This document shows positions 1 to 64,000 of a DNA stretch of 64,000 nucleotides, piece by piece. Numbering within the stretch: the first letter of the stretch is position 1; the number at the start of each line of letters is the position of its first letter. The notes under the pieces were generated by a model. It did not search any database, was not told the DNA's origin, and saw nothing but the letters and a program-made list of their open reading frames with translations. The translations under genes and the position numbers were made by a program. Source of the DNA: Acidobacteriota bacterium (GTDB taxonomy: Bacteria; Acidobacteriota; Thermoanaerobaculia; UBA5066); NCBI GenBank assembly GCA_029781975.1, contig JAKOVQ010000014.1, positions 124,001 through 188,000 of the forward strand. Direction: 5' to 3'.

Positions 1-545
1 GCGCCGGCGACCCGCGCCGGCTCGAGCGCGGAGGGCTCCTCAGCTACGAGTGGGGTCAGTTCTTCCCGGACGGGAAGAGGGTCGTCGTCTGCGGCCACGA
101 GGAGGGGAAGGGGGTCCGGTGCTACCTACAGGACGTCGCGGGCGGAAAGCCCCGCCCCGTGACGCCCGAGGGGACGCGACAGGCGTTCGTGTCGCCCGAC
201 GGCAGGGAGATCCTCGTCCAGACGAGCGGCGGCGCCCTCTCGATCTTCCCCGCCGAGGGGGGCGAGGGACGGTCCGTCGAGGGGGCGACGCCGGACGATA
301 CGGTCATCCGGTGGGGAGCGGACGGCCGGTCGCTGCTCCTCTACCGTGGGGATCAGGTCCCGGCGCGGATCGAGCGCCTCGAGGTCGCGACGGGGAAGCG
401 TCAGGCTGTCCGGACGATCGGCCCCGCCGACCTCACCGGCGTCCTGAGCACCGGCCCCTTCGTCTTCACCGACGACGGCAAGGGCTACGCGTACGCCTGC
501 CGGCGGATGGTCTCGCACCTCTTCCTGGTGGAGGGAGCGCGTTGA
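1..545 (+). CDS. C-terminal fragment of a TolB/WD40-like beta-propeller protein, probably a serine/threonine kinase
   Basis: The reading frame is open from base 3 to the stop at 543-545, so the N-terminus lies outside the window. About 180 residues are visible. They contain repeated blades of the type FFPDGKRVVV, FVSPDGREILVQ and WGADGRSLLLY, which are typical of TolB/PD40 propeller repeats. The tail, YAYACRRMVSHLFLVEG, resembles the end of acidobacterial eukaryotic-like Ser/Thr kinases in which a cytoplasmic kinase domain is joined to an extracytoplasmic propeller. The kinase domain itself is not in the window, so that assignment is inference. An imperfect GC hairpin (547-553 with 569-575) lies just after the stop, facing the convergent neighbour. 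Confidence 0.75.
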   Translation, partial: AGDPRRLERGGLLSYEWGQFFPDGKRVVVCGHEEGKGVRCYLQDVAGGKPRPVTPEGTRQAFVSPDGREILVQTSGGALSIFPAEGGEGRSVEGATPDDTVIRWGADGRSLLLYRGDQVPARIERLEVATGKRQAVRTIGPADLTGVLSTGPFVFTDDGKGYAYACRRMVSHLFLVEGAR

Positions 546-587
546 CGCCGGGCTCGGAGAAGGGCCGCGCCCGGCCGGCGTCGCGGC

Positions 588-1415
588 TCACTCCCGCCGC
601 GCGGCCGTCGTCCGCTGCTGGAGGAGCATCACGCGGAGCTCGTCGACCTTCCGGTGGAGCTGCTGGACCGCGATCTCGGCCTTGATGTTGACCCGGTAGT
701 CCATGTCCGCCTGGAGCCGGTCCTTCATCGAATGGCGGTTCTGACTCATCATGATGATCGGCGCCTGGATCGCCGCCACGCACGAGAGGATCAGGTTCAG
801 GAAGATGAACGGGAACGGGTCGGGCGGGTGCGCGAGGACGCGGTAGGTGTTCAGCCCCATCCAGGCGAAGAGCAGGACGCCGAAGATGATGATGAACGTC
901 CACGACCCCCCGAACCGCGCCACCTCGTCGGCGATCCGCTCGGCCATCGTCATCCGCTCCTCGGCCACCTCGTTGACGTTGCGGATCTGGAGGCGCGAGA
1001 CGAGCTCGACGGTCCCCCGGAGCCTCTGGGCGATGGCGCCGATGAACTTCCGGGCCGCCGTCGGGTAGCGCTCGAGGAGCGCGATCACGGCGCTGCCGGG
1101 GACGCAGACGAGGCTCGTCCTCTCGGTCGTCCGGGCCGTCGCGTTCCGCGGCCGGTCGTCGAAGATGGCGAGCTCGCCGAAGAACGAGTCGACGTCGAAG
1201 GTCGCCAGGACGAGCTCCTCCCCCGCCGACTCGACGACGACGTCCACCGCTCCGCTCTCGACGACGTAGAGGTACTCCGGCGGGTCGCCCTGCCGGAAGA
1301 CCACCTCTCCCGCCTCGAAGAGCTGACGGACCGCCGCACCCTCCAGCGCGGCGAGGTGCTCGGCGGGAAGCTCCCGGAAGAGGGGAACGCGGTCCAGCTC
1401 GAAGGTCCGGGTCAT
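588..1415 (-). CDS. Cyclic-nucleotide-binding domain fused to DUF1003 membrane protein
   Basis: This 275-residue protein joins a cNMP-binding domain (about 8-125) to a DUF1003 module. The cNMP part has a phosphate-binding-cassette-like stretch, FGELAIFDDRPRNATA, at 79-95. DUF1003 has two membrane segments near 172-188 and 202-222. The end (about 225-268) is charged and probably a coiled coil. The family reads as a membrane protein gated or tuned by a nucleotide; no enzyme motif is seen. The ATG at 1413-1415 was chosen because GGGAGG lies six bases upstream and the next residues begin the domain. Earlier in-frame starts would add a low-complexity Arg/Ala leader. It converges with the kinase fragment. 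Confidence 0.85.
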   Translation of the reverse strand: MTRTFELDRVPLFRELPAEHLAALEGAAVRQLFEAGEVVFRQGDPPEYLYVVESGAVDVVVESAGEELVLATFDVDSFFGELAIFDDRPRNATARTTERTSLVCVPGSAVIALLERYPTAARKFIGAIAQRLRGTVELVSRLQIRNVNEVAEERMTMAERIADEVARFGGSWTFIIIFGVLLFAWMGLNTYRVLAHPPDPFPFIFLNLILSCVAAIQAPIIMMSQNRHSMKDRLQADMDYRVNIKAEIAVQQLHRKVDELRVMLLQQRTTAARRE

Positions 1416-1579
1416 CGGTGCCTCCCTCGGGCGACGGGCGGCAGCCGGGTTCGCTGCCGGCCCGTCGGAGCCCGCGCGGAGGCTACAGGCGGCATACCGG
1501 GAGCTCCAAACGGACCGGGACGGCCGGCGGCGGGGTCCGCGCCAGCCGACGGGCGGCCTGCCGCTCGCCGCGCCGCCGA

Positions 1580-1610
1580 TTGACCCGAGCGGACGCGATG
1601 GAGCTAGGAT
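1580..1610 (+). promoter_or_regulatory. Candidate sigma-70 promoter of the NHL-repeat gene
   Basis: TTGACC at 1580-1585 and TAGGAT at 1605-1610 are 19 nt apart, longer than the ideal 17. Transcription from here would give a leader of about 20 nt containing the AGGAGG ribosome-binding site at 1625-1630. Confidence 0.45.
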
Positions 1611-1636
1611 GCTCCCAGACAACCAGGAGGCATCCC

Positions 1637-4600
1637 ATGAGCCGACTCGTCAGGGCCGCCGTCGTCCTCTGCTCCTGCTTTCTTCCAGCGTCCGGCTCGT
1701 TCGCCCAGCCCCTCCTGACCTACGCCGGCGGCGGCACCGACGACGGCAAGCCGGCGACGACGATCGGCTTCCAGTCGACCCGGGGGGTCGCCATCGACGC
1801 CTCGGGCGACATCTACGTCGTCGACGGGGACGCGGCGCGCGTCCGGAAGATCGACGTCTCGACAGGCCTGATCTCCACGGTGGCGGGAACCGGGCGGCAG
1901 GGGTACGGGGGGGACGGCGGTCCGGCCACCCGTGCGACCTTCTCCAACCCGACCGGTGTCGCCGTCGACGGCTCCGGCAACGTCTTCGTCGCCGACACCG
2001 GTAACAACCGGGTCCGGAGGGTCGACGCGGCGACCGGCCTCGTCCAGACGATCGCCGGGGGCGGCACCCCGGCGGACGGGATCGGGGACGGCGGCCCGGC
2101 GACGGCGGCCGCGATCGACGCCTGGGGGATCTCCCTCGACGGGAGGGGCAACCTCTTCGTCGGAGGGCGCGGCACGTCGGTGAGGAAGGTGAACCTCGCC
2201 TCGGGGATCATCACCACCGTGGCCGGCACGGGAGGGACCGCCGGGTTCGCCGGGGACGGCGGTCCGGCCACCGCCGCGCTCCTCGACACGCCCCTCGCGG
2301 TGGTCGCCGACGCCGCCGGGAACGTCTACGTCGCCGACTCCAACAACAACCGGATCCGCCGGGTCGACGCGGCGACCGGGCTGATCGACACCCTCGCCGG
2401 GACCGGCGCCGCGGACCCGGTCGGGGACGGCGGGCCGGCCACCCAGGCGGGGCTCGCCTACCCGATCGCCCTCGCCCTCGACGCCGCCGGGGCGAACCTC
2501 TACGTCCTCGACACCTTCCACGCGCGGGTCCGGAAGGTGGCGCTCTCCGCGAGGACGATCACGACGGTCGCCGGCACGACCAGCGGCTCCGGCCCCTCGG
2601 GGGACGGCGGCCCCGCGACGGAGGCCACCATCGGCTACTACCCGCTCGGCCTGACGCTCGACGCCGCGGGGAACGTCTACGTGGGCGACTCGACCGTCCG
2701 GAAGGTGACGGCCGCGACCGGGATCATCTCGACGGTCGCCGGCGGCGGCACCTACGTGGGCGACGGCCTCCCGGCGACCCAGGCGATCCTCCGCTCCCCG
2801 CAGGGTCTCGCCATCGATCCGAGGAGCGGGAACCTCCTCGTCGTCGACCCCGGCGACAACCGCGTCCGCGAGGTGGCCGCCGGCTCGAGGATCATCTCGA
2901 CGCGCGCGGGCGACGGGAGCTATTCGACTCTCGGCGGCCCGATCGACGTCGCGGTCGACGGCTCGGGGAACGTCTACATGGCCAACGGGGCCGTCATCCG
3001 CCAGGACGCCCAGACAGGCGCGATCTCCCTGTTCGCGGGGGGCGGCAACCCGCCCGACGGCGTCGGAGACGGGGGCCCTGCGACGGGCGCGCTCCTCTAC
3101 GACGCCCGGGGCGTCGGGGTCGACGGCGCGGGCAACGTCTACATCGCGGACTTCGGCGGCAACCGGGTCCGGAGGGTCGACGCCGCGACGCACGTCATCA
3201 CGACCGTCGCCGGGAGCGGCAAGGGGGCGGGCGTCTATGCCGGCGGGGACTTCTCGGGAGACGGCGGGCCGGCGACGCTGGCCGACGTGCGGGGACCCCA
3301 CGACGTCGCCGTCGACTCGACGGGGAACGTCTACTTCGTCGACAGCGGGAACTTCCGGGTCCGCCGCGTCGACCGGGCGAACGGGGTGATCACGACGGTC
3401 GTCGGGAGCGGCCCGGGCGGCTACCCGAATGCCGCTTTCGGGGGCGACGGGGGACCGGCCACCCAGGCGCGGCTGGCCTACCCGACTCGCCTCGCCTTCG
3501 ACGGGTCCGGGAACCTCTACGTCTCCGACACCGACAACGAGAGGATCCGGAAGGTCGACGCCTCGACCCAGGTCATCACGACCGTGGCCGGGAGCGGAGC
3601 GCAGGGGATCTCGGGCGACGGCGGCCTCGCCACCGCCTCGGCGCTCGACGGACCGACCGGCGTCGCCGTCGACGCCTCGGGGAACCTCTTCCTCTCCGAG
3701 TCGCGCAACAACCTGGTGAGGGTCGTCCCGATCTCGGGCTGCAGCCTCCCCCTGATCGGCACGCAGCCCCGGAGCCAGACGATCGTCAGCGGCTTCGCGG
3801 TCGTCCTCTCGGTCGCCGCGACCTCGCCGACCCCCGTGACGTACCAGTGGTACCGGGGAATCTCCGGCGACACCTCCTCGCCCGTCGCCGGCGCGACGGC
3901 GGCCACCTACACGACGCCGCCGCTGACGGCCACGACGAGCTACTGGGTCCGGGCCCGGAACGACTGCGGCGCGGCCGACAGCGACACGGCGACGGTCACG
4001 GTGGCGGGCAACCTGGCCGACCTGACCCTCACGATGGCGGGGGCGCCGGAGCCGGTGGCCGAGGGGGGCCGCCTCACCTTCACGCTCGTCGCGCGCAACA
4101 ACGGCCCGACCGCCGCGTCCGGCGTCGTCGTCACCGACACGCTGCCGGGGGCCGTCACGTTCGTCTCGGCCTCCGCCTCCCAGGGAAGCTGCAGCGGCGC
4201 CGGCACGGTGACGTGCGCGCTCGGCGGCCTCGTCCAGGGGGCCGAGGCGCGGGTCGTGATCGTCGCCACGACGACGACGGCCGGATCGATCACCAACCGG
4301 GCCCGCGTCTCGGCCGCCGAGCCCGACCCCGACGAGTCGAGCAACTCGACCCAGTGGGTCTCCACCGTCAGCCCCGCCACGGCGGCCGACGTCGCGATCA
4401 CCCAGAGCGCCTCTCCCGACCCGGCGCGCGTCGGGAACCCGGTGACGCTGACGCTCTTCGTCGCCAACAACGGCCCGGCAGCGGCGACCGGGGTCACCGT
4501 GACCGACACCCTCCCTGCGGGGACGACGCTCCTGGCAGCGTCGGCCCTCCTCGGCACGTGCGGCGGGACCGGCCCGGTCACCTGCACGATCGACTCGCTC

Positions 4601-7321
4601 GCCGCGGGCGGCTCGACGACCGTGACGCTCGTCCTCACGCCGGCCGCGGCCGGGACGCCCGCCAACGTCGCGGCCGTCTCCGCGGCGCAGGACGACCCGA
4701 CCCCCGGCAACAACTCCTCCTCGCTCCCCCTCTCGGTCCTGACGAACGTCGCTGCCTGCCCGGCCCCGCCACCGGAGCTCCTCTCCTGGCCGGACGGCGT
4801 CGTGAGGGCGGGCGACACGTTCACGGTCTCCTGGTGGGACGTCTACGGCTCGAGCGACCCCGCCGGGGCATACCGCGCCCAGCTCGCGACCTCGCCCGAC
4901 TTCGCCCCGTCGAGCCTCCTCCTCGACCAGACGACCCGCAACCTCTCGATCAGCTACCCGACGGCCGCCGGAGGGGCCGCGACGACGCTCCACTTCCGGA
5001 TCGCCTCGGTGGCGGGGTGCGGCACGGCCGGGCCCTTCTCGGAGCCCGTCACGATCAGCGTCGCCCCGAACCCGCCCGCGCTCGTCGTCAGCGCGGAGCC
5101 GACGCCGGCGTGGACCGTCCCGGTCGGCGAGCTCCCTCCCCCGGCCACGGTGAGGTTCCGGAACGTCGGCGGCGCCACGGCGCCCGTGACGTTCCGCTCC
5201 ACCGGCTCGTTCTTCACGTTCTCTCCCGGGACCGCGGTCGTCGCCCCCGGGCAGGAGGTCACCGTCACCCTCACGCCGCTGGCCGGCTCGACGGCCGCCG
5301 TCGGGAGCCAGTCGGGCGACCTCACCGCCGACTGGACCGCCGCGTCGGTGACCCAGACCGTCTTCCTGACGGTGGCGGGGGTCACCTCGTCCGGGAACCG
5401 GCCGCGCGTCGACCAGGACGAGGTCCTCCTCGTCGGCGGGGCGCTCCCGGCCGCCGCCCCGCTCGCGCCGCCCCAGGCGTCGGTCACGCTGACCAACTCG
5501 GGAACGCAGGCGATCTTCCTCGTCCCGTCGGTCTCCCCGGGAGGGGCGTGGCTCAAGCTGGACGCCTCGCAGTTCGCCACGCCGCTCGGCCCCGGCGCGT
5601 CGCGGTCGATCACCCTCGCAGCCGACCCGTCGAAGGTCACGCCGGCCGACTACCCGCTCCCCACCTTCACCGTCCTGACGCTCGCCGCCGCGGGCGGGAC
5701 CACGACCGACCAGGTGCAGGTGAAGGTCTTCTACACCGAGCGGGTGCCGGTGCTCTCCGGCAACGGGCGGGGCTTCCTCCCGCGCGGCGTCTCCTCCTTC
5801 GTCGTCCCCACCACGGTCCACAAGTCGGGCGTCGGCGGAGCCCTCTTCACGTCGGACGGCTGGCTCCGGAACCTCTCCCCCGACCCCGTCACGTTCGACG
5901 CGTTCGTCACGCCGTCCGGGCAGGACGGGCAGGTCAACGCCCTGAAGGTGACGCAGACGATCGGCGGCTTCACCACCGTCCGGCTCTTCGACCTCATCCA
6001 GGCGCTCTTCGGGACGACCGACCTCGCGGGCCCGCTCGAGATCCGCTCGGTCGACGCGGCCCAGCTCTCGGTGCGGACGACCGCCTCCGGCCTCCCCGGC
6101 ACGGGCGACGCCTCGTCGAGGTACGGAACCGAGATCCCCGTCTACGCCGGCGGGAGCGGGACCGGCGTCGGGGAGCCGCCGCTGGTGATGACCGGGATCA
6201 AGGACAACGCGTCCTACCGGCTGAACCTCATCGTCGCCGAGACGACCGGGACCCGGGCCGTCGTGAACCTCCGCCTCTTCGACAGCGCGGGGACCCAGCT
6301 GGCCGCGAAGGAGCTGGCGGTCCCGGCGCTCGGAAACGTCCAGCTCTCCCCGCTCGTCGGCTACCTCGGGGTCTCCGCGCCGGTCGAGGCGGCCTCGCTC
6401 CTCGTCGAGCCGGTGAGCGGCACCGGCCGCGTCGTGGCGCTCGGGACGCTGATCGACAACGTCTCGCAGAGCTTCCAGGGGCTGACGGGGAGAATCCTCG
6501 CCCCGGCCACCAACCCGGCGGCGCGACGGGCCGCCCCCCCCTCCGCGCGCGTCATCCCGTCGATCGTCCACTCCTCGGGGATCGGCGCCTTCTTCACGAC
6601 CGAGCTCTCCATCACGAACGGGACGGCGACGCCGGCCGTCCTCCACCTCGTCTACACCTACACCGGATCGGTCAGCGGCACCGCGACGGCCGACGTCACG
6701 CTCGGCCCCCGCGCCTCGCTCCCGGCGGCGCAGAGCCGCGACGCGGTGGTGAACCTCTTGGGCCTCCCGCCCGGGTCGAACACGTCGGGCTCGATCCGGA
6801 TCGAGGGGCCGGGCCTCCCGCAGGTCGTCGCCCGCGCGACCGTCTCGACGCCGGTCGACCTGTCGGACGCCTCGAAGGGGGTCAAGGGCTCGGAGTTCCA
6901 GAGCTACACCGCCGCCTCGCCGGAGGCGGTCGCCCCCGAGGGGACGCCGGTCGTCACCTACCCCGGCGTCCAGAAGTACGCCGGCATCCGGACGAACCTC
7001 ATCCTCACCGAGGTGAGCGGCCAGCCCGCGCGCGTGAGGCTCCGCCTCGTCAACGGCGCCACCGGCGGCGTCCTCTCCGAGGTCGACAAGACTCTCGGGC
7101 CCTGGGAGAAGGTCCAGGTGATCGACATGTGGAACGGCTCCGGCGGCTTCGCCGTCGGGGACGCGGCGCTCGACAAGGTGTCGGTCTCGATGGAGCCGAT
7201 CGGGGACGAGACCGGGAGCGTCGTCGGCGCCCTCTCGGTCATCGACAACGTCACGAACAGCTCGCGCATCCTCGTCCTCGCGCCTCCGGGAGCGCCGCAG
7301 GGGGGCGCGATCGGGTTCTAG
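1637..7321 (+). CDS. Very large secreted NHL-repeat / Ig-like / DUF11 protein
   Basis: The product has 1,894 residues. A signal peptide of about 23 residues ends in SGSFAQ. Residues 24-700 hold about a dozen NHL-type repeats, each with a GDGGPAT motif followed by NVYVAD-like and NRVRRVD-like strands, so one or two beta-propellers are expected. Then follow an Ig-like domain (about 705-790, with YQWYRG), two DUF11 repeats (793-911 and 917-1035), a fibronectin-like part (1038-1145) and further beta-sandwich domains to 1372. The last 520 residues are a tandem duplication of a two-part module (1375-1625 and 1635-1892). No transmembrane or sorting tail is visible, so release or loose surface attachment is likely. 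The ATG at 1637 follows AGGAGG by six bases. Function is probably structural or adhesive; no catalytic motif was found. Confidence 0.9.
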   Translation: MSRLVRAAVVLCSCFLPASGSFAQPLLTYAGGGTDDGKPATTIGFQSTRGVAIDASGDIYVVDGDAARVRKIDVSTGLISTVAGTGRQGYGGDGGPATRATFSNPTGVAVDGSGNVFVADTGNNRVRRVDAATGLVQTIAGGGTPADGIGDGGPATAAAIDAWGISLDGRGNLFVGGRGTSVRKVNLASGIITTVAGTGGTAGFAGDGGPATAALLDTPLAVVADAAGNVYVADSNNNRIRRVDAATGLIDTLAGTGAADPVGDGGPATQAGLAYPIALALDAAGANLYVLDTFHARVRKVALSARTITTVAGTTSGSGPSGDGGPATEATIGYYPLGLTLDAAGNVYVGDSTVRKVTAATGIISTVAGGGTYVGDGLPATQAILRSPQGLAIDPRSGNLLVVDPGDNRVREVAAGSRIISTRAGDGSYSTLGGPIDVAVDGSGNVYMANGAVIRQDAQTGAISLFAGGGNPPDGVGDGGPATGALLYDARGVGVDGAGNVYIADFGGNRVRRVDAATHVITTVAGSGKGAGVYAGGDFSGDGGPATLADVRGPHDVAVDSTGNVYFVDSGNFRVRRVDRANGVITTVVGSGPGGYPNAAFGGDGGPATQARLAYPTRLAFDGSGNLYVSDTDNERIRKVDASTQVITTVAGSGAQGISGDGGLATASALDGPTGVAVDASGNLFLSESRNNLVRVVPISGCSLPLIGTQPRSQTIVSGFAVVLSVAATSPTPVTYQWYRGISGDTSSPVAGATAATYTTPPLTATTSYWVRARNDCGAADSDTATVTVAGNLADLTLTMAGAPEPVAEGGRLTFTLVARNNGPTAASGVVVTDTLPGAVTFVSASASQGSCSGAGTVTCALGGLVQGAEARVVIVATTTTAGSITNRARVSAAEPDPDESSNSTQWVSTVSPATAADVAITQSASPDPARVGNPVTLTLFVANNGPAAATGVTVTDTLPAGTTLLAASALLGTCGGTGPVTCTIDSLAAGGSTTVTLVLTPAAAGTPANVAAVSAAQDDPTPGNNSSSLPLSVLTNVAACPAPPPELLSWPDGVVRAGDTFTVSWWDVYGSSDPAGAYRAQLATSPDFAPSSLLLDQTTRNLSISYPTAAGGAATTLHFRIASVAGCGTAGPFSEPVTISVAPNPPALVVSAEPTPAWTVPVGELPPPATVRFRNVGGATAPVTFRSTGSFFTFSPGTAVVAPGQEVTVTLTPLAGSTAAVGSQSGDLTADWTAASVTQTVFLTVAGVTSSGNRPRVDQDEVLLVGGALPAAAPLAPPQASVTLTNSGTQAIFLVPSVSPGGAWLKLDASQFATPLGPGASRSITLAADPSKVTPADYPLPTFTVLTLAAAGGTTTDQVQVKVFYTERVPVLSGNGRGFLPRGVSSFVVPTTVHKSGVGGALFTSDGWLRNLSPDPVTFDAFVTPSGQDGQVNALKVTQTIGGFTTVRLFDLIQALFGTTDLAGPLEIRSVDAAQLSVRTTASGLPGTGDASSRYGTEIPVYAGGSGTGVGEPPLVMTGIKDNASYRLNLIVAETTGTRAVVNLRLFDSAGTQLAAKELAVPALGNVQLSPLVGYLGVSAPVEAASLLVEPVSGTGRVVALGTLIDNVSQSFQGLTGRILAPATNPAARRAAPPSARVIPSIVHSSGIGAFFTTELSITNGTATPAVLHLVYTYTGSVSGTATADVTLGPRASLPAAQSRDAVVNLLGLPPGSNTSGSIRIEGPGLPQVVARATVSTPVDLSDASKGVKGSEFQSYTAASPEAVAPEGTPVVTYPGVQKYAGIRTNLILTEVSGQPARVRLRLVNGATGGVLSEVDKTLGPWEKVQVIDMWNGSGGFAVGDAALDKVSVSMEPIGDETGSVVGALSVIDNVTNSSRILVLAPPGAPQGGAIGF

Positions 7322-7331
7322 GGAGGGGCCG

Positions 7332-7361
7332 TTGACAGCTCTCGCGCCCTCGCCCGAGACT
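7332..7361 (+). promoter_or_regulatory. Possible promoter of the carbonic anhydrase gene
   Basis: There is a perfect TTGACA at 7332-7337, with a weak GAGACT at 7356-7361 after 18 nt. The -35 is convincing; the -10 is poor. Confidence 0.35.
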
Positions 7362-7381
7362 GGCGGGAGGGAGCGCGACGG

Positions 7382-7999
7382 ATGAGTGACGAGGCAGGGC
7401 ACCAGTACACCGCCGCGGAGGCGCTCGCCCGGCTCCGCGAGGGCAACGGGCGGTTCGTCCGCGGAGAGGCGCGCTTTCCGACGGTGCAGAAGGAGGTCCT
7501 CGCCGCCCTGGCGAAGGGCCAGCACCCGTACGCCACCCTCCTCGGCTGCAGCGACTCGCGCGTCCCTCCCGAGCTGGTCTTCGATGCCGGGTTCGGCGAG
7601 CTCTTCATCGTCCGGCTCGCCGGCAACGTCCTCTCGCCCGAGGTGGGGGGCACCCTCCAGTACGCCGGGACGCACCTGAAGACCCCGCTCTTCGTCGTCC
7701 TCGGCCACGAAGGGTGCGGGGCCGTCCAGGCGGCCCTCGGGAAGCTGCGGCACGGCACGACGGACCGGAGCCGGATCGAGGCGCTCCTCGAGAACATCGT
7801 GCCGGCGCTCCGGTCCGTCGACCCGGCGCTCCCGGAGGACGCGCAGATGCGGGCCGCGGTGGAGGCGAACGTCCGCTGGACCGTCGAGAGGATTCGCGAG
7901 ACCCCGGAGGCGCAAGCCCGGGAGGCCGAGGGGATCATGAGGCTGGTGGGCGCGGTCTACGAGCTGTCGACCGGCGCCGTCCGCTTCCTCGACGCGTAG
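7382..7999 (+). CDS. Beta-class carbonic anhydrase
   Basis: This 205-residue enzyme interconverts CO2 and bicarbonate in the cytoplasm. The zinc-site motifs are intact: CSDSRV at 56-61 supplies Cys56 and the Asp58/Arg60 dyad, and HEGCG at 109-113 supplies His109 and Cys112. The length is normal for a soluble bacterial beta-CA, and no signal peptide is seen. The ATG at 7382 follows a GGGAGG-type site about ten bases upstream. It sits 60 bases after the giant secreted protein and probably has its own promoter. Bicarbonate supply for carboxylases or carbamoyl-phosphate synthesis is the usual role. Confidence 0.95.
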   Translation: MSDEAGHQYTAAEALARLREGNGRFVRGEARFPTVQKEVLAALAKGQHPYATLLGCSDSRVPPELVFDAGFGELFIVRLAGNVLSPEVGGTLQYAGTHLKTPLFVVLGHEGCGAVQAALGKLRHGTTDRSRIEALLENIVPALRSVDPALPEDAQMRAAVEANVRWTVERIRETPEAQAREAEGIMRLVGAVYELSTGAVRFLDA

Positions 8000-8180
8000 C
8001 GGAACGCGCCGGCTCGCCCTCGCCCGCCAGCCAGGCCGTCCCGTGGAACCGGGACGGGAGTTCTTTCGCTTGCCGGATTCTGACGGCGCCCCCTCTCCGC
8101 CGTCGGACGCGATCGACAATGACGGCGCCTCCCGTTCCTGCCGGCATGCCGTAGTCCGGGGGAGGTCGTACGAGGTGCTC

Positions 8181-9368
8181 ATGAGCGATGGAGTGGCTCC
8201 CGACCGGAGCGAGGACTTCTCTCTCTTCCTGGGCGGGCCCCTCTATCAGCTCCTCCTCCGCGTCGGGCTGGTCAAGCCTCCCCTGGACCGGCTGAAGTGG
8301 AGGCTCCTCGTCATCGTCCTCGTGGCGTGGGCGCCGCTGGCGCTGCTCACCCTCCTCGACGGGCGTTTCCTCGGCGGCGTGAAGATCCCCTTCCTCCACG
8401 ACTTCGAGGTCCACGCCCGGCTCCTGGCGGCCCTCCCGCTGATGATCGCCGCGGAGGTCGTCATCCACGAGCGGACGGCGGTCATCGTCCGCCAGTTCCG
8501 CGAGCGCCAGATCGTGACCCCGGCCCTCGAGGGGCGGTTCGCCGAGATCCGCGACTCCGCGCTGCGCCTGAGGAACTCGATCCCGCTCGAGGTGGGGCTG
8601 GCGGCCGTCGTCCTCGTGGCCGGGAGGTTCTCGTTCCAGGAGCTCGTGGCGCTCCCGTCGGACACCTGGTACGGCACCCTGACCGCGGGCGCGAGGACGA
8701 GCACGCCCGCCGGCGTCTGGTACCAGTTCGTGAGCCTCCCGATCTCCCAGTTCATCTGGCTGCGCTGGATCTTCCGGCTCGTCATCTGGTGGCGGTTCCT
8801 CGGCCAGGTCTCCAGGCTCGACCTGAACCTCGTCCCGACGCATCCCGACAGGACCTGCGGCCTGGGGTTCCTCGACGGGGTCGTCTTCGCGATGGCGCCG
8901 TTCCTCCTGGCGCACAGCTGCCTCCTCTCCGGCGCCCTCGCGAACAACATCCTCTACGAGGGCTCGAAGCTCCCGGCCCACTACGCCGAGATCGGGATCA
9001 TGGCGGCGTTCCTCCTCGCCATCACCCTCGGGCCGCTCTGCGTCTTCTCTCCGTGCCTGGCCCGGGCGAGACGGCAGGGGCTGGTCCGGTACGGACGTCT
9101 CGGAAGCGAGTACGTCATCGCCTTCGACAGGAAGTGGATCGGCGGACAGAGGCCCCCCGAGGAGCGCCTGGTGGGTACGGAGGACATCCAGTCGCTCGCG
9201 GACCTCGCGAACAGCTTCGACGTGGTCCGGTCGATCCTGCCGTTCCCCTTCGGGAGGAGCTCCGTCGTCAGGCTGGCTGTCGTGGTCGCGCTGCCGCTCC
9301 TGCCCCTGGGCCTGACGATGTTCTCGCCGCAGGAGCTGCTGATGCGCCTCGTGAAGATCGTGCTGTGA
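8181..9368 (+). CDS. Polytopic membrane protein of unknown function, partner of DUF2252 gene
   Basis: The product has 395 residues with about six hydrophobic segments (near 43-62, 80-97, 133-150, 185-235, 262-285 and 350-375). I do not recognise the family. The loop after the second segment contains HERTAVIVRQFRERQIV, which is cytoplasmic by charge. The ATG at 8181 has GAGGT four bases upstream; an earlier in-frame ATG at 8043 would add a non-hydrophobic low-complexity leader. Its stop lies ten bases before the GTG of the DUF2252 gene, so the two form an operon and may act together. Confidence 0.7.
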   Translation: MSDGVAPDRSEDFSLFLGGPLYQLLLRVGLVKPPLDRLKWRLLVIVLVAWAPLALLTLLDGRFLGGVKIPFLHDFEVHARLLAALPLMIAAEVVIHERTAVIVRQFRERQIVTPALEGRFAEIRDSALRLRNSIPLEVGLAAVVLVAGRFSFQELVALPSDTWYGTLTAGARTSTPAGVWYQFVSLPISQFIWLRWIFRLVIWWRFLGQVSRLDLNLVPTHPDRTCGLGFLDGVVFAMAPFLLAHSCLLSGALANNILYEGSKLPAHYAEIGIMAAFLLAITLGPLCVFSPCLARARRQGLVRYGRLGSEYVIAFDRKWIGGQRPPEERLVGTEDIQSLADLANSFDVVRSILPFPFGRSSVVRLAVVVALPLLPLGLTMFSPQELLMRLVKIVL

Positions 9369-9378
9369 GGAGGAAACC

Positions 9379-10812
9379 GTGGCCACGAAGAGCAAGGGAA
9401 CCAAGGTCGTGGCGAAGGCCGGCGCCGCCCGGAAGGGGCCCGTCTCGCCGAACGCGCTGACTCGGGACGAGGCCTACGCTCTCGGCAGGAAGCTCCGGGA
9501 AGCCTGCCCGAGACGCTCTCACGCGGGCTGGAAGGCCCCGGACGACCGCCCCGACCCCGTCGACCTCGTGCTCCAGTCCGAGAAGGGACGGATGCCCCAG
9601 CTCCTGCCTCTCCGCCACGGGCGCATGGCGAGGTCGGCCTTCACGTTCTACCGGGGCGCGGCCCTCACGATGGCGACCGACCTCGCGTCCACGCCGGTCT
9701 CGGGCCTCCGCGTCCAGGCCTGCGGCGACGCTCACCTCTGCAACTTCGGCGGCTTCGCCACCCCGGAGCGGAAGGTCATCTTCTCCATCAACGACCTCGA
9801 CGAGACCCTCCCGGCGCCGTGGGAGTGGGACGTCAAGCGTCTCGCCCCGAGCTTCGTCGTGGCCTGCCGGGACAACGGCCTGAGCGACGCCGTCGCGAAG
9901 GACGTCGTCCTGACGTGCGTTCGCGCCTACCGCGAGTCGATGGCGGAGTTCAGCCAGCTGAAGACGCTGGAGCTCTGGTACCGGACCATGGCGGTCGAGG
10001 AGCTGATCGAGGGGCTGCCGCCCGACCTCAGGAAGCGGGTCGTCAAGCGCATCCAGAAGGAGCAGGCGAAGAGCCGCGGGGAGGAGCTCTTCCCGAAGCT
10101 CGCGGAGCAGAGGGGGGACGTACCCGTCATCAAGGACCTCCTCCCGACGATCTTCCACACGGAGGAGAATCCCCCGGGCGACGTCCAGAAGGTCTTCCGG
10201 GACGCTTTCGCGGCGTACCGCGGCACCCTTCCCCACTCCTACCAGACCCTGCTGGACCGCTACGAGCTCCGGGACGCCGCCGTCAAGGTGGTCGGCGTCG
10301 GCAGCGTCGGGACCTTCTGCCTGGTCCTCCTCCTCACGACCGGGGACGGCGACCCCCTCTTCCTCCAGATCAAGGAGGCGCGCGCGTCGGTCCTGGAGCC
10401 GTACGCGGGACCGAGCGAATTCCCGAATCACGGCCAGCGCGTGGTGAACGGCTACCGGCTCATGCAGCCCGCCAGCGACATGTTCCTCGGGTGGTGCCGG
10501 AGCCCGCGGCGCGACTACTTCGTCCGCCAGCTGCGGGACATGAAGATCAGCGCCCTCGTCGAGACCTTCGGTCCCCCCGAGATGCTCATCTACGCGGGGT
10601 GGTGCGGCCGGGCCCTGGCCCTTTCGCACGCGCGCTCCGGCAGCTCGGTGGCCCTGAGCGGGTACATGGGGAGGAGCGACGCCTTCGACAAGGCGATCGC
10701 GTCGTTCTCCTTCGCCTACGCGGACCAGAACGAGAAGGACCACGCAGCGCTCCAGCGCGCGATCCGCGAGGGAAAGGTCGAGGCGCGGGGCGAGGAGGCG
10801 AAGGAGGCTTAG
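9379..10812 (+). CDS. DUF2252 family protein (protein-kinase-like fold)
   Basis: This 477-residue protein matches DUF2252, a family placed among kinase-like folds. Key stretches are CGDAHLCNFGG at about 115-125, which resembles a catalytic-loop HxxxN, and SINDLDET at about 136-143, resembling a metal-binding Asp motif. A conserved FYRGAA lies upstream of them. The substrate is unknown. The GTG at 9379 follows GAGGAGG (9367-9373), which overlaps the stop of the membrane-protein gene and indicates coupled translation. The C-terminus ends in a charged Glu/Ala tail. Confidence 0.85.
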   Translation: MATKSKGTKVVAKAGAARKGPVSPNALTRDEAYALGRKLREACPRRSHAGWKAPDDRPDPVDLVLQSEKGRMPQLLPLRHGRMARSAFTFYRGAALTMATDLASTPVSGLRVQACGDAHLCNFGGFATPERKVIFSINDLDETLPAPWEWDVKRLAPSFVVACRDNGLSDAVAKDVVLTCVRAYRESMAEFSQLKTLELWYRTMAVEELIEGLPPDLRKRVVKRIQKEQAKSRGEELFPKLAEQRGDVPVIKDLLPTIFHTEENPPGDVQKVFRDAFAAYRGTLPHSYQTLLDRYELRDAAVKVVGVGSVGTFCLVLLLTTGDGDPLFLQIKEARASVLEPYAGPSEFPNHGQRVVNGYRLMQPASDMFLGWCRSPRRDYFVRQLRDMKISALVETFGPPEMLIYAGWCGRALALSHARSGSSVALSGYMGRSDAFDKAIASFSFAYADQNEKDHAALQRAIREGKVEARGEEAKEA

Positions 10813-10857
10813 GCCCCGGCGGGCCCTGTCGCCCAGAGAGCAAGGCCGCGGGGTACC

Positions 10858-10933
<76 letters not shown>

Positions 10934-10984
10934 CCGAACCGCTCCGAGGGCTCGCCGAGGCGCAGACCCCTGCGAGGAAGGCGG

Positions 10985-11013
10985 ATTCTAAGGAGGGGGC
11001 GAGGGGAGGTCAA
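10985..11013 (-). promoter_or_regulatory. Sigma-70 promoter for tRNA-Thr
   Basis: On the minus strand there is TTGACC (11008-11013), a 17-nt spacer, and TAGAAT (10985-10990). It is the best-spaced sigma-70 promoter in the window and lies about 50 bases upstream of the tRNA 5' end. Confidence 0.75.
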
Positions 11014-11290
11014 GCCGAAGGCCGGGCTCCGTCGGGACCGGCCTCGTTCGCGCGGGCCATGGAGACGAAGCCGTCGGCAGCGCGGGAGGCGTCGGCCGGA
11101 GCGAATGTCGGGTGGCAGCCGAGCCGGTCCGGCTTCTCGCCCGCCGGGACCCGTGGGGCGACGTCGTTCCCGGGGAGGGAGAAGGTCCCGTCCCGCAGGG
11201 TGGCGCCGACGCGCCGCCGTGGCCGGGCGCCGACTGCTGCTGGAGCGCGGCGAGGATCGCCGGGGCGCCTCCCTCAGCGGGCGCGGGGCT
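11014..11290. other. Intergenic stretch with no recognisable gene
   Basis: Between the tRNA promoter and the small HEVLH gene I see only open frames with biased Arg/Pro/Gly composition. There are no ribosome-binding sites and no recognisable domain, and no repeats or convincing hairpins stand out. Confidence 0.4.
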
Positions 11291-11716
11291 TCACGGCTCC
11301 GACCAGGGGAGCGACGGGAAGCAGAGGGGGCCGATCTTCCTCTCGAGCTCGTAGACGATGTTCTCCCGCGCGTCGATCGACCGGTCCATCAGCTCCCGGC
11401 GGACGCCCGGGTCTGGAACGCGGCGGATCGCGGCCTCGGCCTCGTCGAAGAGCGGCCAGGTGAGGGCGTGGAGGACCTCGTGGAAGGCGTGCCGGCGGAG
11501 GGCCCGGAGGGTCTCCTTCGAGACGGCCTCCGGGTCGAACGTGACGAGCCAGACCTTCTTGTCCTCGGTCCCGCGGTTGGAGCGCTCGATGTCGAGGAGG
11601 CCGAACTGCTCGTGCACCTCCCCCGCCTCGACCACGAACTCGAGGTCGAGCTTCAGGCGGCGCCTCACGTAATCGAGCGCCTTCTTCACGCGGGCGGCTT
11701 GGGTCGACTTCGTCAT
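11291..11716 (-). CDS. Small putative metalloprotease-like protein with HEVLH motif
   Basis: The product has 141 residues. HEVLH at 79-83 fits the zinc-metallopeptidase HExxH signature and sits in a predicted helix (RRHAFHEVLHALTW). Downstream acidic residues around 91-94 (DEAE) could supply a third ligand, but this cannot be assigned by eye. The rest is a mixed alpha/beta protein with no signal peptide or membrane segment. I do not recognise a named family; SprT-like or phage-type HExxH proteins are the nearest idea. It follows the sigma/anti-sigma operon on the same strand, separated by 124 bases that include an AT-rich inverted repeat. Confidence 0.65.
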   Translation of the reverse strand: MTKSTQAARVKKALDYVRRRLKLDLEFVVEAGEVHEQFGLLDIERSNRGTEDKKVWLVTFDPEAVSKETLRALRRHAFHEVLHALTWPLFDEAEAAIRRVPDPGVRRELMDRSIDARENIVYELERKIGPLCFPSLPWSEP

Positions 11717-11787
11717 CGTGGGGAACCCGGCACGGACGCCTATTTTGCCGGACCCGCCCCCCCCGCGGGCTTAAAAAGTCCGTTGGC

Positions 11788-11812
11788 AGTAAGTCATTTC
11801 AAATGAATTACT
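11788..11812. repeat. AT-rich 25-nt inverted repeat
   Basis: Arms 11788-11799 and 11801-11812 pair at 11 of 12 positions around a single central C. The base composition is strikingly AT-rich for this window. It lies 28 bases past the anti-sigma stop and 72 bases upstream of the HEVLH gene start. It could be an operator, an unusual terminator (a TTTTT run follows on the minus strand) or a transfer scar. Confidence 0.6.
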
Positions 11813-11840
11813 TAGACGACATGAGCGGCCATGGGTCCGC

Positions 11841-13025
11841 TTACGGAATCCGGACGCGGACCTCCACGGAACGGGACGTCGCAGCCCCGGGAACGGGCTG
11901 GAAGACGAGCTCCCCGAGCCGCTCCTCGAGCCCCGGCGGGGGCTTCGTCCCCCCGAGGACCGCGCGGAGGGAGACGACGCGCCCGTCGCCGCCGAGCTCG
12001 AGCCGGTAGAGGGCCTCGAAGGGACCTCGCAGGCCGGACAGACGCGCCGGCGCGGCGAGCCGCCACCCGACGACGCCGTCGTCACCCGGCAGGGGGACGA
12101 CCGTTGCGGGCGGAGCGGCCGGAGCCGCCGAGGCGCCGGCCCCCGGGGCGGCCGCCGGAGGGGCGGCGGCCCCCGTCGCCGCGAGCTTCGGCGCCGCCGG
12201 TGCGGCCCTGGCCATCTCATCGCGCGAGGACTGCCAGCCGTTCGCCCTAGCCTCCTCCCTGGCTGCGTGGAGCGCCCCTTCCGCCTCGACGCCGGCAGCG
12301 CGGCCCCCGACGGCCTCGTCGGCGACGCTCCCCTTCTTCTCCTTCTCGCTCGCGAGGGCGTCCTTCTCCGGAGCGAACGAACCTTCCTGCGCGGCGGCGT
12401 CGCGGCGCCCCTTCGCCTGGGCGAGGAGGGTCGGCTCGTTCGCCCGCGTCCGGGCGGGAGACTCGGCCGACGCGATCTCCGGGACGGAGGGGGCTCCGCC
12501 CGTCGAAGCGGGCCGGTCGGCCTCGGCCGTCCGGGCCGGCGCCCCGGCAGGCTGCGACTTCGCCCGGTCGCCGAAGAAGACCTCCACGCGGCCGTCGTCC
12601 TGGCTGGCGACCTTCGCGGCCGGCGGGGCCTTCGACTCCCCGGCGAAACGGGCGGCGTCGGGAGGATTGAGGAGGGTCCCGCCGACGACCACCACGACGA
12701 GCGCCGCGCCCACGAGGGCGATCGTCCCCGCGCGCGGATAGAGGCCGAAGCGGTGGAAGGCGGCGGCGAGTCCCTTCGTCCCCTCGTGAACCTGGGCGTT
12801 CACCCGGGTGGCGAGGGCGAAGGGCGGCTCGGGGTCGGGCGTCGCGCCGAGGCGCCGCACCAGCGCGGAGAGGGCGTCGTAGCGGGCGCGGGCCGCCGGG
12901 TCGGCGGCGAGGATCCGCTGCAGGTCCCGCTCCTCCTCCGGCGGCAGGTCGCCGTCGAGCGAACGGGAGATCAGGAGGTCGAGGTCGCCCACGGGAAGCG
13001 GGTCGGGCCGGGGTCGCGCGCTCAC
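11841..13025 (-). CDS. Anti-sigma factor (single-pass membrane, TonB-like C-terminus)
   Basis: The product has 394 residues. The N-terminal 95 residues (LDLLISRSLDGDLPPEEE and following) look like an anti-sigma domain that would hold the ECF factor encoded just upstream. One membrane segment lies at about 100-118 (TIALVGAALVVVVVGG). A long Ala/Pro/Lys-rich extracytoplasmic linker follows, then an ordered C-terminal domain (about 305-394) ending with strands like a TonB C-terminal domain. No zinc-binding HxxxCxxC is evident. The GTG at 13025 was chosen because it overlaps the sigma stop as GTGA and follows GGAGGAG by five bases. The regulated signal is unknown. Confidence 0.75.
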   Translation of the reverse strand: MSARPRPDPLPVGDLDLLISRSLDGDLPPEEERDLQRILAADPAARARYDALSALVRRLGATPDPEPPFALATRVNAQVHEGTKGLAAAFHRFGLYPRAGTIALVGAALVVVVVGGTLLNPPDAARFAGESKAPPAAKVASQDDGRVEVFFGDRAKSQPAGAPARTAEADRPASTGGAPSVPEIASAESPARTRANEPTLLAQAKGRRDAAAQEGSFAPEKDALASEKEKKGSVADEAVGGRAAGVEAEGALHAAREEARANGWQSSRDEMARAAPAAPKLAATGAAAPPAAAPGAGASAAPAAPPATVVPLPGDDGVVGWRLAAPARLSGLRGPFEALYRLELGGDGRVVSLRAVLGGTKPPPGLEERLGELVFQPVPGAATSRSVEVRVRIP

Positions 13026-13687
13026 GAGAGCTCCTCCAGGAGTGCGGCGCGCCCGCGGGCGATCCGGCTCCTCACGGTTCCGATGGGGACGTTCAGGATG
13101 CGGGCGATCTCGTCGTAGGGAAGCCCCTCGAGGTCCCGGAGGACCACCGCGTGGCGGAAGTCGTCCGGGAGCCGCCCGATCGCCTGCCGCAGCCGCCGCC
13201 GTGCGTCCCGCTGGACGGCCTCCTCCTCGGGGCTGGCGGCGGGGTCCGCGGCCTCGTCGAGGGCGGAGGCGAGGCGCTCGTCCTCCTCGGCCTTGCGCGC
13301 TCCGGCGAAGAGGCCCCGCATCCGCGCGAGCGTCCCCTGCCGGACGCGGACGCGGTTCAGGGCGATGGTGTAGAGCCACGTCTTCAGGCTCGACTCGCCG
13401 CGGAAGTCGGGGAGGCCGCGGTAGGCGCGCAGGAAGGTCTCCTGCACCACGTCCTCGGCGTCGGCCGGACCGAGGAGCCGTGCAGCGAGGGAGAAGACCA
13501 TCGAGGAGTAGTGGCGGACGATCTGCTCGAAGCCCGTCGGGTCGCCGTTCAGGAACCGCGTCAGGGCCTTCTCGTCCCCGGGCCACTCCACGGCGTCGGA
13601 GGCCTTCCCCGTACCGATCACTCCCCGCATTCTCCCACGGGGGGACGTGCGGCTCGGGACGGCGAAGGCGAGGAGACGGGCTTGCAT
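13022..13687 (-). CDS. ECF-type RNA polymerase sigma factor
   Basis: This 221-residue RpoE-like protein has region 2 at about 45-115, with DAEDVVQETFLRAYRGLP and SSLKTWLYTIALNRV, and region 4 at about 155-215, with GLPYDEIARILNVPIGTVRSR as the helix-turn-helix. The linker (about 115-150) is long and acidic. The ATG at 13687 was chosen for GGAGAG six bases upstream; a second ATG at 13630 has no well-placed site. It is followed directly by its presumed anti-sigma factor with a 4-base overlap, so the pair is translated together. Confidence 0.92.
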   Translation of the reverse strand: MQARLLAFAVPSRTSPRGRMRGVIGTGKASDAVEWPGDEKALTRFLNGDPTGFEQIVRHYSSMVFSLAARLLGPADAEDVVQETFLRAYRGLPDFRGESSLKTWLYTIALNRVRVRQGTLARMRGLFAGARKAEEDERLASALDEAADPAASPEEEAVQRDARRRLRQAIGRLPDDFRHAVVLRDLEGLPYDEIARILNVPIGTVRSRIARGRAALLEELS

Positions 13688-13772
13688 CGTCGGCTCTCCG
13701 GGGGATGAGACCCGCCGGAGGGGCGAGAAGTTCCCCGACGGACCGGCCGGTGCCGCGGGGCCCCCCCTGCGA

Positions 13773-14219
13773 TCAGCGCCCGGGGCCGAGGAGGAGCGAG
13801 GCGGTGACGCGGTGCCGGTGCGCGAACATCCTCCTCAGCTCCCCGCGGACGAAGAGGAGGTCGACGAGCCGGCCGCCGAGGACGGCCGCCGGGACCTCGT
13901 AGTCCACGCGGTCGAGGAGGACGCCGTCCCCGAAGAGGTGCTCGTGGCGCCACCTGGCGAAGGGGCCCTCCACCTGGACGTCGACGAAGCCCTCCTCGCT
14001 CCACCCTTCGATCCGGGAGACCCAGCGCACGGGGACGCCGAGGACGCGCGCCTCGATGACGACGACGGCCCCGGATTCGATGGCGGCCGGCCGCTCGACG
14101 ACCCGGACCTCGTTCCCGGGAGGTGTCAGCTGCTCCAGGACGAGCGGGTCGGCGTGGAGCTCGGCGATCCGCCGGCGCGACACCCCGGGCAGCTCCAGGC
14201 GAAGCTCGAGGACGGGCAC
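13773..14219 (-). CDS. SRPBCC/START-like domain protein
   Basis: The product has 148 residues and resembles a polyketide-cyclase-type SRPBCC (Bet v 1-like) domain: an N-terminal strand pattern ELRLELPGVS, then a Pro-rich turn, strands around PVRWVSRIEGW, and a C-terminal helix from about 115. Such domains bind lipids or hydrophobic ligands; no substrate can be assigned. The GTG at 14217-14219 lies only three bases after the stop of the preceding secreted-protein gene and has no clear ribosome site of its own, suggesting reinitiation. Confidence 0.6.
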   Translation of the reverse strand: MPVLELRLELPGVSRRRIAELHADPLVLEQLTPPGNEVRVVERPAAIESGAVVVIEARVLGVPVRWVSRIEGWSEEGFVDVQVEGPFARWRHEHLFGDGVLLDRVDYEVPAAVLGGRLVDLLFVRGELRRMFAHRHRVTASLLLGPGR

Positions 14220-14222
14220 GCG

Positions 14223-14903
14223 TCAGGGGGAGTCCGGGGGAGGGGACGACGGAGCCGGCGTCGGGGTCGGCGTCGGCGTCGGGGTCGGGGTCGGGAGGGG
14301 GAACGGCTCCGGCGTGCTGGTGGTCAGCCTCTTCTTCGGCGGGCGGGCGGTGAAGACGAAGGCGGGCGGCCCCATCCCCTGGGACGCGGCCGAGGCCACG
14401 TCTCCCAGCTGGACCGCGGGGAGCATCCTCTGGGGCGGCGGCTCGCCGATCGTCAGGACGTCGTCGTCTCCCAGGGAGAGGACCGGCTTCACCTTCGGCT
14501 CGGGCTTGCCGCCCCCTTCGGGGACCGCCTCGGAGTAGCCAAAGACGTCGATCGCCTCCTTCAGGCCCATCAGCTTCGGGGTCTGGACGATCGAGCTGCC
14601 GGCCACGACGAACGGCACGGCGCTCTTCAGGACGACCTTCCCCTTCCTCGACACCTCGACGAAGGAGGAGTCGCTCCCCTCCGGGACGACGAAGCTCGGG
14701 TGGTGCCCCGGGATCTCGAGGAGGGTCACGGCCCGGGAGCCGAACCGGACGACCGCGCCGGCGGGGATCGGCGAGGTCAGGGTCACCCGCGTCCCGGTGA
14801 CTCCGACCTTCGGCTCGAACTCCAGGACCCCCGGATTCTGCGCACCGATCGGGAGGGCCGGGAGGACGAGCGCGAGCGCGGCGAGGAGCCGGACGAGCTT
14901 CAT
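14223..14903 (-). CDS. Secreted protein with IPT/TIG-like domain and Pro-Thr tail
   Basis: The product has 226 residues. A signal peptide covers about 1-22 (MKLVRLLAALALVLPALPIGAQ). Residues 25-105 look like an IPT/TIG beta-sandwich (PKVGVTGTRVTLTSPIPAG). The end is a (Thr-Pro)n run from about 205 with a Ser/Pro tail. The ATG at 14903 is preferred over an upstream start because it begins the signal peptide. A TACAGT box six bases upstream, with no Shine-Dalgarno, suggests a leaderless message. The DNA of the tail is a hexanucleotide repeat. Function is unknown, perhaps envelope-associated. Confidence 0.65.
   Translation of the reverse strand: MKLVRLLAALALVLPALPIGAQNPGVLEFEPKVGVTGTRVTLTSPIPAGAVVRFGSRAVTLLEIPGHHPSFVVPEGSDSSFVEVSRKGKVVLKSAVPFVVAGSSIVQTPKLMGLKEAIDVFGYSEAVPEGGGKPEPKVKPVLSLGDDDVLTIGEPPPQRMLPAVQLGDVASAASQGMGPPAFVFTARPPKKRLTTSTPEPFPLPTPTPTPTPTPTPAPSSPPPDSP
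14256..14300. repeat. Hexanucleotide microsatellite encoding Thr-Pro repeats
   Basis: Tandem copies of gtcggc/gtcggg encode alternating Pro and Thr on the minus strand. Slippage here would change tail length by whole residue pairs without a frameshift. Confidence 0.7.
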
Positions 14904-14909
14904 GAGGCC

Positions 14910-14915
14910 ACTGTA
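14910..14915 (-). promoter_or_regulatory. Leaderless -10 box of the IPT-like secreted protein gene
   Basis: TACAGT on the minus strand, with a 6-nt gap to the ATG at 14903. No ribosome-binding site lies between. Confidence 0.5.
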
Positions 14916-15013
14916 GCGTGCCACCCCCTCCCGGGCAATCGACGCCGTCCGGGCGGGGGGCCCGCCGTGAGACCATTCGCCCGGATGCGCCACCCGCGAG
15001 AGACGTTTCGCCC

Positions 15014-15664
15014 GTGACGGAGTTCCCCCTCGCCCTCCTGGTCGGCCTGGCGGCGGGGTTCGTCGGGGCGATCCCGCCGGGACCGCTGAACGTGACGATC
15101 ATCCGGAAGACGAGCGCCGGGGCCGAGCGCGACGCGTTCCGCGTGGCCCTGGGGGGGGCGCTCATCGACTTCCTCGTCTGCCTCCTCGTCGGCCTCGGCT
15201 TCTCGTGGATCCTCGAGAAGGTCCTGACGAGCCGCTGGCCGCGGCTGGTCCTGGCGCTCTTCCTGGTGGCCTACGGGCTGAAGATCCTCATCGTCGACCG
15301 CCGGCGGGACGGCGACCGCCCGGGCGTCCCGGTCCCGCAGCGCAAGGAGGGAGCCCGCTTCCCGTTCCTGACGGGCCTCCTGCAAGGGGCCGCCAACCCG
15401 GCGCTGGTGGTCAACTGGACCCTCTTCATCGGCTTCCTCGTCAGCCACCGGCTCCTGCACGCGGGCCTCGGCGCGGGCGCGGGGTTCGCGCTGGGGGTCG
15501 GCGTCGGGGTCTTCCTCTGGTTCCTCGTCCTGATCGAGCTGGTGGAGCGGCTGAAGAGCCACCCGGCCGGGGAGTGGATCCGCAAGTCCACCGTCCTGGC
15601 CGGGCTCCTCCTCGTGGCCTTCGGCCTCGTCTTCACCTGGAAGTCGATCGGCGAGCTGGGCTGA
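15014..15664 (+). CDS. LysE/RhtB-family exporter
   Basis: This 216-residue inner-membrane protein has about six hydrophobic segments. The family hallmark near the N-terminus, GFVGAIPPGPLNVTIIRKT, is present, and the second half repeats it with LLQGAANPALVVNW. Members export amino acids or related small molecules; the substrate is not predictable here. The GTG at 15014 is the start closest to the first helix; it has no strong ribosome site, so the start is uncertain. A perfect hairpin follows the stop. Confidence 0.8.
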   Translation: MTEFPLALLVGLAAGFVGAIPPGPLNVTIIRKTSAGAERDAFRVALGGALIDFLVCLLVGLGFSWILEKVLTSRWPRLVLALFLVAYGLKILIVDRRRDGDRPGVPVPQRKEGARFPFLTGLLQGAANPALVVNWTLFIGFLVSHRLLHAGLGAGAGFALGVGVGVFLWFLVLIELVERLKSHPAGEWIRKSTVLAGLLLVAFGLVFTWKSIGELG

Positions 15665-15665
15665 C

Positions 15666-15689
15666 GGCCCGTCCGCGCGCGGACGGGCC
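15666..15689. terminator. Bidirectional terminator-like palindrome
   Basis: A perfect 24-nt palindrome (two 12-nt half-sites, starting ggcccgtccgcg) lies between the stop codons of the convergent LysE and DUF genes, with only 30 bases between them. There is no T-run, as is common in GC-rich genomes. Confidence 0.6.
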
Positions 15690-15694
15690 CCCGC

Positions 15695-16117
15695 CTACAC
15701 CTCGCGGATGATCCGCTCGACGTCCCGGGCGAGCGCCTCCGACGGCGTGACCACGACCTTCTTGCCCGCCACCGTCGAGGCGAAGCGCGGCGCCTCCCTG
15801 TGGGCCACGTACGAGTCGCGCAGGGCGTCGGAGAGGAGCTGCACCTTCTGCTGCGAGAGCTGGTGCTTCGACATCAGGGTCTTCAGGTTGTGCTCCTCGC
15901 CGCCCCGGAGCCACACGACGCCGAACGCGTCGGGCGGCTTGCCGACGAAGACGTAGAGGGTCTCGTCCGTCGGGACGAGCTCGAACTTCTCGTTCACCCT
16001 GGTGGCGAACGCCTCGAAGGCGCCCCGGTGCTTCTCGACGAGCTCGGCCGGAGGCGTCCCGGGCGCGAGCGGGGGGTACTCCTTCTCCCTGGCGAACAAC
16101 GAACCGAAGAGACCCAT
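15695..16117 (-). CDS. Conserved hypothetical protein, 140 residues
   Basis: This is a soluble protein beginning MGLFGSLFAREKEYPPLAPGTP, a hydrophobic/amphipathic start without a true signal peptide. The body has ELVPTDETLYVFVGKPPDAFG and a lysine/glutamine-rich helix around 85-100. I do not recognise the family and see no catalytic motif. The ATG at 16117 was chosen because GAGGAGG lies eight bases upstream; the longer frame adds a Pro/Arg-rich leader. Confidence 0.6.
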   Translation of the reverse strand: MGLFGSLFAREKEYPPLAPGTPPAELVEKHRGAFEAFATRVNEKFELVPTDETLYVFVGKPPDAFGVVWLRGGEEHNLKTLMSKHQLSQQKVQLLSDALRDSYVAHREAPRFASTVAGKKVVVTPSEALARDVERIIREV

Positions 16118-16271
16118 GACGACGTCCTCCTCTCCCCGCGGAGGAGGAACGGAGGGTCGGAAAAGGGGGGGTACCCGGTCCGCCCCGCCCCGCACGGGCA
16201 CCGTGGGACAGCGGCCCGACTGCCCCGCCTCTCCTGCGGTGGACCCCTGTCCCGCCGCACCCGTAGGCGTT

Positions 16272-16301
16272 CAAATAGCCGAAGGCGCCGGCCCGAGTCA
16301 A
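16272..16301 (-). promoter_or_regulatory. Possible sigma-70 promoter of the 140-residue protein gene
   Basis: On the minus strand there is TTGACT (16296-16301), an 18-nt spacer, then TATTTG (16272-16277), giving a leader of roughly 145 nt. It sits in a locally AT-richer pocket. Confidence 0.35.
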
Positions 16302-16346
16302 GCGAAAAGGACCGGGAGGGAGCCCGGCCCCCGACGCCGCCGGCCC

Positions 16347-18797
16347 CTACTTCGCCGGGTTCTCGTGCCGGGAGAAGCCGAGCCGCACCGACGCCTCGAG
16401 GACGACGCCGCAGCTCCCCGGGGCGTGCTCCACGCGGTGGATCTCGGCCTGCATGGCGGTGAGCCAGGGGAGCTCCTCGATCAGCTGGGACATGCGCCCC
16501 AGGAGCTCGTCGATCCCGCACTCCAGCGGGATCTCGGCCGTCTCGACGATCTCCCGGACGTCGTGGTCGGTCAGCGGCGTGATCTTCACGACGGGCGGTC
16601 GCCCCGGCCGGGAGAGCCGGATGAGCGGCCCGAAGCTCGGGTCGGAGACGACCTCGACCAAGGCGTGGTCGGCCGAGGCCGACGTAGCGGTCTCCGTCAC
16701 CACGCCCGTGGAGATGCCGAAGAGCCTCAGGAGGCTCCACGCCTTCTCCCCCTCCAGCCAGACGACCTCCTCGGCCGTCCCGGCGAGGAGCGCCGTCACC
16801 TCCTGGCGCGCGGCGCCGGGATCGGCGTCGTCGTACCAGACGAAGCGGCCGCCCGGCCGGCGCCGGAACGCGGCGTACTGCGCGGCGCGCGAGAGGGCGA
16901 GGGCGGCCGACTCGGGGAAGCGGTACGACGGGAAGACGTGGCGCGAGGCCGCGGCGGCGGCGTCCGCCGTCCCCTCGCCGCGCAGCTGGACGACCCCGAC
17001 CTCCCCCATGAGGCAGAGGACGACCGGCTTGGCGAGGCCCGTCGTCCGCTCGCCCCGGACGACGCCGCGGCGGATGCCGCGCCCGACCACCTTGGGGTCG
17101 CAGCCGCCGATGCAGGCGAAGAGGACGATGAGGGCGTCGACGTCGTCGTGCTCGACCGCCGCCTGGACCGCCTGCTCGTACTCCTCGACGGTGGCGAGGG
17201 CCCCGAGGTCGACGGCGCCCGGGCCGGAGACCGAGAGGCCGTTGGCGTCGCACGCGTCGGCGCAGATGGTGAGGACCCCGCCGGAGTTGCTGATGATGGC
17301 GACGCGGTTGCCGCGCGGGAGCGGCTGGCTGGCGAGGAGGAGCGAGACGTCGAACATCTCCTCGAGCGTCTCGGCCCGGATGACCCCCGTCTGGCGGAAG
17401 AGGACGTCGACGTTCGTGTCGCTCACCCCCGCCGCCCCGATGTGGGCGCGCGCGGCGGCGCGCCCGGCCCGGCTCCGGGCGCTCTTCACGCAGAGGATCG
17501 GCTTCTTGTACGAGAGGCGCCGCGCCACGCGCGCGAAGCGGCGCGGGTTGCCGAACGTCTCGAGGTAGAGGAGGGCGATGTCGGTCGAGACGTCCTCCTC
17601 CCAGTACTTGAGGAGGTCGTTGCCCGAGACGTCGGCGCGGTTCCCCGCCGAGACGAAGGTGGAGAAGCCGAGGCCCCGCTCGGCGGCGTAGTTGAGGATG
17701 ACGAGGCCGAGCGCGGCCGAGTGCGAGTAGAAGCCGATCCTCCCCCGGGGGACCAGCTCGGGGGCGAGGCTGGCGTTGAGGGAGACCTCCGGCTGCGTGT
17801 TCATGACGCCGAGGCAGTTCGGCCCGATCAGGCGCGCCCCGCGGGACCTCACGAGGTCCACCAGCTCGCGCTGGCGCGCGGCCCCCTCGGGCCCGGTCTC
17901 GGCGAAGCCCGAGGTGACGACGAGGAGCCCCTTCGTCCCGGCCTGGAGCGCCTCCTCCGCCACCTCGAGGACCTTGGGCGCCGGGACCGCGACGACCGCG
18001 AGGTCGGCGCGCTCGGGGAGCTCCTTCATCGACGGGTAGGCGCGGACGCTGAGGACCGACGCCGTCTGGTTGTTCACGGGGTACACCGTCCCGGTGAAGC
18101 CGCCGCGGAGGATGGCGCGGAAGATCATGGTGCCGACGGCCGCGGGGTCGCGGGAGGCCCCGACCACGGCCACGGCGCGCGGCTTCAGGAGCGGGACGAG
18201 GGAGTTCGCGGCGGCGATCCGGTCGCGCAGCTCCACCCGCTCGCGGAGCGACGCGAGCCCCGTGACGGGGAACTGGACGTGGACGCAGCCGCCGCCCCCC
18301 TCCGCCTGGCAGACCTCGAAGCCGGAGTCGCGGAAGACGTTGATCATCGGCTGGTTCTCGTAGAGGACCTCGGCCTCGAACCCGATGAAGCCGTAGCCCG
18401 CCGCGATCCCCGCGAGCCGCTCGAGGAGGAGGGTGCTGATGCCCCGGCCCTGGAACTCGTCGTGGACGAGGAAGGCCACCTCGGCCTTGCCGCCGACGCC
18501 GAGGGAGATGTAGTTGCCGATGGCCATGACGCGCGAGTCGGGCTCCTGCCCGGCGACGGCCAGGAGGCTCAGGCGGTCGCGCGGATCGCCCGAGCACATG
18601 AACTCCACCATGCTGCGCGCGACGTAGGCGACGGCGCCCATGAACCGCATCTGGAGGCTCTCGCGCGAGACGCCGCGCATGAGCGCCTCGACGGCGGGGA
18701 CGTCCTCGGGCGTGGCGACGCGCAGGAGGACGCTCTCGCCGTCCCTCAGGATCGCGTACTCGCTGAAGCTCTTCCCGTCGGGGATGATCCGGAACAT
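16347..18797 (-). CDS. GNAT / acyl-CoA synthetase (NDP-forming) fusion, probable protein acetyltransferase (Pat-like)
   Basis: The product has 816 residues. A GNAT domain (about 20-180) carries the acetyl-CoA loop QGRGIST in EVAFLVHDEFQGRGISTLLL. A CoA-binding Rossmann domain follows (about 200-300, VAVVGASRDP and YPVNNQT), then succinyl-CoA-ligase-like domains (about 325-600) with FYSHSAALG and GPNCLGVMN, and a reduced ATP-grasp-like end (about 650-816). Pat/PatZ enzymes acetylate the active-site lysine of acetyl-CoA synthetase. The N-terminal GNAT order is the reverse of E. coli PatZ but known from other Pat proteins. The gene follows acuC by 39 bases in a minus-strand operon, and acs lies about 2.8 kb upstream on the same strand. 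ATG at 18797 follows GAGGCCCCG. Confidence 0.85.
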   Translation of the reverse strand: MFRIIPDGKSFSEYAILRDGESVLLRVATPEDVPAVEALMRGVSRESLQMRFMGAVAYVARSMVEFMCSGDPRDRLSLLAVAGQEPDSRVMAIGNYISLGVGGKAEVAFLVHDEFQGRGISTLLLERLAGIAAGYGFIGFEAEVLYENQPMINVFRDSGFEVCQAEGGGGCVHVQFPVTGLASLRERVELRDRIAAANSLVPLLKPRAVAVVGASRDPAAVGTMIFRAILRGGFTGTVYPVNNQTASVLSVRAYPSMKELPERADLAVVAVPAPKVLEVAEEALQAGTKGLLVVTSGFAETGPEGAARQRELVDLVRSRGARLIGPNCLGVMNTQPEVSLNASLAPELVPRGRIGFYSHSAALGLVILNYAAERGLGFSTFVSAGNRADVSGNDLLKYWEEDVSTDIALLYLETFGNPRRFARVARRLSYKKPILCVKSARSRAGRAAARAHIGAAGVSDTNVDVLFRQTGVIRAETLEEMFDVSLLLASQPLPRGNRVAIISNSGGVLTICADACDANGLSVSGPGAVDLGALATVEEYEQAVQAAVEHDDVDALIVLFACIGGCDPKVVGRGIRRGVVRGERTTGLAKPVVLCLMGEVGVVQLRGEGTADAAAAASRHVFPSYRFPESAALALSRAAQYAAFRRRPGGRFVWYDDADPGAARQEVTALLAGTAEEVVWLEGEKAWSLLRLFGISTGVVTETATSASADHALVEVVSDPSFGPLIRLSRPGRPPVVKITPLTDHDVREIVETAEIPLECGIDELLGRMSQLIEELPWLTAMQAEIHRVEHAPGSCGVVLEASVRLGFSRHENPAK

Positions 18798-18836
18798 CGG
18801 GGCCTCGATTCTCGGGGCGCTCGGCCGCGCGCCCGG

Positions 18837-19970
18837 TCAGAACCAGTAGGGCCGGGCCCCCTGGAGGAGGCGGTCGGCCACCTGGAGGTTGCGGTGCCGG
18901 ATCTCGGCGCGGTTCGGGATGTCGGCCCGGAGGGGGCTCGGGTCGTGGAAGGCGGTGGGGGGCCGGTCCCCCAGGACGCGTCCCCAGCGTCTCCGCCACG
19001 TCTCGGGAAGCTGCTCGGGGACGGGAAGGCCGTGCACGAGGAGGGCGAGGAGCGTCCAGACCCGCGGCGTGGCGCTCAGCGAGTAGCCCCCTCCCAGGGT
19101 GAAGAGGACGCGCCCGCCGGTGAAGGCGTCGGCCCACCCGAGGATCCGGCGGAAGATCTGCTCGTAGTCCCGGGTCGTGAGCATCAGGTCGGCCAGCTGG
19201 TCGTCGTAGTGGGCGTCGGCCCCGGCCTGGACGACGAGGACGGCCGGCTTGAAGTGCTCGAGCGCCGGAGGGACGACCTTCTCGAGGACCTCGAGGTAGC
19301 TGTCCCCCTCGGTCAGCGGCTCGAGCGGCACGTTGAGCTTCAGCCCCCGCCCGACCCCCGACCCGAGCTCGTGGACGTCGCCCGTCCCGGGGAAGAGGTA
19401 CTGCCCCGACTCGTGCAGGCTGATCGTCATCGCCCGCTTGTCGTCGTAGAGGATCTGCTGGACGCCGTCGCCGTGGTGGACGTCGATGTCGAGGTACGCG
19501 ACCCAGAGGCCGCGCCGGATCAGGGAGTGGACGGCGAGGGCGACGTCGTTGTAGACGCAGAAGCCCGAGGCGAAGTTGCGCCGGGCGTGGTGGAGGCCGC
19601 CCCCGAGCTGGAGGACCCGCTTCTCCTTCCCCTCGCGGATCAGCCGGGCCCCCAGGAGGGTCCCGCCCACGAGCCACCGCCCCGCCTCGTCCATCCCCTC
19701 GAAGGCGGGGGTGTCGGGCGTGTCGAGGCCGTAGCTCTGCGCGTCGCGGACCGGCTTGCCCGCGCTCAGCTCCTCGACGCGGCGGACGTAGTACTCGTCG
19801 TGGATGGCGAGGAGGTCCTGCCGCGTCGCCGGGACGGGGGCGACCGGCTCCAGCCGGTGCCCCAGCTCCCAGAGGAGGTCGAGGACCATCGCGACGCGCA
19901 GGGGGCTGAACGGGTGGTCGTCGCCGAACGAGTACCTGCCGTACGCCGGGTCGTAGATCAGCGCGGGCAC
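18837..19970 (-). CDS. acuC: AcuC-like class II/I histone-deacetylase-fold deacetylase
   Basis: This 377-residue protein matches the arginase/deacetylase superfamily. The catalytic His pair is in GGGLHHARRNFASGFCVYND (His127-His128), zinc ligands are Asp161/Asp163/His165 in DIDVHHGDG, and Asp252 is in GADAH. In Bacillus subtilis AcuC removes acetyl groups from acetyl-CoA synthetase. Here it overlaps the acuB-like gene by 13 bases and is followed by the Pat-like acetyltransferase, which supports the same job. No signal peptide is seen. Confidence 0.9.
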   Translation of the reverse strand: MPALIYDPAYGRYSFGDDHPFSPLRVAMVLDLLWELGHRLEPVAPVPATRQDLLAIHDEYYVRRVEELSAGKPVRDAQSYGLDTPDTPAFEGMDEAGRWLVGGTLLGARLIREGKEKRVLQLGGGLHHARRNFASGFCVYNDVALAVHSLIRRGLWVAYLDIDVHHGDGVQQILYDDKRAMTISLHESGQYLFPGTGDVHELGSGVGRGLKLNVPLEPLTEGDSYLEVLEKVVPPALEHFKPAVLVVQAGADAHYDDQLADLMLTTRDYEQIFRRILGWADAFTGGRVLFTLGGGYSLSATPRVWTLLALLVHGLPVPEQLPETWRRRWGRVLGDRPPTAFHDPSPLRADIPNRAEIRHRNLQVADRLLQGARPYWF

Positions 19971-20587
19971 GGCTTCTCCGGGGGCCAGAGGACCTCGAAG
20001 CCGTCCTTGCGGAGCTCCTGCGCGAGCTGGCGCGTCTCGATGGAGGCGACGCGCAGCACCGTCCGGGAGGACTCGGAACCCTCGGGGTAGGTCAGGATCG
20101 AGTGGACGTTCAGCCCGCGGCCGGCGAGAAACGTCATCAGCCGCGCCAGCTCGCCGGGGTGGTCGGGGAGGCGCACCTCGAGCCTCCCGGCGGGCTTGTC
20201 GATCCCGGTCATCCGGATCAGGGCGTCGAGGAGGTCGATCCCCGTGATGATCCCGACGACGCGCCCGTCCTCCACGATGGGAAGGCAGCCGATCTTCCGC
20301 TCGCGCATGGTCCGGGCCGCGTCCTCCACGGGGTCGGCGGCGTCGGCCGTGAGCGGGTCGCGGCTCATCACCTCGGCGACCCGGCTCCCGGGCGGGAAGG
20401 GGACGGCCGCGAGCGCGCTGGTGGCGAGCCTGAGGTCGCGGTCGGTGACGACGCCCACGAGCCGTTCGCCGTCGACGACCGGGAGGTGACGGAAGCGCTG
20501 CTCCCGCATGACGCGGTAGGCGTCCTGGAGGGTGGTGTCGGGGGAGACGGCGACCGCCGGGCTCCTCATGATGTCTCTGACGAGCAT
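19958..20587 (-). CDS. acuB: AcuB-like protein: tandem CBS domains plus ACT domain
   Basis: The product has 209 residues. Two CBS motifs (about 5-60 and 75-130) contain RHLPVVDGERLVGVVTDRD and GCLPIVEDGRVVGIITGID, and an ACT-like domain (about 138-205) has LPDHPGELARLMTFLAGRG. CBS pairs bind adenine nucleotides and ACT domains bind small metabolites, so an energy- or ligand-sensing role for the operon is inferred. It is the first gene of acuB-acuC-pat. ATG at 20587 has GAGGA seven bases upstream. Confidence 0.85.
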   Translation of the reverse strand: MLVRDIMRSPAVAVSPDTTLQDAYRVMREQRFRHLPVVDGERLVGVVTDRDLRLATSALAAVPFPPGSRVAEVMSRDPLTADAADPVEDAARTMRERKIGCLPIVEDGRVVGIITGIDLLDALIRMTGIDKPAGRLEVRLPDHPGELARLMTFLAGRGLNVHSILTYPEGSESSRTVLRVASIETRQLAQELRKDGFEVLWPPEKPCPR

Positions 20588-20739
20588 GGCAGGTCCTCGC
20601 TTCCTCCCGCGGCCCCGGGGTGACGCCCGCCGCGCCCGGGCCGCGGCTCCCCGGGAGCGGGACTTCCCATGCTAGGAGGCTCTTCGGACCTTGGGAAGGG
20701 GCGATCCCACGGCGGTTTGCCGTCCGGCCCGGGCCTTCC

Positions 20740-20745
20740 TATCCT
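20740..20745 (+). promoter_or_regulatory. Possible -10 box of the peptidoglycan-binding-like gene
   Basis: TATCCT lies 62 bases before the ATG, in the divergent region between this gene and acuB. No -35 is obvious. Confidence 0.3.
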
Positions 20746-20807
20746 CCCGGCCCGAAACCCCGTCGAATCGACCGCCTCGCCCCCGGGGGGCCGAAGGGAG
20801 GGACCGC

Positions 20808-21524
20808 ATGCCGAGGACGATCTCCGCCGCCGTTGGCCCGGGCGCGCCGAACAGGCCCGACGACGTCCGGACCATCCAGGAGCTGATCAACAAGGTGCCC
20901 GTGAGCGAGGGGGGGCTCCCGCCCGACAAGAAGCTCGTGGTGGACGGGATCTGCGGGCCGAAGACGAAGGACGCGATCTCGAAGTTCCAGCTGAAGCAGT
21001 TCGGCTGGGGCGGGACGGACGGGAGGGTCGACCCGGGCCGGCAGACGCTCGCCCGCCTGAACCAGTTCGACGCCCCCGCGGCCCCGCCTCCTCCCCCGCC
21101 GCCGCCGCCGAAGCCGAAGGTGGAGAGCAGCCAGTTCATGCTCCAGTTCGTCAACAAGGGGAACGTCATCGGCCTCTTCCAGAAGGACCGGTTCGTCCTG
21201 GTGACGCTCGTCCCGACGCAGGAGCAGGCGATCTACTGGCTGGGGACGGGGGCGCCCCCGTCGCCGGTCCCCGGGAAGTTCGAGGGGGTCTTCTCGCTCA
21301 TGAAGACGAAGTTCTCGCACACGGTGGACGGCCTCGGGGGGATCGGGATCTACAAGAGCAAGTCGGACGGGAGGTCGGCCGCGAGCGAGCTCATCCTGAC
21401 GATCGGCGGCGGCGAGACGGTGAGGACCCGGATGAACGCCCACTTCGTGGAGCCCGAGTCGAACGCCGAGACGATGTTCGCGGCCGACTTCACGCTCGTG
21501 CAGAGCGACGTGGCGATCTTCTGA
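20808..21524 (+). CDS. Peptidoglycan-binding-domain-like protein with poly-proline linker
   Basis: The product has 238 residues. The N-terminal 85 resemble PG_binding_1: paired helices, VDGICGPKTKDAISKFQ, and a closing QTLARLNQF. A run of about nine prolines (residues 95-103) links this to a C-terminal beta-rich domain (110-238) that I do not recognise. No signal peptide is visible, which is odd for a cell-wall-binding protein. The ATG at 20808 follows GGAGGGAC. It sits inside the acetate cluster on the opposite strand and converges with acs, so a functional link is not implied. Confidence 0.7.
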   Translation: MPRTISAAVGPGAPNRPDDVRTIQELINKVPVSEGGLPPDKKLVVDGICGPKTKDAISKFQLKQFGWGGTDGRVDPGRQTLARLNQFDAPAAPPPPPPPPPKPKVESSQFMLQFVNKGNVIGLFQKDRFVLVTLVPTQEQAIYWLGTGAPPSPVPGKFEGVFSLMKTKFSHTVDGLGGIGIYKSKSDGRSAASELILTIGGGETVRTRMNAHFVEPESNAETMFAADFTLVQSDVAIF

Positions 21525-21552
21525 CGCGCTTCCGACGGGCTTCCGACGGGAA

Positions 21553-21588
21553 GGGCCCGTCCCTCCCCGGGGAGGGAGGGACGGGCCC
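21553..21588. terminator. Bidirectional hairpin terminator between convergent genes
   Basis: A perfect 15-bp stem (21553-21567 with 21574-21588) and a 6-nt loop lie between the stops of the peptidoglycan-binding-like gene and acs. It is very GC-rich and has no T-run. Confidence 0.7.
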
Positions 21589-21594
21589 GGCGAG

Positions 21595-23700
<2,106 letters not shown>

Positions 23701-23819
23701 CCCATCCTCCCCCTTCTCCGCGTTTCGAGGTCCGGGAGTTGTACTCCCGTCGGCGTCCCCGGGGCAACCGCGACGGCGCGGCGCGGTAACGCGCTCGCGC
23801 CCGGGACGCCGCGCCGCGG

Positions 23820-23825
23820 TATCGT
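23820..23825 (+). promoter_or_regulatory. Leaderless -10 box of the cNMP/CBS/DUF294 gene
   Basis: TATCGT, 7 nt before the ATG at 23833, in the divergent spacer opposite acs. No Shine-Dalgarno is present. Confidence 0.45.
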
Positions 23826-23832
23826 TCGCCTC

Positions 23833-25668
23833 ATGATCGCGTCGCAGCCCGGGACGGCTTCGGCCCCCCCGCTCGACCCCCGGACGTTCCTCCGGGCGAC
23901 CCCCCCGTTCGACGCGCTCTCCCCCGTCGACTTCGAGACGGCCGCCGACGCCCTCGAGATCGCGTTCCACCCGCGCGGGAAGCGCCTCCTGACCGCGGAC
24001 GGGCCGGCGAGCGACGCCCTCTACCTCGTCCGCAAGGGGCTCGTCCGCCTGGAGCGCGGCGGAGAGACCGTCCAGGTCCTCGAGGAGGGGGACTTCTTCG
24101 GCTTCTCGATCCTGACGGGACAGGTCGCCTTCGACGTGGTGGTCGACGAGGACCTCCTCGCCTACCGGATCCCCGAGGTCACGTTCCGGCGGCTCCTCTC
24201 GAACGCCGAGTTCGCCCGCTTCTTCACGCTCGGCCTGACGGAGAGGCTCCGGACGACCCCGGCCCTGAGGACCGATCACGTGCTCGGGGGGGACGTGCTG
24301 GTGCCGGTCGGCGACCTCGTCGAGAGGCCGCTCGTCGTGGCCCCCGCCGGCTCCACCGTCGAGGAAGCCTCGCGGATCATGCGGGACGAGGGGGTCAGCT
24401 CCGTCCTCCTCTCCACGGAGCCGCCCGCCATCGTCACGGACCGCGACCTGCGGAACCGGGTCCTCGCCGCCGGCAGGTGCCCCGACATCCCCGCCGCCCA
24501 GGTCGCCAGCTCGCCCGTCCACGCCGTCGCCCACACCACGCCCGTCTACGGCGCGTGGCAGGCGATGCTCGAGCACGGCATCCACCACCTCGCGGTCGAG
24601 CGCGACGGGAAGATCGCCGGCATCGTCACCGCCACCGACCTCCTCCGCCACCAGTCGCACGGCCCGGTCCTCGCCTTCAAGAAGGTCGAGAGGATGCGCG
24701 ACCGCGGGGGGCTCGGCGGCTACGCCTCCGACCTCGCCCGGATGATCTCCGCCCTCGTCACGAGCGGTCTCCCCGCGACCCACGTGGCCCGGCTCGTCGC
24801 CCACCTCAACGACGCCCTGACCCGAAGGCTCCTCCTCTGGGCCGAGCGCGACCTGGGACCGCCCCCCTGCCCCTTCGCGTTCGTCGTCTTCGGCTCGGAG
24901 GGGCGCTACGAGCAGACCCTCCTGACCGACCAGGACAACGCGATCGTCTACCGCGACGCCACGCCCGAGGCCGGGACCTACTTCCGGGCCCTGGCCGGGA
25001 AGGTCGTGGCCGACCTGCGGGCAGCCGGCTTCCCCGCGTGCCCCGACGGCTTCATGGCGACCCGGCTCAGCGGGCCGCTGGACGAGTGGACCGATCGCTA
25101 CGACGGCTGGATCCGGGCGCCCCGGGAGACGACGCTCCCCCCCGCGGCGATCTTCTTCGACCTGAGGGGCGTCGGCGGGGGGCTCGACCTCGCCCCGCTG
25201 ACCGGGGTCCTGTCGTCGGCGCGGGGGAACGTCCCGTTCCTCTCCCGGCTCGCCCGCGGCGCCGTAGCGTCCCGCCCGCCGATCGGCGCCTTCCGAAGGC
25301 TGGAGGTCGCGGACGGGGGCGTCGACCTGAAGACGGGGGGGATCGCCCCCATCCAGGCCCTCGCCCGCGTCTGGGCCCTCGACGCGGGCGTCCCCGTCAC
25401 CTCCACGGTCGAGCGGCTCGCGGCGGCCTCGGAGGCGGGGCTCGTCGACGGCGCGACGGCCGAGGGTCTCGTCGAGGCCTACGTCTACCTCCTCGGCCTG
25501 AGGCTCCGCGAGCAGCTGAGGCTCCTCGGCCGCAAGGAGGCTCCCTCGGACCGCCTCCCGGTCGACGGCCTCTCGCCGTCGGATCGCCGGCACCTCAAGG
25601 AGGCGTTCCTCGCGGTGAGGAGCGCCCAGAAGGAGGCCGCCGGCCGGTACCAGGTCGCGCTCCCTTGA
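23833..25668 (+). CDS. cNMP-binding / CBS / DUF294 nucleotidyltransferase-like signalling protein
   Basis: The product has 611 residues. A cNMP-binding domain (about 18-125) is followed by two CBS motifs (about 145-265) with VSSVLLSTEPPAIVTDRDLRNR and LAVERDGKIAGIVTATDL. A GlnD-like nucleotidyltransferase domain (about 285-430) carries GSEGRYEQTLLTDQDNA. A DUF294 C-terminal helical domain (about 445-600) ends the protein. Genes of this architecture with a DnaQ-type partner are often found beside acs or acetate transporters, as here. It is divergent from acs. The target nucleotide or protein is unknown. Confidence 0.88.
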   Translation: MIASQPGTASAPPLDPRTFLRATPPFDALSPVDFETAADALEIAFHPRGKRLLTADGPASDALYLVRKGLVRLERGGETVQVLEEGDFFGFSILTGQVAFDVVVDEDLLAYRIPEVTFRRLLSNAEFARFFTLGLTERLRTTPALRTDHVLGGDVLVPVGDLVERPLVVAPAGSTVEEASRIMRDEGVSSVLLSTEPPAIVTDRDLRNRVLAAGRCPDIPAAQVASSPVHAVAHTTPVYGAWQAMLEHGIHHLAVERDGKIAGIVTATDLLRHQSHGPVLAFKKVERMRDRGGLGGYASDLARMISALVTSGLPATHVARLVAHLNDALTRRLLLWAERDLGPPPCPFAFVVFGSEGRYEQTLLTDQDNAIVYRDATPEAGTYFRALAGKVVADLRAAGFPACPDGFMATRLSGPLDEWTDRYDGWIRAPRETTLPPAAIFFDLRGVGGGLDLAPLTGVLSSARGNVPFLSRLARGAVASRPPIGAFRRLEVADGGVDLKTGGIAPIQALARVWALDAGVPVTSTVERLAAASEAGLVDGATAEGLVEAYVYLLGLRLREQLRLLGRKEAPSDRLPVDGLSPSDRRHLKEAFLAVRSAQKEAAGRYQVALP

Positions 25669-26279
25669 GCCTCCTTCGCGCCCTCTTCTCGCCGTCGCCG
25701 GAGTGGACGGACGTCGTCTTCTGGGCCGTCGACCTCGAGACGGAGGGGCTCGACCCGAAGCGCGACGAGATCCTCTCGGTGGGGATGGTCCCGGTCCGCG
25801 GCGGGGTGATCCGGATGGGAGAGGCGTTCGCGTCCCTCGTCCGTCCCGAGGAGGGCCACGCTCCCGCCGCCGGCGCGCTCGGCGCCCACCACCTCCGGCC
25901 GGTCGACATGCTGGACGCCCCTCCGCTCGCCTCGGTCCTCCCCGAGGTCGCCGGGCGGCTCGCGGGGAACGTCCTCCTCCTGCACCACGCGGCGATCGAG
26001 GTCGGGTTCTTCAAGCGCGTCTTCCCGCGGCACGGTCTCGTCTGGCCCTCCCCGACCGTCGTCGACACGGTGACGCTCCTCCGCCGCTGGGCGCAGCGGC
26101 GCCGCCTCCTCGGCGATCCCCACTTCGACGTCGGCCTCGACCTCCTCGCGGCGCGCCGGGCGCTGGGGCTCCCGTTCTACCCGCCGCACGACGCCCTCAC
26201 CGACGCGACGGCCACGGCGGAGCTCTTCCTCGCGCTCCGGGCCCGCCTCGACGCGCGGACGCTCCGGCACCTGCTGTGA
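25665..26279 (+). CDS. DnaQ-family 3'-5' exonuclease
   Basis: The product has about 204 residues. Exo I is VDLETEGLDPKRDEILSVG with the DxE pair, Exo II lies around HHAAIEVGFFKRVF, and Exo III is HDALTDATATAELF with the HxxxxD pattern, so the DEDDh active site appears complete. The proposed TTG start overlaps the upstream stop as TTGA; there is no better start before Exo I, though the exact codon is uncertain. Translation is therefore probably coupled to the cNMP/CBS/DUF294 protein. Confidence 0.85.
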   Translation: MSLLRALFSPSPEWTDVVFWAVDLETEGLDPKRDEILSVGMVPVRGGVIRMGEAFASLVRPEEGHAPAAGALGAHHLRPVDMLDAPPLASVLPEVAGRLAGNVLLLHHAAIEVGFFKRVFPRHGLVWPSPTVVDTVTLLRRWAQRRRLLGDPHFDVGLDLLAARRALGLPFYPPHDALTDATATAELFLALRARLDARTLRHLL

Positions 26280-26291
26280 AAACGCGCAGAA

Positions 26292-26303
26292 TGCGTTAAC
26301 GCA
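26292..26303. promoter_or_regulatory. Perfect 12-nt palindrome upstream of the porin promoter
   Basis: TGCGTTAACGCA. Its half-site ATGCGTT (26291-26297) recurs at 26344-26350, overlapping the porin -35 box, which is the arrangement expected of a repressor or activator site. Confidence 0.5.
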
Positions 26304-26316
26304 CGTTGGGCGACGT

Positions 26317-26397
26317 CGTCTCAGAACACAGGGGCTCCAAGAAATGCGTTGACAGCGAGGCCGGCGCGCCTATCCTTCGCGCTTAGCATCTGAGACG
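26317..26397. repeat. 9-bp inverted repeat bracketing the porin promoter
   Basis: CGTCTCAGA at 26317-26325 and its exact reverse complement TCTGAGACG at 26389-26397 lie on either side of the promoter, separated by 63 bases. Confidence 0.5.
26349..26376 (+). promoter_or_regulatory. Sigma-70 promoter of the porin gene
   Basis: Perfect TTGACA at 26349-26354, a 16-nt spacer, and TATCCT at 26371-26376. The leader would be about 115 nt. Confidence 0.7.
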
Positions 26398-26497
26398 CAT
26401 ACAAAGCTGGGCTCCGGCGCCCCCGCCCCCGTGCTCGACGAGCTCCCCGGCCGACGGCCGGTCGCCAACAACGGTCTGGAAGGAGGAGGGACAAGCG

Positions 26498-27598
26498 ATG
26501 AAACGAGGGTTCGGATCCATGGTCCAGAGGACGTCCGTCGTGGCGGCCCTGCTCGGCGGCCTGGCCTTCGCCGGCCCGGCGCGGGCGCAGGCGGTCATCA
26601 AGGTGAACGACGACGTGAAGTTCCAGTTCGGCGTGCTGTTCCAGGGCCAGGCGGACTGGTCGCAGAACGCCGACGAGAGCTACACGCAGAACCTCTTCCT
26701 GCGCCGTGCCCGCGTCCTCATCGGCGGCAGCCTCGGGAAGAACATCACGTTCTTCTTCGAGACCGACAGCCCGAACATGGGCAAGGCGGGGCCCACCAAG
26801 AACCTCTCCAACGGAGCCACCTCCACCAACTTCTTCGTCCAGGACGCCACCATCAGCTGGAAGTTCGCCAACGAGTTCATCCTCGACGGCGGGCTCGTCC
26901 TGACCGGCATCGCGCACAACTCGCTCCAGAGCGCCGCCTCGCTCATCCCGGTCGACTACGGCGCCTACTCGTTCCTCTTCAGCGGCCCCGAGCAGAACGT
27001 CGTCGGGCGCGACACGGGCTTCCAGGCGCGCGGCTACCTCGCCTCCAACAAGCTGGAGTACCGCGTCGGCGTCTGGCAGGGGAACCGCGACGCCCAGAGC
27101 CGCCAGGCGTTCCGCTCGACAGCCCGCGTCCAGTACAACTTCCTCGACGCCGACACTGGCTTCTACTACACGGGGACCAGCCTCGGGAAGAAGAAGATCT
27201 TCGCCATCGGCGCCGGCTGCGACAACCAGAAGGACTACAAGTCGTACGCCGTCGACGCGTACTACGACCACCCCCTCGGCCCCGGAGCCCTCTCCGGCCA
27301 GCTCGACTGGATCCGCTACGACGGCGGCGACTTCCTCAAGAGCCTCGCCAAGCAGGACGTGATCTACGGCGAGGTCGCCTACTACATCAGCGCCGCGAAG
27401 GTCATGCCGTTCTTCACGTACGGCAACAAGAACGTCGCCGACACCACCATCGGCGACGAGTCCCGCTGGCAGCTGGGCCTCGGCTACATGGCGATCGGCC
27501 ACAACCTGAACCTGAAGGCCGCCTACGGCCGGATCGAGCCCAAGAACGGCAAGAGCCTGAACCAGTTCACGATCCAGCTCCAGGCCTTCTACTTCTGA
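26498..27598 (+). CDS. OprO/OprP-family outer-membrane porin
   Basis: The product has 366 residues with a signal peptide of about 31 residues ending AGPARAQA. The mature part has alternating beta strands with FQFGVLFQGQADW, FLRRARVLIGGSLGKNITFFFETD and a terminal aromatic strand ending QAFYF, as in phosphate-selective porins O and P. The family forms trimeric outer-membrane channels for anions; phosphate selectivity itself is not shown by the sequence. The ATG follows GGAGGAGGGA. It has its own strong promoter with symmetric elements, and an NtrB/NtrC-like pair follows on the same strand. Confidence 0.85.
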   Translation: MKRGFGSMVQRTSVVAALLGGLAFAGPARAQAVIKVNDDVKFQFGVLFQGQADWSQNADESYTQNLFLRRARVLIGGSLGKNITFFFETDSPNMGKAGPTKNLSNGATSTNFFVQDATISWKFANEFILDGGLVLTGIAHNSLQSAASLIPVDYGAYSFLFSGPEQNVVGRDTGFQARGYLASNKLEYRVGVWQGNRDAQSRQAFRSTARVQYNFLDADTGFYYTGTSLGKKKIFAIGAGCDNQKDYKSYAVDAYYDHPLGPGALSGQLDWIRYDGGDFLKSLAKQDVIYGEVAYYISAAKVMPFFTYGNKNVADTTIGDESRWQLGLGYMAIGHNLNLKAAYGRIEPKNGKSLNQFTIQLQAFYF

Positions 27599-27642
27599 CC
27601 CCTCGGGGCGCGGCGGGGAGCCGCACGGCGACGGCGATCGTC

Positions 27643-27648
27643 TAATCT
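27643..27648 (+). promoter_or_regulatory. Leaderless -10 box of the sensor kinase gene
   Basis: TAATCT followed by 7 nt and the ATG at 27656. It separates the kinase/regulator operon from the porin gene. Confidence 0.5.
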
Positions 27649-27655
27649 CCGGGGG

Positions 27656-29248
27656 ATGGTCGCCGCGGCTCCCCCGCCCGCCGGCTCCGGGCCCCCGGAC
27701 GGGGCCACCCCGGATGCGGCCGAGCGCCGCCCGCGGTGGCCCCGGACCGGCCTCCTCCGCGGCCTGAGGCTCTCCACGCGTCTCGCCCTCGTCCTGACGG
27801 GGACCCTCCTGGCCGCCGCGGTGGCCGAGGCGCTCCTCTACGTCCGGACCCGGAACGAGACGCTCCAGGAGGCCCAGGAGATCTACCAGACCCTCGCCGA
27901 CGCGATCCAGGTCGGGGCGACGCAGATGGGGGCCGACGGCTGGAAGGACGAGAGGCTCCTCCAGGACTTCGTCTCGCGCCTGAGGGCGCGCGGCCTCCGC
28001 GAGATCCGGGTGACCGAGGGGGGGAAGCCCTTCCCCGACACCCCCGCGCCGACGCCCCCGCCCGGGAGGCGGCGGGGGAAGGCGACCCAGAGCGTGAGGG
28101 ACGTCGAGATCTACGGGGTGGTCGGCGACCGCGCCACGAGCGGCGAGCTGAAGATCCCGATGGTCGTCGAGGGGCGCTACCTCGGGGACCTCCGGATCGG
28201 CTACTCGCAGCAGAACATGCGCGACAAGCTCGAGGACAACTTCCGGCGGCGGATCTACGCCCTCCTCGGCGTCTTCGCCCTCGGCCTGGCCGTGATCCTG
28301 GTCCTGACCCACAGCGCGACCCGCCCGATGGACGCGATCGCCGAGGCGGCGAGCCGCGTCGCCGAGGGGCGCTACGACGTCACGGTCCCGGTGGAGCGGG
28401 AGGACGAGGTCGGGCGGCTCGCCGCGACGTTCAACCGGATGACCGCCGCCCTCCGCGAGCGGCAGGAGCTCGAGGCGCGCCTGGCCGCCGCCGAGAGGCG
28501 AGCCGAGATCGGGCACCTCGCCTCCGGCCTGGCGCACGAGATCAAGAACCCGCTGAACGCCCTCTCCCTCGGCCTCGACGTCCTGAGGCGACGTCACCGG
28601 CCTCCCGACCCGACCGCAGCGACCGAGTACGGCGCGCGGATCGAGAACCTCCGGGCCGAGATCGACCGGCTGACGACCCTCATCAACAACTTCCTGGCCT
28701 TCGGCCGCCCCCTGGCGCTGAGCGTCTCGGCGGTGGACCTCGTCGAGCTCGTCCGGGGGACGGTGCGGGAGCTCGCGGAGACCGCCGAGCAGGCCGGGGT
28801 GGCCCTCGCGATGGAGGCCCCCGACGGCCTCCCGCGCGTCCGCGGGGACGGCTCGCTCCTGAAGTCGGCCGTCTGGAACCTGGTCCAGAACGCCGTCCAG
28901 GCGCACGAGGCGGCCGGGGGGACGATCCGCGTCGCGGTCGGGCGCGACACGTCCGGCCCCGCGGCGCCCCCGCGGCTCGCCGTCACCGTGGAGGACGAGG
29001 GCTCGGGGATCGACCCGACGAACCTCGAGCGGCTCTTCGAGCCCTACTTCTCCACCAAGGAGGCCGGCGTCGGCCTCGGCCTGGCGATGGTCCGCCGGAT
29101 CGTCGAGGAGCACGGAGGCCGGGTCCTGGCCGGCAACCGGCCCGAGGGGCGCGGCGCCTGGTTCCGCTTCACCGTCCCCGTCGCATCGGGCGACCCGGGC
29201 GGCCCGGGCGACGCTGGCGCCGCCGCCGCGGTAACCTCGAGCGCGTGA
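27656..29248 (+). CDS. NtrB/AtoS-type membrane sensor histidine kinase
   Basis: The product has 530 residues. Membrane helices lie at about 42-64 and 199-219, enclosing an extracytoplasmic sensor of about 130 residues with a Pro/Arg-rich insertion near 129-141. HAMP spans about 218-270. The dimerisation domain has His294 in GLAHEIKNPLNAL, and the ATPase domain (about 375-515) has NLVQNAVQA, DEGSGID, FEPYFSTK and GLGLAM. The N-terminal 35 residues are Pro/Ala-rich and cytoplasmic. The gene overlaps its response regulator as GTGA, so they form a two-component pair. Confidence 0.92.
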   Translation: MVAAAPPPAGSGPPDGATPDAAERRPRWPRTGLLRGLRLSTRLALVLTGTLLAAAVAEALLYVRTRNETLQEAQEIYQTLADAIQVGATQMGADGWKDERLLQDFVSRLRARGLREIRVTEGGKPFPDTPAPTPPPGRRRGKATQSVRDVEIYGVVGDRATSGELKIPMVVEGRYLGDLRIGYSQQNMRDKLEDNFRRRIYALLGVFALGLAVILVLTHSATRPMDAIAEAASRVAEGRYDVTVPVEREDEVGRLAATFNRMTAALRERQELEARLAAAERRAEIGHLASGLAHEIKNPLNALSLGLDVLRRRHRPPDPTAATEYGARIENLRAEIDRLTTLINNFLAFGRPLALSVSAVDLVELVRGTVRELAETAEQAGVALAMEAPDGLPRVRGDGSLLKSAVWNLVQNAVQAHEAAGGTIRVAVGRDTSGPAAPPRLAVTVEDEGSGIDPTNLERLFEPYFSTKEAGVGLGLAMVRRIVEEHGGRVLAGNRPEGRGAWFRFTVPVASGDPGGPGDAGAAAAVTSSA

Positions 29249-30627
29249 GCGAGAACACCCCCCTCGGCACGCTCCTGGTCGTCGACGACGAGAAGCATCA
29301 GCGGGAGTCCCTCCAGGCGATCCTGGAGGACGAGGGCTACCGCGTCGCCGTCGCCGCCGACGGCCGCCAGGCCCTCGCCGCGGCCGGCGAGACCCGCCCG
29401 GAGGTCGTCCTGACCGACCTGAAGATGCCCGGCATGTCGGGAATGGACCTGGTGAAGGCGCTCTCGGAAGGGACCCTCCCCCCGCGCGTCATCCTCGTCA
29501 CCGCGCACGGCTCGGTCGAGAGGGCCCGCGAGGCGCACAAGCTCGGCGCCTTCGACTACATGTCGAAGCCGGTCGTCGCCGACGAGCTCCTCTTCCGCGT
29601 GGAGCGGGCGCTGGAGTCGTACCGGCTCGCCGAGCGGAACCTCCGCCTCGAGCGGCGGCTGAAGGGGGACGCCCTCGAGGCGATGGTCGGCGACAGCCCC
29701 GCGATGAGGGAGGTCTTCCGCCTCGTCGAGAAGATCGCGCCGACGAGCTCGACGGTGCTCGTCCGGGGCGAGTCGGGGACCGGCAAGGAGCTGGTGGCGC
29801 GGGCCATCCACGCCCGCTCGGGCCGCTCCGGGAAGCCGTTCCACGCCCTGAACTGCGCCGCCATCCCGGAGACCCTCCTCGAGAGCGAGCTCTTCGGCTA
29901 CGAGAAGGGGGCGTTCACCGGGGCCGACGCCCGCAAGGCCGGCCTCTTCGAGGCCGCCTCCGGCTCGACCCTCTTCCTCGACGAGATCGGCGACCTCTCG
30001 CTCCCCCTCCAGGGGAAGCTCCTCCGCGCGCTGCAGGAGAAGGAGGTGCGGCGCGTCGGCGGGACCGAGTCGATCCCGGTCGACGTCCGCGTCGTCGCGG
30101 CCACGAACCGCGACCTCGAGGCGATGATGAAGTCCGGGCAGTTCCGCGAGGACCTCTTCTACCGCCTCAACGTCCTCCCCATCCAGCTCCCGCCCCTGCG
30201 CGAGCGCTCCTCGGACGTCCCCGCCCTCGTCCAGCGCTTCCTGGAGAAGGCCAACGCCGCGCACGGGACCGCCGTGGAGACGGTGGAGCCGGACGCGATG
30301 GAGCTCCTGACGGCGCACGGCTGGCCCGGCAACATCCGCCAGCTCGAGAGCGTCCTGGAGCGCGCCGTCCTCCTCTGCGACGGACACGCGGTCCGCCCCG
30401 ACGACCTTCCCCTCGAGATCCGGCTCAAGACCGCGCCCTCCTCCCGCCCCTACGGCTTCGAGATCCCCGCGGAGGGGATCGACATCGAGGAGCTCGAGCG
30501 GCAGCTCATCGTCCAGGCGATGGAGCGCTCGGGCTGGGTGATCGCCCGCGGCGCGCGCCTCCTCGGCCTCTCCTACCGGACGCTCCAGTACCGCCTGGAG
30601 AAGTTCGGCATCCGGAGGCCGGGCTGA
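29245..30627 (+). CDS. NtrC-family sigma-54-dependent response regulator
   Basis: The product has 460 residues. The receiver (about 8-122) has Asp58 as phosphoacceptor and Lys108. The AAA+ domain (about 148-385) has Walker A GESGTGKE (175-182) and GAFTGA (222-227), the loop that contacts sigma-54, so activation of sigma-54 promoters is expected. A Fis-type helix-turn-helix closes the protein (ARLLGLSYRTLQYRLEKFGI). The GTG start lies in the kinase stop. Targets are unknown; a candidate -24/-12 site is seen at 56.55 kb. Confidence 0.95.
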   Translation: MSENTPLGTLLVVDDEKHQRESLQAILEDEGYRVAVAADGRQALAAAGETRPEVVLTDLKMPGMSGMDLVKALSEGTLPPRVILVTAHGSVERAREAHKLGAFDYMSKPVVADELLFRVERALESYRLAERNLRLERRLKGDALEAMVGDSPAMREVFRLVEKIAPTSSTVLVRGESGTGKELVARAIHARSGRSGKPFHALNCAAIPETLLESELFGYEKGAFTGADARKAGLFEAASGSTLFLDEIGDLSLPLQGKLLRALQEKEVRRVGGTESIPVDVRVVAATNRDLEAMMKSGQFREDLFYRLNVLPIQLPPLRERSSDVPALVQRFLEKANAAHGTAVETVEPDAMELLTAHGWPGNIRQLESVLERAVLLCDGHAVRPDDLPLEIRLKTAPSSRPYGFEIPAEGIDIEELERQLIVQAMERSGWVIARGARLLGLSYRTLQYRLEKFGIRRPG

Positions 30628-30654
30628 GGCGGGGGCCTTAAACTCCCCGCAGGC

Positions 30655-31113
30655 ATGGCCGGCACGCTCCTCCTCCTCGCGCTCGCCGGGTCCGCCGCGG
30701 CGGCGACCGTCGCGGCGGCGCCGCCCGCACCGCCGACGCCGGCACCCGCGCCCGGAGCGGTGGCCCGCGCCGCGCCCCGCGTCACGCCGGCCACGACGGG
30801 AAGCCTCGCGGGCCAGGTCGTCGGCGTCGACCTCGCGGCGGGGCTCGTCACCATCCGCGAGACGGTCGGGGCGCCGCGGCCCGGACGGGAGGCGGTCCCG
30901 GTGACCCTCCGCGTCGACGCGGCGTCGAAGGTCGTCAAGGGGAGGCGCCCCGCCTCCCTCGCCGACGTCCACGCCGGGGACCACGCCGTCGCGCGCTACC
31001 AGGTGACCGCGACCGGGCGCCGGGCGCTGACGCTCCGCGTCGCCGACACGCTCGTCCCCCCCGCCGTCGCGACGCCGACCCCGCCCCCCACGATCCCCGC
31101 CGGCCCGCAGTGA
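30655..31113 (+). CDS. Small secreted hypothetical protein
   Basis: The product has 152 residues. A signal peptide of about 20 residues precedes an Ala/Pro-rich stretch (20-45). A compact beta-rich domain (50-130) follows, with GQVVGVDLAAGLVTIRE and ADVHAGDHAVARYQV, like the DUF5666-type small beta-barrels found in secreted proteins. A Pro/Thr tail ends it. TAAACT lies ten bases before the ATG. The function is not known. Confidence 0.6.
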   Translation: MAGTLLLLALAGSAAAATVAAAPPAPPTPAPAPGAVARAAPRVTPATTGSLAGQVVGVDLAAGLVTIRETVGAPRPGREAVPVTLRVDAASKVVKGRRPASLADVHAGDHAVARYQVTATGRRALTLRVADTLVPPAVATPTPPPTIPAGPQ

Positions 31114-31165
31114 GCGCGGGCGCGGCGGGCTCCGGGGCGCGAATCCCCGGGCGGGACCCCTCTCG

Positions 31166-31171
31166 TAGAAT
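31166..31171 (+). promoter_or_regulatory. Leaderless -10 box of the MoxR-type ATPase gene
   Basis: TAGAAT, 6 nt before the ATG at 31178. Confidence 0.55.
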
Positions 31172-31177
31172 CCAGAG

Positions 31178-32782
<1,605 letters not shown>

Positions 32783-32791
32783 CCGACCGGC

Positions 32792-32797
32792 GACAAT
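32792..32797 (+). promoter_or_regulatory. Leaderless -10 box of the membrane glycosyltransferase-like gene
   Basis: GACAAT, 6 nt before the GTG at 32804. It starts with G rather than T but is otherwise consensus. Confidence 0.4.
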
Positions 32798-32803
32798 CCC
32801 CAG

Positions 32804-34999
32804 GTGCGCTCCGCCCGCGAGGCCGCCACCGCTTCCAGCGCAACGACCGCCCCGACCGCCCCGACCGCGTCGACCGCCGCGGTCGACGCAGCCCTCGCCC
32901 TCGCCGCGGCCGTCGCCTGGACCTGGCCGCTCGCGCCGCGGGCGGCCGACGTCCTGCGGGACAGGTACGACGCGCGGACGCAGGCGTGGGTCGTGGCGTG
33001 GGTCGAGCACGCGCTGAGGACCTCGCCCGGCTCGCTCTTCCAGGCGAACGCCTTCGCCCCGGCGCGCGACGTTCTCGCCTTCTCGGAGCCGCTGATCGGC
33101 TACGGAGTCGCGGGCCTGCCGCTGGCGCTCGCGGGCGCCGGGCCCGTCCTCGTCCTGAACGTCCTCTGCATCCTCGCCCTCGCCTTCTCCGCTTTCTCGG
33201 TCGCACGCCTCGCCCGCGAGCTGGGGGCGCCGCGTCCCGCGGCCCTCCTCGGTGCGGCCGCGGCGTCGTTCGGCGCGCTGACGACGGTCCAGCTCGGCTT
33301 CGTCTCGTTCGCGGCCTGGGGAGGGATCGCCTGGGTCGTCCTGTACGGCCGGCGCGCGCTCCTGGGCGGCGGACGGCGCGACGTCCTCGCCCTCGCCCTC
33401 GTCACGGCAGCCCTCGGCTGGACCTCGCTCCAGCTCCTCGCCATGGCGCTGACCGCGCTCGCCGTCGTCTCCGCCGCGAGGCTCGCCTCGAGCCCGCGGG
33501 AGACGCTGGCGCGCGGGGTGCCGCGCCTCGCCGCCGGCCTCGCCGGCGCGCTCCTCCTCCTCGTCCCGCTCGCGATCCCGATGCTCCGGGTGAGGGCCCG
33601 CGAGGGGTTCACGCGGACCGAGGCGGAGGTCCGGCGCTACTCGGCGACGCCGGCCCATTGGCTGGCGACGACGTCGCACAACCCCGGACAGGCCTTCGTC
33701 CCCTTCCGGAGCGACTCCGAGAAGGCCCTCTACCCGGGGACCGCGGCGCTCGCCCTGGCTCTCGCCGGCCTCGTCCTCCACCGGCGCGCGCCGCGGCTCC
33801 CCGCGCTGGCCGGCGCGGGAGCGCTCCTCGTCGCCACCGGCTTCCTCGCCTCGCTCGGCCCGTCGGGAGGATTGCTCCCGCTCCTGGCGAGGCTCGCCCC
33901 ACCCCTCTTCGGAGGGCTCCGGGTCGCCGCGCGCTTCGGCTTCGTGGCGCAGGCGGGCTTCGGGCTCCTGGCCGCCTCCGGCGCCGCGAAGCTCCTCGCC
34001 CTCGCGGACAAACGGGGCGCGCGGCTCGCAATCGGCGCCGCGCTCCTCGCCGGGATCGCCGCGGACGTGAGACAGGCCGAGCCGTTCGACGACCGGCCCG
34101 CGCCTCCGCCCCCGGTCGAGCGCTTCCTGGCGGCGGCCGAGGCCGGCGGCCCCATCCTCCACCTGCCGCTGACGTTCGAGGCGAGCGAGGCGGAGGTGGT
34201 CCTCGACTCGACGGCGCACTTCAAGCCGGTGGTCAACGGGACGCTCAGCTACGTCCCCGCGCGCCACGCCGCGCTGGCCGCGGCGTTCCGCGAGGCGCCG
34301 CTCCCGCCCGATCTGGAGGCGAGGGTCGAGGCGTGGCCGGTCGGGACGATCGTCGTCCACGACCACCGCCTGCCGCTCGAGCGGCGCGGGCCGCTCCTTT
34401 CGTGGCTCGCGGAGGGGCTGGAGTCGGGCCGTCTCTCGGGGCCGCTGAGGTTCGATCACGGCGGGGGGACGGACTGGCTCTTCGGCGTCGTCGCGGTCCG
34501 GGGTGCCGGGGGGTTCGGCGCCCCCGGCGGGGGCGACCCGGGCGCGAACGCCGCGGCGTTCCGGGACGAGGCGGCACACGCCCGGACGGTCACGGGGAAG
34601 GAGGAGCCGCAGCTCCTCTGCTCGATCGACGATCCGGCGGAGGGGGCGTCGGTGGCCGGCGACCTCGCGGTCCGGGGGTGGGCGCAGGAGACCGACGGCC
34701 CCCTCGAGGTCGTCGACGTCCTCGTCGACGGGGAGCGGCGTCCGCACGGGGCCGTCCGGCGCTTCCCCCGCCCGGACGTGGGGGCCGTCCTCCCGCGGCT
34801 GGGGGACGTCTCGGCGGCCGGCTACTCGTTCACCCTGGCGCGGCGGCCGGAGGACCGGGGGACGGCGACGCTCACGGTCCGCTTCCTCTCGCGGCACGGG
34901 ACGTGGCGGACGCTCCGCCGCGCCTTCGCCTGGGCGGAGCCGCGCGGCCCGCGCGGACGGCCTCCCGGGAACCCGTCCGGGGGCGAGGCGCCGTCGTAG
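32804..34999 (+). CDS. Polytopic membrane protein, probably GT-C glycosyltransferase-like, with Ig-like tail
   Basis: The product has 731 residues. About ten to eleven hydrophobic segments span residues 25-425. The first extracytoplasmic loop (about 45-90, RYDARTQAWVVAWVEHAL) resembles GT-C membrane glycosyltransferases. A soluble region (430-600) follows, then an Ig/cadherin-like domain (about 605-715) with IDDPAEGASVAGDLAVRGWA. The donor and acceptor are unknown. The GTG at 32804 is the only good start before the first helix. The gene sits between a MoxR-type gene and its VWA partner, which is unusual. Confidence 0.65.
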   Translation: MRSAREAATASSATTAPTAPTASTAAVDAALALAAAVAWTWPLAPRAADVLRDRYDARTQAWVVAWVEHALRTSPGSLFQANAFAPARDVLAFSEPLIGYGVAGLPLALAGAGPVLVLNVLCILALAFSAFSVARLARELGAPRPAALLGAAAASFGALTTVQLGFVSFAAWGGIAWVVLYGRRALLGGGRRDVLALALVTAALGWTSLQLLAMALTALAVVSAARLASSPRETLARGVPRLAAGLAGALLLLVPLAIPMLRVRAREGFTRTEAEVRRYSATPAHWLATTSHNPGQAFVPFRSDSEKALYPGTAALALALAGLVLHRRAPRLPALAGAGALLVATGFLASLGPSGGLLPLLARLAPPLFGGLRVAARFGFVAQAGFGLLAASGAAKLLALADKRGARLAIGAALLAGIAADVRQAEPFDDRPAPPPPVERFLAAAEAGGPILHLPLTFEASEAEVVLDSTAHFKPVVNGTLSYVPARHAALAAAFREAPLPPDLEARVEAWPVGTIVVHDHRLPLERRGPLLSWLAEGLESGRLSGPLRFDHGGGTDWLFGVVAVRGAGGFGAPGGGDPGANAAAFRDEAAHARTVTGKEEPQLLCSIDDPAEGASVAGDLAVRGWAQETDGPLEVVDVLVDGERRPHGAVRRFPRPDVGAVLPRLGDVSAAGYSFTLARRPEDRGTATLTVRFLSRHGTWRTLRRAFAWAEPRGPRGRPPGNPSGGEAPS

Positions 35000-35002
35000 G
35001 AT
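34997..35002 (+). promoter_or_regulatory. Leaderless -10 box of the VWA gene
   Basis: TAGGAT overlaps the upstream stop codon and lies 7 nt before the GTG at 35010, so the VWA gene has its own start signal inside the operon. Confidence 0.5.
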
Positions 35003-35009
35003 CGGGTGG

Positions 35010-36098
35010 GTGGACTACCGCTACGGAGAGCTCCCGCTCGACCTCCTGAGGTCGCTCCTCGGCTTCGAGGAGCTCCTGCGCCTTTTCCTCGAGCTGGTCC
35101 TGAGGGCCGGCGGGGACCCGGAGGAGGCGATGGCGGCGATGCGGCGCCTCCAGCAGATGGGGGTGATCGACCCGGACCTCGACCTCGACGAGTTCCTCCG
35201 GGCGCTGGAGGAGCAGGGGCTCGTCGGGCGCGACGGGCAGGGGAAGCTCGCCCTGGCGGGCCCCGGCGAGCGGCGGATCCGGCGGGCGGCGCTGGAGGAG
35301 ATCTTCTCGTCGCTCGCGCGGTCGGGCGCCGGCCTCCACGCGGTGCCGCGCGCCGGGGGCGGGACCGAGCTCCTCGGCGAGAGCCGCCCCTGGGAGTTCG
35401 GGGACGACCTCGTCCGGCTCGACCCGGTCCGGACGGTGGCCAACGCCGCGCGCCGCGACCCCGAGGAGCTCTCGCTCCGCCCCGACGACTTCGAGGTCTT
35501 CGAGACCGAGAGCCAGACGGCCTGCGCGACCGCCATCGCCATCGACATCTCGCACTCGATGGTCCTCTACGGGGAGGACCGCTTCACGCCGGCCAAGAAG
35601 GTCGCCCTGGCGCTCGCCGAGCTGATCCTCTCGAAGTACCCCAAGGACACGATCGACGTGGTCCTCTTCGGCGACGACGCCTCCGTCGTCCCGCTGGAGC
35701 AGCTCTCGCAGGCCTCGGTCGGCCCCTTCCACACGAACACCAAGGCGGGGCTGGCGCTGTCCCGCGGGCTCCTCGCCCGCCGCCGGTCGCGCAACCGGCA
35801 GCTCTTCCTGATCACCGACGGAAAGCCGTCGTGCATCCGGGAAGGGAGCCGCCTCTACAAGAACCCGTTCGGGCTCGACCTGAAGATCGTCAACCGGACC
35901 CTCGAGGAGGTGGAGCGGTGCCGGCGGGACGGCATCCAGCTGACCACCTTCATGCTGGCGACCGACCCGGCGCTCGTCGACTTCGTCGAGACGATGACCA
36001 AGCTCGCCCGGGGGCGGGCCTACTACGCCTCGCCGACCGACCTCGCCTCCTTCGTCTTCCGCGACTACGTGAGGAACCGCAAGAAGCTCTTCCGGTGA
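35010..36098 (+). CDS. VWA-domain protein, probable partner of the MoxR-type ATPase
   Basis: The product has 362 residues. The N-terminal part (1-150) is helical. The C-terminal VWA domain (about 170-355) has the MIDAS motif DISHSM, followed by a conserved Thr around SQASVGPFHTNTKAGLALS and the Asp in LFLITDGKPS, so metal binding is likely intact. MoxR/VWA pairs assemble or activate metalloenzymes or other complexes. The GTG at 35010 fixes the start with a -10 box 7 nt upstream. No membrane segment is seen. Confidence 0.85.
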   Translation: MDYRYGELPLDLLRSLLGFEELLRLFLELVLRAGGDPEEAMAAMRRLQQMGVIDPDLDLDEFLRALEEQGLVGRDGQGKLALAGPGERRIRRAALEEIFSSLARSGAGLHAVPRAGGGTELLGESRPWEFGDDLVRLDPVRTVANAARRDPEELSLRPDDFEVFETESQTACATAIAIDISHSMVLYGEDRFTPAKKVALALAELILSKYPKDTIDVVLFGDDASVVPLEQLSQASVGPFHTNTKAGLALSRGLLARRRSRNRQLFLITDGKPSCIREGSRLYKNPFGLDLKIVNRTLEEVERCRRDGIQLTTFMLATDPALVDFVETMTKLARGRAYYASPTDLASFVFRDYVRNRKKLFR

Positions 36099-36127
36099 CC
36101 GGTCGACGCGCCCCTCGCGGTGCGTCC

Positions 36128-36133
36128 TATACT
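36128..36133 (+). promoter_or_regulatory. -10 box of the MglA-coiled-coil gene
   Basis: TATACT, about 28 nt before the ATG. The leader contains AGGAG, so this gene is not leaderless. Confidence 0.45.
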
Positions 36134-36161
36134 CACGCGACGCCCCGGGGACAGGAGAGCG

Positions 36162-38306
36162 ATGGTCCTCTTCAACCACTCGACGCGCGAGCTGACCGCC
36201 AAGATCGTCTACTACGGCCCGGGGCTGTGCGGGAAGACGACGAACCTGCGCGAGCTGCACGAGCGGCTCGACCGGGGGACGACGGGCCGGCTCCTCTCGC
36301 TCTCGACGGCGCAGGACCGGACGATCTACTTCGACCTCCTCCCCGTCGAGCTGGGGAACGTGAAGGGGTACACGGTCCGCTTCCAGCTCTGCACGGTCCC
36401 CGGCCAGGTCTTCTACAACGAGACGAGGAAGCTCGTCCTCCGGGGAGTCGACGGGATCGTCTTCGTCGTCGACTCCCAGTGGTCGATGCTCTCGCACGAC
36501 CTCGAGTCGTTCCAGAACCTGAAGGAGAACCTGAGGGAGGGCGGCGCCTCCCTCGACGACCTGCCGGTCGTCGTCCAGTACAACAAGCGCGACCTCCCGG
36601 GGGTCCTCTCCGTCCAGGCGCTGCAGGAGTCGCTCGGCTTCACCGGCTACCCGTTCGTGGAGGCCGTCGCCTCGGAGGGGCGCGGGGTCCTCGAGACCTT
36701 CAAGCTGGTCTCGAAGCTGGCGTTCGTCCACCTCCTCAAGCGGCTGCAGAGGAGCCCGGGGCTCGACGCCGAACGGCTCGGGCCCGACTGGATCGCGGCA
36801 GGGGAGGAAGGGACGACGGCTCCCCTCGCGGGGGCTTCGGCCGACTTCCTCTCGCTCGCGACCGCGGTCGACCTCCCGCGCAAGCCCCCCCTCTCGAGCC
36901 AGGAGTCCCCGTGGCCTGCCGTGCCGGCAGAGGAACCTCCTCTCGCCGGGGAACCCGGGGCCTCCGCACCCCCGGAGCCGCCGGCGCCCCCCGCCCGCGA
37001 GGCCGGGCGCGCGGGCGTCCTCACCGACGAGCCCCTCTCCGTCACCGAGTCCCCGTTCGAGACGACCGGGAGCTGGCCGTCGGCGCCGCCGGACGGGGTT
37101 TTCGGCGAGGCCGTGCCGACCCGGCACGCCCCCGGTCCACCCCCTGCTGAGGCCGGGGCGGCTTTCCTGCAGCAGCTGCCCGCGGCACCCCCACCGGCGG
37201 AGGCCCCGGCCGCGCCGCCTGGCCAGCCGGCGCCGACGGCCCTCGTCGTCGACTTTGCGACCGGCGAGGAAGAGGCCGCCGTCCCTCAGGCCGTGCCCGG
37301 ACCGTCCGACGTCGAGATCGAGCTCCCTCCCGACAGCGAGCCGCGGATCGCCCCCCTGGTGGCCTCGGAGGCCCCGCCGGCGAGCCCGGAGGCTCCGGTG
37401 GCGACGCGACCCTCCCCGGAGCTCGAGACCCGCCTTTCCGCGACGGAGGAGGCCCTCCGCTCCCTCGCCGAGCAGGTGGAGTTTCTCGAGAACGGGCTCC
37501 CCGGGAGCCTGGCCGCCCTGGCCCCGCTGGGCGACCTCGACGCGCTCCGGGAAGCGCTGGAGAGGCTGAGGACCGAGACCTCCGATCGCGAGGGGGGGCT
37601 CGAGGCCCGGCTGGGCGACCTGGCACGGCAGGTCGAGGAGAGTTCGGCCGGGCTCCGCACGGAGGCCGAAGGGTTGCGGGTCCGCCTCGACGGCACCGAC
37701 GCCGCGCTCGCCGAGCGGAGGGACGAGGCGGGCCGGCTTCGGTCGGACGCCGAGGGCGCCGTCGAGGCCTCCCGGGCCGCGAGCGCCGGGCTCGCCGCCC
37801 GGATCGACGCCCTCGCCGAGGCGCTCGAGGCGCGCCGGGCCGAGGCGGAAGGCCACGCGGCCCGCGTGGAGACGCTGCATACGGCCCACGACGGCGCCCG
37901 CGCCGAGATCGACGCGATCCGGGCGGACCTCGCGGCGCTTCGGACGGACGTCGATTCCGCGCGGAGCGCCGCCGCGGAGGCGGCCGGCCTCCGGGACGAG
38001 GTCGAGGTCCTCAGACGCGAGCTGGCTGAGGCCCGCGAGGACGCCCGGACGCAGGTGGCGGCCTCCGAGAGGGGCTGGCGCGGCGAGCTCGTCCGGCTCC
38101 AGGAGACGCTCGCCGCGAGGGAAGGGGCTCTCGCCGAGGCGCGGCGGTCGCTGGAGGAGGCGACGGGCCGGCTCGACGGGCTGGCCGAGGAGGCGGCCGC
38201 CACGCGCCGCGAGCTGGAGGCGCGCGTCGGGACCGCGGAGGGGACGACGCGCAGGCTCCTCTCGAGCCTCCGGAGCGCCCTGGCCGACCTCGAGGGGGGC
38301 GGATAG
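36162..38306 (+). CDS. MglA-type small GTPase fused to a disordered linker and long coiled coil
   Basis: The product has 714 residues. An MglA-family GTPase (about 1-200) has the P-loop GPGLCGKT (19-26), the TVPGQVFYN switch II region (78-86) and NKRD (141-144). MglA sets cell polarity in motile bacteria and is normally about 195 residues. Here it continues into a Pro/Ala/Glu-rich linker (about 205-415) and a coiled coil (about 425-714) full of Ala/Glu/Arg/Leu heptads. The ATG at 36162 follows AGGAG. Two PilZ genes lie just downstream on the other strand. The tail may tether the GTPase to a polar structure; that is inference. Confidence 0.88.
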   Translation: MVLFNHSTRELTAKIVYYGPGLCGKTTNLRELHERLDRGTTGRLLSLSTAQDRTIYFDLLPVELGNVKGYTVRFQLCTVPGQVFYNETRKLVLRGVDGIVFVVDSQWSMLSHDLESFQNLKENLREGGASLDDLPVVVQYNKRDLPGVLSVQALQESLGFTGYPFVEAVASEGRGVLETFKLVSKLAFVHLLKRLQRSPGLDAERLGPDWIAAGEEGTTAPLAGASADFLSLATAVDLPRKPPLSSQESPWPAVPAEEPPLAGEPGASAPPEPPAPPAREAGRAGVLTDEPLSVTESPFETTGSWPSAPPDGVFGEAVPTRHAPGPPPAEAGAAFLQQLPAAPPPAEAPAAPPGQPAPTALVVDFATGEEEAAVPQAVPGPSDVEIELPPDSEPRIAPLVASEAPPASPEAPVATRPSPELETRLSATEEALRSLAEQVEFLENGLPGSLAALAPLGDLDALREALERLRTETSDREGGLEARLGDLARQVEESSAGLRTEAEGLRVRLDGTDAALAERRDEAGRLRSDAEGAVEASRAASAGLAARIDALAEALEARRAEAEGHAARVETLHTAHDGARAEIDAIRADLAALRTDVDSARSAAAEAAGLRDEVEVLRRELAEAREDARTQVAASERGWRGELVRLQETLAAREGALAEARRSLEEATGRLDGLAEEAAATRRELEARVGTAEGTTRRLLSSLRSALADLEGGG

Positions 38307-38325
38307 CCGACGGTTCCGGGGGCTG

Positions 38326-38712
38326 TCAGGGGACGAGGTCCGCCGTCGTCCCGGGTGAGACGGGCGGGCCGCTCTCGAGCCATTCCGCGAGGCGCCCGTC
38401 GGGGCCGTTCCCCTCCCAGAGGAACTCCGCTCCCGCCTGGAAGAGGAGGACCTGGCCCCCGCGCCCGTCCTTCGCGTAGCCCCCCGCCCGGCATCTCGTG
38501 ATCCGGACCGGGACGTCGAGCGAGAGGCTGCCGAGCCGCGTCGAGAGCGCGTAGACGGTCCCCGGCCGAAGCGGGGCCGAGACCTGGAACCGGGCGCCGT
38601 GGAGCGACAGGTCGACCAGCTGGACGCGGATGGTCGAGCGGATCAGGGCGGCGGCCCCCTCCGGGACGACCCGGCGGGGCGATCGCCTCCTCTCGTGCGG
38701 AGGGGACATCAT
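38326..38712 (-). CDS. PilZ-domain protein (second of two tandem paralogues)
   Basis: The product has 128 residues. ERRRSPRR near the N-terminus and VDLSLHGARF (about 33-42) match the RxxxR and (D/N)xSxxG c-di-GMP-binding signature. The protein ends in a short tail (EWLESGPP). It is a stand-alone PilZ without other domains, so it probably acts by binding a partner. It lies 18 bases downstream of the other PilZ gene and converges with the MglA-coiled-coil gene. Confidence 0.85.
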   Translation of the reverse strand: MMSPPHERRRSPRRVVPEGAAALIRSTIRVQLVDLSLHGARFQVSAPLRPGTVYALSTRLGSLSLDVPVRITRCRAGGYAKDGRGGQVLLFQAGAEFLWEGNGPDGRLAEWLESGPPVSPGTTADLVP

Positions 38713-38730
38713 GCTCCGGCCATTCCGGCC

Positions 38731-39114
38731 TCAGCTCGCCGGGGCGAGCTCCGCCGCGACGTCGGGACCCGGCGCCGTCCGGGCCGCCAGCCACTCGGCC
38801 AGCGATCCCCGGTCCGCGTCGCCGCGGAAGACGAACTCTCCCCCCGCCTCGTAGACGAGGACCCGATCGCCCCGGCGGTTCCGCTGGCTCCCCTCGCAGC
38901 GGCAGCGGGTGATCCGGACCGCGACCGAGAGCCCGAGCCCCGGGAGCGACGCCGACAGGTCGTAGACGGTCCCCGGATGGACGGAGGTCGCGGTCTGGAG
39001 ACGGACACCGTGGGACGAGATGTCGCGAACCAGGACGGGAACGGATGCCCGGATCAGGCCGGAAGCCCCCTGGCCGGGCGCCACGCGCGGGAAACGCCTC
39101 TTCTCCGGAGCCAC
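38731..39114 (-). CDS. PilZ-domain protein (first of two tandem paralogues)
   Basis: The product has 127 residues. EKRRFPRV and RDISSHGVRL carry the c-di-GMP-binding pattern. It is clearly a duplicate of the following gene: both share PGTVYxLS, VRITRCR, and the AEWL segment near the end. The GTG at 39112-39114 follows GGAGGTGGA. Confidence 0.85.
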   Translation of the reverse strand: MAPEKRRFPRVAPGQGASGLIRASVPVLVRDISSHGVRLQTATSVHPGTVYDLSASLPGLGLSVAVRITRCRCEGSQRNRRGDRVLVYEAGGEFVFRGDADRGSLAEWLAARTAPGPDVAAELAPAS

Positions 39115-39210
39115 ACTCCACCTCCGCTCGCCCGAGCCGTGACCAGGACTTCGCTCTGTGGGAGAAGATCGTACCGAGCCGGGCCGGCGTCAAGCCCCCG
39201 AGCGGGGGAT

Positions 39211-40092
39211 TCAGCTCGTCAGGGACGCGAGGAACCGCCCGTCCTCGCGCCAGCCGGGCCGCGCCGCGACGTTCAGCTCGAGGAAGAAGCGGGTGCCGAA
39301 CGTCCTCTCCAGCTCCAGGCGGGCCGCCGTCCCGGCGTCGCGGATGAGCCGCCCCTTCGAGCCGAGGACGATCTTCTTGTGGCTCTCCTTGTCGACGACG
39401 ACGAGGGCCTGGACGACCGTGATCCGCCTCTCGACGTCCGCCCGGACCCCCTCGACGACGATCCCGAGCCCGTACGGGATCTCCTCGCGGGTCAGGTGGA
39501 GGAACTTCTCGCGGATGACCTCGGCGATCCGGACGGTCTCCTCGCTCGTCGTGACCGTCCCCTCCGGGTAGAGGTCGTCCCCTTCCGGCAGGTGGGCGAG
39601 GAGGATTCCCGGGAGGAGGTCGAGGCCGTCGCCGGTGACGGCCGACACCGGGACGATCTCCTCGAAGAGCCCCGTCTCCCCGAGCTGGGCGAGGCGCGGC
39701 AGGAGGCTCGGCTTCGGGACGAGGTCGATCTTGTTGAGGAGGGCGATCCGCGGCGCCGGGGCGCTCCGGAGCATCTCCAGCGCGTACTTGTCGCCGGCGC
39801 CGGCCGGCTCGGCCGCGTCGACGACGAGGAGCCTCAGGTCGACCTCGCGGATCGCCTCGAGCGCCTCGTCGAGCATGACCCGGTTGAGCCTGTGGAGCGG
39901 CTTGTGGATCCCCGGCGTGTCGACGAAGACGACCTGCCCCTCCGGGGACGTCCGGATCCCCAGGATCCGGCGGCGCGTGGTCTGCGGCTTGTCCGAGACG
40001 ATCGCCACCTTCTCCCCCACCAGGGCGTTGACGATGGTCGACTTCCCCGCGTTCGGCCGTCCCACCACGGCCACCGTCCCCGATCTCCTCAC
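39211..40092 (-). CDS. era: GTPase Era
   Basis: This 293-residue essential ribosome-assembly GTPase acts on 16S rRNA of the small subunit. G1 is GRPNAGKST, G2 lies around KPQTTRRRILG, G3 is DTPGIHKP and G4 is NKIDLV; the KH domain (about 205-290) includes VVVDKESHKKIVLGSKG. The GTG at 40092 overlaps the corC stop as GTGA. It closes the phoH-ybeY-corC-era order common in bacteria. Confidence 0.95.
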   Translation of the reverse strand: MRRSGTVAVVGRPNAGKSTIVNALVGEKVAIVSDKPQTTRRRILGIRTSPEGQVVFVDTPGIHKPLHRLNRVMLDEALEAIREVDLRLLVVDAAEPAGAGDKYALEMLRSAPAPRIALLNKIDLVPKPSLLPRLAQLGETGLFEEIVPVSAVTGDGLDLLPGILLAHLPEGDDLYPEGTVTTSEETVRIAEVIREKFLHLTREEIPYGLGIVVEGVRADVERRITVVQALVVVDKESHKKIVLGSKGRLIRDAGTAARLELERTFGTRFFLELNVAARPGWREDGRFLASLTS

Positions 40093-41375
40093 GCTGCCTC
40101 CCCCCGCGGGTCCGCCCGCGCCACCCGCACGCGGTGGACGCGCCTGCGGTCCGCCTCCTCGACGGTGAAGCGGAGCCCCGACTCCTCCACCTCCTCGCCG
40201 GGCCGCGGGATGTGCCCGAGCCGCGCCGAGACGAGCCCGGCCACGGTGTCGTACTCCGCCGGGGGGAGCTCGGTCTCGAAGAGCCCCTCGATCTCCGACA
40301 CGCGCACCCGCCCCGCCACCGTGTAGCCCCCGTCCGCGAGCGGGATCACGGGATCGGCCTCGTTCTCGTGCTCGTCGGCGATCTCGCCGACCAGCTCCTC
40401 GACGAGGTCCTCGAGGGTCACCAGCCCCGCGACGGCGCCGTACTCGTCGACGACGATCGCCAGGTGCTGCCGTCGCCGCTGGAAGTCCGACAGGAGGGTC
40501 CGGATCGTCTGGGACTCGGGCGCGAAGACGACCGGCCGCGCCATCGCGCGGACCGTGGCGGGCCTCTGCTCGCGGCGGAGGGCGGCGAAGACGTCCTTGA
40601 CGTGGACGATCCCGATCGGCTTGTCGACGCCCCCCTCGACGAGGGGGATCCGCGTGTGCTTGGTCCTCTCGAAGAGGGCGGCCATCTCCCCGAACGGGAG
40701 GTCCGCCTCGGCGACCACCATGTCGGGGCGGGGCGTCATCACCTCGCGCACCGTCCGGTCGCCGAAGTCGACCGCGCGCGAGACGAGCTCCTCCTCGTGC
40801 TTCTCGAGGATCCCCTCCTCCCGCGCGACGTCGAGGAGCGCCCGGACGTCGGCGTCCTTGGCGGCGTCCTTCTCCGCGGCCGTGGCGTCGTCGTCCTCCT
40901 CCCGGTCGTCCGGCTCGGGTGTGACGAGGCGCGAGAGGACGGGGTGGAGGGGCGCGGAGACGAGGAGGACGACCGGGATCAGCCAGGAGAAGTCGGTCAG
41001 GAGGGCGTCGGCCCCGCGGCGCGCCGTCCGCCTCACCACCGCCGTCTCGATGGCGGCCCACCCGAGGAGGATGACGATGGGGGTGAGGAGCCACGCCTCC
41101 GGCACGCCGAACGCGGTGAAGGCGGTCCCCAGCGACAGGAGCCCCCCGAGGACGGCGCCCTGTGCCGTGAGACGGACCGCGACGCGCGAGACGACGACGG
41201 TCGACGGCGCCAGGATCCTCCCGAACCGCGCGGGGTCCTCCTCCAGGAGCGACTTCCGGCGGATCGGGGAGAGGCTCTCGAGCGCCTGCGCGAAGGCGGA
41301 GAGGACGACGTAGAGGAGGGCGAAGCCGGCCGAGAAGAGGAGCGCCAGCCCCCCGCCGACCGGGATCAGGTTCAC
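40089..41375 (-). CDS. corC: CorC/HlyC-family protein (CNNM-type membrane domain, CBS pair)
   Basis: The product has 428 residues. Three to four membrane helices span about 5-155 and form a DUF21/CNNM-like domain. An acidic stretch (about 155-170) is followed by the CBS pair (about 215-335), with VREVMTPRPDMV and LAIVVDEYGAVAGLVTLEDLVEELVGEI, and the CorC_HlyC domain (about 345-420). The family is linked to magnesium/cobalt efflux. The GTG start overlaps the ybeY stop as GTGA. Confidence 0.92.
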   Translation of the reverse strand: MNLIPVGGGLALLFSAGFALLYVVLSAFAQALESLSPIRRKSLLEEDPARFGRILAPSTVVVSRVAVRLTAQGAVLGGLLSLGTAFTAFGVPEAWLLTPIVILLGWAAIETAVVRRTARRGADALLTDFSWLIPVVLLVSAPLHPVLSRLVTPEPDDREEDDDATAAEKDAAKDADVRALLDVAREEGILEKHEEELVSRAVDFGDRTVREVMTPRPDMVVAEADLPFGEMAALFERTKHTRIPLVEGGVDKPIGIVHVKDVFAALRREQRPATVRAMARPVVFAPESQTIRTLLSDFQRRRQHLAIVVDEYGAVAGLVTLEDLVEELVGEIADEHENEADPVIPLADGGYTVAGRVRVSEIEGLFETELPPAEYDTVAGLVSARLGHIPRPGEEVEESGLRFTVEEADRRRVHRVRVARADPRGEAA

Positions 41376-41863
41376 CGCCTCCCCCGTCGCCCGGCCGCCT
41401 CCCCGGGGACGCCGTCGGGGCCCGGTCCGAAGGCGGCCCTCACGAGGCGCCGCTGGAGCCGGAACATCTCGCCGTCGTCGGTCTCGTGGTCGTGTCCGAG
41501 GAGGTGGAGGAGCCCGTGCGCGAGGAGGGCCTGGAGCTCCCGCTCCACCGGGTGCCCGCGCTGGGCGGCCTGGCGGGCCGCGTAGGCGAGGTCGATCGCG
41601 AGGTCGCCGAGGAAGTCGGCCTCCCCCGAAGGGAACGAGAGGACGTCCGTGGGGCGGTCCTCCCCCATGTGCCGGCGATTGAGCGACCGCATCCGCGCGT
41701 CGCCGCAGACGAGGAGCGAGAGCGACGCGGCTCGGGCGCGCCGGGGGGGGAGGGCCCGGGCGATCAGCGTCTCGACCCAGGCCGCGAGGCGGCGCGGCGA
41801 GGGGGCGCCGGAGACGGTGACGGAGACGTCTACGGTGGGACGGGCAGGTGGCGGCTCGCTCAC
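41372..41863 (-). CDS. ybeY: Endoribonuclease YbeY
   Basis: This 163-residue metal-dependent RNase works in 16S rRNA maturation and ribosome quality control. The zinc motif HGLLHLLGHDH (about 115-125) supplies three histidines, and the family's TDVLSFPSGE lies near 71-80. A poorly conserved Gly/Arg tail ends it. It starts with GTG and sits between phoH and corC. Confidence 0.95.
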   Translation of the reverse strand: MSEPPPARPTVDVSVTVSGAPSPRRLAAWVETLIARALPPRRARAASLSLLVCGDARMRSLNRRHMGEDRPTDVLSFPSGEADFLGDLAIDLAYAARQAAQRGHPVERELQALLAHGLLHLLGHDHETDDGEMFRLQRRLVRAAFGPGPDGVPGEAAGRRGRR

Positions 41864-41929
41864 GGCGGCCTCAGGGGAGAGCCCGCCGCGGCGGATGGCC
41901 GGGCGACGCCGCGACGGGCACGGGACGCC

Positions 41930-42937
41930 TCACGCCTCCTCGGAAGCGGCCCGCGTCCGCCCGAAGGCGTCGGGCTCGGGCCGGCCCTTCTCGAAGGTGT
42001 CGTAGGCGTTGACGATCGCCTGGACGATGGCATGGCGGACGACGTCGCGCTGGTCGAACCTCACGAAGCGGATCTCGGGGACGTCGGCGAGGATCCTCGC
42101 CGCCTCCTTCAGCCCCGAGACCTTCCCCTGCGGGAGGTCCACCTGGGTGACGTCGCCGGTGATGACGGCCTTGGCGCCGAAGCCGAGGCGGGTGAGGAAC
42201 ATCTTCATCTGCTCGGACGTCGTGTTCTGCGCCTCGTCCAGGATGATGAAGGCCTCGTTCAGCGTCCGGCCGCGCATGAAGGCGAGCGGCGCGATCTCGA
42301 TGATGTTCCGCTCGAGGAGCCGGCCCACCTTCTCGTAGCCGAGGATGTCGTAGAGCGCGTCGTGCAACGGCCGGAGGTAGGGATTGACCTTCTCGGCCAG
42401 GTCGCCCGGCAGGAAGCCGAGCTTCTCGCCCGCCTCGACGGCCGGCCGGCAGAGGACGATCCGCTTGACCTTCTTCTCGAGGAGCGCCGCGGCGGCCATC
42501 GCGACCGCCAGGTACGTCTTTCCGGTCCCCGCCGGGCCGATCGAGAAGACGATGTCGTGCTCGGCGATCGCCTGCAGGTACTCCTGCTGGCGGACGTTCC
42601 GCGGCGAGACGACCTGCCGGAGGGCCGCGCCGACCGCCCGGTTCTCGAAGAAGTCGACGAGGGAGGCGTTCGGGTCGTCGCGCAGGATCCGGATCCCCGT
42701 GACGAGGTCGGGCTTCTTCGGCGTGTAGCCGCGGCCGATCAGGCGCGAGAACTCCGAGAGGAGGTGCGCGGCGCGCTCGGTCGCCTCGGGGCTCCCCTTC
42801 AGGGAGACCTCGCCCCCGCGAGCCGAGATCTCGACGCCGAAGGCCTCCTCCACCAGCCGCAGGTTCTCGTCGTGGACACCGAAAAGGGCACTGAGCCCGG
42901 ACTCGGGGAGATTCAGGGGGAGGGGGCCCGTTCGGAT
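41930..42937 (-). CDS. PhoH-like ATPase, apparently with an ATC start codon
   Basis: The product has about 335 residues. An N-terminal KH-like domain (about 15-85) is followed by the PhoH ATPase with GPAGTGKT and [10 protein letters not shown]. The first canonical start (GTG at 42853) would cut the KH-like domain after its first helix, yet the frame continues upstream with family-like sequence ([14 protein letters not shown]). No ATG, GTG or TTG occurs before an in-frame stop. AGGAGG (42945-42950) lies exactly seven bases before the ATC at 42935-42937, so that codon is the proposed start. PhoH-like proteins accompany ybeY and are thought to aid RNA metabolism. If the ATC is wrong, the CDS is 41930-42853. 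Confidence 0.85.
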
Positions 42938-43043
42938 CTCGATGCCTCCTTCGGTCCCCGCGAGGATAGCGGCGGCGCTCGGCGGGCGTCAAATCGGCCC
43001 CGGGGTCCCGGCGGCCCCGGCCGCCCGCCCTCGTCGCCGGACG

Positions 43044-43049
43044 TATGAT
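43044..43049 (+). promoter_or_regulatory. -10 box of the 103-residue conserved gene
   Basis: TATGAT in the divergent spacer with phoH. A GGAGGAGG ribosome site lies between it and the ATG, so this is an ordinary leadered gene. Confidence 0.4.
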
Positions 43050-43080
43050 CGGCGCCACCGCTGCCGGAGGAGGGATCGCC

Positions 43081-43392
43081 ATGTCCGAGGAGGACCTGAT
43101 GGAGGAGAACGAGCGGCTGAAAGCGGAGCTGGCGAAGGCGCACGCCGAGAACGAGGCGCTCCGCAGGAAGCGGGCGAAGGCCCCGGGGATCAGCCTGAAG
43201 GTCAGCTCCAAGGGGGCCCTGTCCGTCTACGGCCTCGGCCGGTTCCCCGTCACCCTCTACAAGGAGCAGTGGAAGAAGCTCCTCGACATGAGCGACCCGA
43301 TCCGCGCCTTCATCGCCGAGCACGACGTCGAGCTCAAGGCGAAGGACGCCGCCGCCGCGCCGTCCGAGGAGCCTCCTGCGCCCTCCGAGTAG
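43081..43392 (+). CDS. Small conserved protein with coiled-coil N-terminus
   Basis: The product has 103 residues. Residues 1-35 form a charged coiled coil (EENERLKAELAKAHAENEAL). A compact domain follows, with ISLKVSSKGALSVYGLGRFP and YKEQWKKLL, a pattern I associate with short uncharacterised proteins in several phyla. The C-terminus is acidic and Ala/Pro-rich. The ATG follows GGAGGAGGGA by five bases; an in-frame ATG at 43045 has no site. Function is unknown; it is divergent from phoH. Confidence 0.65.
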   Translation: MSEEDLMEENERLKAELAKAHAENEALRRKRAKAPGISLKVSSKGALSVYGLGRFPVTLYKEQWKKLLDMSDPIRAFIAEHDVELKAKDAAAAPSEEPPAPSE

Positions 43393-43477
43393 CGGGCGGA
43401 CGGAAGGCCCGCGGCGGGGCTCCGGCACCGTCGGCCCGGTCCCGCTCCTCGTTCTCTCCGCTCCCCTCGCCGCGATC

Positions 43478-44845
43478 GTGCTGGCGGCCGCGTGCCGCGG
43501 GCCGTCCCGCCCGAGCGCGCCGGCACCCGCCAGCGGACCGGTCCCTCGACTTCTCTCGCGCGCTCTCGGCCCGGCGCCGGTCGAGGCGGACCTCGCCTCC
43601 CTCTGCGACGGAATCGGCGGCCGCCCGACGGGCTCGAGAGCCTGCGACCGCGCCGTCGACTGGGCCCTGGGCCGCCTGCGAGACGGCGGGGTCGACGCGC
43701 GGACCGAGGAGTGGACCCTTCCCCGGGCCTGGCTCCCGACGCGCGAGGAGGGGTCGTGCCTGGCCCCGGCCCGCTTCCCGCTCCGCGTGGCCGCTCTCCC
43801 CCGCTCCCCGGCCACCCCTCCGGGCGGGATCGAGGCGCCCGTGGCGGTCCTGTCCGAAGGGGAGCGGCCCGGAGCCGCGAGCGCGGGGCGGATCCTCCTC
43901 GTCGCGACGCGCGCTTCGGCGGACGGCCCCCCGAAGCCCGACGGAGACGCCCTCCGGACGCTCGTGGAGGAGTCGCGCGCGGCGGGCGCGGCGGCCCTCC
44001 TCGTCCAGGGCGCCCGGCCCGACGACGTCGTCTACCGGCTGGCGCCCGGAGAGGGGACCGATCCTCTCCCCCTTCCGGCGGCCGTCGTCGGGAGGGAGGG
44101 GGCGGGGCGCCTCCTCCGCCTCGCCCGCAACGGAGAGGTCCGGGTCTCCCTCCGCGTCGACGTCGACGCCCCCGGGCCCCTCGCCGCTCGGAACGTCGTC
44201 GCCGAGTGGCCGGGCCGGGCGCTCCAGGGGGAATCCGTCCTCCTCGTCGCCCACCTCGACTCCTGGGACCTCGGGACCGGCGCGCTCGACGACGGGGTGG
44301 GAGCCGTCGCCATCCTCGACGCGATGCGAGCCCTCAGGGAGCTCGACCTCCGCCCCCGGAGGAGCGTCCGAGCCCTCCTGACGACGGGGGAGGAGCAGGG
44401 CCGGCTCGGGTCTGCCGCCTGGGTCGAGCGGCACCGCGCCGAGCTCCCCTCGATCGCGCTCGCCGTCGTCGCCGACCTCGGCGCCGGCACCGTCCTCGGC
44501 TTCCGCGTGAACGGGCGGAAGGAGCTCGGGCGGGAGCTCCTGCCGCTCCTGGCGCCGCTCCCCTGGATCCGCGCCCCCTACTACCTCGCGTCGCGCGACG
44601 GGGACGGGGACGACCGCTCCCTCGCCGACGCCGGCGTCCCAGCGGTGCTCCTCTGGCAGGACCTGACTCCGCTGGGCCCGCGCTGGCACGCGGGGACCGA
44701 CGTCCTCGAGCGCGTCGACCCGCTCGACGCCCGCCGGCTGGCGGCGACGGTGGCCGCCGTCGCCTGGCAGGCGGCCGACCGGCCCGCGCGGCTCGGGGCG
44801 TTCCGGCCCGCCCCGACCGGCACCCCCGAGCGGGCGCTCCGGTAG
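43478..44845 (+). CDS. M28-family zinc aminopeptidase, probable lipoprotein
   Basis: The product has at least 455 residues. M28 motifs are AHLDSWD, ALDDGVG and TGEEQG, followed by a late HAGTD, consistent with a two-zinc aminopeptidase. The annotated GTG gives only five residues before LAAAC, a lipobox. The open frame runs upstream through VPLLVLSAPLAAIVL, a clear signal-peptide core, but no ATG/GTG/TTG precedes it; an ACG at 43400 is a possible true start. The gene ends nine bases before the next one. Substrates are probably periplasmic peptides. Confidence 0.82.
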   Translation: MLAAACRGPSRPSAPAPASGPVPRLLSRALGPAPVEADLASLCDGIGGRPTGSRACDRAVDWALGRLRDGGVDARTEEWTLPRAWLPTREEGSCLAPARFPLRVAALPRSPATPPGGIEAPVAVLSEGERPGAASAGRILLVATRASADGPPKPDGDALRTLVEESRAAGAAALLVQGARPDDVVYRLAPGEGTDPLPLPAAVVGREGAGRLLRLARNGEVRVSLRVDVDAPGPLAARNVVAEWPGRALQGESVLLVAHLDSWDLGTGALDDGVGAVAILDAMRALRELDLRPRRSVRALLTTGEEQGRLGSAAWVERHRAELPSIALAVVADLGAGTVLGFRVNGRKELGRELLPLLAPLPWIRAPYYLASRDGDGDDRSLADAGVPAVLLWQDLTPLGPRWHAGTDVLERVDPLDARRLAATVAAVAWQAADRPARLGAFRPAPTGTPERALR

Positions 44846-44848
44846 GAT
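44843..44848 (+). promoter_or_regulatory. Leaderless -10 box of the spermidine-synthase-like gene
   Basis: TAGGAT overlaps the M28 stop and lies 6 nt before the ATG at 44855. Confidence 0.5.
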
Positions 44849-44854
44849 TGCCGG

Positions 44855-46378
44855 ATGCTTCGCCTCTACGTGGTCGTCTTCCTCTCCGGCGCCTCGCTCA
44901 TGGGGCTGGAGATCGTGGGGAGCCGGATCCTGGCCCCCGTCTTCGGGACGTCGATCTTCGTCTGGGGCGCGCTCATCACGACCTTCCTCGCGTCGCTCTC
45001 GGCCGGCTACGCGCTGGGCGGGGCCATCGCCGACCGGCGGCCGAGCCCGTCCCTCCTCGGCCGGATCCTCGGCCTCTCGGGAGTCCTCCTCTGGCTGGTC
45101 CTCCTCCGCCCCGACCCGCTCCTCGCGCTCTGCGCGCGGGCGCCCGTCCCCGACCGGTTCCAGGCGCTCCTGGCGGCGCTCCTCCTCTTCGGCGTGCCGA
45201 GCGTCCTGATGGGCGCGGTGACCCCCTTCGCCACGCGCCTGGCGGCGCGCGAGATCGGCTCGATCGGACGGACGGCCGGCAACCTCGCGGCCGTCTCGAC
45301 CGCCGGCTCGATCGCCGGGACGTTCGGGATGGCCTTTATCCTGATCCCCGCCCTCTCGCTCCCGCCGATCCTCTTCGGGCTCGGGGCGACGCTCGTCGTG
45401 GCGGCCGCTCTCTGCACCCTCGAGAAGCTCCCCCTCCGGATGCTGGCGGCCGCCCTCCTCGTGGCGGCCGGCGCCGGCCTCTACCTCGTGACCCCGAGCG
45501 AGGCGGAGGTCCCGGTCCCGGACGGGAAGATCGTCTACCAGAAGGAGACCGCGTACCACCGGCTCCGGGTGGTCGACTGGGGGATCCAGCGAGGCCTCTA
45601 CTTCGACAACAGGCTCCAGGGGTGGGTCAACCGGGCCCCGGGGGGAGTCGACCGGGCGACGTATCGGGACGGGATCCTCGCCTCCCTGCTCTTCCGGAAG
45701 GAGCCGCTGAAGAGCGCCGTTGTCATCGGTCTGGGGGCCGGGATGGTCCCGACCTACCTCTCGGAGAAGCTCCCCTCCGTCGAGACCACCTCGATCGAGA
45801 TCGACCCGGAGGTGGTGCGGACGGCGGAGAAGTACTTCGACTTCCGTCCCGACGGCAATGACCGGGTCGTCGTCGGCGACGGCCGCTCGGTGCTGGCCCG
45901 GGAGAGGACGCCGGCCGACCTGATCTGCCTCGACGCGTACTTCTCCGACAGCATCCCGTTCCACCTGGTGACGCAGGAGTTCTTCGAGCTCTGCCGTGAT
46001 CGCCTGACGCCGGACGGCGTCTTCGTCGGGAACCTCGTCGGCATCATGATGGGGAAGGACGACGTCCTCTTCTGGTCGACGTACCGGACGCTCGCCCGGG
46101 TCTTCCCGCGCGTCTACGTCCTGAGCCCGGAGCTGGCCGCCGGGAGGAAGACGTTCATCTCGAACACGATGCTGATCGCCACCCGCTCGCCCGAGCGGCT
46201 GAGCCGCGACCGCGTCCTCGCCGAGGGGGAGCGCCTCGCGCGCGAGCTGGGACGTCCCCAGATCGCCACGTGGGCCGCTGCCTTGTACGACGGCGAGGTG
46301 CTGGTGCCCGACGCGCCGATCCTGACCGACGCCTACAGCCCGACCGACGCCCTCCAGCACCTCGCGTCCCCGCGGTAG
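44855..46378 (+). CDS. Membrane protein fused to a spermidine-synthase-like methyltransferase fold
   Basis: The product has 507 residues. The first 215 hold about seven membrane helices (MLRLYVVVFLSGASLMGLEIVGSRILAPVFG is typical of this class; positions 1-31). The cytoplasmic C-terminal part (about 225-505) is a spermidine-synthase fold with VVIGLGAGMVPTYLSE, SIEIDPEVVRTAEKYF and VGDGRSVLARE, and DAYFSDSIPFHL at the substrate site. Such fused proteins are common but their reaction is usually unproven. It converges with the KdpD sensor gene across a hairpin. Confidence 0.85.
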   Translation: MLRLYVVVFLSGASLMGLEIVGSRILAPVFGTSIFVWGALITTFLASLSAGYALGGAIADRRPSPSLLGRILGLSGVLLWLVLLRPDPLLALCARAPVPDRFQALLAALLLFGVPSVLMGAVTPFATRLAAREIGSIGRTAGNLAAVSTAGSIAGTFGMAFILIPALSLPPILFGLGATLVVAAALCTLEKLPLRMLAAALLVAAGAGLYLVTPSEAEVPVPDGKIVYQKETAYHRLRVVDWGIQRGLYFDNRLQGWVNRAPGGVDRATYRDGILASLLFRKEPLKSAVVIGLGAGMVPTYLSEKLPSVETTSIEIDPEVVRTAEKYFDFRPDGNDRVVVGDGRSVLARERTPADLICLDAYFSDSIPFHLVTQEFFELCRDRLTPDGVFVGNLVGIMMGKDDVLFWSTYRTLARVFPRVYVLSPELAAGRKTFISNTMLIATRSPERLSRDRVLAEGERLARELGRPQIATWAAALYDGEVLVPDAPILTDAYSPTDALQHLASPR

Positions 46379-46397
46379 CCGAGGGCGCGCCGCCCGC

Positions 46398-46441
46398 GGC
46401 GGCCCGCGGGCCGCCGGCCGTCCGCCTCCGGGCGGTCGGCC
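46398..46441. terminator. Two adjacent GC hairpins between convergent genes
   Basis: 46398-46415 is a perfect 18-nt palindrome, and 46416-46441 forms an 11-bp stem with one mismatch and a 4-nt loop. They separate the spermidine-synthase-like gene from the Kdp operon end. Confidence 0.55.
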
Positions 46442-47595
46442 TACCGCCCGCTCTCGCGGCTGACGTCCGCCACGAGGAGGTCGAAGCCGTCGGCCCGGTC
46501 GAGGAGGCGCGCCACGATCCCGGGGACCATCCTCCCGCGAAGCCCGCGCCGCGACGGCGCCCCGATCAGGAGGACGCCGACCCCCTCCTCCCGGGCGAAG
46601 TCGAGAAGGGCGCCCGCGACGTCCTCCGACTCGCGGACGACCACCGTCGCCCCCAGCGTCATCGCCAGCTCGACGTTCTCGGTGAGGCGCCGGTGCTGCT
46701 CGGCGGAGAGATGCTCGGGCCGGTCGCGCTGCCGCCTCACGTGGACGGCGAACCAGCGCGTGTTCATCCGCCCCGCCACGCGCGAGGCGCGGAGGATCAG
46801 GCGGCGCGCACGCTCCGGCTCGAGGGGGATCCCGACCGCGACCCGCGTCTGCGGCGCCGGCGCCTCCGTCACGCCGCTCTCCTGGGTGTCGCGCTCGACG
46901 TGCTCCGCCGTCTGGAAGAGCGTCAGCTCCCTCAGCCGCGTCAGGTTCTCCTCGGTGAAGAAGCTGACGAGCGCCTGCGTGGCCTTCTCCTCCGCGTAGA
47001 CCTTTCCCTGGCGGATCCTGTCCCTCAGCTCGTCGACCGGGAGGTCGACGACGACGACCGCGTCGGCGTCGCGGACGACCCGGTCGGGGACCCTCTCTCG
47101 GACCTGGACGCCGGTGACCGAGCCGACGACGTCCTGCACGCCCTCGAGGTGCTGGACGTTGAGGGCCGCCATCACCGAGATGCCGGACGCGAGGATCTCC
47201 TCCACGTCCTGCCATCGCTTCTCGTGGCGGCTCCCCGGCGCGTTGGTGTGCGGGAGCTCGTCGACCAGGACGACGTCGGGCCGGCGCGAGAGGATGGCGT
47301 CGAGGTCCATCTCCTCGAGCGTGATCCCCTGGTAGAAGACCCGCTTCCGCGGGATCACCTCGAGGTCCCGGATCCGGGCGGCCGTCTCGGCCCTGCCGTG
47401 CGGCTCGATGAAGCCGACGACGACGTCGACCCCGCGCCCGCGAAGCGAGTGACCGTCGTCGAGCATCTTGTAGGTCTTCCCGACGCCGGCGGCCATCCCG
47501 AGGTAGACCTTCAGCTTCCCCGGCCGCGCGTCGCGCGCGGCCCGCCGGAGGAAGGCGTCCGGGTCGGGGCGGCGTGCGTCCGGCGGGCGCGCCAT
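46441..47595 (-). CDS. kdpD: Kinase-less KdpD sensor (KdpD domain plus USP domain)
   Basis: The product has 384 residues. The KdpD domain (about 24-232) has Walker A GMAAGVGKT at 33-41 and the conserved VDELPHTNAPGSRHEKRWQDVEEIL. The universal-stress-like domain (about 248-378) ends in VLLIGAPSRRGLRG. It stops before the membrane helices and kinase of a full KdpD; these are in a separate gene at the other end of the operon. The ATG has GATAAT 6 nt upstream and no ribosome site, so it may also be transcribed alone. The c-di-AMP SxS motif known from staphylococcal KdpD is not seen. Confidence 0.9.
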   Translation of the reverse strand: MARPPDARRPDPDAFLRRAARDARPGKLKVYLGMAAGVGKTYKMLDDGHSLRGRGVDVVVGFIEPHGRAETAARIRDLEVIPRKRVFYQGITLEEMDLDAILSRRPDVVLVDELPHTNAPGSRHEKRWQDVEEILASGISVMAALNVQHLEGVQDVVGSVTGVQVRERVPDRVVRDADAVVVVDLPVDELRDRIRQGKVYAEEKATQALVSFFTEENLTRLRELTLFQTAEHVERDTQESGVTEAPAPQTRVAVGIPLEPERARRLILRASRVAGRMNTRWFAVHVRRQRDRPEHLSAEQHRRLTENVELAMTLGATVVVRESEDVAGALLDFAREEGVGVLLIGAPSRRGLRGRMVPGIVARLLDRADGFDLLVADVSRESGR

Positions 47596-47601
47596 GGGCC
47601 G

Positions 47602-47607
47602 ATTATC
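47602..47607 (-). promoter_or_regulatory. Leaderless -10 box of the short kdpD gene
   Basis: GATAAT on the minus strand, overlapping the kdpC stop codon and 6 nt before the ATG. Confidence 0.4.
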
Positions 47608-48184
47608 GGCGGCGGCCCGAGCGCGAGAGGACGTCCAGGTTCAGGAGGAGGACGTTGACGCGCGGCTCGCCGAAGAGGCCGAGGAAACGCCCCTCGGTCC
47701 GGGCCGCGACCATCCGCTCGAGATCGGCTGCGGGGATCCCGCTCTCCTTCGCCACCCGCGGCACCTGCCAGAGGGCGAAGGCGGGCGAGACGTGCGGGTC
47801 GAGCCCGGAGCCGGACGCCGTGACGGCGTCGGCCGGCACCGGACCGGGAGCGCCCGGGTTCTCGGCCCGCGCCCGGGCCACCTCGGCGGCGATCCGATCC
47901 GCCAGCGCCTTCGAGGTGGGCCCGAGGTTGGACCCGCCGGAAGCCGTGCCGTCGTAGCCGCTCCCCGCGGCGGAGGGCCGGGGCCGGAAGAGCCCCGGCG
48001 CGGTCACAGCCTGCCCGATCAGCTCCGAGCCGACGGCGCGCCCGTCCTTCCGGAGGAACGAGCCGCTCGCGGCGTACGGGAAAGCGAGGCGGCCCACCCC
48101 CCAGACGGCGACCGGGTAGGCGACGCCGAGGAGGAGGGTGAAGACGACGAGGAGCCGGACGGAGACGAGGAGGTGGTCCTTCAC
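47603..48184 (-). CDS. kdpC: Potassium-transporting ATPase subunit C
   Basis: The product has 193 residues with one N-terminal membrane helix (about 7-30) and a periplasmic domain containing the family's GSGYDGTASGGSNLGPTS and LDPHVSPAFALWQVPRVA. It is the assembly and affinity subunit of the Kdp complex. The GTG at 48184 follows GAGAGGA by five bases, ten bases after kdpB. Confidence 0.95.
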   Translation of the reverse strand: MKDHLLVSVRLLVVFTLLLGVAYPVAVWGVGRLAFPYAASGSFLRKDGRAVGSELIGQAVTAPGLFRPRPSAAGSGYDGTASGGSNLGPTSKALADRIAAEVARARAENPGAPGPVPADAVTASGSGLDPHVSPAFALWQVPRVAKESGIPAADLERMVAARTEGRFLGLFGEPRVNVLLLNLDVLSRSGRRR

Positions 48185-48194
48185 GGCGGTCCTC

Positions 48195-50234
48195 TCAGGC
48201 GAGCCTCAGGGCGACGAGGAGGAGGTCGATCAGCTTGATCCCGACGAACGGTGCGACGAGGCCCCCGACGCCGTAGATCAGGAGGTTCCGGCGGAGGATC
48301 CGCCCCGCGCCGAGCGGCCGGTACGAGACGCCGCGCAGCGCGAGCGGGATCAGGGCGACGATGACGAGCGCGTTGAAGACGACGGCCGAGAGGATGGCGC
48401 TCTCGGGGGTGGCGAGCTTCATGACGTTCAGGGCCTCGAGCTGGGGGTAGGTCGCCACGAAGAGCGCCGGGATGATGGCGAAGTACTTGGCGACGTCGTT
48501 CGAGATCGAGAACGTCGTCAGGGCGCCGCGGGTCATCAGGAGCTGCTTGCCGATCTCGACGACCTCGATCAGCTTCGTCGGGTTCGAGTCGAGGTCCACC
48601 ATGTTCCCGGCCTCCTTGGCGGCCTGGGTCCCGGTGTTCATCGCCATCCCCACGTCGGCCTGCGCGAGGGCCGGCGCGTCGTTGGTCCCGTCGCCGGTCA
48701 TCGCCACGAGGTTCCCGCCGGCCTGCTCCTTCCGGATGAGGGCGAGCTTGTCCTCGGGCTTGGCCTCGGCGAGGAAGTCGTCCACGCCCGCCTCGCGCGC
48801 GATGCTGGCCGCGGTGAGCGGGTTGTCCCCCGTGATCATCACGGTCCGGATCCCCATGGCGCGGAGCCGGTCGAACCGCTCCCTCATTCCCCCCTTGACG
48901 ACGTCCTTCAGGTAGATCGTGCCGGCGACCCTCCCCCCGTCGGCGACCACGAGCGGCGTCCCGCCTTCCCCCGCGATCCGCGCCACGTCGCGCCGGACCT
49001 CCTCGGGGAGGTGCCCGCCCGCGGCCTTCACGAAGCCGTCGACGGCGTCGGCGGCCCCCTTCCGGACCTTCCGTCCCCCCTCGAAGTCGAGCCCCGACAT
49101 CCGCGTCCGGGCCGTGAACGGGACGAAGCGCGCCTTCAGCTCGCGGAGCTCGCGCCCCCTCAGGCCGAACCTCTCCTTCGCCAGGACGACGATCGACCGC
49201 CCCTCGGGCGTCTCGTCGGCGAGCGAGGCGAGCTGCGCCAGCTCCGCGAGGTCGCGCTCGGCCACGCCGGGCGCGGGGACGAGCTGCGACGCCTGGCGGT
49301 TCCCGAGCGTGATCGTCCCCGTCTTGTCGAGGAGGAGGACGTTCACGTCCCCGGCCGCCTCGACGGCCCGTCCCGACATGGCGAGGACGTTGTGGCGGAG
49401 GACGCGGTCCATCCCGGCGATCCCGATCGCCGAGAGGAGGCCGCCGATCGTCGTCGGGATGAGGCAGACGAGGAGCGCCACGAGGACGGTCGGCGAGACG
49501 TCGCCGCCCGAGTAGAGGGCGAAGGGGCGGAGGGTGACGGTCGCGAGGAGGAAGACGATCGTCAGCCCCGCCAGGAGGATGTCGAGGGCGATCTCGTTCG
49601 GGGTCTTCTGCCGCTCGGCCCCCTCGACCAGGCGGATCATCCGGTCGAGGAAGGTCGACCCGGGCTCGGAGGTGATCTCGACGACGATCCGGTCGGAGAG
49701 GACCTTCGTCCCCCCCGTGACGGCCGAGCGGTCGCCCCCCGCCTCGCGGATGACCGGGGCCGACTCGCCGGTGATCGCCGACTCGTCGACCGAGGCGATC
49801 CCCTCGACGACGGTGCCGTCCCCGGGGATCGCCTGCCCCGCCTCGACGACGACCCGGTCGCCCCTGCGGAGCTCGGTGGAGCCGACCTGCTCCTCGTCCC
49901 CCGCCGCTCCGACGAGCCGGCGGGCGACCGTGTCGGTCTTCGTCCGGCGGAGGGCGTCGGCCTGGGCTTTCCCCCTCCCCTCGGCGACGGCCTCGGCGAA
50001 GTTCGCGAAGAGGACCGTGGCCCAGAGCCAGAGGACGACCTGGAGCTGGAACGAGAGCGACCCGCGCGTCCCCACCCCGAGCAGGGCGAGCGTCGCGAGG
50101 ACGGCGCCGGCCTCCACGACGAACAGGACCGGGTTGTGGACCATGTGGCGCGGGTGGAGCTTCCTCACGGAGTCGGCGGCCGCCCGCGCCAGGAGGGCGC
50201 GGTCGAGGAGCCTGATCTCGGCGTGCTTCGACAT
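48195..50234 (-). CDS. kdpB: Potassium-transporting P-type ATPase subunit B
   Basis: The product has 679 residues. This catalytic subunit carries Asp303 in DKTGTIT as the phosphorylation site, TGES (155-158) in the actuator domain, and the hinge [16 protein letters not shown]. Ser158 corresponds to the E. coli regulatory Ser162. It hydrolyses ATP to drive K+ uptake with kdpA and kdpC. ATG at 50234, ten bases after kdpA. Confidence 0.97.
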
Positions 50235-50244
50235 CGGCGCCGCC

Positions 50245-51954
50245 TCAGAACGTCCGGCCGGCGGCCATCAGGAGCTGCTCCACGGCCGGGCCGAGGGAGA
50301 GGACGGGGAAGAAGGTGAGCGCCCCGACGACGACGATCACCCCGGCCAGGAGGAAGGTGAAGAGCGGGCCGTCGACGGGGAAGGTCCCCGCCGACTCGGC
50401 GAGCCTCTTCTTCGCGGCGAGGGAGCCGGCCATCCCGAGGATCGGGACGATCACGAGGAACCTCCCGGCGAACATCGCGAGGGCGAGGAGGACGTCGTAG
50501 AAGCCCGTGTTCGCGTTCAGGCCGGCGAAGGCGCTCCCGTTGTTGCCGGCCGCGCTCGTGAACGCGTAGAGGGCCTCCGACAGGCCGTGCGGCCCCGCGT
50601 TCGCGAGGCTCGAGAGGCCGGCCTTCGAGACGACGGCGGCCGCCGACCCGACCAGGATGCAGAAGGTGGGGACGAGGACCGAGAGCATCGCGAGCTTCAC
50701 CTCCCCGCCTTCGACCTTCTTGCCGAGGTACTCCGGCGTCCGGCCCACCATCAGGCCCGCGATGAAGACCGCGAGGACGACGAAGACGAAGATCCCGTAG
50801 AGGCCCGCGCCGACCCCCCCGAAGACCACCTCGCCGAGCTGGATGTTCACCAGGGGGACGAGACCCCCGAGCGGCGTGAACGAGTCGTGCATCCCGTTCA
50901 CCGCGCCGCACGAGGCGTCCGTGGTGACGGTCGCGAAGAGGGCCGTGTCGACGGGGCCGAAGCGGACCTCCTTCCCCTCCATGTTCCCGGCGGCGGCGTC
51001 GACTCCGAGCGCCTGGTGGATCGGGTTGCCTCTCGTCTCCGCCCGGGCGCAGACGCCGGCGCCGGCGAGGAAGAGGAGGCTCATCGCCCAGAAGACCGCC
51101 CAGCCGTGGCGCGGCTTCCCGGTCATCGAGCCCAGGGTGTGGGTCAGCCCCGCCGGGACGGCGAAGATGAGGAGCATCTCGAGGAGGTTCGTGGCGGGGC
51201 TCGGGTTCTCGTAGGGGTGGGAGGAGTTGGCGTTGAAGAAGCCGCCGCCGTTCGTCCCGAGCTCCTTGATCGCCTCCTGCGAGGCCACGGGGCCGAGCGG
51301 GATCGTCTGCGCGGCGCCCGAGAGCGTCGTCACCTTCGCGGCGGGCGCGAAGCTCTGGACGACCCCCTGCGACATCAGGACGACGGCCGAGACGAACGAG
51401 ATCGGGAGGAGGACGTAGAGCGTCGCCCGGGTCAGGTCGACCCAGAAGCTGCCGATCGTCTTCGCCTCGGCGCGCGCGATGCCCCGGATGACGGCGACGG
51501 CGACGGCGATGCCGGTCGCGGCCGAGAGGAAGTTGTGGAGGGCGAGGGCCGCCATCTGGGTCAGGTACGACATCGTCGCCTCGCCCGAGTAGGCCTGCCA
51601 GTTCGTGTTCGTGACGAACGAGACGGCGGTGCTCCAGGCGAGGACCGGCGGGACGGCCGGAAGGCGGTCCGGGTCGAGGGGGAGGAGCGCCTGGAGGCGC
51701 TCGACCGCGTAGACGCCGAGGACGCCGGCGACGCTGAAGACGAGGATCGCCGTGGCATAGCCCTTCCAGCCCTGCTCCTTGCGCGGGTCGACGCCGGCGA
51801 CGCGGTAGACGAGCCTCTCGAGGGGACCGAGGACGGGGTCGAGGAGGGTCCTCTCGCCCGCGAAGACGCGGCGGAGGTAGACCCCGACCGGCCTGGTGAG
51901 GGCGAGGATCAGGAGGAAGTAGACGCCGATCTCGAGGAACGCGGACGCGGGCAC
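50245..51954 (-). CDS. kdpA: Potassium-transporting ATPase subunit A
   Basis: The product has 569 residues and about ten membrane helices. This channel-like K+-binding subunit has filter-type repeats, including the highly conserved [16 protein letters not shown]. The length is standard. The GTG at 51952-51954 lies one base after the kdpF stop, indicating coupled translation. Confidence 0.97.
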
Positions 51955-51955
51955 G

Positions 51956-52045
51956 TCAGAGCTTCTCCGGCTTCAGGAGGGCGAAGAGGAGGTAGGCGAG
52001 CGCGAGCGCCGAGAGGACGAGGCCGGCGACCGACTCAGCGCTCAC
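51956..52045 (-). CDS. kdpF: KdpF miniprotein, 29 residues
   Basis: The product begins at GTG with SAESVAGLVLSALALAYLLF and ends KPEKL: one membrane helix (about 5-23) and a short charged tail, as in E. coli KdpF, which stabilises the Kdp complex. GGAGGAG lies five bases upstream. The stop is one base before kdpA. It overlaps the preceding miniprotein by 11 bases. Confidence 0.85.
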   Translation of the reverse strand: MSAESVAGLVLSALALAYLLFALLKPEKL

Positions 52046-52142
52046 CGCGCTCCTCCTCGATCAGGGCGGCGCAGCCGCGGACGCAGAGGACCGACACGGC
52101 GCCCAGGAGCAGCGTCGCGACGACGAGGACGAGGTCGAGCAT
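52035..52142 (-). CDS. Second single-helix miniprotein of the Kdp operon, 35 residues
   Basis: It starts MLDLVLVVATLLLGAVSVLC, a membrane helix, then has a Cys-containing turn and a very charged end (IEEERGER). GGAGG lies just upstream of the ATG. It is not KdpF itself but has the same size and position, so a role as an accessory helix in the Kdp complex is inferred. It overlaps kdpF. Confidence 0.6.
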   Translation of the reverse strand: MLDLVLVVATLLLGAVSVLCVRGCAALIEEERGER

Positions 52143-52163
52143 TCCTCCTCCGCGCCGCCCCGC

Positions 52164-52250
52164 TCAGAGGGGGTCGCCCGGCTTCGTCCGGTACGAGTCG
52201 ATCAGGAAGAGCGCGACGGAGCAGGCGGCGAGGACGAGGACGGCGTTCAT
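52164..52250 (-). CDS. Third single-helix miniprotein of the Kdp operon, 28 residues
   Basis: It starts MNAVLVLAACSVALFLIDSY, one membrane helix, followed by RTKPGDPL. AAGGGA lies upstream of the ATG with about six bases spacing. It is the first cistron after kdpE. No family is recognised; the hydrophobic profile matches the other two miniproteins. Confidence 0.6.
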   Translation of the reverse strand: MNAVLVLAACSVALFLIDSYRTKPGDPL

Positions 52251-52321
52251 GACGTTCCCTTTCCACCGGGGAATCTGCCGCCCGGTCCCCGAGGAAGTCC
52301 GGAAGGAGGTCGAAAGAGTCT
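52251..52321. other. Spacer between kdpE and the kdp structural genes
   Basis: This 71-base gap holds the ribosome site of the first miniprotein. A short symmetric GTCT-N4-AGAC lies at about 52315-52326, partly over the kdpE stop. A KdpE-controlled promoter could be here, but no TTGACA/TATAAT pair is convincing. Confidence 0.3.
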
Positions 52322-53032
52322 CTAAAGACCGCTTCCGCCGCGGGGCTCGGCGACGAAGCGGTAGCCGACCCAGGGCTCGGTCACCACGAACCGCGGGGAG
52401 GAGGGGTCCGGCTCGATCTTCCGGCGCATCGAGCCGACGTGGACCCTCACGACGTCGGGCGTCGTCCCCGGCGCGCCGCGCCAGACCCGCCCGATGATCT
52501 GGCCGATCGTCACGGGCCTCCCCGCGTGGGTCGCCAGGAGCTCGAGGATGGCGAACTCGGTCGGCGTCAGGCGGACCTCGCGATCCCCCTGGACGACCCG
52601 GCGCCGCTCCCGGTCGACGGTCAGGCCGTCGAAGTCGAGGACCGGCTGTCCGGCGCCGACCCCGCTCCGGCGGAGCTGGGCCCGGACCCGCGCGAGGAGC
52701 TCGGGGAAGGAGAACGGCTTGGTGACGTAGTCGTCGGCCCCGAGGTCGAGGGCGCGGACCTTGTCCGAGTCGACGCCCCGGACCGAGACGACGAGGATCG
52801 GCACCCGGCCCAGCCGGCGGAGCTCCTGGATGAGGGAGAAGCCGTCCCCGTCCGGCATGGCGAGGTCCGTCACGACGAGGTCGGCGCCGCCCGTCCCGAA
52901 GAGCTGGAGCGCCTCCCGGCCGGTGGCGGCCTCGACGCACGCGTAGCCGGCCGCGTCGAGCTCGGCCGCGAGGGCCCGGCGGATCGCGGGGTCGTCGTCG
53001 ACGACGAGGAGGCGCGGCGCTCCCCGGCTCAC
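52322..53032 (-). CDS. kdpE: KdpE-like OmpR-family response regulator
   Basis: The product has 236 residues. The receiver (about 7-120) has Asp56 in VVTDLAMPDGDG and a Lys in YVTKPFSF. The winged-helix DNA-binding domain (about 135-230) has LTPTEFAILELLATHAGRPV and VRVHVGSMRRKIEPDP. It starts with GTG overlapping the kinase stop as GTGA. It should activate the kdp genes when K+ is low. Confidence 0.92.
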   Translation of the reverse strand: MSRGAPRLLVVDDDPAIRRALAAELDAAGYACVEAATGREALQLFGTGGADLVVTDLAMPDGDGFSLIQELRRLGRVPILVVSVRGVDSDKVRALDLGADDYVTKPFSFPELLARVRAQLRRSGVGAGQPVLDFDGLTVDRERRRVVQGDREVRLTPTEFAILELLATHAGRPVTIGQIIGRVWRGAPGTTPDVVRVHVGSMRRKIEPDPSSPRFVVTEPWVGYRFVAEPRGGSGL

Positions 53033-54495
53033 GGCTCGGGCTCCTGCGGAAGCGCCGGGGCGGCAGGGAGGTCGAACCGTGCGACCGCGCCGCCGCCGGG
53101 ACGGTTCGAGAGGACGACGCGCCCCCCGCTGGCTGCCGCGAACCCGCGGGCGATCTCGAGCCCCAGCCCGCTCCGCGCACCGTCGCCCGGCCCGACGAGC
53201 GACGACGCCCCCCCGAGGCCCGGTCCCCGGTCGGCCAGCTCGATCCGGACCGTTCCGGGGTCCGTGGGGTGAGGGGCCGCGTTCAGCTCCAGAGGGGTCC
53301 CGGCGGGAGCGGCCCGGACGGCGTTCTCGAGGAGGTTCACGAGCGTCTCGAGCGCGAGGGACGGGTCGACGAAGAGGTCCGGACAGTCGCTCGCGACCGA
53401 GACGTGGACGGGGTTCGCGTCGAGGACCCCGGGGAGCGCCTCCCGCGCCGCGCGGAAGAGGTCGGCCGGCGGGGTCGGCTCGGGCTGCGGCGCGCTCTTG
53501 CCGGCCTCGAGCCGCGCGAAGGCCAGGAGCCCGTCGACCCTCCGGCCGAGCCGGAACGCCTCGCGGGCGAGCGCCTCCAGCGGCCCGCGCGCCTCCGCGT
53601 CGGCGGGAAGGAGACGGCGGAGCCCCTCGACCTGGAGGCTCATCGCGGTCAGGGGGGAGCGGAGGTCGTGCGAGACCGCGCGGAGGAGCGCCGTCTTGAA
53701 GGCCTCGCTCTCGCGGACGGCCGCCAGGCGCGTGTTCTCCTCGAGGAAGGCCTCGCGCTCGACCGCGAGGGCGACGAGGCGGGCGATCGGCTCCACCACG
53801 CGGCGCTCCGCGGGACAGCCGAGGAACGCGAGGACCCCCCGGGGGCGCCCGCCGACGGCGAGCGGGAAGTAGAGGTCGCGCCCGCCCGGCGCCGGGACCT
53901 CCGCCACCTCGCGCCGCGCGAGCGCCGTCGCCGCGAGCCGCTCGCGCTCCAGCTCGGGGCCGCCTCCGCGCCAGGCCGCGGGACCGAGCCGGCTCTCCCC
54001 GTCCTCCAGGAGGAGCAGCCCTCCTCCCGCCGCCCCGGCCGCCCCGAGCGCCCTCTCCGCCGCGACGGCGAGCCCCGTGGCGCGGTCGGGAGCCGTGAAG
54101 AGGTCGAGCGAGAGGTCGTAGAGGGCTTCGACCTCCGCGCGGCGCCCGCGGGCCTCGGCCGCCTCCTCGCGGGCCCGGACCACGAGCCGGCTGACGACCG
54201 CCGAGACGAGGAGGAAGCACCCGAGCGCGGCCCAGTTCGCGGGGTCCGCGATGGTGAACGTGTGCAGCGGGGGGATGAAGAAGAAGTTGAGCGCGAGGGT
54301 CGCCAGGACCGAGGCGGCGGTCCCGGCGACGACGCCCCGGCCGAGGGCCACCACCAGGACCCCGACCAGCTGGACGAAGCCGGCCGCGGCCGGGTTCACG
54401 CCGACGAGCCGCCCCAGGAGCGTGGCCGCCGCGACCGCCGCGGCCGCGGCCGCGACGTCGATGGCCCGTCGGCGGAGGACCCCCGGCTGGCTCAT
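53029..54495 (-). CDS. KdpD-type histidine kinase lacking the KdpD/USP sensor (DUF4118-GAF-HisKA-HATPase)
   Basis: The product has 488 residues. A DUF4118 four-helix membrane domain (about 10-106) with FFFIPPLHTFTIADPANW matches the membrane part of KdpD. A GAF-like domain follows (about 120-250), then His276 in SHDLRSPLTAM and an ATPase domain (about 365-478) with NLLENAVRAA and GLGLEIA. The cytoplasmic N-terminal KdpD and USP domains are missing and are encoded separately at 46.4 kb. A TAGGCT box lies 7 nt before the ATG. Confidence 0.9.
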   Translation of the reverse strand: MSQPGVLRRRAIDVAAAAAAVAAATLLGRLVGVNPAAAGFVQLVGVLVVALGRGVVAGTAASVLATLALNFFFIPPLHTFTIADPANWAALGCFLLVSAVVSRLVVRAREEAAEARGRRAEVEALYDLSLDLFTAPDRATGLAVAAERALGAAGAAGGGLLLLEDGESRLGPAAWRGGGPELERERLAATALARREVAEVPAPGGRDLYFPLAVGGRPRGVLAFLGCPAERRVVEPIARLVALAVEREAFLEENTRLAAVRESEAFKTALLRAVSHDLRSPLTAMSLQVEGLRRLLPADAEARGPLEALAREAFRLGRRVDGLLAFARLEAGKSAPQPEPTPPADLFRAAREALPGVLDANPVHVSVASDCPDLFVDPSLALETLVNLLENAVRAAPAGTPLELNAAPHPTDPGTVRIELADRGPGLGGASSLVGPGDGARSGLGLEIARGFAAASGGRVVLSNRPGGGAVARFDLPAAPALPQEPEP

Positions 54496-54502
54496 TCTCC
54501 GA

Positions 54503-54508
54503 AGCCTA
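54503..54508 (-). promoter_or_regulatory. Leaderless -10 box at the head of the Kdp operon
   Basis: TAGGCT on the minus strand, 7 nt before the kinase ATG at 54495. Confidence 0.45.
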
Positions 54509-54528
54509 CCCCCGGCGGCGCCGGCCCC

Positions 54529-54801
54529 CTAGCGGGTCAGCAGGGTCCAGATCCCGATGACCACGAAACCGGTCCCGGCCACGACGCGAAGCGCGCGGGG
54601 CGAGACGAAGCGGTCGAGCTGGCTCCCGACGAGGACGCCGATCGCCGCCGCGAGCGTCAGGGCGAGGGAGGCGCCGAGGAAGACCGCCCACTTGCTCGTC
54701 CGCCCGTCGGCGGAGAAGAGGAGGGTGGCGAGCTGGGTCTTGTCGCCCATCTCGGCGAGGAAGACGGTGACGAGGACCGTCGCGAACGTTCTCCAGAACA
54801 A
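54529..54801 (-). CDS. GDT1/TMEM165 (UPF0016) family single-module membrane protein
   Basis: The product has 90 residues and three hydrophobic segments. The hallmark EMGDKTQLATLL (about 17-28) is present once, so this is a half-size member; full proteins carry two such modules and transport Mn2+/Ca2+. A homodimer would restore the pair. It starts with TTG at 54801, with GGGGAGG five bases upstream. Confidence 0.85.
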   Translation of the reverse strand: MFWRTFATVLVTVFLAEMGDKTQLATLLFSADGRTSKWAVFLGASLALTLAAAIGVLVGSQLDRFVSPRALRVVAGTGFVVIGIWTLLTR

Positions 54802-54899
54802 GGCGGCCTCCCCGCGCGCGGCGCTCGCCGCGGCGACCGGAAGCGGGGAGGATAGCCCCGACGCGGCGGGTCTGCCCGCGGATCACGCCGCCGCGCCGG

Positions 54900-56537
54900 T
54901 CAGGGGGCGACGCGGCGCGGGCGCGCCGCCTTCTCCCCGTCCGCGGAGACGGCCACGGGCTCCCCCTCGGGCACCGGGCGCGCACCGGGCGCCGCCGCTT
55001 CCGGGCGCCGCCTCCGGAAGGCGCCCGCGATCCCCGAGAACGACTCGCGGAGGCGCTCGGCCTCGGCCGACCAGTCGGCCTCCTGGGCCTTGTAGCGCCA
55101 GTGAGCCGCCTCGCCCCCCTCGGCGCGGTCGTGCATCTCGACGGTCCGGATCTGCACCTCGAAGACGAGGCCGTCCGGGGCGCGGATGCAGGTGTGGAGG
55201 CTCTGGTAGCCGTTCTCCTTGGGCCGGGCGATGTAGTCCTTGAACCGGAGGAGGAGCGGGTCGAAGGCGTCGTGGATGGCCTGGAGCGCCTGATAGCACT
55301 CCTGCTCGGTCGCCAGGAGGACCCGGAAGGCGAAGATGTCGTGGATCTGCTCCAGCGCCAGGCCCTTCGTCTTCATCTTCCGCCAGATCCCCGCGGTGTG
55401 CTTGACGCGGTACTGGAGCCCCTTGTAGGCGACGCGGTGCTCGTGGAGCGCCTTGCGGATCTCCTTGTCGCGGTCCCGCACCCATTGCTTGCGCGAGGCG
55501 GTGATCCCCGCGACCTTCACGTGGATCTCGTCGAAGGCCTGCGGCTCGAGGAGCTTCAGGGCCGCGTCCTCGAGGCGCGACTTGAGGACGTTGTCGCCGA
55601 GCCGCTCGGCCTCCAGGACGTCGCGGTCCCACGTCTCCCGCGCCGCCTCGCGCGCGCCGGAATCCCCCGGGCCGCGGGCCTCGAGGTAGCGGCACCGCGA
55701 GACGAGGTAGCGCCGGAGGAGCTTCCTCCGGAACCCCTCGTCGGCCGCCGCGCCTCCCGCCTCCGCGGCGGGACGTCCGCCGGCCGGGGCGATCAGCCCC
55801 GCCGGACCGAGGCCCAGGAGGGCGCGCCGGTCGGCCTCGACGAGGCGGCGGACCGTCTCCTCGAGCTGGCTCCCGAGGTTCCGGAAGCGCCAGGCGAGCC
55901 AGCGGAGCTCCCACGCCCCGCTCGGCATCTCCAGCCCCGTCCAGTACCCCATCTCCATCTGCCTCACCCCCTCCAGGAGCCGCGCGAGGGGCCGCCCGAT
56001 GAGGAGACGGTAGGCGACCTGGAGCGAGAGGAGGATGCAGGCGGCGGCCACGAGAAGGCTCAGCCCCCAGAGGCGCCACCTCTGCGCCGAGAAGGCCTGG
56101 AAGTCGTCGTCGTCGTGCCAGATCTCGAGCCGGCCCCCCCCTCCCGCGAGCAGGGGCGTCCGGACGGGGACGTCGACGACGAAGGCGGTGGCGGGGCGCT
56201 GGGTCGGCGGGCCCGGCACGGCGACGCCGGCCACCAGGCCGTTCGAGTCGCGCAGGACGACGTGGACGTCGTGGTAGCCCCTGCGGTGGTGCGCCTCCTC
56301 GAAGGCGCGGAGGCGGGCCTGGACGGCGTCGAGGTCGGCGGCGCTCTCCACGTCCCAGGCGAGCGGGGCGACGATCTGCGAGAGGAGCGTCGTCCGGTCG
56401 TCCCGCCCGCGCTCGATCTCCCACCACTGCTTCGCTCCGGTGGCGGCCCCGAGGACCACGAGGACGATGGCCGACGTCCAGATTCCGAGGCGCCAGCCGA
56501 GCGGCAAACCCCTGTCGGGGAAGCCATTCTGGCTCAT
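54900..56537 (-). CDS. Membrane-anchored HAMP-RelA/SpoT (p)ppGpp synthetase
   Basis: The product has 545 residues. TM1 (about 15-35), an extracytoplasmic sensor (36-154), TM2 (about 155-178) and a HAMP-like linker (178-235) look like a two-component sensor input. The output is a RelA/SpoT synthetase domain (about 310-485): RVKHTAGIWRKMKTKG (377-392), HDIFAFRVLL with Asp400, RFKDYIARPKENGYQSLHT (431-449), and FEVQIRT with Glu460. Residues 309-332 match the linker between hydrolase and synthetase of long Rel proteins, but the HD hydrolase is absent. Synthesis of alarmone in response to an envelope signal is inferred. A -24/-12-like site lies just upstream. Confidence 0.88.
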   Translation of the reverse strand: MSQNGFPDRGLPLGWRLGIWTSAIVLVVLGAATGAKQWWEIERGRDDRTTLLSQIVAPLAWDVESAADLDAVQARLRAFEEAHHRRGYHDVHVVLRDSNGLVAGVAVPGPPTQRPATAFVVDVPVRTPLLAGGGGRLEIWHDDDDFQAFSAQRWRLWGLSLLVAAACILLSLQVAYRLLIGRPLARLLEGVRQMEMGYWTGLEMPSGAWELRWLAWRFRNLGSQLEETVRRLVEADRRALLGLGPAGLIAPAGGRPAAEAGGAAADEGFRRKLLRRYLVSRCRYLEARGPGDSGAREAARETWDRDVLEAERLGDNVLKSRLEDAALKLLEPQAFDEIHVKVAGITASRKQWVRDRDKEIRKALHEHRVAYKGLQYRVKHTAGIWRKMKTKGLALEQIHDIFAFRVLLATEQECYQALQAIHDAFDPLLLRFKDYIARPKENGYQSLHTCIRAPDGLVFEVQIRTVEMHDRAEGGEAAHWRYKAQEADWSAEAERLRESFSGIAGAFRRRRPEAAAPGARPVPEGEPVAVSADGEKAARPRRVAP

Positions 56538-56553
56538 GCTGCCAATCCGGGTC

Positions 56554-56568
56554 GCAGGGCGCGTGCCA
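56554..56568 (-). promoter_or_regulatory. Candidate sigma-54 promoter of the membrane Rel gene
   Basis: On the minus strand TGGCACG-N4-CTGC fits the -24/-12 consensus with one mismatch (TTGC to CTGC) and correct spacing. Its downstream GC is 16 bases before the ATG. An NtrC-type activator is encoded at 29.2 kb. Confidence 0.45.
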
Positions 56569-56613
56569 GACGTGGCTCAAGCCTACACCCGATCGGGATC
56601 GGGGGGCGTCCCG

Positions 56614-56619
56614 TACACT
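56614..56619 (+). promoter_or_regulatory. Leaderless -10 box of aroC
   Basis: TACACT, 6 nt before the GTG at 56626, in the divergent spacer with the Rel gene. Confidence 0.5.
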
Positions 56620-56625
56620 CGGGCC

Positions 56626-57804
56626 GTGCCGCGCCTCCGCTTCCTGACCGCCGGGGAGTCCCACGGCCCCCTCCTGACCGCCCTCCTCGAGGGCCTCCCG
56701 GCCGGCCTGAGGGTCGACCCGGCCCGGGTCGACGCCGAGCTGGCACGGCGCCAGCACGGGTACGGCCGAGGGGGCCGGATGAAGATCGAGAAGGACTCGG
56801 TCCGGTTCACCGGAGGGCTGCGGGGCGGGGAGACGCTCGGGGGTCCGGTCTCCCTGACGATCGAGAACCGCGACCACGCCGTCTGGACGGCCGTCATGGA
56901 CCCCATCGCGGTCGACCCCGAGGCCGCCGCCCGCAGGAGGCTCTCGTCCCCGCGCCCGGGCCACGCCGACCTGGCGGGCGGGCTGAAGTACGGCCGCCGG
57001 GACCTGCGCGACGTCCTCGAGCGGGCGAGCGCCCGCGAGACGGCCGCGCGGGTCGCGGCCGGGGCGGTCTGCCGCGAGCTCCTCCGCGCGGTCGGCGTCG
57101 AGCTGGCGAGCGGGGTCCTCTCCGTCGGCCCGGTCGCCGCCGCCGAGCCGCAGGAGGGATGGACGTTCGCCGCCCTCGCGCGGGTCGACGACGCCTCCCC
57201 GTTCCGGGCCGTCGACCGCTCGCTCGAGCCGGCGATGGTCGCCGCCGTCGACGAGGCGGCGAAGGCGGGCGACACGCTGGGGGGGACGGTCCTCGTGGCC
57301 GCCACGGGCGTGCCCGCGGGCCTCGGCTCCCACGTCTCGTGGGACCGGAAGCTCGACGGACGGCTCGGGCAGGCGATGCTCTCGATCCCCTCGGTCAAGG
57401 CGGTCTCCATCGGCTCGGGCCTCGCCGTCGCGAGCCTCCCGGGCTCCCGCGCGCACGACCCGATCGAATGGACGGCAGGCCGCGGGTTCTCGCGCCCGAC
57501 CAACCGCGCCGGGGGGCTCGAGGGGGGGATCACGAACGGCGAGGACGTCGCCGTCACCCTCTTCGTCAAGCCGATCGCGACGCTCCGCGCGGGGCTGCCG
57601 TCGGTCGACCTCGACACGAAGGAGCCCCACCGCGCCCAGTACGAGCGGTCCGACGTCACCGCCGTCCCCGCCGCCGGCGTCATCGGCGAGGCGATGCTCG
57701 CCTTCGTCCTCGCCGATGCCCTCCTCGAGAAGACGGGAGGGGACTCCCTCGCCGAGGTCCGCCGGAACCTCGCGGCGTTCCTCGCCGCCCAGGAGGAGCT
57801 GTGA
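56626..57804 (+). CDS. aroC: Chorismate synthase
   Basis: The product has 392 residues. It converts EPSP to chorismate with reduced flavin, the last step of the shikimate pathway. Signatures are GESHGPLLTALLEGLPAG, RRQHGYGRGGRM, and the conserved SRPGHAD-like SSPRPGHADL; the second half carries GGITNGEDV. The GTG at 56626 immediately precedes the conserved RLRFLTAGESHG. The gene ends in GTGA shared with the aminotransferase. Confidence 0.96.
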   Translation: MPRLRFLTAGESHGPLLTALLEGLPAGLRVDPARVDAELARRQHGYGRGGRMKIEKDSVRFTGGLRGGETLGGPVSLTIENRDHAVWTAVMDPIAVDPEAAARRRLSSPRPGHADLAGGLKYGRRDLRDVLERASARETAARVAAGAVCRELLRAVGVELASGVLSVGPVAAAEPQEGWTFAALARVDDASPFRAVDRSLEPAMVAAVDEAAKAGDTLGGTVLVAATGVPAGLGSHVSWDRKLDGRLGQAMLSIPSVKAVSIGSGLAVASLPGSRAHDPIEWTAGRGFSRPTNRAGGLEGGITNGEDVAVTLFVKPIATLRAGLPSVDLDTKEPHRAQYERSDVTAVPAAGVIGEAMLAFVLADALLEKTGGDSLAEVRRNLAAFLAAQEEL

Positions 57805-58985
57805 CCCTGCCCGAACCCGGCCTCCCCCCGGACCTCGACGATCGCGCCGTCCGCGACCGCGAGTTCCCCTCGCGGCTCCGCTCGATCCAGATGAACCACG
57901 CGGCGGTCGCCCCGCTCCCGGCGCGTTCCCTCGCCGCCCTGGAGGAGTGGGGGCGCGAGGCGTCGGAGCTCGGGCCCCTCGCCTTCGGGGCGGCGCTCCG
58001 GAGGGTCGCGGCGCTCCGCGAGGCGGGGGCGCGCCTCCTCGGGGCCGGGCCGGCCGTCGGGGGAGCCTCGTCGATCTCGATCGTCCCCAACACCACGTCG
58101 GGCCTCTCCCTCGTCGCCTCCGGGCTCGACTGGCGCCCCGGGGACGTCGTCGTGACGACCGCCACCGAGTTCCCCGCGAACCTCGCCCCCTGGCTCGACC
58201 TCGCCCGCCTCGGCGTGGAGGTGCGGCGGGTCCCGACGCGAGACGGCGCCTACACGGCGGACGACGTGATCGCCGCGTGCGACGGGAGGACGCGCCTCGT
58301 CTCGCTCTCGATGGTGGCCTTCCACACCGGCTTCGTGGCGCCGGCGGCCGAGGTCGGCGCCTTCTGCCGCTCCCGCGGGATCGTCTTCGGCTTGGACGCC
58401 ATCCAGGCCGCGGGCGCGATCCCGGTCGACGTCGAGGCGGCCTCCGCCGACTTCCTCTCGGCCGACGGCCACAAGTGGATGCTCGGCCCGGAGGGGTGCG
58501 GGCTCTTCTTCACGACGCCGTCGTTCCGCGCGCGCCTCCGGGCGCCGTCCGGGTGGCTCAACCTGAGGCGGGCGAGCCCCACGGCCTACGAGCTGGGCGA
58601 GAGGCCCGAGTACGTGGAGGACGCCGCGAAGTTCGAGGTGGGAGCGCTCCCCATGCCCGGGGTCGCGGCTCTCCACGCGTCGATCGAGCTCCTCCTCGCG
58701 CTCGGCGTCGAGGCCGTCGGCGCGCGGATCCGCAGGGTCGTCCGCGTCCTCTCCGACGGCCTCCCCCGCCTCGGCTGGGAGCCGGTCCTCTTCGACGGCC
58801 GGGTCCGGTCGGGGATCCTCGCCTCGCGCCCCCCGTCCGGCACGGAGCCGCGCCGCGTCGTGAAGGAGCTGGAGTCCGCGGGAGTCGCGGCGTCGGCGCG
58901 CGCCGGGCTCCTCCGCCTCTCGCCCCACGCGGGGAACGACGAGGAGGAGGCCGAGCGGGTCCTCCACCTCCTCGCGCGGGCCTGA
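57801..58985 (+). CDS. Class V aminotransferase family PLP enzyme
   Basis: The product has 394 residues. It is a fold-type I enzyme with VPNTTSGLSLVASGL for cofactor phosphate contacts, GLDAIQAAGAIPVDV, and the Schiff-base lysine in SADGHKWMLGPEGCG. The subgroup resembles cysteine desulfurase or isopenicillin-epimerase-like enzymes, with no certain substrate. The GTG start lies in the aroC stop after AGGAGGAG, so it is co-translated with aroC; an aromatic-pathway role is possible but unproven. Confidence 0.85.
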   Translation: MTLPEPGLPPDLDDRAVRDREFPSRLRSIQMNHAAVAPLPARSLAALEEWGREASELGPLAFGAALRRVAALREAGARLLGAGPAVGGASSISIVPNTTSGLSLVASGLDWRPGDVVVTTATEFPANLAPWLDLARLGVEVRRVPTRDGAYTADDVIAACDGRTRLVSLSMVAFHTGFVAPAAEVGAFCRSRGIVFGLDAIQAAGAIPVDVEAASADFLSADGHKWMLGPEGCGLFFTTPSFRARLRAPSGWLNLRRASPTAYELGERPEYVEDAAKFEVGALPMPGVAALHASIELLLALGVEAVGARIRRVVRVLSDGLPRLGWEPVLFDGRVRSGILASRPPSGTEPRRVVKELESAGVAASARAGLLRLSPHAGNDEEEAERVLHLLARA

Positions 58986-59957
58986 TCAGCGGAGGCGAGG
59001 CGGCAGGTCGAGATCGGCCGGTGGCTTCGGCCGCGACCGGAGCTCCGCGGCGGTGATCCAGTCGGCGTCGAGGATCGAGATCCGGGGGTCCTCCGGGACG
59101 AAACGGCCGTTCTCGAGCTTCCTCACCTCGTAGTGGAGGAGCGGCGCCTGCACCCACCCGCTGGAGCCGACGAGGGCGACGGGGGCGCCGCGCCTGACGC
59201 TCTGGCCGCGGCGGACGAGGACCTTGTCGAGGTGGCCGTAGACGGTCCTCGTCCGCTCCCCGTGGGCCAGGACCAGGATCGTCCCGAGCGCGCGCCAGGC
59301 TCCCCCGGCCCCGTCGGGCGCCGGCCCCGCGAAGACGACGGTCCCGTCCGCCGGGGCGCGGACGTTCGTCCCCCGCACCGCGGCCACCGCGAGGCCGGGG
59401 AAGAACTCGGGGCGGTGCGTGAGCGGGGAGATCCGGGGTCCGAAGGCGGCGACGGGGACGGCCTGCGACGGCTCCACCGGGGAGAGCGAGGGGATCCGCT
59501 CCGGATCGGGGACCCTGGCCAGCGCGACGCGGCGCCGGAGCGCCTCGAGGAGCCGCAGGCGGCGCGCGAGACGGCTCACCTCGAGCTCGAGGTCCACCGG
59601 CGTCCGGATCTCGCCGGACGAGCTCCTGACGGGGAAGCCGTCCGGCAGGTCGAGCCCGATGACGAGCGCGACCCTTCCCAGGAACAGCGCGTCCGCCCTC
59701 AGCCGCCTCTCGAGCTGCGCCTGCCGGCGCTGCACCGACGCGAAGGCCTCGAGGCCGCGCGCCGTCGCCTGGCGGAGCGTCAGCCGCTCCGCCGAGCGGA
59801 CGACGTACGAGACGAGGTCGGGCGCTCCCGCCAGCCCGACGACCACGACCGTCCCGGCGGCGAGGAGGAGGGCGGCGAGGAGCGCGCCGGCCCGTCCCTC
59901 GATCGTGACCGCGCTCGGGGCGCGCTTCGGGTCCGAGGGCTGGATCCGGACCTGCAT
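58986..59957 (-). CDS. M23/LytM-like protein with degenerate zinc site
   Basis: The product has 323 residues. An N-terminal membrane helix (about 27-48) leads to a coiled-coil stretch (about 62-145) and a LytM-type domain (about 170-300) with APADGTVVFAG, YGHLDKVLVRRGQSV and LLHYEVRK. The usual HPGVD zinc motif is replaced by FPGLA at about 187-191, and the HxH is reduced to LLH. It is therefore probably an inactive LytM regulator of amidases, in the style of EnvC/NlpD, not a hydrolase. Its ATG overlaps the ligase stop by one base. Confidence 0.85.
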   Translation of the reverse strand: MQVRIQPSDPKRAPSAVTIEGRAGALLAALLLAAGTVVVVGLAGAPDLVSYVVRSAERLTLRQATARGLEAFASVQRRQAQLERRLRADALFLGRVALVIGLDLPDGFPVRSSSGEIRTPVDLELEVSRLARRLRLLEALRRRVALARVPDPERIPSLSPVEPSQAVPVAAFGPRISPLTHRPEFFPGLAVAAVRGTNVRAPADGTVVFAGPAPDGAGGAWRALGTILVLAHGERTRTVYGHLDKVLVRRGQSVRRGAPVALVGSSGWVQAPLLHYEVRKLENGRFVPEDPRISILDADWITAAELRSRPKPPADLDLPPRLR

Positions 59958-61942
59958 CAGCCGGGCCCTCGCGGCGAGAGGACCGGCGCGACCCCCACCT
60001 CGAGGCCGAGGCTGCGCCGGTCCCGCCTCTCGAAGGGCCTGAAGGTCGCGGCGGGGACGAGCCTCAGGACGCCGGGACCGTCGACCGGAAGGGTCAGGAC
60101 TCGCCAGCGGTCCGCGGCGAGGAGGACCTTCCCGCGGAACCGGTCGTTCCAGTAGACGTCGACGGAGAGCCTCTCCCCGTCGGGCCGCGCGTTCCTCACG
60201 GCGAGCGAGGCGACGGAGGGCCCGTCCGGCCCGTCGAGGCGGAACGCCGCCGCCGAGGCGGTCCATCGGAACGGCCTCCCGTCGGGCTCGCGCTCCACCG
60301 GGAAGACCCCGGCGGAGGGCGCGTGCGCGAAGGCCGCGCCGGGGCCCCAGGTGTCGATCGCCTGCGACACGATCCCCCCGGCGAGGAGGACGCTCGACGC
60401 GGCGACCGCCACCGGCAGCACCGCTCCGACGAGGCGGGCCGCGGTGTCGTCGTCGGGGAACGGGAGGCGCGCGGCCAGGAGCGCCGCGAGGACGGCGATC
60501 TCCGGGTAGACGAGGTGGGAGCCGAAGAGGAGGACCACGAGGAGGCCGACGAGCGACGCCGCCGCCCCCGCGCTCCGGAGGGCCTCCTCCGTCCGGGCCT
60601 CCCGGAACGCCAGGGCCCGGCCGAGCGCGGGGAGGAGGAGGCCGAGAAGGACGGCGAGGAGGAGACCCCCCGAGAGCCCCATCTCGGACAGGACGCCGAG
60701 GTAGAGCGACGGGGGGTGGTCCGAGGGCGCGACCTTGCCGAGGGAGGCCGCCACGTCGGGGACCCGCACCCGGAACGTCCCGAGGCCGCATCCGGCGATG
60801 GGGCTCTGCCGGAAGAGGACGAACGCCGACTCGTAGAGGACGAGCCTGTCCGCCGCGGACTCCGGCGAGGTCCCCGCTGGCTCGAACGAGGCCTCGAGGC
60901 GCGCCAGGAGCGAGGCGTGCCCCCGCGGAGCGGGCCAGGCGAGGAGGGCCGCGAAGACGAGCGCCGCCAGGATCGCCAGCGTCCCGACCGTCGAGACGAC
61001 GCGCCGTCTGAGCCCCGGCCGGTCGCCGGCGGCGAGCCGCGTCAGCGCCCAGAGGACGAAGAGGAGGCCGGAGGCGAGCGTGCCGATGAACCCGGCGCGC
61101 GAGCCCGCGTCGGCGACCAGGACGAGGAGCGAGCCGGCCCCCAGGCCGGCGGCCAGCCGGAGCGGGACGGGCCCCGCGGCCGCGCGCGCCAGGAGCGGCG
61201 CGAAGAGGAGAGCGGCGGCCACGCCCGCCGCCGACGGGTCGGTGAAGGTCGACTGGGCCCGTCCCGCCAGGCTCCACCTCTCGGCGCGGAGGAACGGGAC
61301 GACCCCCGCCCGCTGCGCGAGCGCCACGCCGCCCGCCACCACGCCGACGGCCACGAGGGAGACGTCGAGGAGGCGGCGCCCCCGGGCGTCCCGCTCGGTC
61401 CTCAGGGCCAGCGCGTGGAAGCCGACCGCGAGGAGGATCGCCGCGAGGACGGACGCCGTCCCCGCCACGGCGTCTGCCGCCCCGAGGCCGCTCTCGGAGA
61501 GGACCCGGGGAGGCGGGACGCCTCGGAGGAGGAGGTAGGAGCTCCGGGCCCAGATCCAGGCCGCGGTGGCCGAGAGGCCCGCGGCCGCCGCGCCCGCGCG
61601 GAGGACCGGCGTCAGCCCGCGCCGTCCGCGGCCGTCGAGGTCGTAGAGCGCGCGGACCGCGCTCCCCGCGAGGAACGCCGCGAGCGGGACGGGGGCGACG
61701 ACCGCCGGCTCCCGCGCGCCGAACGCGAGCGAGGAGGCGCCCGAGACCGCGAGGACGAGCGCCGCCGCGATCCACGACGCGCGCGGGGCGACGATCGCGG
61801 CGGCGAAGAGGAGGACGGCCGCCGCAGCGACCACCGTCCGGAAGAGAGGATCCCCCGGGAGGAGGAGGGCGGTCGACACGGCCGCCACCGCGACCCACCC
61901 CAGCGCGGCGAGGAGCCCGGTGACCGGCGAGGGCGGCTTCAC
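59957..61942 (-). CDS. O-antigen-ligase/polymerase-like membrane protein with C-terminal beta domain (copy 2)
   Basis: The product has 661 residues and about 13 membrane segments up to residue 540. Wzy/WaaL-like features include a long periplasmic loop (about 330-390) with YESAFVLFRQSPIAGCGLGTF. The C-terminal 110 residues (about 550-661) are a beta-rich extracytoplasmic domain with VRNARPDGERLSVDVYW. The GTG start overlaps the previous gene as GTGA. Ligases or polymerases of this type join surface polysaccharides; the acceptor is unknown. Confidence 0.75.
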   Translation of the reverse strand: MKPPSPVTGLLAALGWVAVAAVSTALLLPGDPLFRTVVAAAAVLLFAAAIVAPRASWIAAALVLAVSGASSLAFGAREPAVVAPVPLAAFLAGSAVRALYDLDGRGRRGLTPVLRAGAAAAGLSATAAWIWARSSYLLLRGVPPPRVLSESGLGAADAVAGTASVLAAILLAVGFHALALRTERDARGRRLLDVSLVAVGVVAGGVALAQRAGVVPFLRAERWSLAGRAQSTFTDPSAAGVAAALLFAPLLARAAAGPVPLRLAAGLGAGSLLVLVADAGSRAGFIGTLASGLLFVLWALTRLAAGDRPGLRRRVVSTVGTLAILAALVFAALLAWPAPRGHASLLARLEASFEPAGTSPESAADRLVLYESAFVLFRQSPIAGCGLGTFRVRVPDVAASLGKVAPSDHPPSLYLGVLSEMGLSGGLLLAVLLGLLLPALGRALAFREARTEEALRSAGAAASLVGLLVVLLFGSHLVYPEIAVLAALLAARLPFPDDDTAARLVGAVLPVAVAASSVLLAGGIVSQAIDTWGPGAAFAHAPSAGVFPVEREPDGRPFRWTASAAAFRLDGPDGPSVASLAVRNARPDGERLSVDVYWNDRFRGKVLLAADRWRVLTLPVDGPGVLRLVPAATFRPFERRDRRSLGLEVGVAPVLSPRGPG

Positions 61943-63885
61943 GACGCCTCCAGGAGCTGGACGGAGAGGACGCGGGAGTCGCTCCTCCACGTCAGCTCCC
62001 GAGGGACGAAGGTCGGGGCGAACCGGAAGCGGACGGCCGGATCGCCCGGCGCGAGGCCCGTCACGACGTAGCGGCGCGTCTCGCCCGCCCTCAGCGTGAA
62101 GCGTCCGCCGGACCGCCCCTCGACGTCGATCGCGACGACGACCGGGCGGCCGTCGGGGCGGGCGTTCCGGAGGACCGCCTCGACGGCGCGCCCCCCCGCG
62201 GGGACCTTCCGGAACGCCGTCCGGCCGAGCCAGCGGAAGGGGGGCTGCCCGCCCCTCTGCTCGGCGGGGTAGGCGCCCATCCAGGGCCCCGCCCGGAAGG
62301 CGTCGTCCGCGTTCGCCGTCGGGAGGACGGCGAGGAAGGCGCCGAGGACCCCCGCGGCCACGAGGACCGGGCGGATCCGCCGCGGCGGCCTCACGGCGTC
62401 GTCCACGGAGGCCGCCTCCGGCGCCTCGGCCGGACGGGGGAGGCGGGCGGCGGCGAGCGCCGCCACGAGCGCCACCTCCGGGAACCTCAGGTGCGAGCCG
62501 GTCATCGACGCGACGGCCAGGCCCAGGAGCGCGGCCCCGGCCGCGCGCGCGAGCGGCGGGGCGCCTCCGGCCCCGCAGGCGGCGTCGATCGACGACACGA
62601 GGAGCGGGACCACGGCCGCCAGCGCGAGGGCGAGCGCCGGGAGGCCGCACTCGGCGGCCACGTCGAGGAGGGCGTTGGTCGCGTTGTCGGTCACCGTGAT
62701 GGGGCCGCTCCTGCGCGCGTGACGGACCGGGAACTCGAACGGGAACCCTCCGAGGCCGCAGCCCGAGACCGGCTCCTCCCCGATCGTCGCGACCGCCTCG
62801 CGCCAGAAGAGGGTCCGCTGGGTCGCGAAGTCCGCGAAGGACGAGGACGACAGCGTCGCGCCGACCCGGGCGACGAGCCCCCCGCGCGCGGTCGAGCCCC
62901 CCCGCGGCGCCCCGGCGACGAGAGCCGCGACCACGGCCGCTCCGATCGCGCCGGCGACCGCCGCGGTCCGCCGGGCACGCGCCCCGCTGCGGGCGAGACC
63001 CACGACCACCGCCGCGCCGGCCACGAGGAGGAGGAGGAGCCCGCTCCTCGAGCCGGACGCTTCCTGGACGGCGAGGGTCCCGGCGAGGGCGAGGCCGCAG
63101 AGGGCCCGCGGCGCGGCCGGCCCCGGGACCGCCGCGAGCGCGGCGAAGAGCGGCGCGGCGAGGGCGGAGGCGATCCCGAGCGCGTTCGGGTCGGTCAGCG
63201 TCCCGGACTCGCGGCCGAGCGCGATCCAGCGGGGCGCCGTCAGCGGGAGGTGCGCCGCCGGCGCGGCCAGGGCGAGGGCGGCCGCGGCGGCCCAGCCCAC
63301 GGCGAGCGCCGGGACGAGCCGGTCCCGCGACGGCCCTCCGTCGCGGCCCCCGGGGGCGAACGCGGCCACCGCCAGGAAGAGGAGGACGAGGACGGCGAGC
63401 GACACCGCGGCCTCGCGGACCCGGTCGCCCGCGGACATCCCGAGGAGGTTCACCGGGTGGGGCGAGACCCCGCCGCGGAGGAGGAAGAAGAGGGTCTCGC
63501 CGCGGATCGCCGAGGCGACGGCCGACGCGGCGGCGACGGCGAGGAAGGCGCCGCCCCAGCGCCGGACGGGGCCGGGCAGGTCGAGCGCCTCTCCCGCGCG
63601 GGCGCGCCCCGCGAGGATGCCGAGGACGGCCGGTAGGGCGACCGCCGGCAGGAGCGGAGCGGCGGAGAGGTCGCCCCAGAGGCGCGGCAGGCCCGGCAGG
63701 AGCGGCGTGGCGGCGAGGAGGACGGCGGAGGCCGCGACGGGGCTCGCGGCGCCGCCCGCCAGGGCCGCCGCCGAAAGGACGAGGGCGAGGAGGCGCGTCG
63801 CGAGCGCCGCCTCCGCCGGGAAGACGAGCAGGAGGAGCGCGGCGGCCGCACCCCCTCCGAGGAGGAAGGGGGCCGCCCGCCTCAG
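61939..63885 (-). CDS. O-antigen-ligase/polymerase-like membrane protein with C-terminal beta domain (copy 1), apparent CTG start
   Basis: The product has 648 residues and about 12-13 membrane segments, and is a clear paralogue of the following gene: TLFWREAVATIGEEPVSGCGLGGF and SHLRFPEVALVAALAAARLP align with it, and the tail also has VLRNARPDG. No ATG, GTG or TTG occurs near the first helix. AGGAGG lies seven bases before a CTG that overlaps the carB stop as CTGA, so CTG at 63883-63885 is the proposed start. A GTG at 63984 deep inside carB is the only alternative. Confidence 0.75.
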   Translation of the reverse strand: MRRAAPFLLGGGAAAALLLLVFPAEAALATRLLALVLSAAALAGGAASPVAASAVLLAATPLLPGLPRLWGDLSAAPLLPAVALPAVLGILAGRARAGEALDLPGPVRRWGGAFLAVAAASAVASAIRGETLFFLLRGGVSPHPVNLLGMSAGDRVREAAVSLAVLVLLFLAVAAFAPGGRDGGPSRDRLVPALAVGWAAAAALALAAPAAHLPLTAPRWIALGRESGTLTDPNALGIASALAAPLFAALAAVPGPAAPRALCGLALAGTLAVQEASGSRSGLLLLLVAGAAVVVGLARSGARARRTAAVAGAIGAAVVAALVAGAPRGGSTARGGLVARVGATLSSSSFADFATQRTLFWREAVATIGEEPVSGCGLGGFPFEFPVRHARRSGPITVTDNATNALLDVAAECGLPALALALAAVVPLLVSSIDAACGAGGAPPLARAAGAALLGLAVASMTGSHLRFPEVALVAALAAARLPRPAEAPEAASVDDAVRPPRRIRPVLVAAGVLGAFLAVLPTANADDAFRAGPWMGAYPAEQRGGQPPFRWLGRTAFRKVPAGGRAVEAVLRNARPDGRPVVVAIDVEGRSGGRFTLRAGETRRYVVTGLAPGDPAVRFRFAPTFVPRELTWRSDSRVLSVQLLEAS

Positions 63886-64000
63886 GGCGTCGCCTCCTGG
63901 AGCGGGCTGACCCGCACCGGGCCGTTTCCGCGGGCGCGGATCGCCTCCACGGCCGCCGACGCCGCCGAGAGGGTCGTCAGGCACGGGATGTCCCGGTCCA
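63882..64000 (-). CDS. carB: C-terminal fragment of carbamoyl-phosphate synthase large subunit
   Basis: About 38 residues are visible before the TGA at 63882-63884: DRDIPCLTTLSAASAAVEAI and onward to PLQEATP. This matches the end of the allosteric domain of CarB (the IPY-TTLAAA-AAVEAI pattern). The rest lies beyond the window. It supplies carbamoyl phosphate for arginine and pyrimidines, and is translationally linked to the following membrane gene by the CTGA overlap. Confidence 0.8.
   Translation of the reverse strand, partial: DRDIPCLTTLSAASAAVEAIRARGNGPVRVSPLQEATP

Follow-up and report, generated by a model that had tools for sequence, protein, structure and literature searches.

The window analysed here is a stretch of 64,000 nucleotides of Acidobacteriota DNA, and on its minus strand, at positions 54900 to 56537, lies the gene for a receptor-type RelA/SpoT synthetase of 545 residues. 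The reading frame begins with an ATG at 56537 and its stop codon ends at 54900. It is taken to be a real gene because the GC contents at codon positions 1, 2 and 3 are 0.75, 0.49 and 0.97, because homologues of the protein are conserved across genera, and because the overall dN/dS between close relatives is only about 0.11 to 0.22. A first-pass annotation of this DNA had placed the feature at 54900 to 56568; its lower limit was correct, but the upper one overshoots by 31 nt and does not fall in frame. A scan for promoters and terminators at the gene returned no match. The same annotation had read the protein as a transmembrane (TM) segment, a sensor, a second TM segment and a HAMP domain in front of a synthetase that has no hydrolase, and this order of parts is borne out by hydropathy, profile comparison and Pfam. 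The presence of the TM sensor, HAMP and RelA/SpoT synthetase in one gene, conserved in the family, is confirmed.

The synthetase gene is divergent from a chorismate synthase gene on one side, and on the other it lies 98 bp upstream of a gene for a 90-residue, single-repeat GDT1-type (UPF0016) cation transporter (54529-54801, minus strand). Beyond the transporter, also on the minus strand, is a KdpD-like histidine kinase gene (53029-54495) whose product starts with DUF4118 and has no KdpD or Usp domain in Pfam; it adjoins a gene for a KdpE-like response regulator, followed by kdpA and kdpB. A functional tie to the Kdp operon and the GDT1 transporter was considered and rejected, because the neighbours differ in every other genus. 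In other genomes they include genes for DHDPS, a HEAT-repeat protein, a kinase-receiver protein, BrkB, ABC1, isochorismatase, SDR and Ni-SOD. In one of these genomes (G305) the gene right after the fusion (L084:11318-12718) encodes a protein kinase domain with a response-regulator receiver domain after it. The synthetase gene is a stand-alone unit, and its neighbourhood gives no clue to the signal.

The input half of the protein begins with two hydrophobic stretches, residues 17-35 and 156-174 (Kyte-Doolittle values of 1.9 and 2.2 in 19-residue windows), which occupy a constant place in every full-length relative. By this hydropathy prediction across the family, TM1 comprises residues 14-36 (56430..56498, minus strand) and TM2 residues 154-178 (56004..56078, minus strand), and the two flank an ectodomain at residues 37-153 (56079..56429, minus strand). 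The transmembrane layout is therefore as first described, and the ectodomain, claimed to span about 120 residues, has about 117. An AlphaFold2 (AF2) model of the full-length protein has a pTM of 0.40, with low confidence in parts of the HAMP and the G-loop. A separate model of the sensor part (10 sequences; mean pLDDT 76) has a helix at 13-64 that includes TM1, a helix at 69-85, four strands and a helix at 144-195 that runs through TM2, followed by a connector and a helix at 208-240. The predicted ectodomain meets the description of the PAS-like (Cache/PDC) fold, with its long N-terminal helix, second helix and antiparallel sheet leading into TM2. Structural comparison places it beside the sensor domains of WalK (4ywz; Z 8.9 over 109 residues at 3.3 A), CusS (5ku5; Z 8.8) and KinD (Z 8.5), and the sensor model matches a TM-to-TM model of WalK with a Z of 11.4 over 185 residues; Foldseek gave an E of 5.7e-6. 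Pfam gave no Cache or CHASE match in the protein or in eight relatives. Ribosomal protein S3-type chains and polymerases that also turned up among the structural matches were judged to be noise from a common arrangement. On the strength of the models, the ectodomain is likely to be a PAS-like/Cache-type sensor domain of the WalK/CusS type.

The segment that follows TM2 (residues 179-240; 55818..56003, minus strand) is predicted to form two helices, 179-195 and 208-240, joined by a connector. Its HAMP lies below the Pfam threshold in all eight family members scanned, and it was for this reason that the HAMP assignment was tested by profile comparison. The nearest relatives of residues 151-243 are the TM2-HAMP regions of histidine kinases from the same phylum, at about 40% identity, and the HAMPs of those kinases are scored by Pfam. 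An hhalign comparison of the fusion HAMP with these Pfam-scored HAMPs gave an ungapped alignment of 61 columns (98.1%, E 8.1e-14, 41% identity) in which the characteristic proline, glycine and glutamate (183, 197 and 210) coincide, in a comparison that is partly selected in that its HAMPs were themselves found as sequence matches to the 545-residue protein. When the HAMP profile was searched against the PDB with hmmsearch, the matches were weak (E 0.08-0.15) and in register with the HAMPs of Tsr and NarQ. The segment is regarded as a divergent HAMP: the HAMP-like linker of the first-pass annotation holds up by profile-profile comparison and by the two-helix model, but not as a Pfam HAMP. Because the HAMP goes unscored by Pfam, domain searches overlook the fusion as a receptor.

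Between the HAMP and the synthetase module lie some 25-40 poorly conserved residues, a point absent from the earlier annotation. The core of this stretch, a variable linker rich in Pro, Ala and Gly (residues 241-267; 55737..55817, minus strand), has a mean pairwise identity of 25%, a dN/dS of 0.34-0.64 and a pLDDT near 30, and on the structural side it is above all these properties that call for caution about signal transmission. A linker of this length and variability, which the model shows as disordered, leaves no visible rigid signal path, and the neighbouring genes suggest no shared signal; both points would suit a (p)ppGpp synthetase that is constitutive or regulated from the cytoplasm and merely anchored in the membrane, with the ectodomain and HAMP as ungating leftovers of a donor kinase. 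This explanation is nonetheless unlikely. The HAMP is the best-conserved part of the N-terminal half and indeed of the protein as a whole, with a dN/dS of 0-0.10 between close relatives (0.14-0.47 for the ectodomain), and D97, G100, A118 and G135 of the ectodomain are kept between families that share about 37% identity. An idle anchor would hardly be expected to be so preserved.

The output half opens with helices that precede the synthetase proper (residues 268-345, approximately Rel 130-209; 55503..55736, minus strand), continues with the RelA/SpoT synthetase domain (residues 346-486; 55080..55502, minus strand) and ends in an unconserved tail (residues 487-545, with the stop codon; 54900..55079, minus strand) that has a mean identity of 22% and a pLDDT of about 30. 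Pfam RelA_SpoT (PF04607) matches residues 377-486 with 133 bits against a cut-off of 27 (E 6e-39), and the fold matches Rel structures, so that the domain search agrees with the original assignment. The NCBIfam spoT_relA model aligns to residues 297-493 with an E of 9e-63, covering only model positions 132-328. Sequence matches in the PDB are led by the Rel proteins of B. subtilis, M. tuberculosis and S. equisimilis and by E. coli RelA (E 1e-30 to 1e-35), with alignments that begin at query residues 291-298 or so, corresponding to Rel 158-179 (218 in one more entry); the small synthetases in the PDB score far below long Rel. Residues 263-476 of the model superpose on Rel 130-350, residue 263 corresponding to Rel residue 130. 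The match to S. aureus Rel (7oiw) has a Z of 17.9 over 211 residues at 4.5 A, that to 6s2u, with AMP and ppGpp bound, a Z of 16.5 at 3.3 A, and Rel structures overall give Z values of 13-18. The start of the sequence alignments and the superposition together argue that the helices preceding the synthetase in Rel have been retained. Residues 309-332 had been taken at first pass for the linker normally found between the HD and synthetase domains, and indeed the segment from about 296 to 345 aligns with Rel 160-209. The accompanying suggestion that the sensor sits in the position of the hydrolase also stands, since these linker helices of Rel are aligned and motif and Pfam searches of the 545 residues found no HDxxED or LADRLHN motif and no HD_4 match. 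Also missing, a point that the annotation did not mention, are the regulatory domains at the C terminus of long Rel: the protein has no TGS/ACT region and ends about 60 residues past the synthetase.

All the catalytic residues checked agree with those of Rel. Asp400, Glu460 and the YQSLHT motif, noted as intact from the outset, correspond to D264, E324 and Y308-T313 of B. subtilis Rel. Identical in all ten fusions compared are R377, K379, K387, D400, R405, R431, K433, D434, K440, N442, Y444, H448, E460, Q462 and H479; in B. subtilis numbering (query residue minus 136) the identical set reads R241, K243, K251, D264, R269, R295, K297, D298, K304, N306, Y308, H312, E324, Q326, R328 and H343. A distant copy (L102) has RFRD and SGYQS in place of RFKD and NGYQS. 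In SaRelP, R78, K80, K88, D107, R112 and E174 hold ATP and magnesium (PMC5794853), and matching by motif suggests that the invariant residues of the fusions include their counterparts. Most of the positions that are near-invariant in Rel and altered in the fusions either belong to the helices ahead of the synthetase (Rel 166-172, 185 and 189) or precede the RXKD motif (293 and 294); some of the altered positions presumably touch the hydrolase in ordinary Rel.

A substitution within the active site, likewise pointed out at first pass, is the replacement of a conserved Ser by Gly in the KxxxSIxxK loop. It falls at residue 383 (Rel S247), the counterpart of SaRelP Ser84, which touches the alpha-phosphate (PMC5794853), and is present in nine of ten fusions, Ser being retained in L038. 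This loss of a phosphate contact is what might be expected if the domain were inactive and served as a regulatory module that only binds nucleotide, but Gly occupies the same position in 6 of 47 other RSH rows and is therefore no argument for an inactive enzyme. Moreover, the residues for metal, ATP and guanine stacking are all invariant, and the dN/dS of the synthetase is 0.02-0.08 in the three pairs whose alignment spans the entire domain (0.32 in a fourth pair, in which only half of the domain aligned). Purifying selection is strongest on the HAMP and, in those three whole-domain pairs, on the synthetase, and an inactive output domain is most improbable.

A different concern is the substrate. 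The RelA/SpoT fold also serves pyrophosphokinases that act on ATP to give (p)ppApp or on the CCA end of tRNA, as among toxSAS enzymes and exported synthetases (PMC12691689, PMC11559606), and PADLOC reported a weak, partial match to PDC-S33 over the synthetase part. The protein might on such grounds be a toxin or a defence effector that its membrane part triggers. The closest relatives, however, are long Rel proteins rather than small alarmone synthetases (SAS), as judged both by the order of PDB matches and by the NCBIfam models (E 9e-63 for spoT_relA against 1e-9 for YjbM), and the G-loop YQSLHT and the motif RFKD are as in Rel. RFKD is the form typical of bifunctional Rel, in contrast to the EXDD of RelA. 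A toxin-antitoxin arrangement was rejected in that no partner gene, and hence no possible antitoxin, recurs beside the fusion. A substrate other than that of Rel is accordingly quite doubtful.

The fusion is a family and not a peculiarity of one genome. A family profile search found it in 12 of the class's 149 genomes: 9 of the 14 in the window's own family and 3 of 20 in a second family. Besides the window's own family its order has two others, and in these only canonical Rel was found. Some copies (L039, L040 and L041) are incomplete, interrupted by the end of a contig or by a run of N. The fusions of the second family are 38-45% identical to the window protein over its full length. A search of 396 genomes of the phylum with the sensor profile added one full-length copy, 38-44% identical, from a genome of another class (G425) and found none in the 40 class mates of that genome; this copy, which brings the total to 13 genomes, may be misbinned, since its contig is 3.4 kb long and the bin is fragmented. 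These counts are for the one phylum. A scan of genome contigs with the single protein as query returned, in other phyla, only RSHs that align from residue 267 or 310 on, and those that were read have an HD domain; no plasmid record covers 80% of the protein. In the tree, the synthetase domains of the fusions group together as a single clade (100/100), and the canonical Rels of the same genomes make up a separate one; divergence in one half of the protein is correlated with divergence in the other (r = 0.89 over 45 pairs). All of this agrees with a single fusion event that is old on the scale of these genera and has since been inherited vertically, either with losses or with some transfer; the patchy distribution is compatible with both.

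Two further loci touch on the receptor half. In a genome of another class (G003) a stretch at a contig end (L103:4000-4733) resembles the family's TM1-ectodomain-TM2-HAMP, split over two frames, and its output half falls past the contig end. Elsewhere (L005:1279-2478) a 400-residue frame has a sensor, TM and HAMP like those described here and a C-terminal part in which Pfam finds no kinase domain.

The genome from which the window comes has exactly two RelA_SpoT domains, that of the fusion and that of a canonical Rel on contig 31. The survey for a bifunctional Rel was thus positive, the hydrolase and synthetase motifs of the contig 31 protein both being intact. The same contig also encodes a small HD_4 protein (C31:79174-79452; a 184-residue frame) with an HDCMED motif, which, judged by sequence, is likely to be a small alarmone hydrolase.

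The fusion is an RSH enzyme combined with a classical receptor module, both halves being of known kinds. Sequence and structural models together indicate that it is probably a membrane receptor whose output is (p)ppGpp synthesis gated by an envelope signal, and this reading is strengthened by the occurrence of the family in 13 genomes, by the invariant catalytic pocket, and by the bifunctional Rel and small hydrolase of the genome. It most likely acts as a homodimer held by the HAMP, in which a ligand or envelope state at the PAS-like domain would change the conformation of the HAMP. That change would alter the way in which the coupling helices and synthetase are positioned and thereby how fast pyrophosphate passes from ATP to GTP or GDP, and the signal could turn (p)ppGpp synthesis either on or off. 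Given the long and unconserved linker after the HAMP, docking and undocking or a change in dimer proximity would be likelier than a rigid coiled-coil lever. The (p)ppGpp produced would be removed by the bifunctional Rel and the small alarmone hydrolase.

In ordinary Rel, hydrolase and synthetase communicate through this same central region. The signal would enter the fusion at the helices that in Rel relay the influence of the hydrolase and regulatory domains to the synthetase. A nanobody that binds the synthetase domain of Rel can stimulate it to the same extent as ribosomes together with pppGpp (PMC13376610), and with the crosstalk region this makes a protein input at the coupling helices mechanistically plausible. 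We lean, by a small degree, towards the larger claim that the family is a new RSH class, a one-protein TM receptor that would convert an extracytoplasmic signal into (p)ppGpp with no involvement of the ribosome or translation, its HAMP-linked sensor functionally replacing the hydrolase via the same coupling helices.

Several known systems share parts of this design. Receptor-type diguanylate cyclases such as YfiN/TpbB use a periplasmic PAS-like sensor and a HAMP to gate a second-messenger synthase; the principle is the same by analogy, whereas the enzyme and messenger differ and the output halves are not homologous. The HAMP histidine kinases of the BaeS, WalK and NarQ type share the TM-PAS-like-TM-HAMP input, but their output is HisKA/HATPase. 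The long RSHs (Rel, RelA and SpoT) share the synthetase and its preceding helices, from about residue 263 or 296 of the fusion, as well as the catalytic residues and the RXKD motif; in place of the HD hydrolase and C-terminal half, the fusions carry the TM-sensor-TM-HAMP in front. RelQ and RelP share the synthetase that lacks a hydrolase, with a structural match of Z around 10, but are soluble tetramers with no sensor. The statement at first pass that known synthetases are soluble calls for a qualification, since synthetases exported via Sec or other routes are known: SaEAS and VpEAS likewise tie an alarmone synthetase to a membrane or secretion route, but they leave the cell by means of signal peptides or secretion domains, whereas the fusion enzyme is predicted to be cytoplasmic behind its receptor (PMC12691689). 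A putative TM region in a plant RSH, a different case from the fusion, is of disputed meaning (PMC5633626). The superfamily survey of Atkinson (2011) distinguishes synthetase-only, hydrolase-only and long forms, and the word "transmembrane" is absent from it. No RelA/SpoT synthetase fused to a HAMP or TM sensor is described in the full-text literature searched, a body that excludes subscription papers and preprints.

If the layout works as it implies, (p)ppGpp would, like c-di-GMP and cAMP, count among the messengers that single-protein membrane receptors can make. Well-studied (p)ppGpp synthetases learn of stress indirectly, from starved ribosomes, partner proteins or transcription. The fusion would be a natural experiment on how a synthetase can be gated with neither hydrolase nor ribosome, and a single gene would make control of (p)ppGpp by an outside signal alone testable. 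Bacteria with the fusion may, in that case, start the "starvation" response straight from a signal outside the cell.
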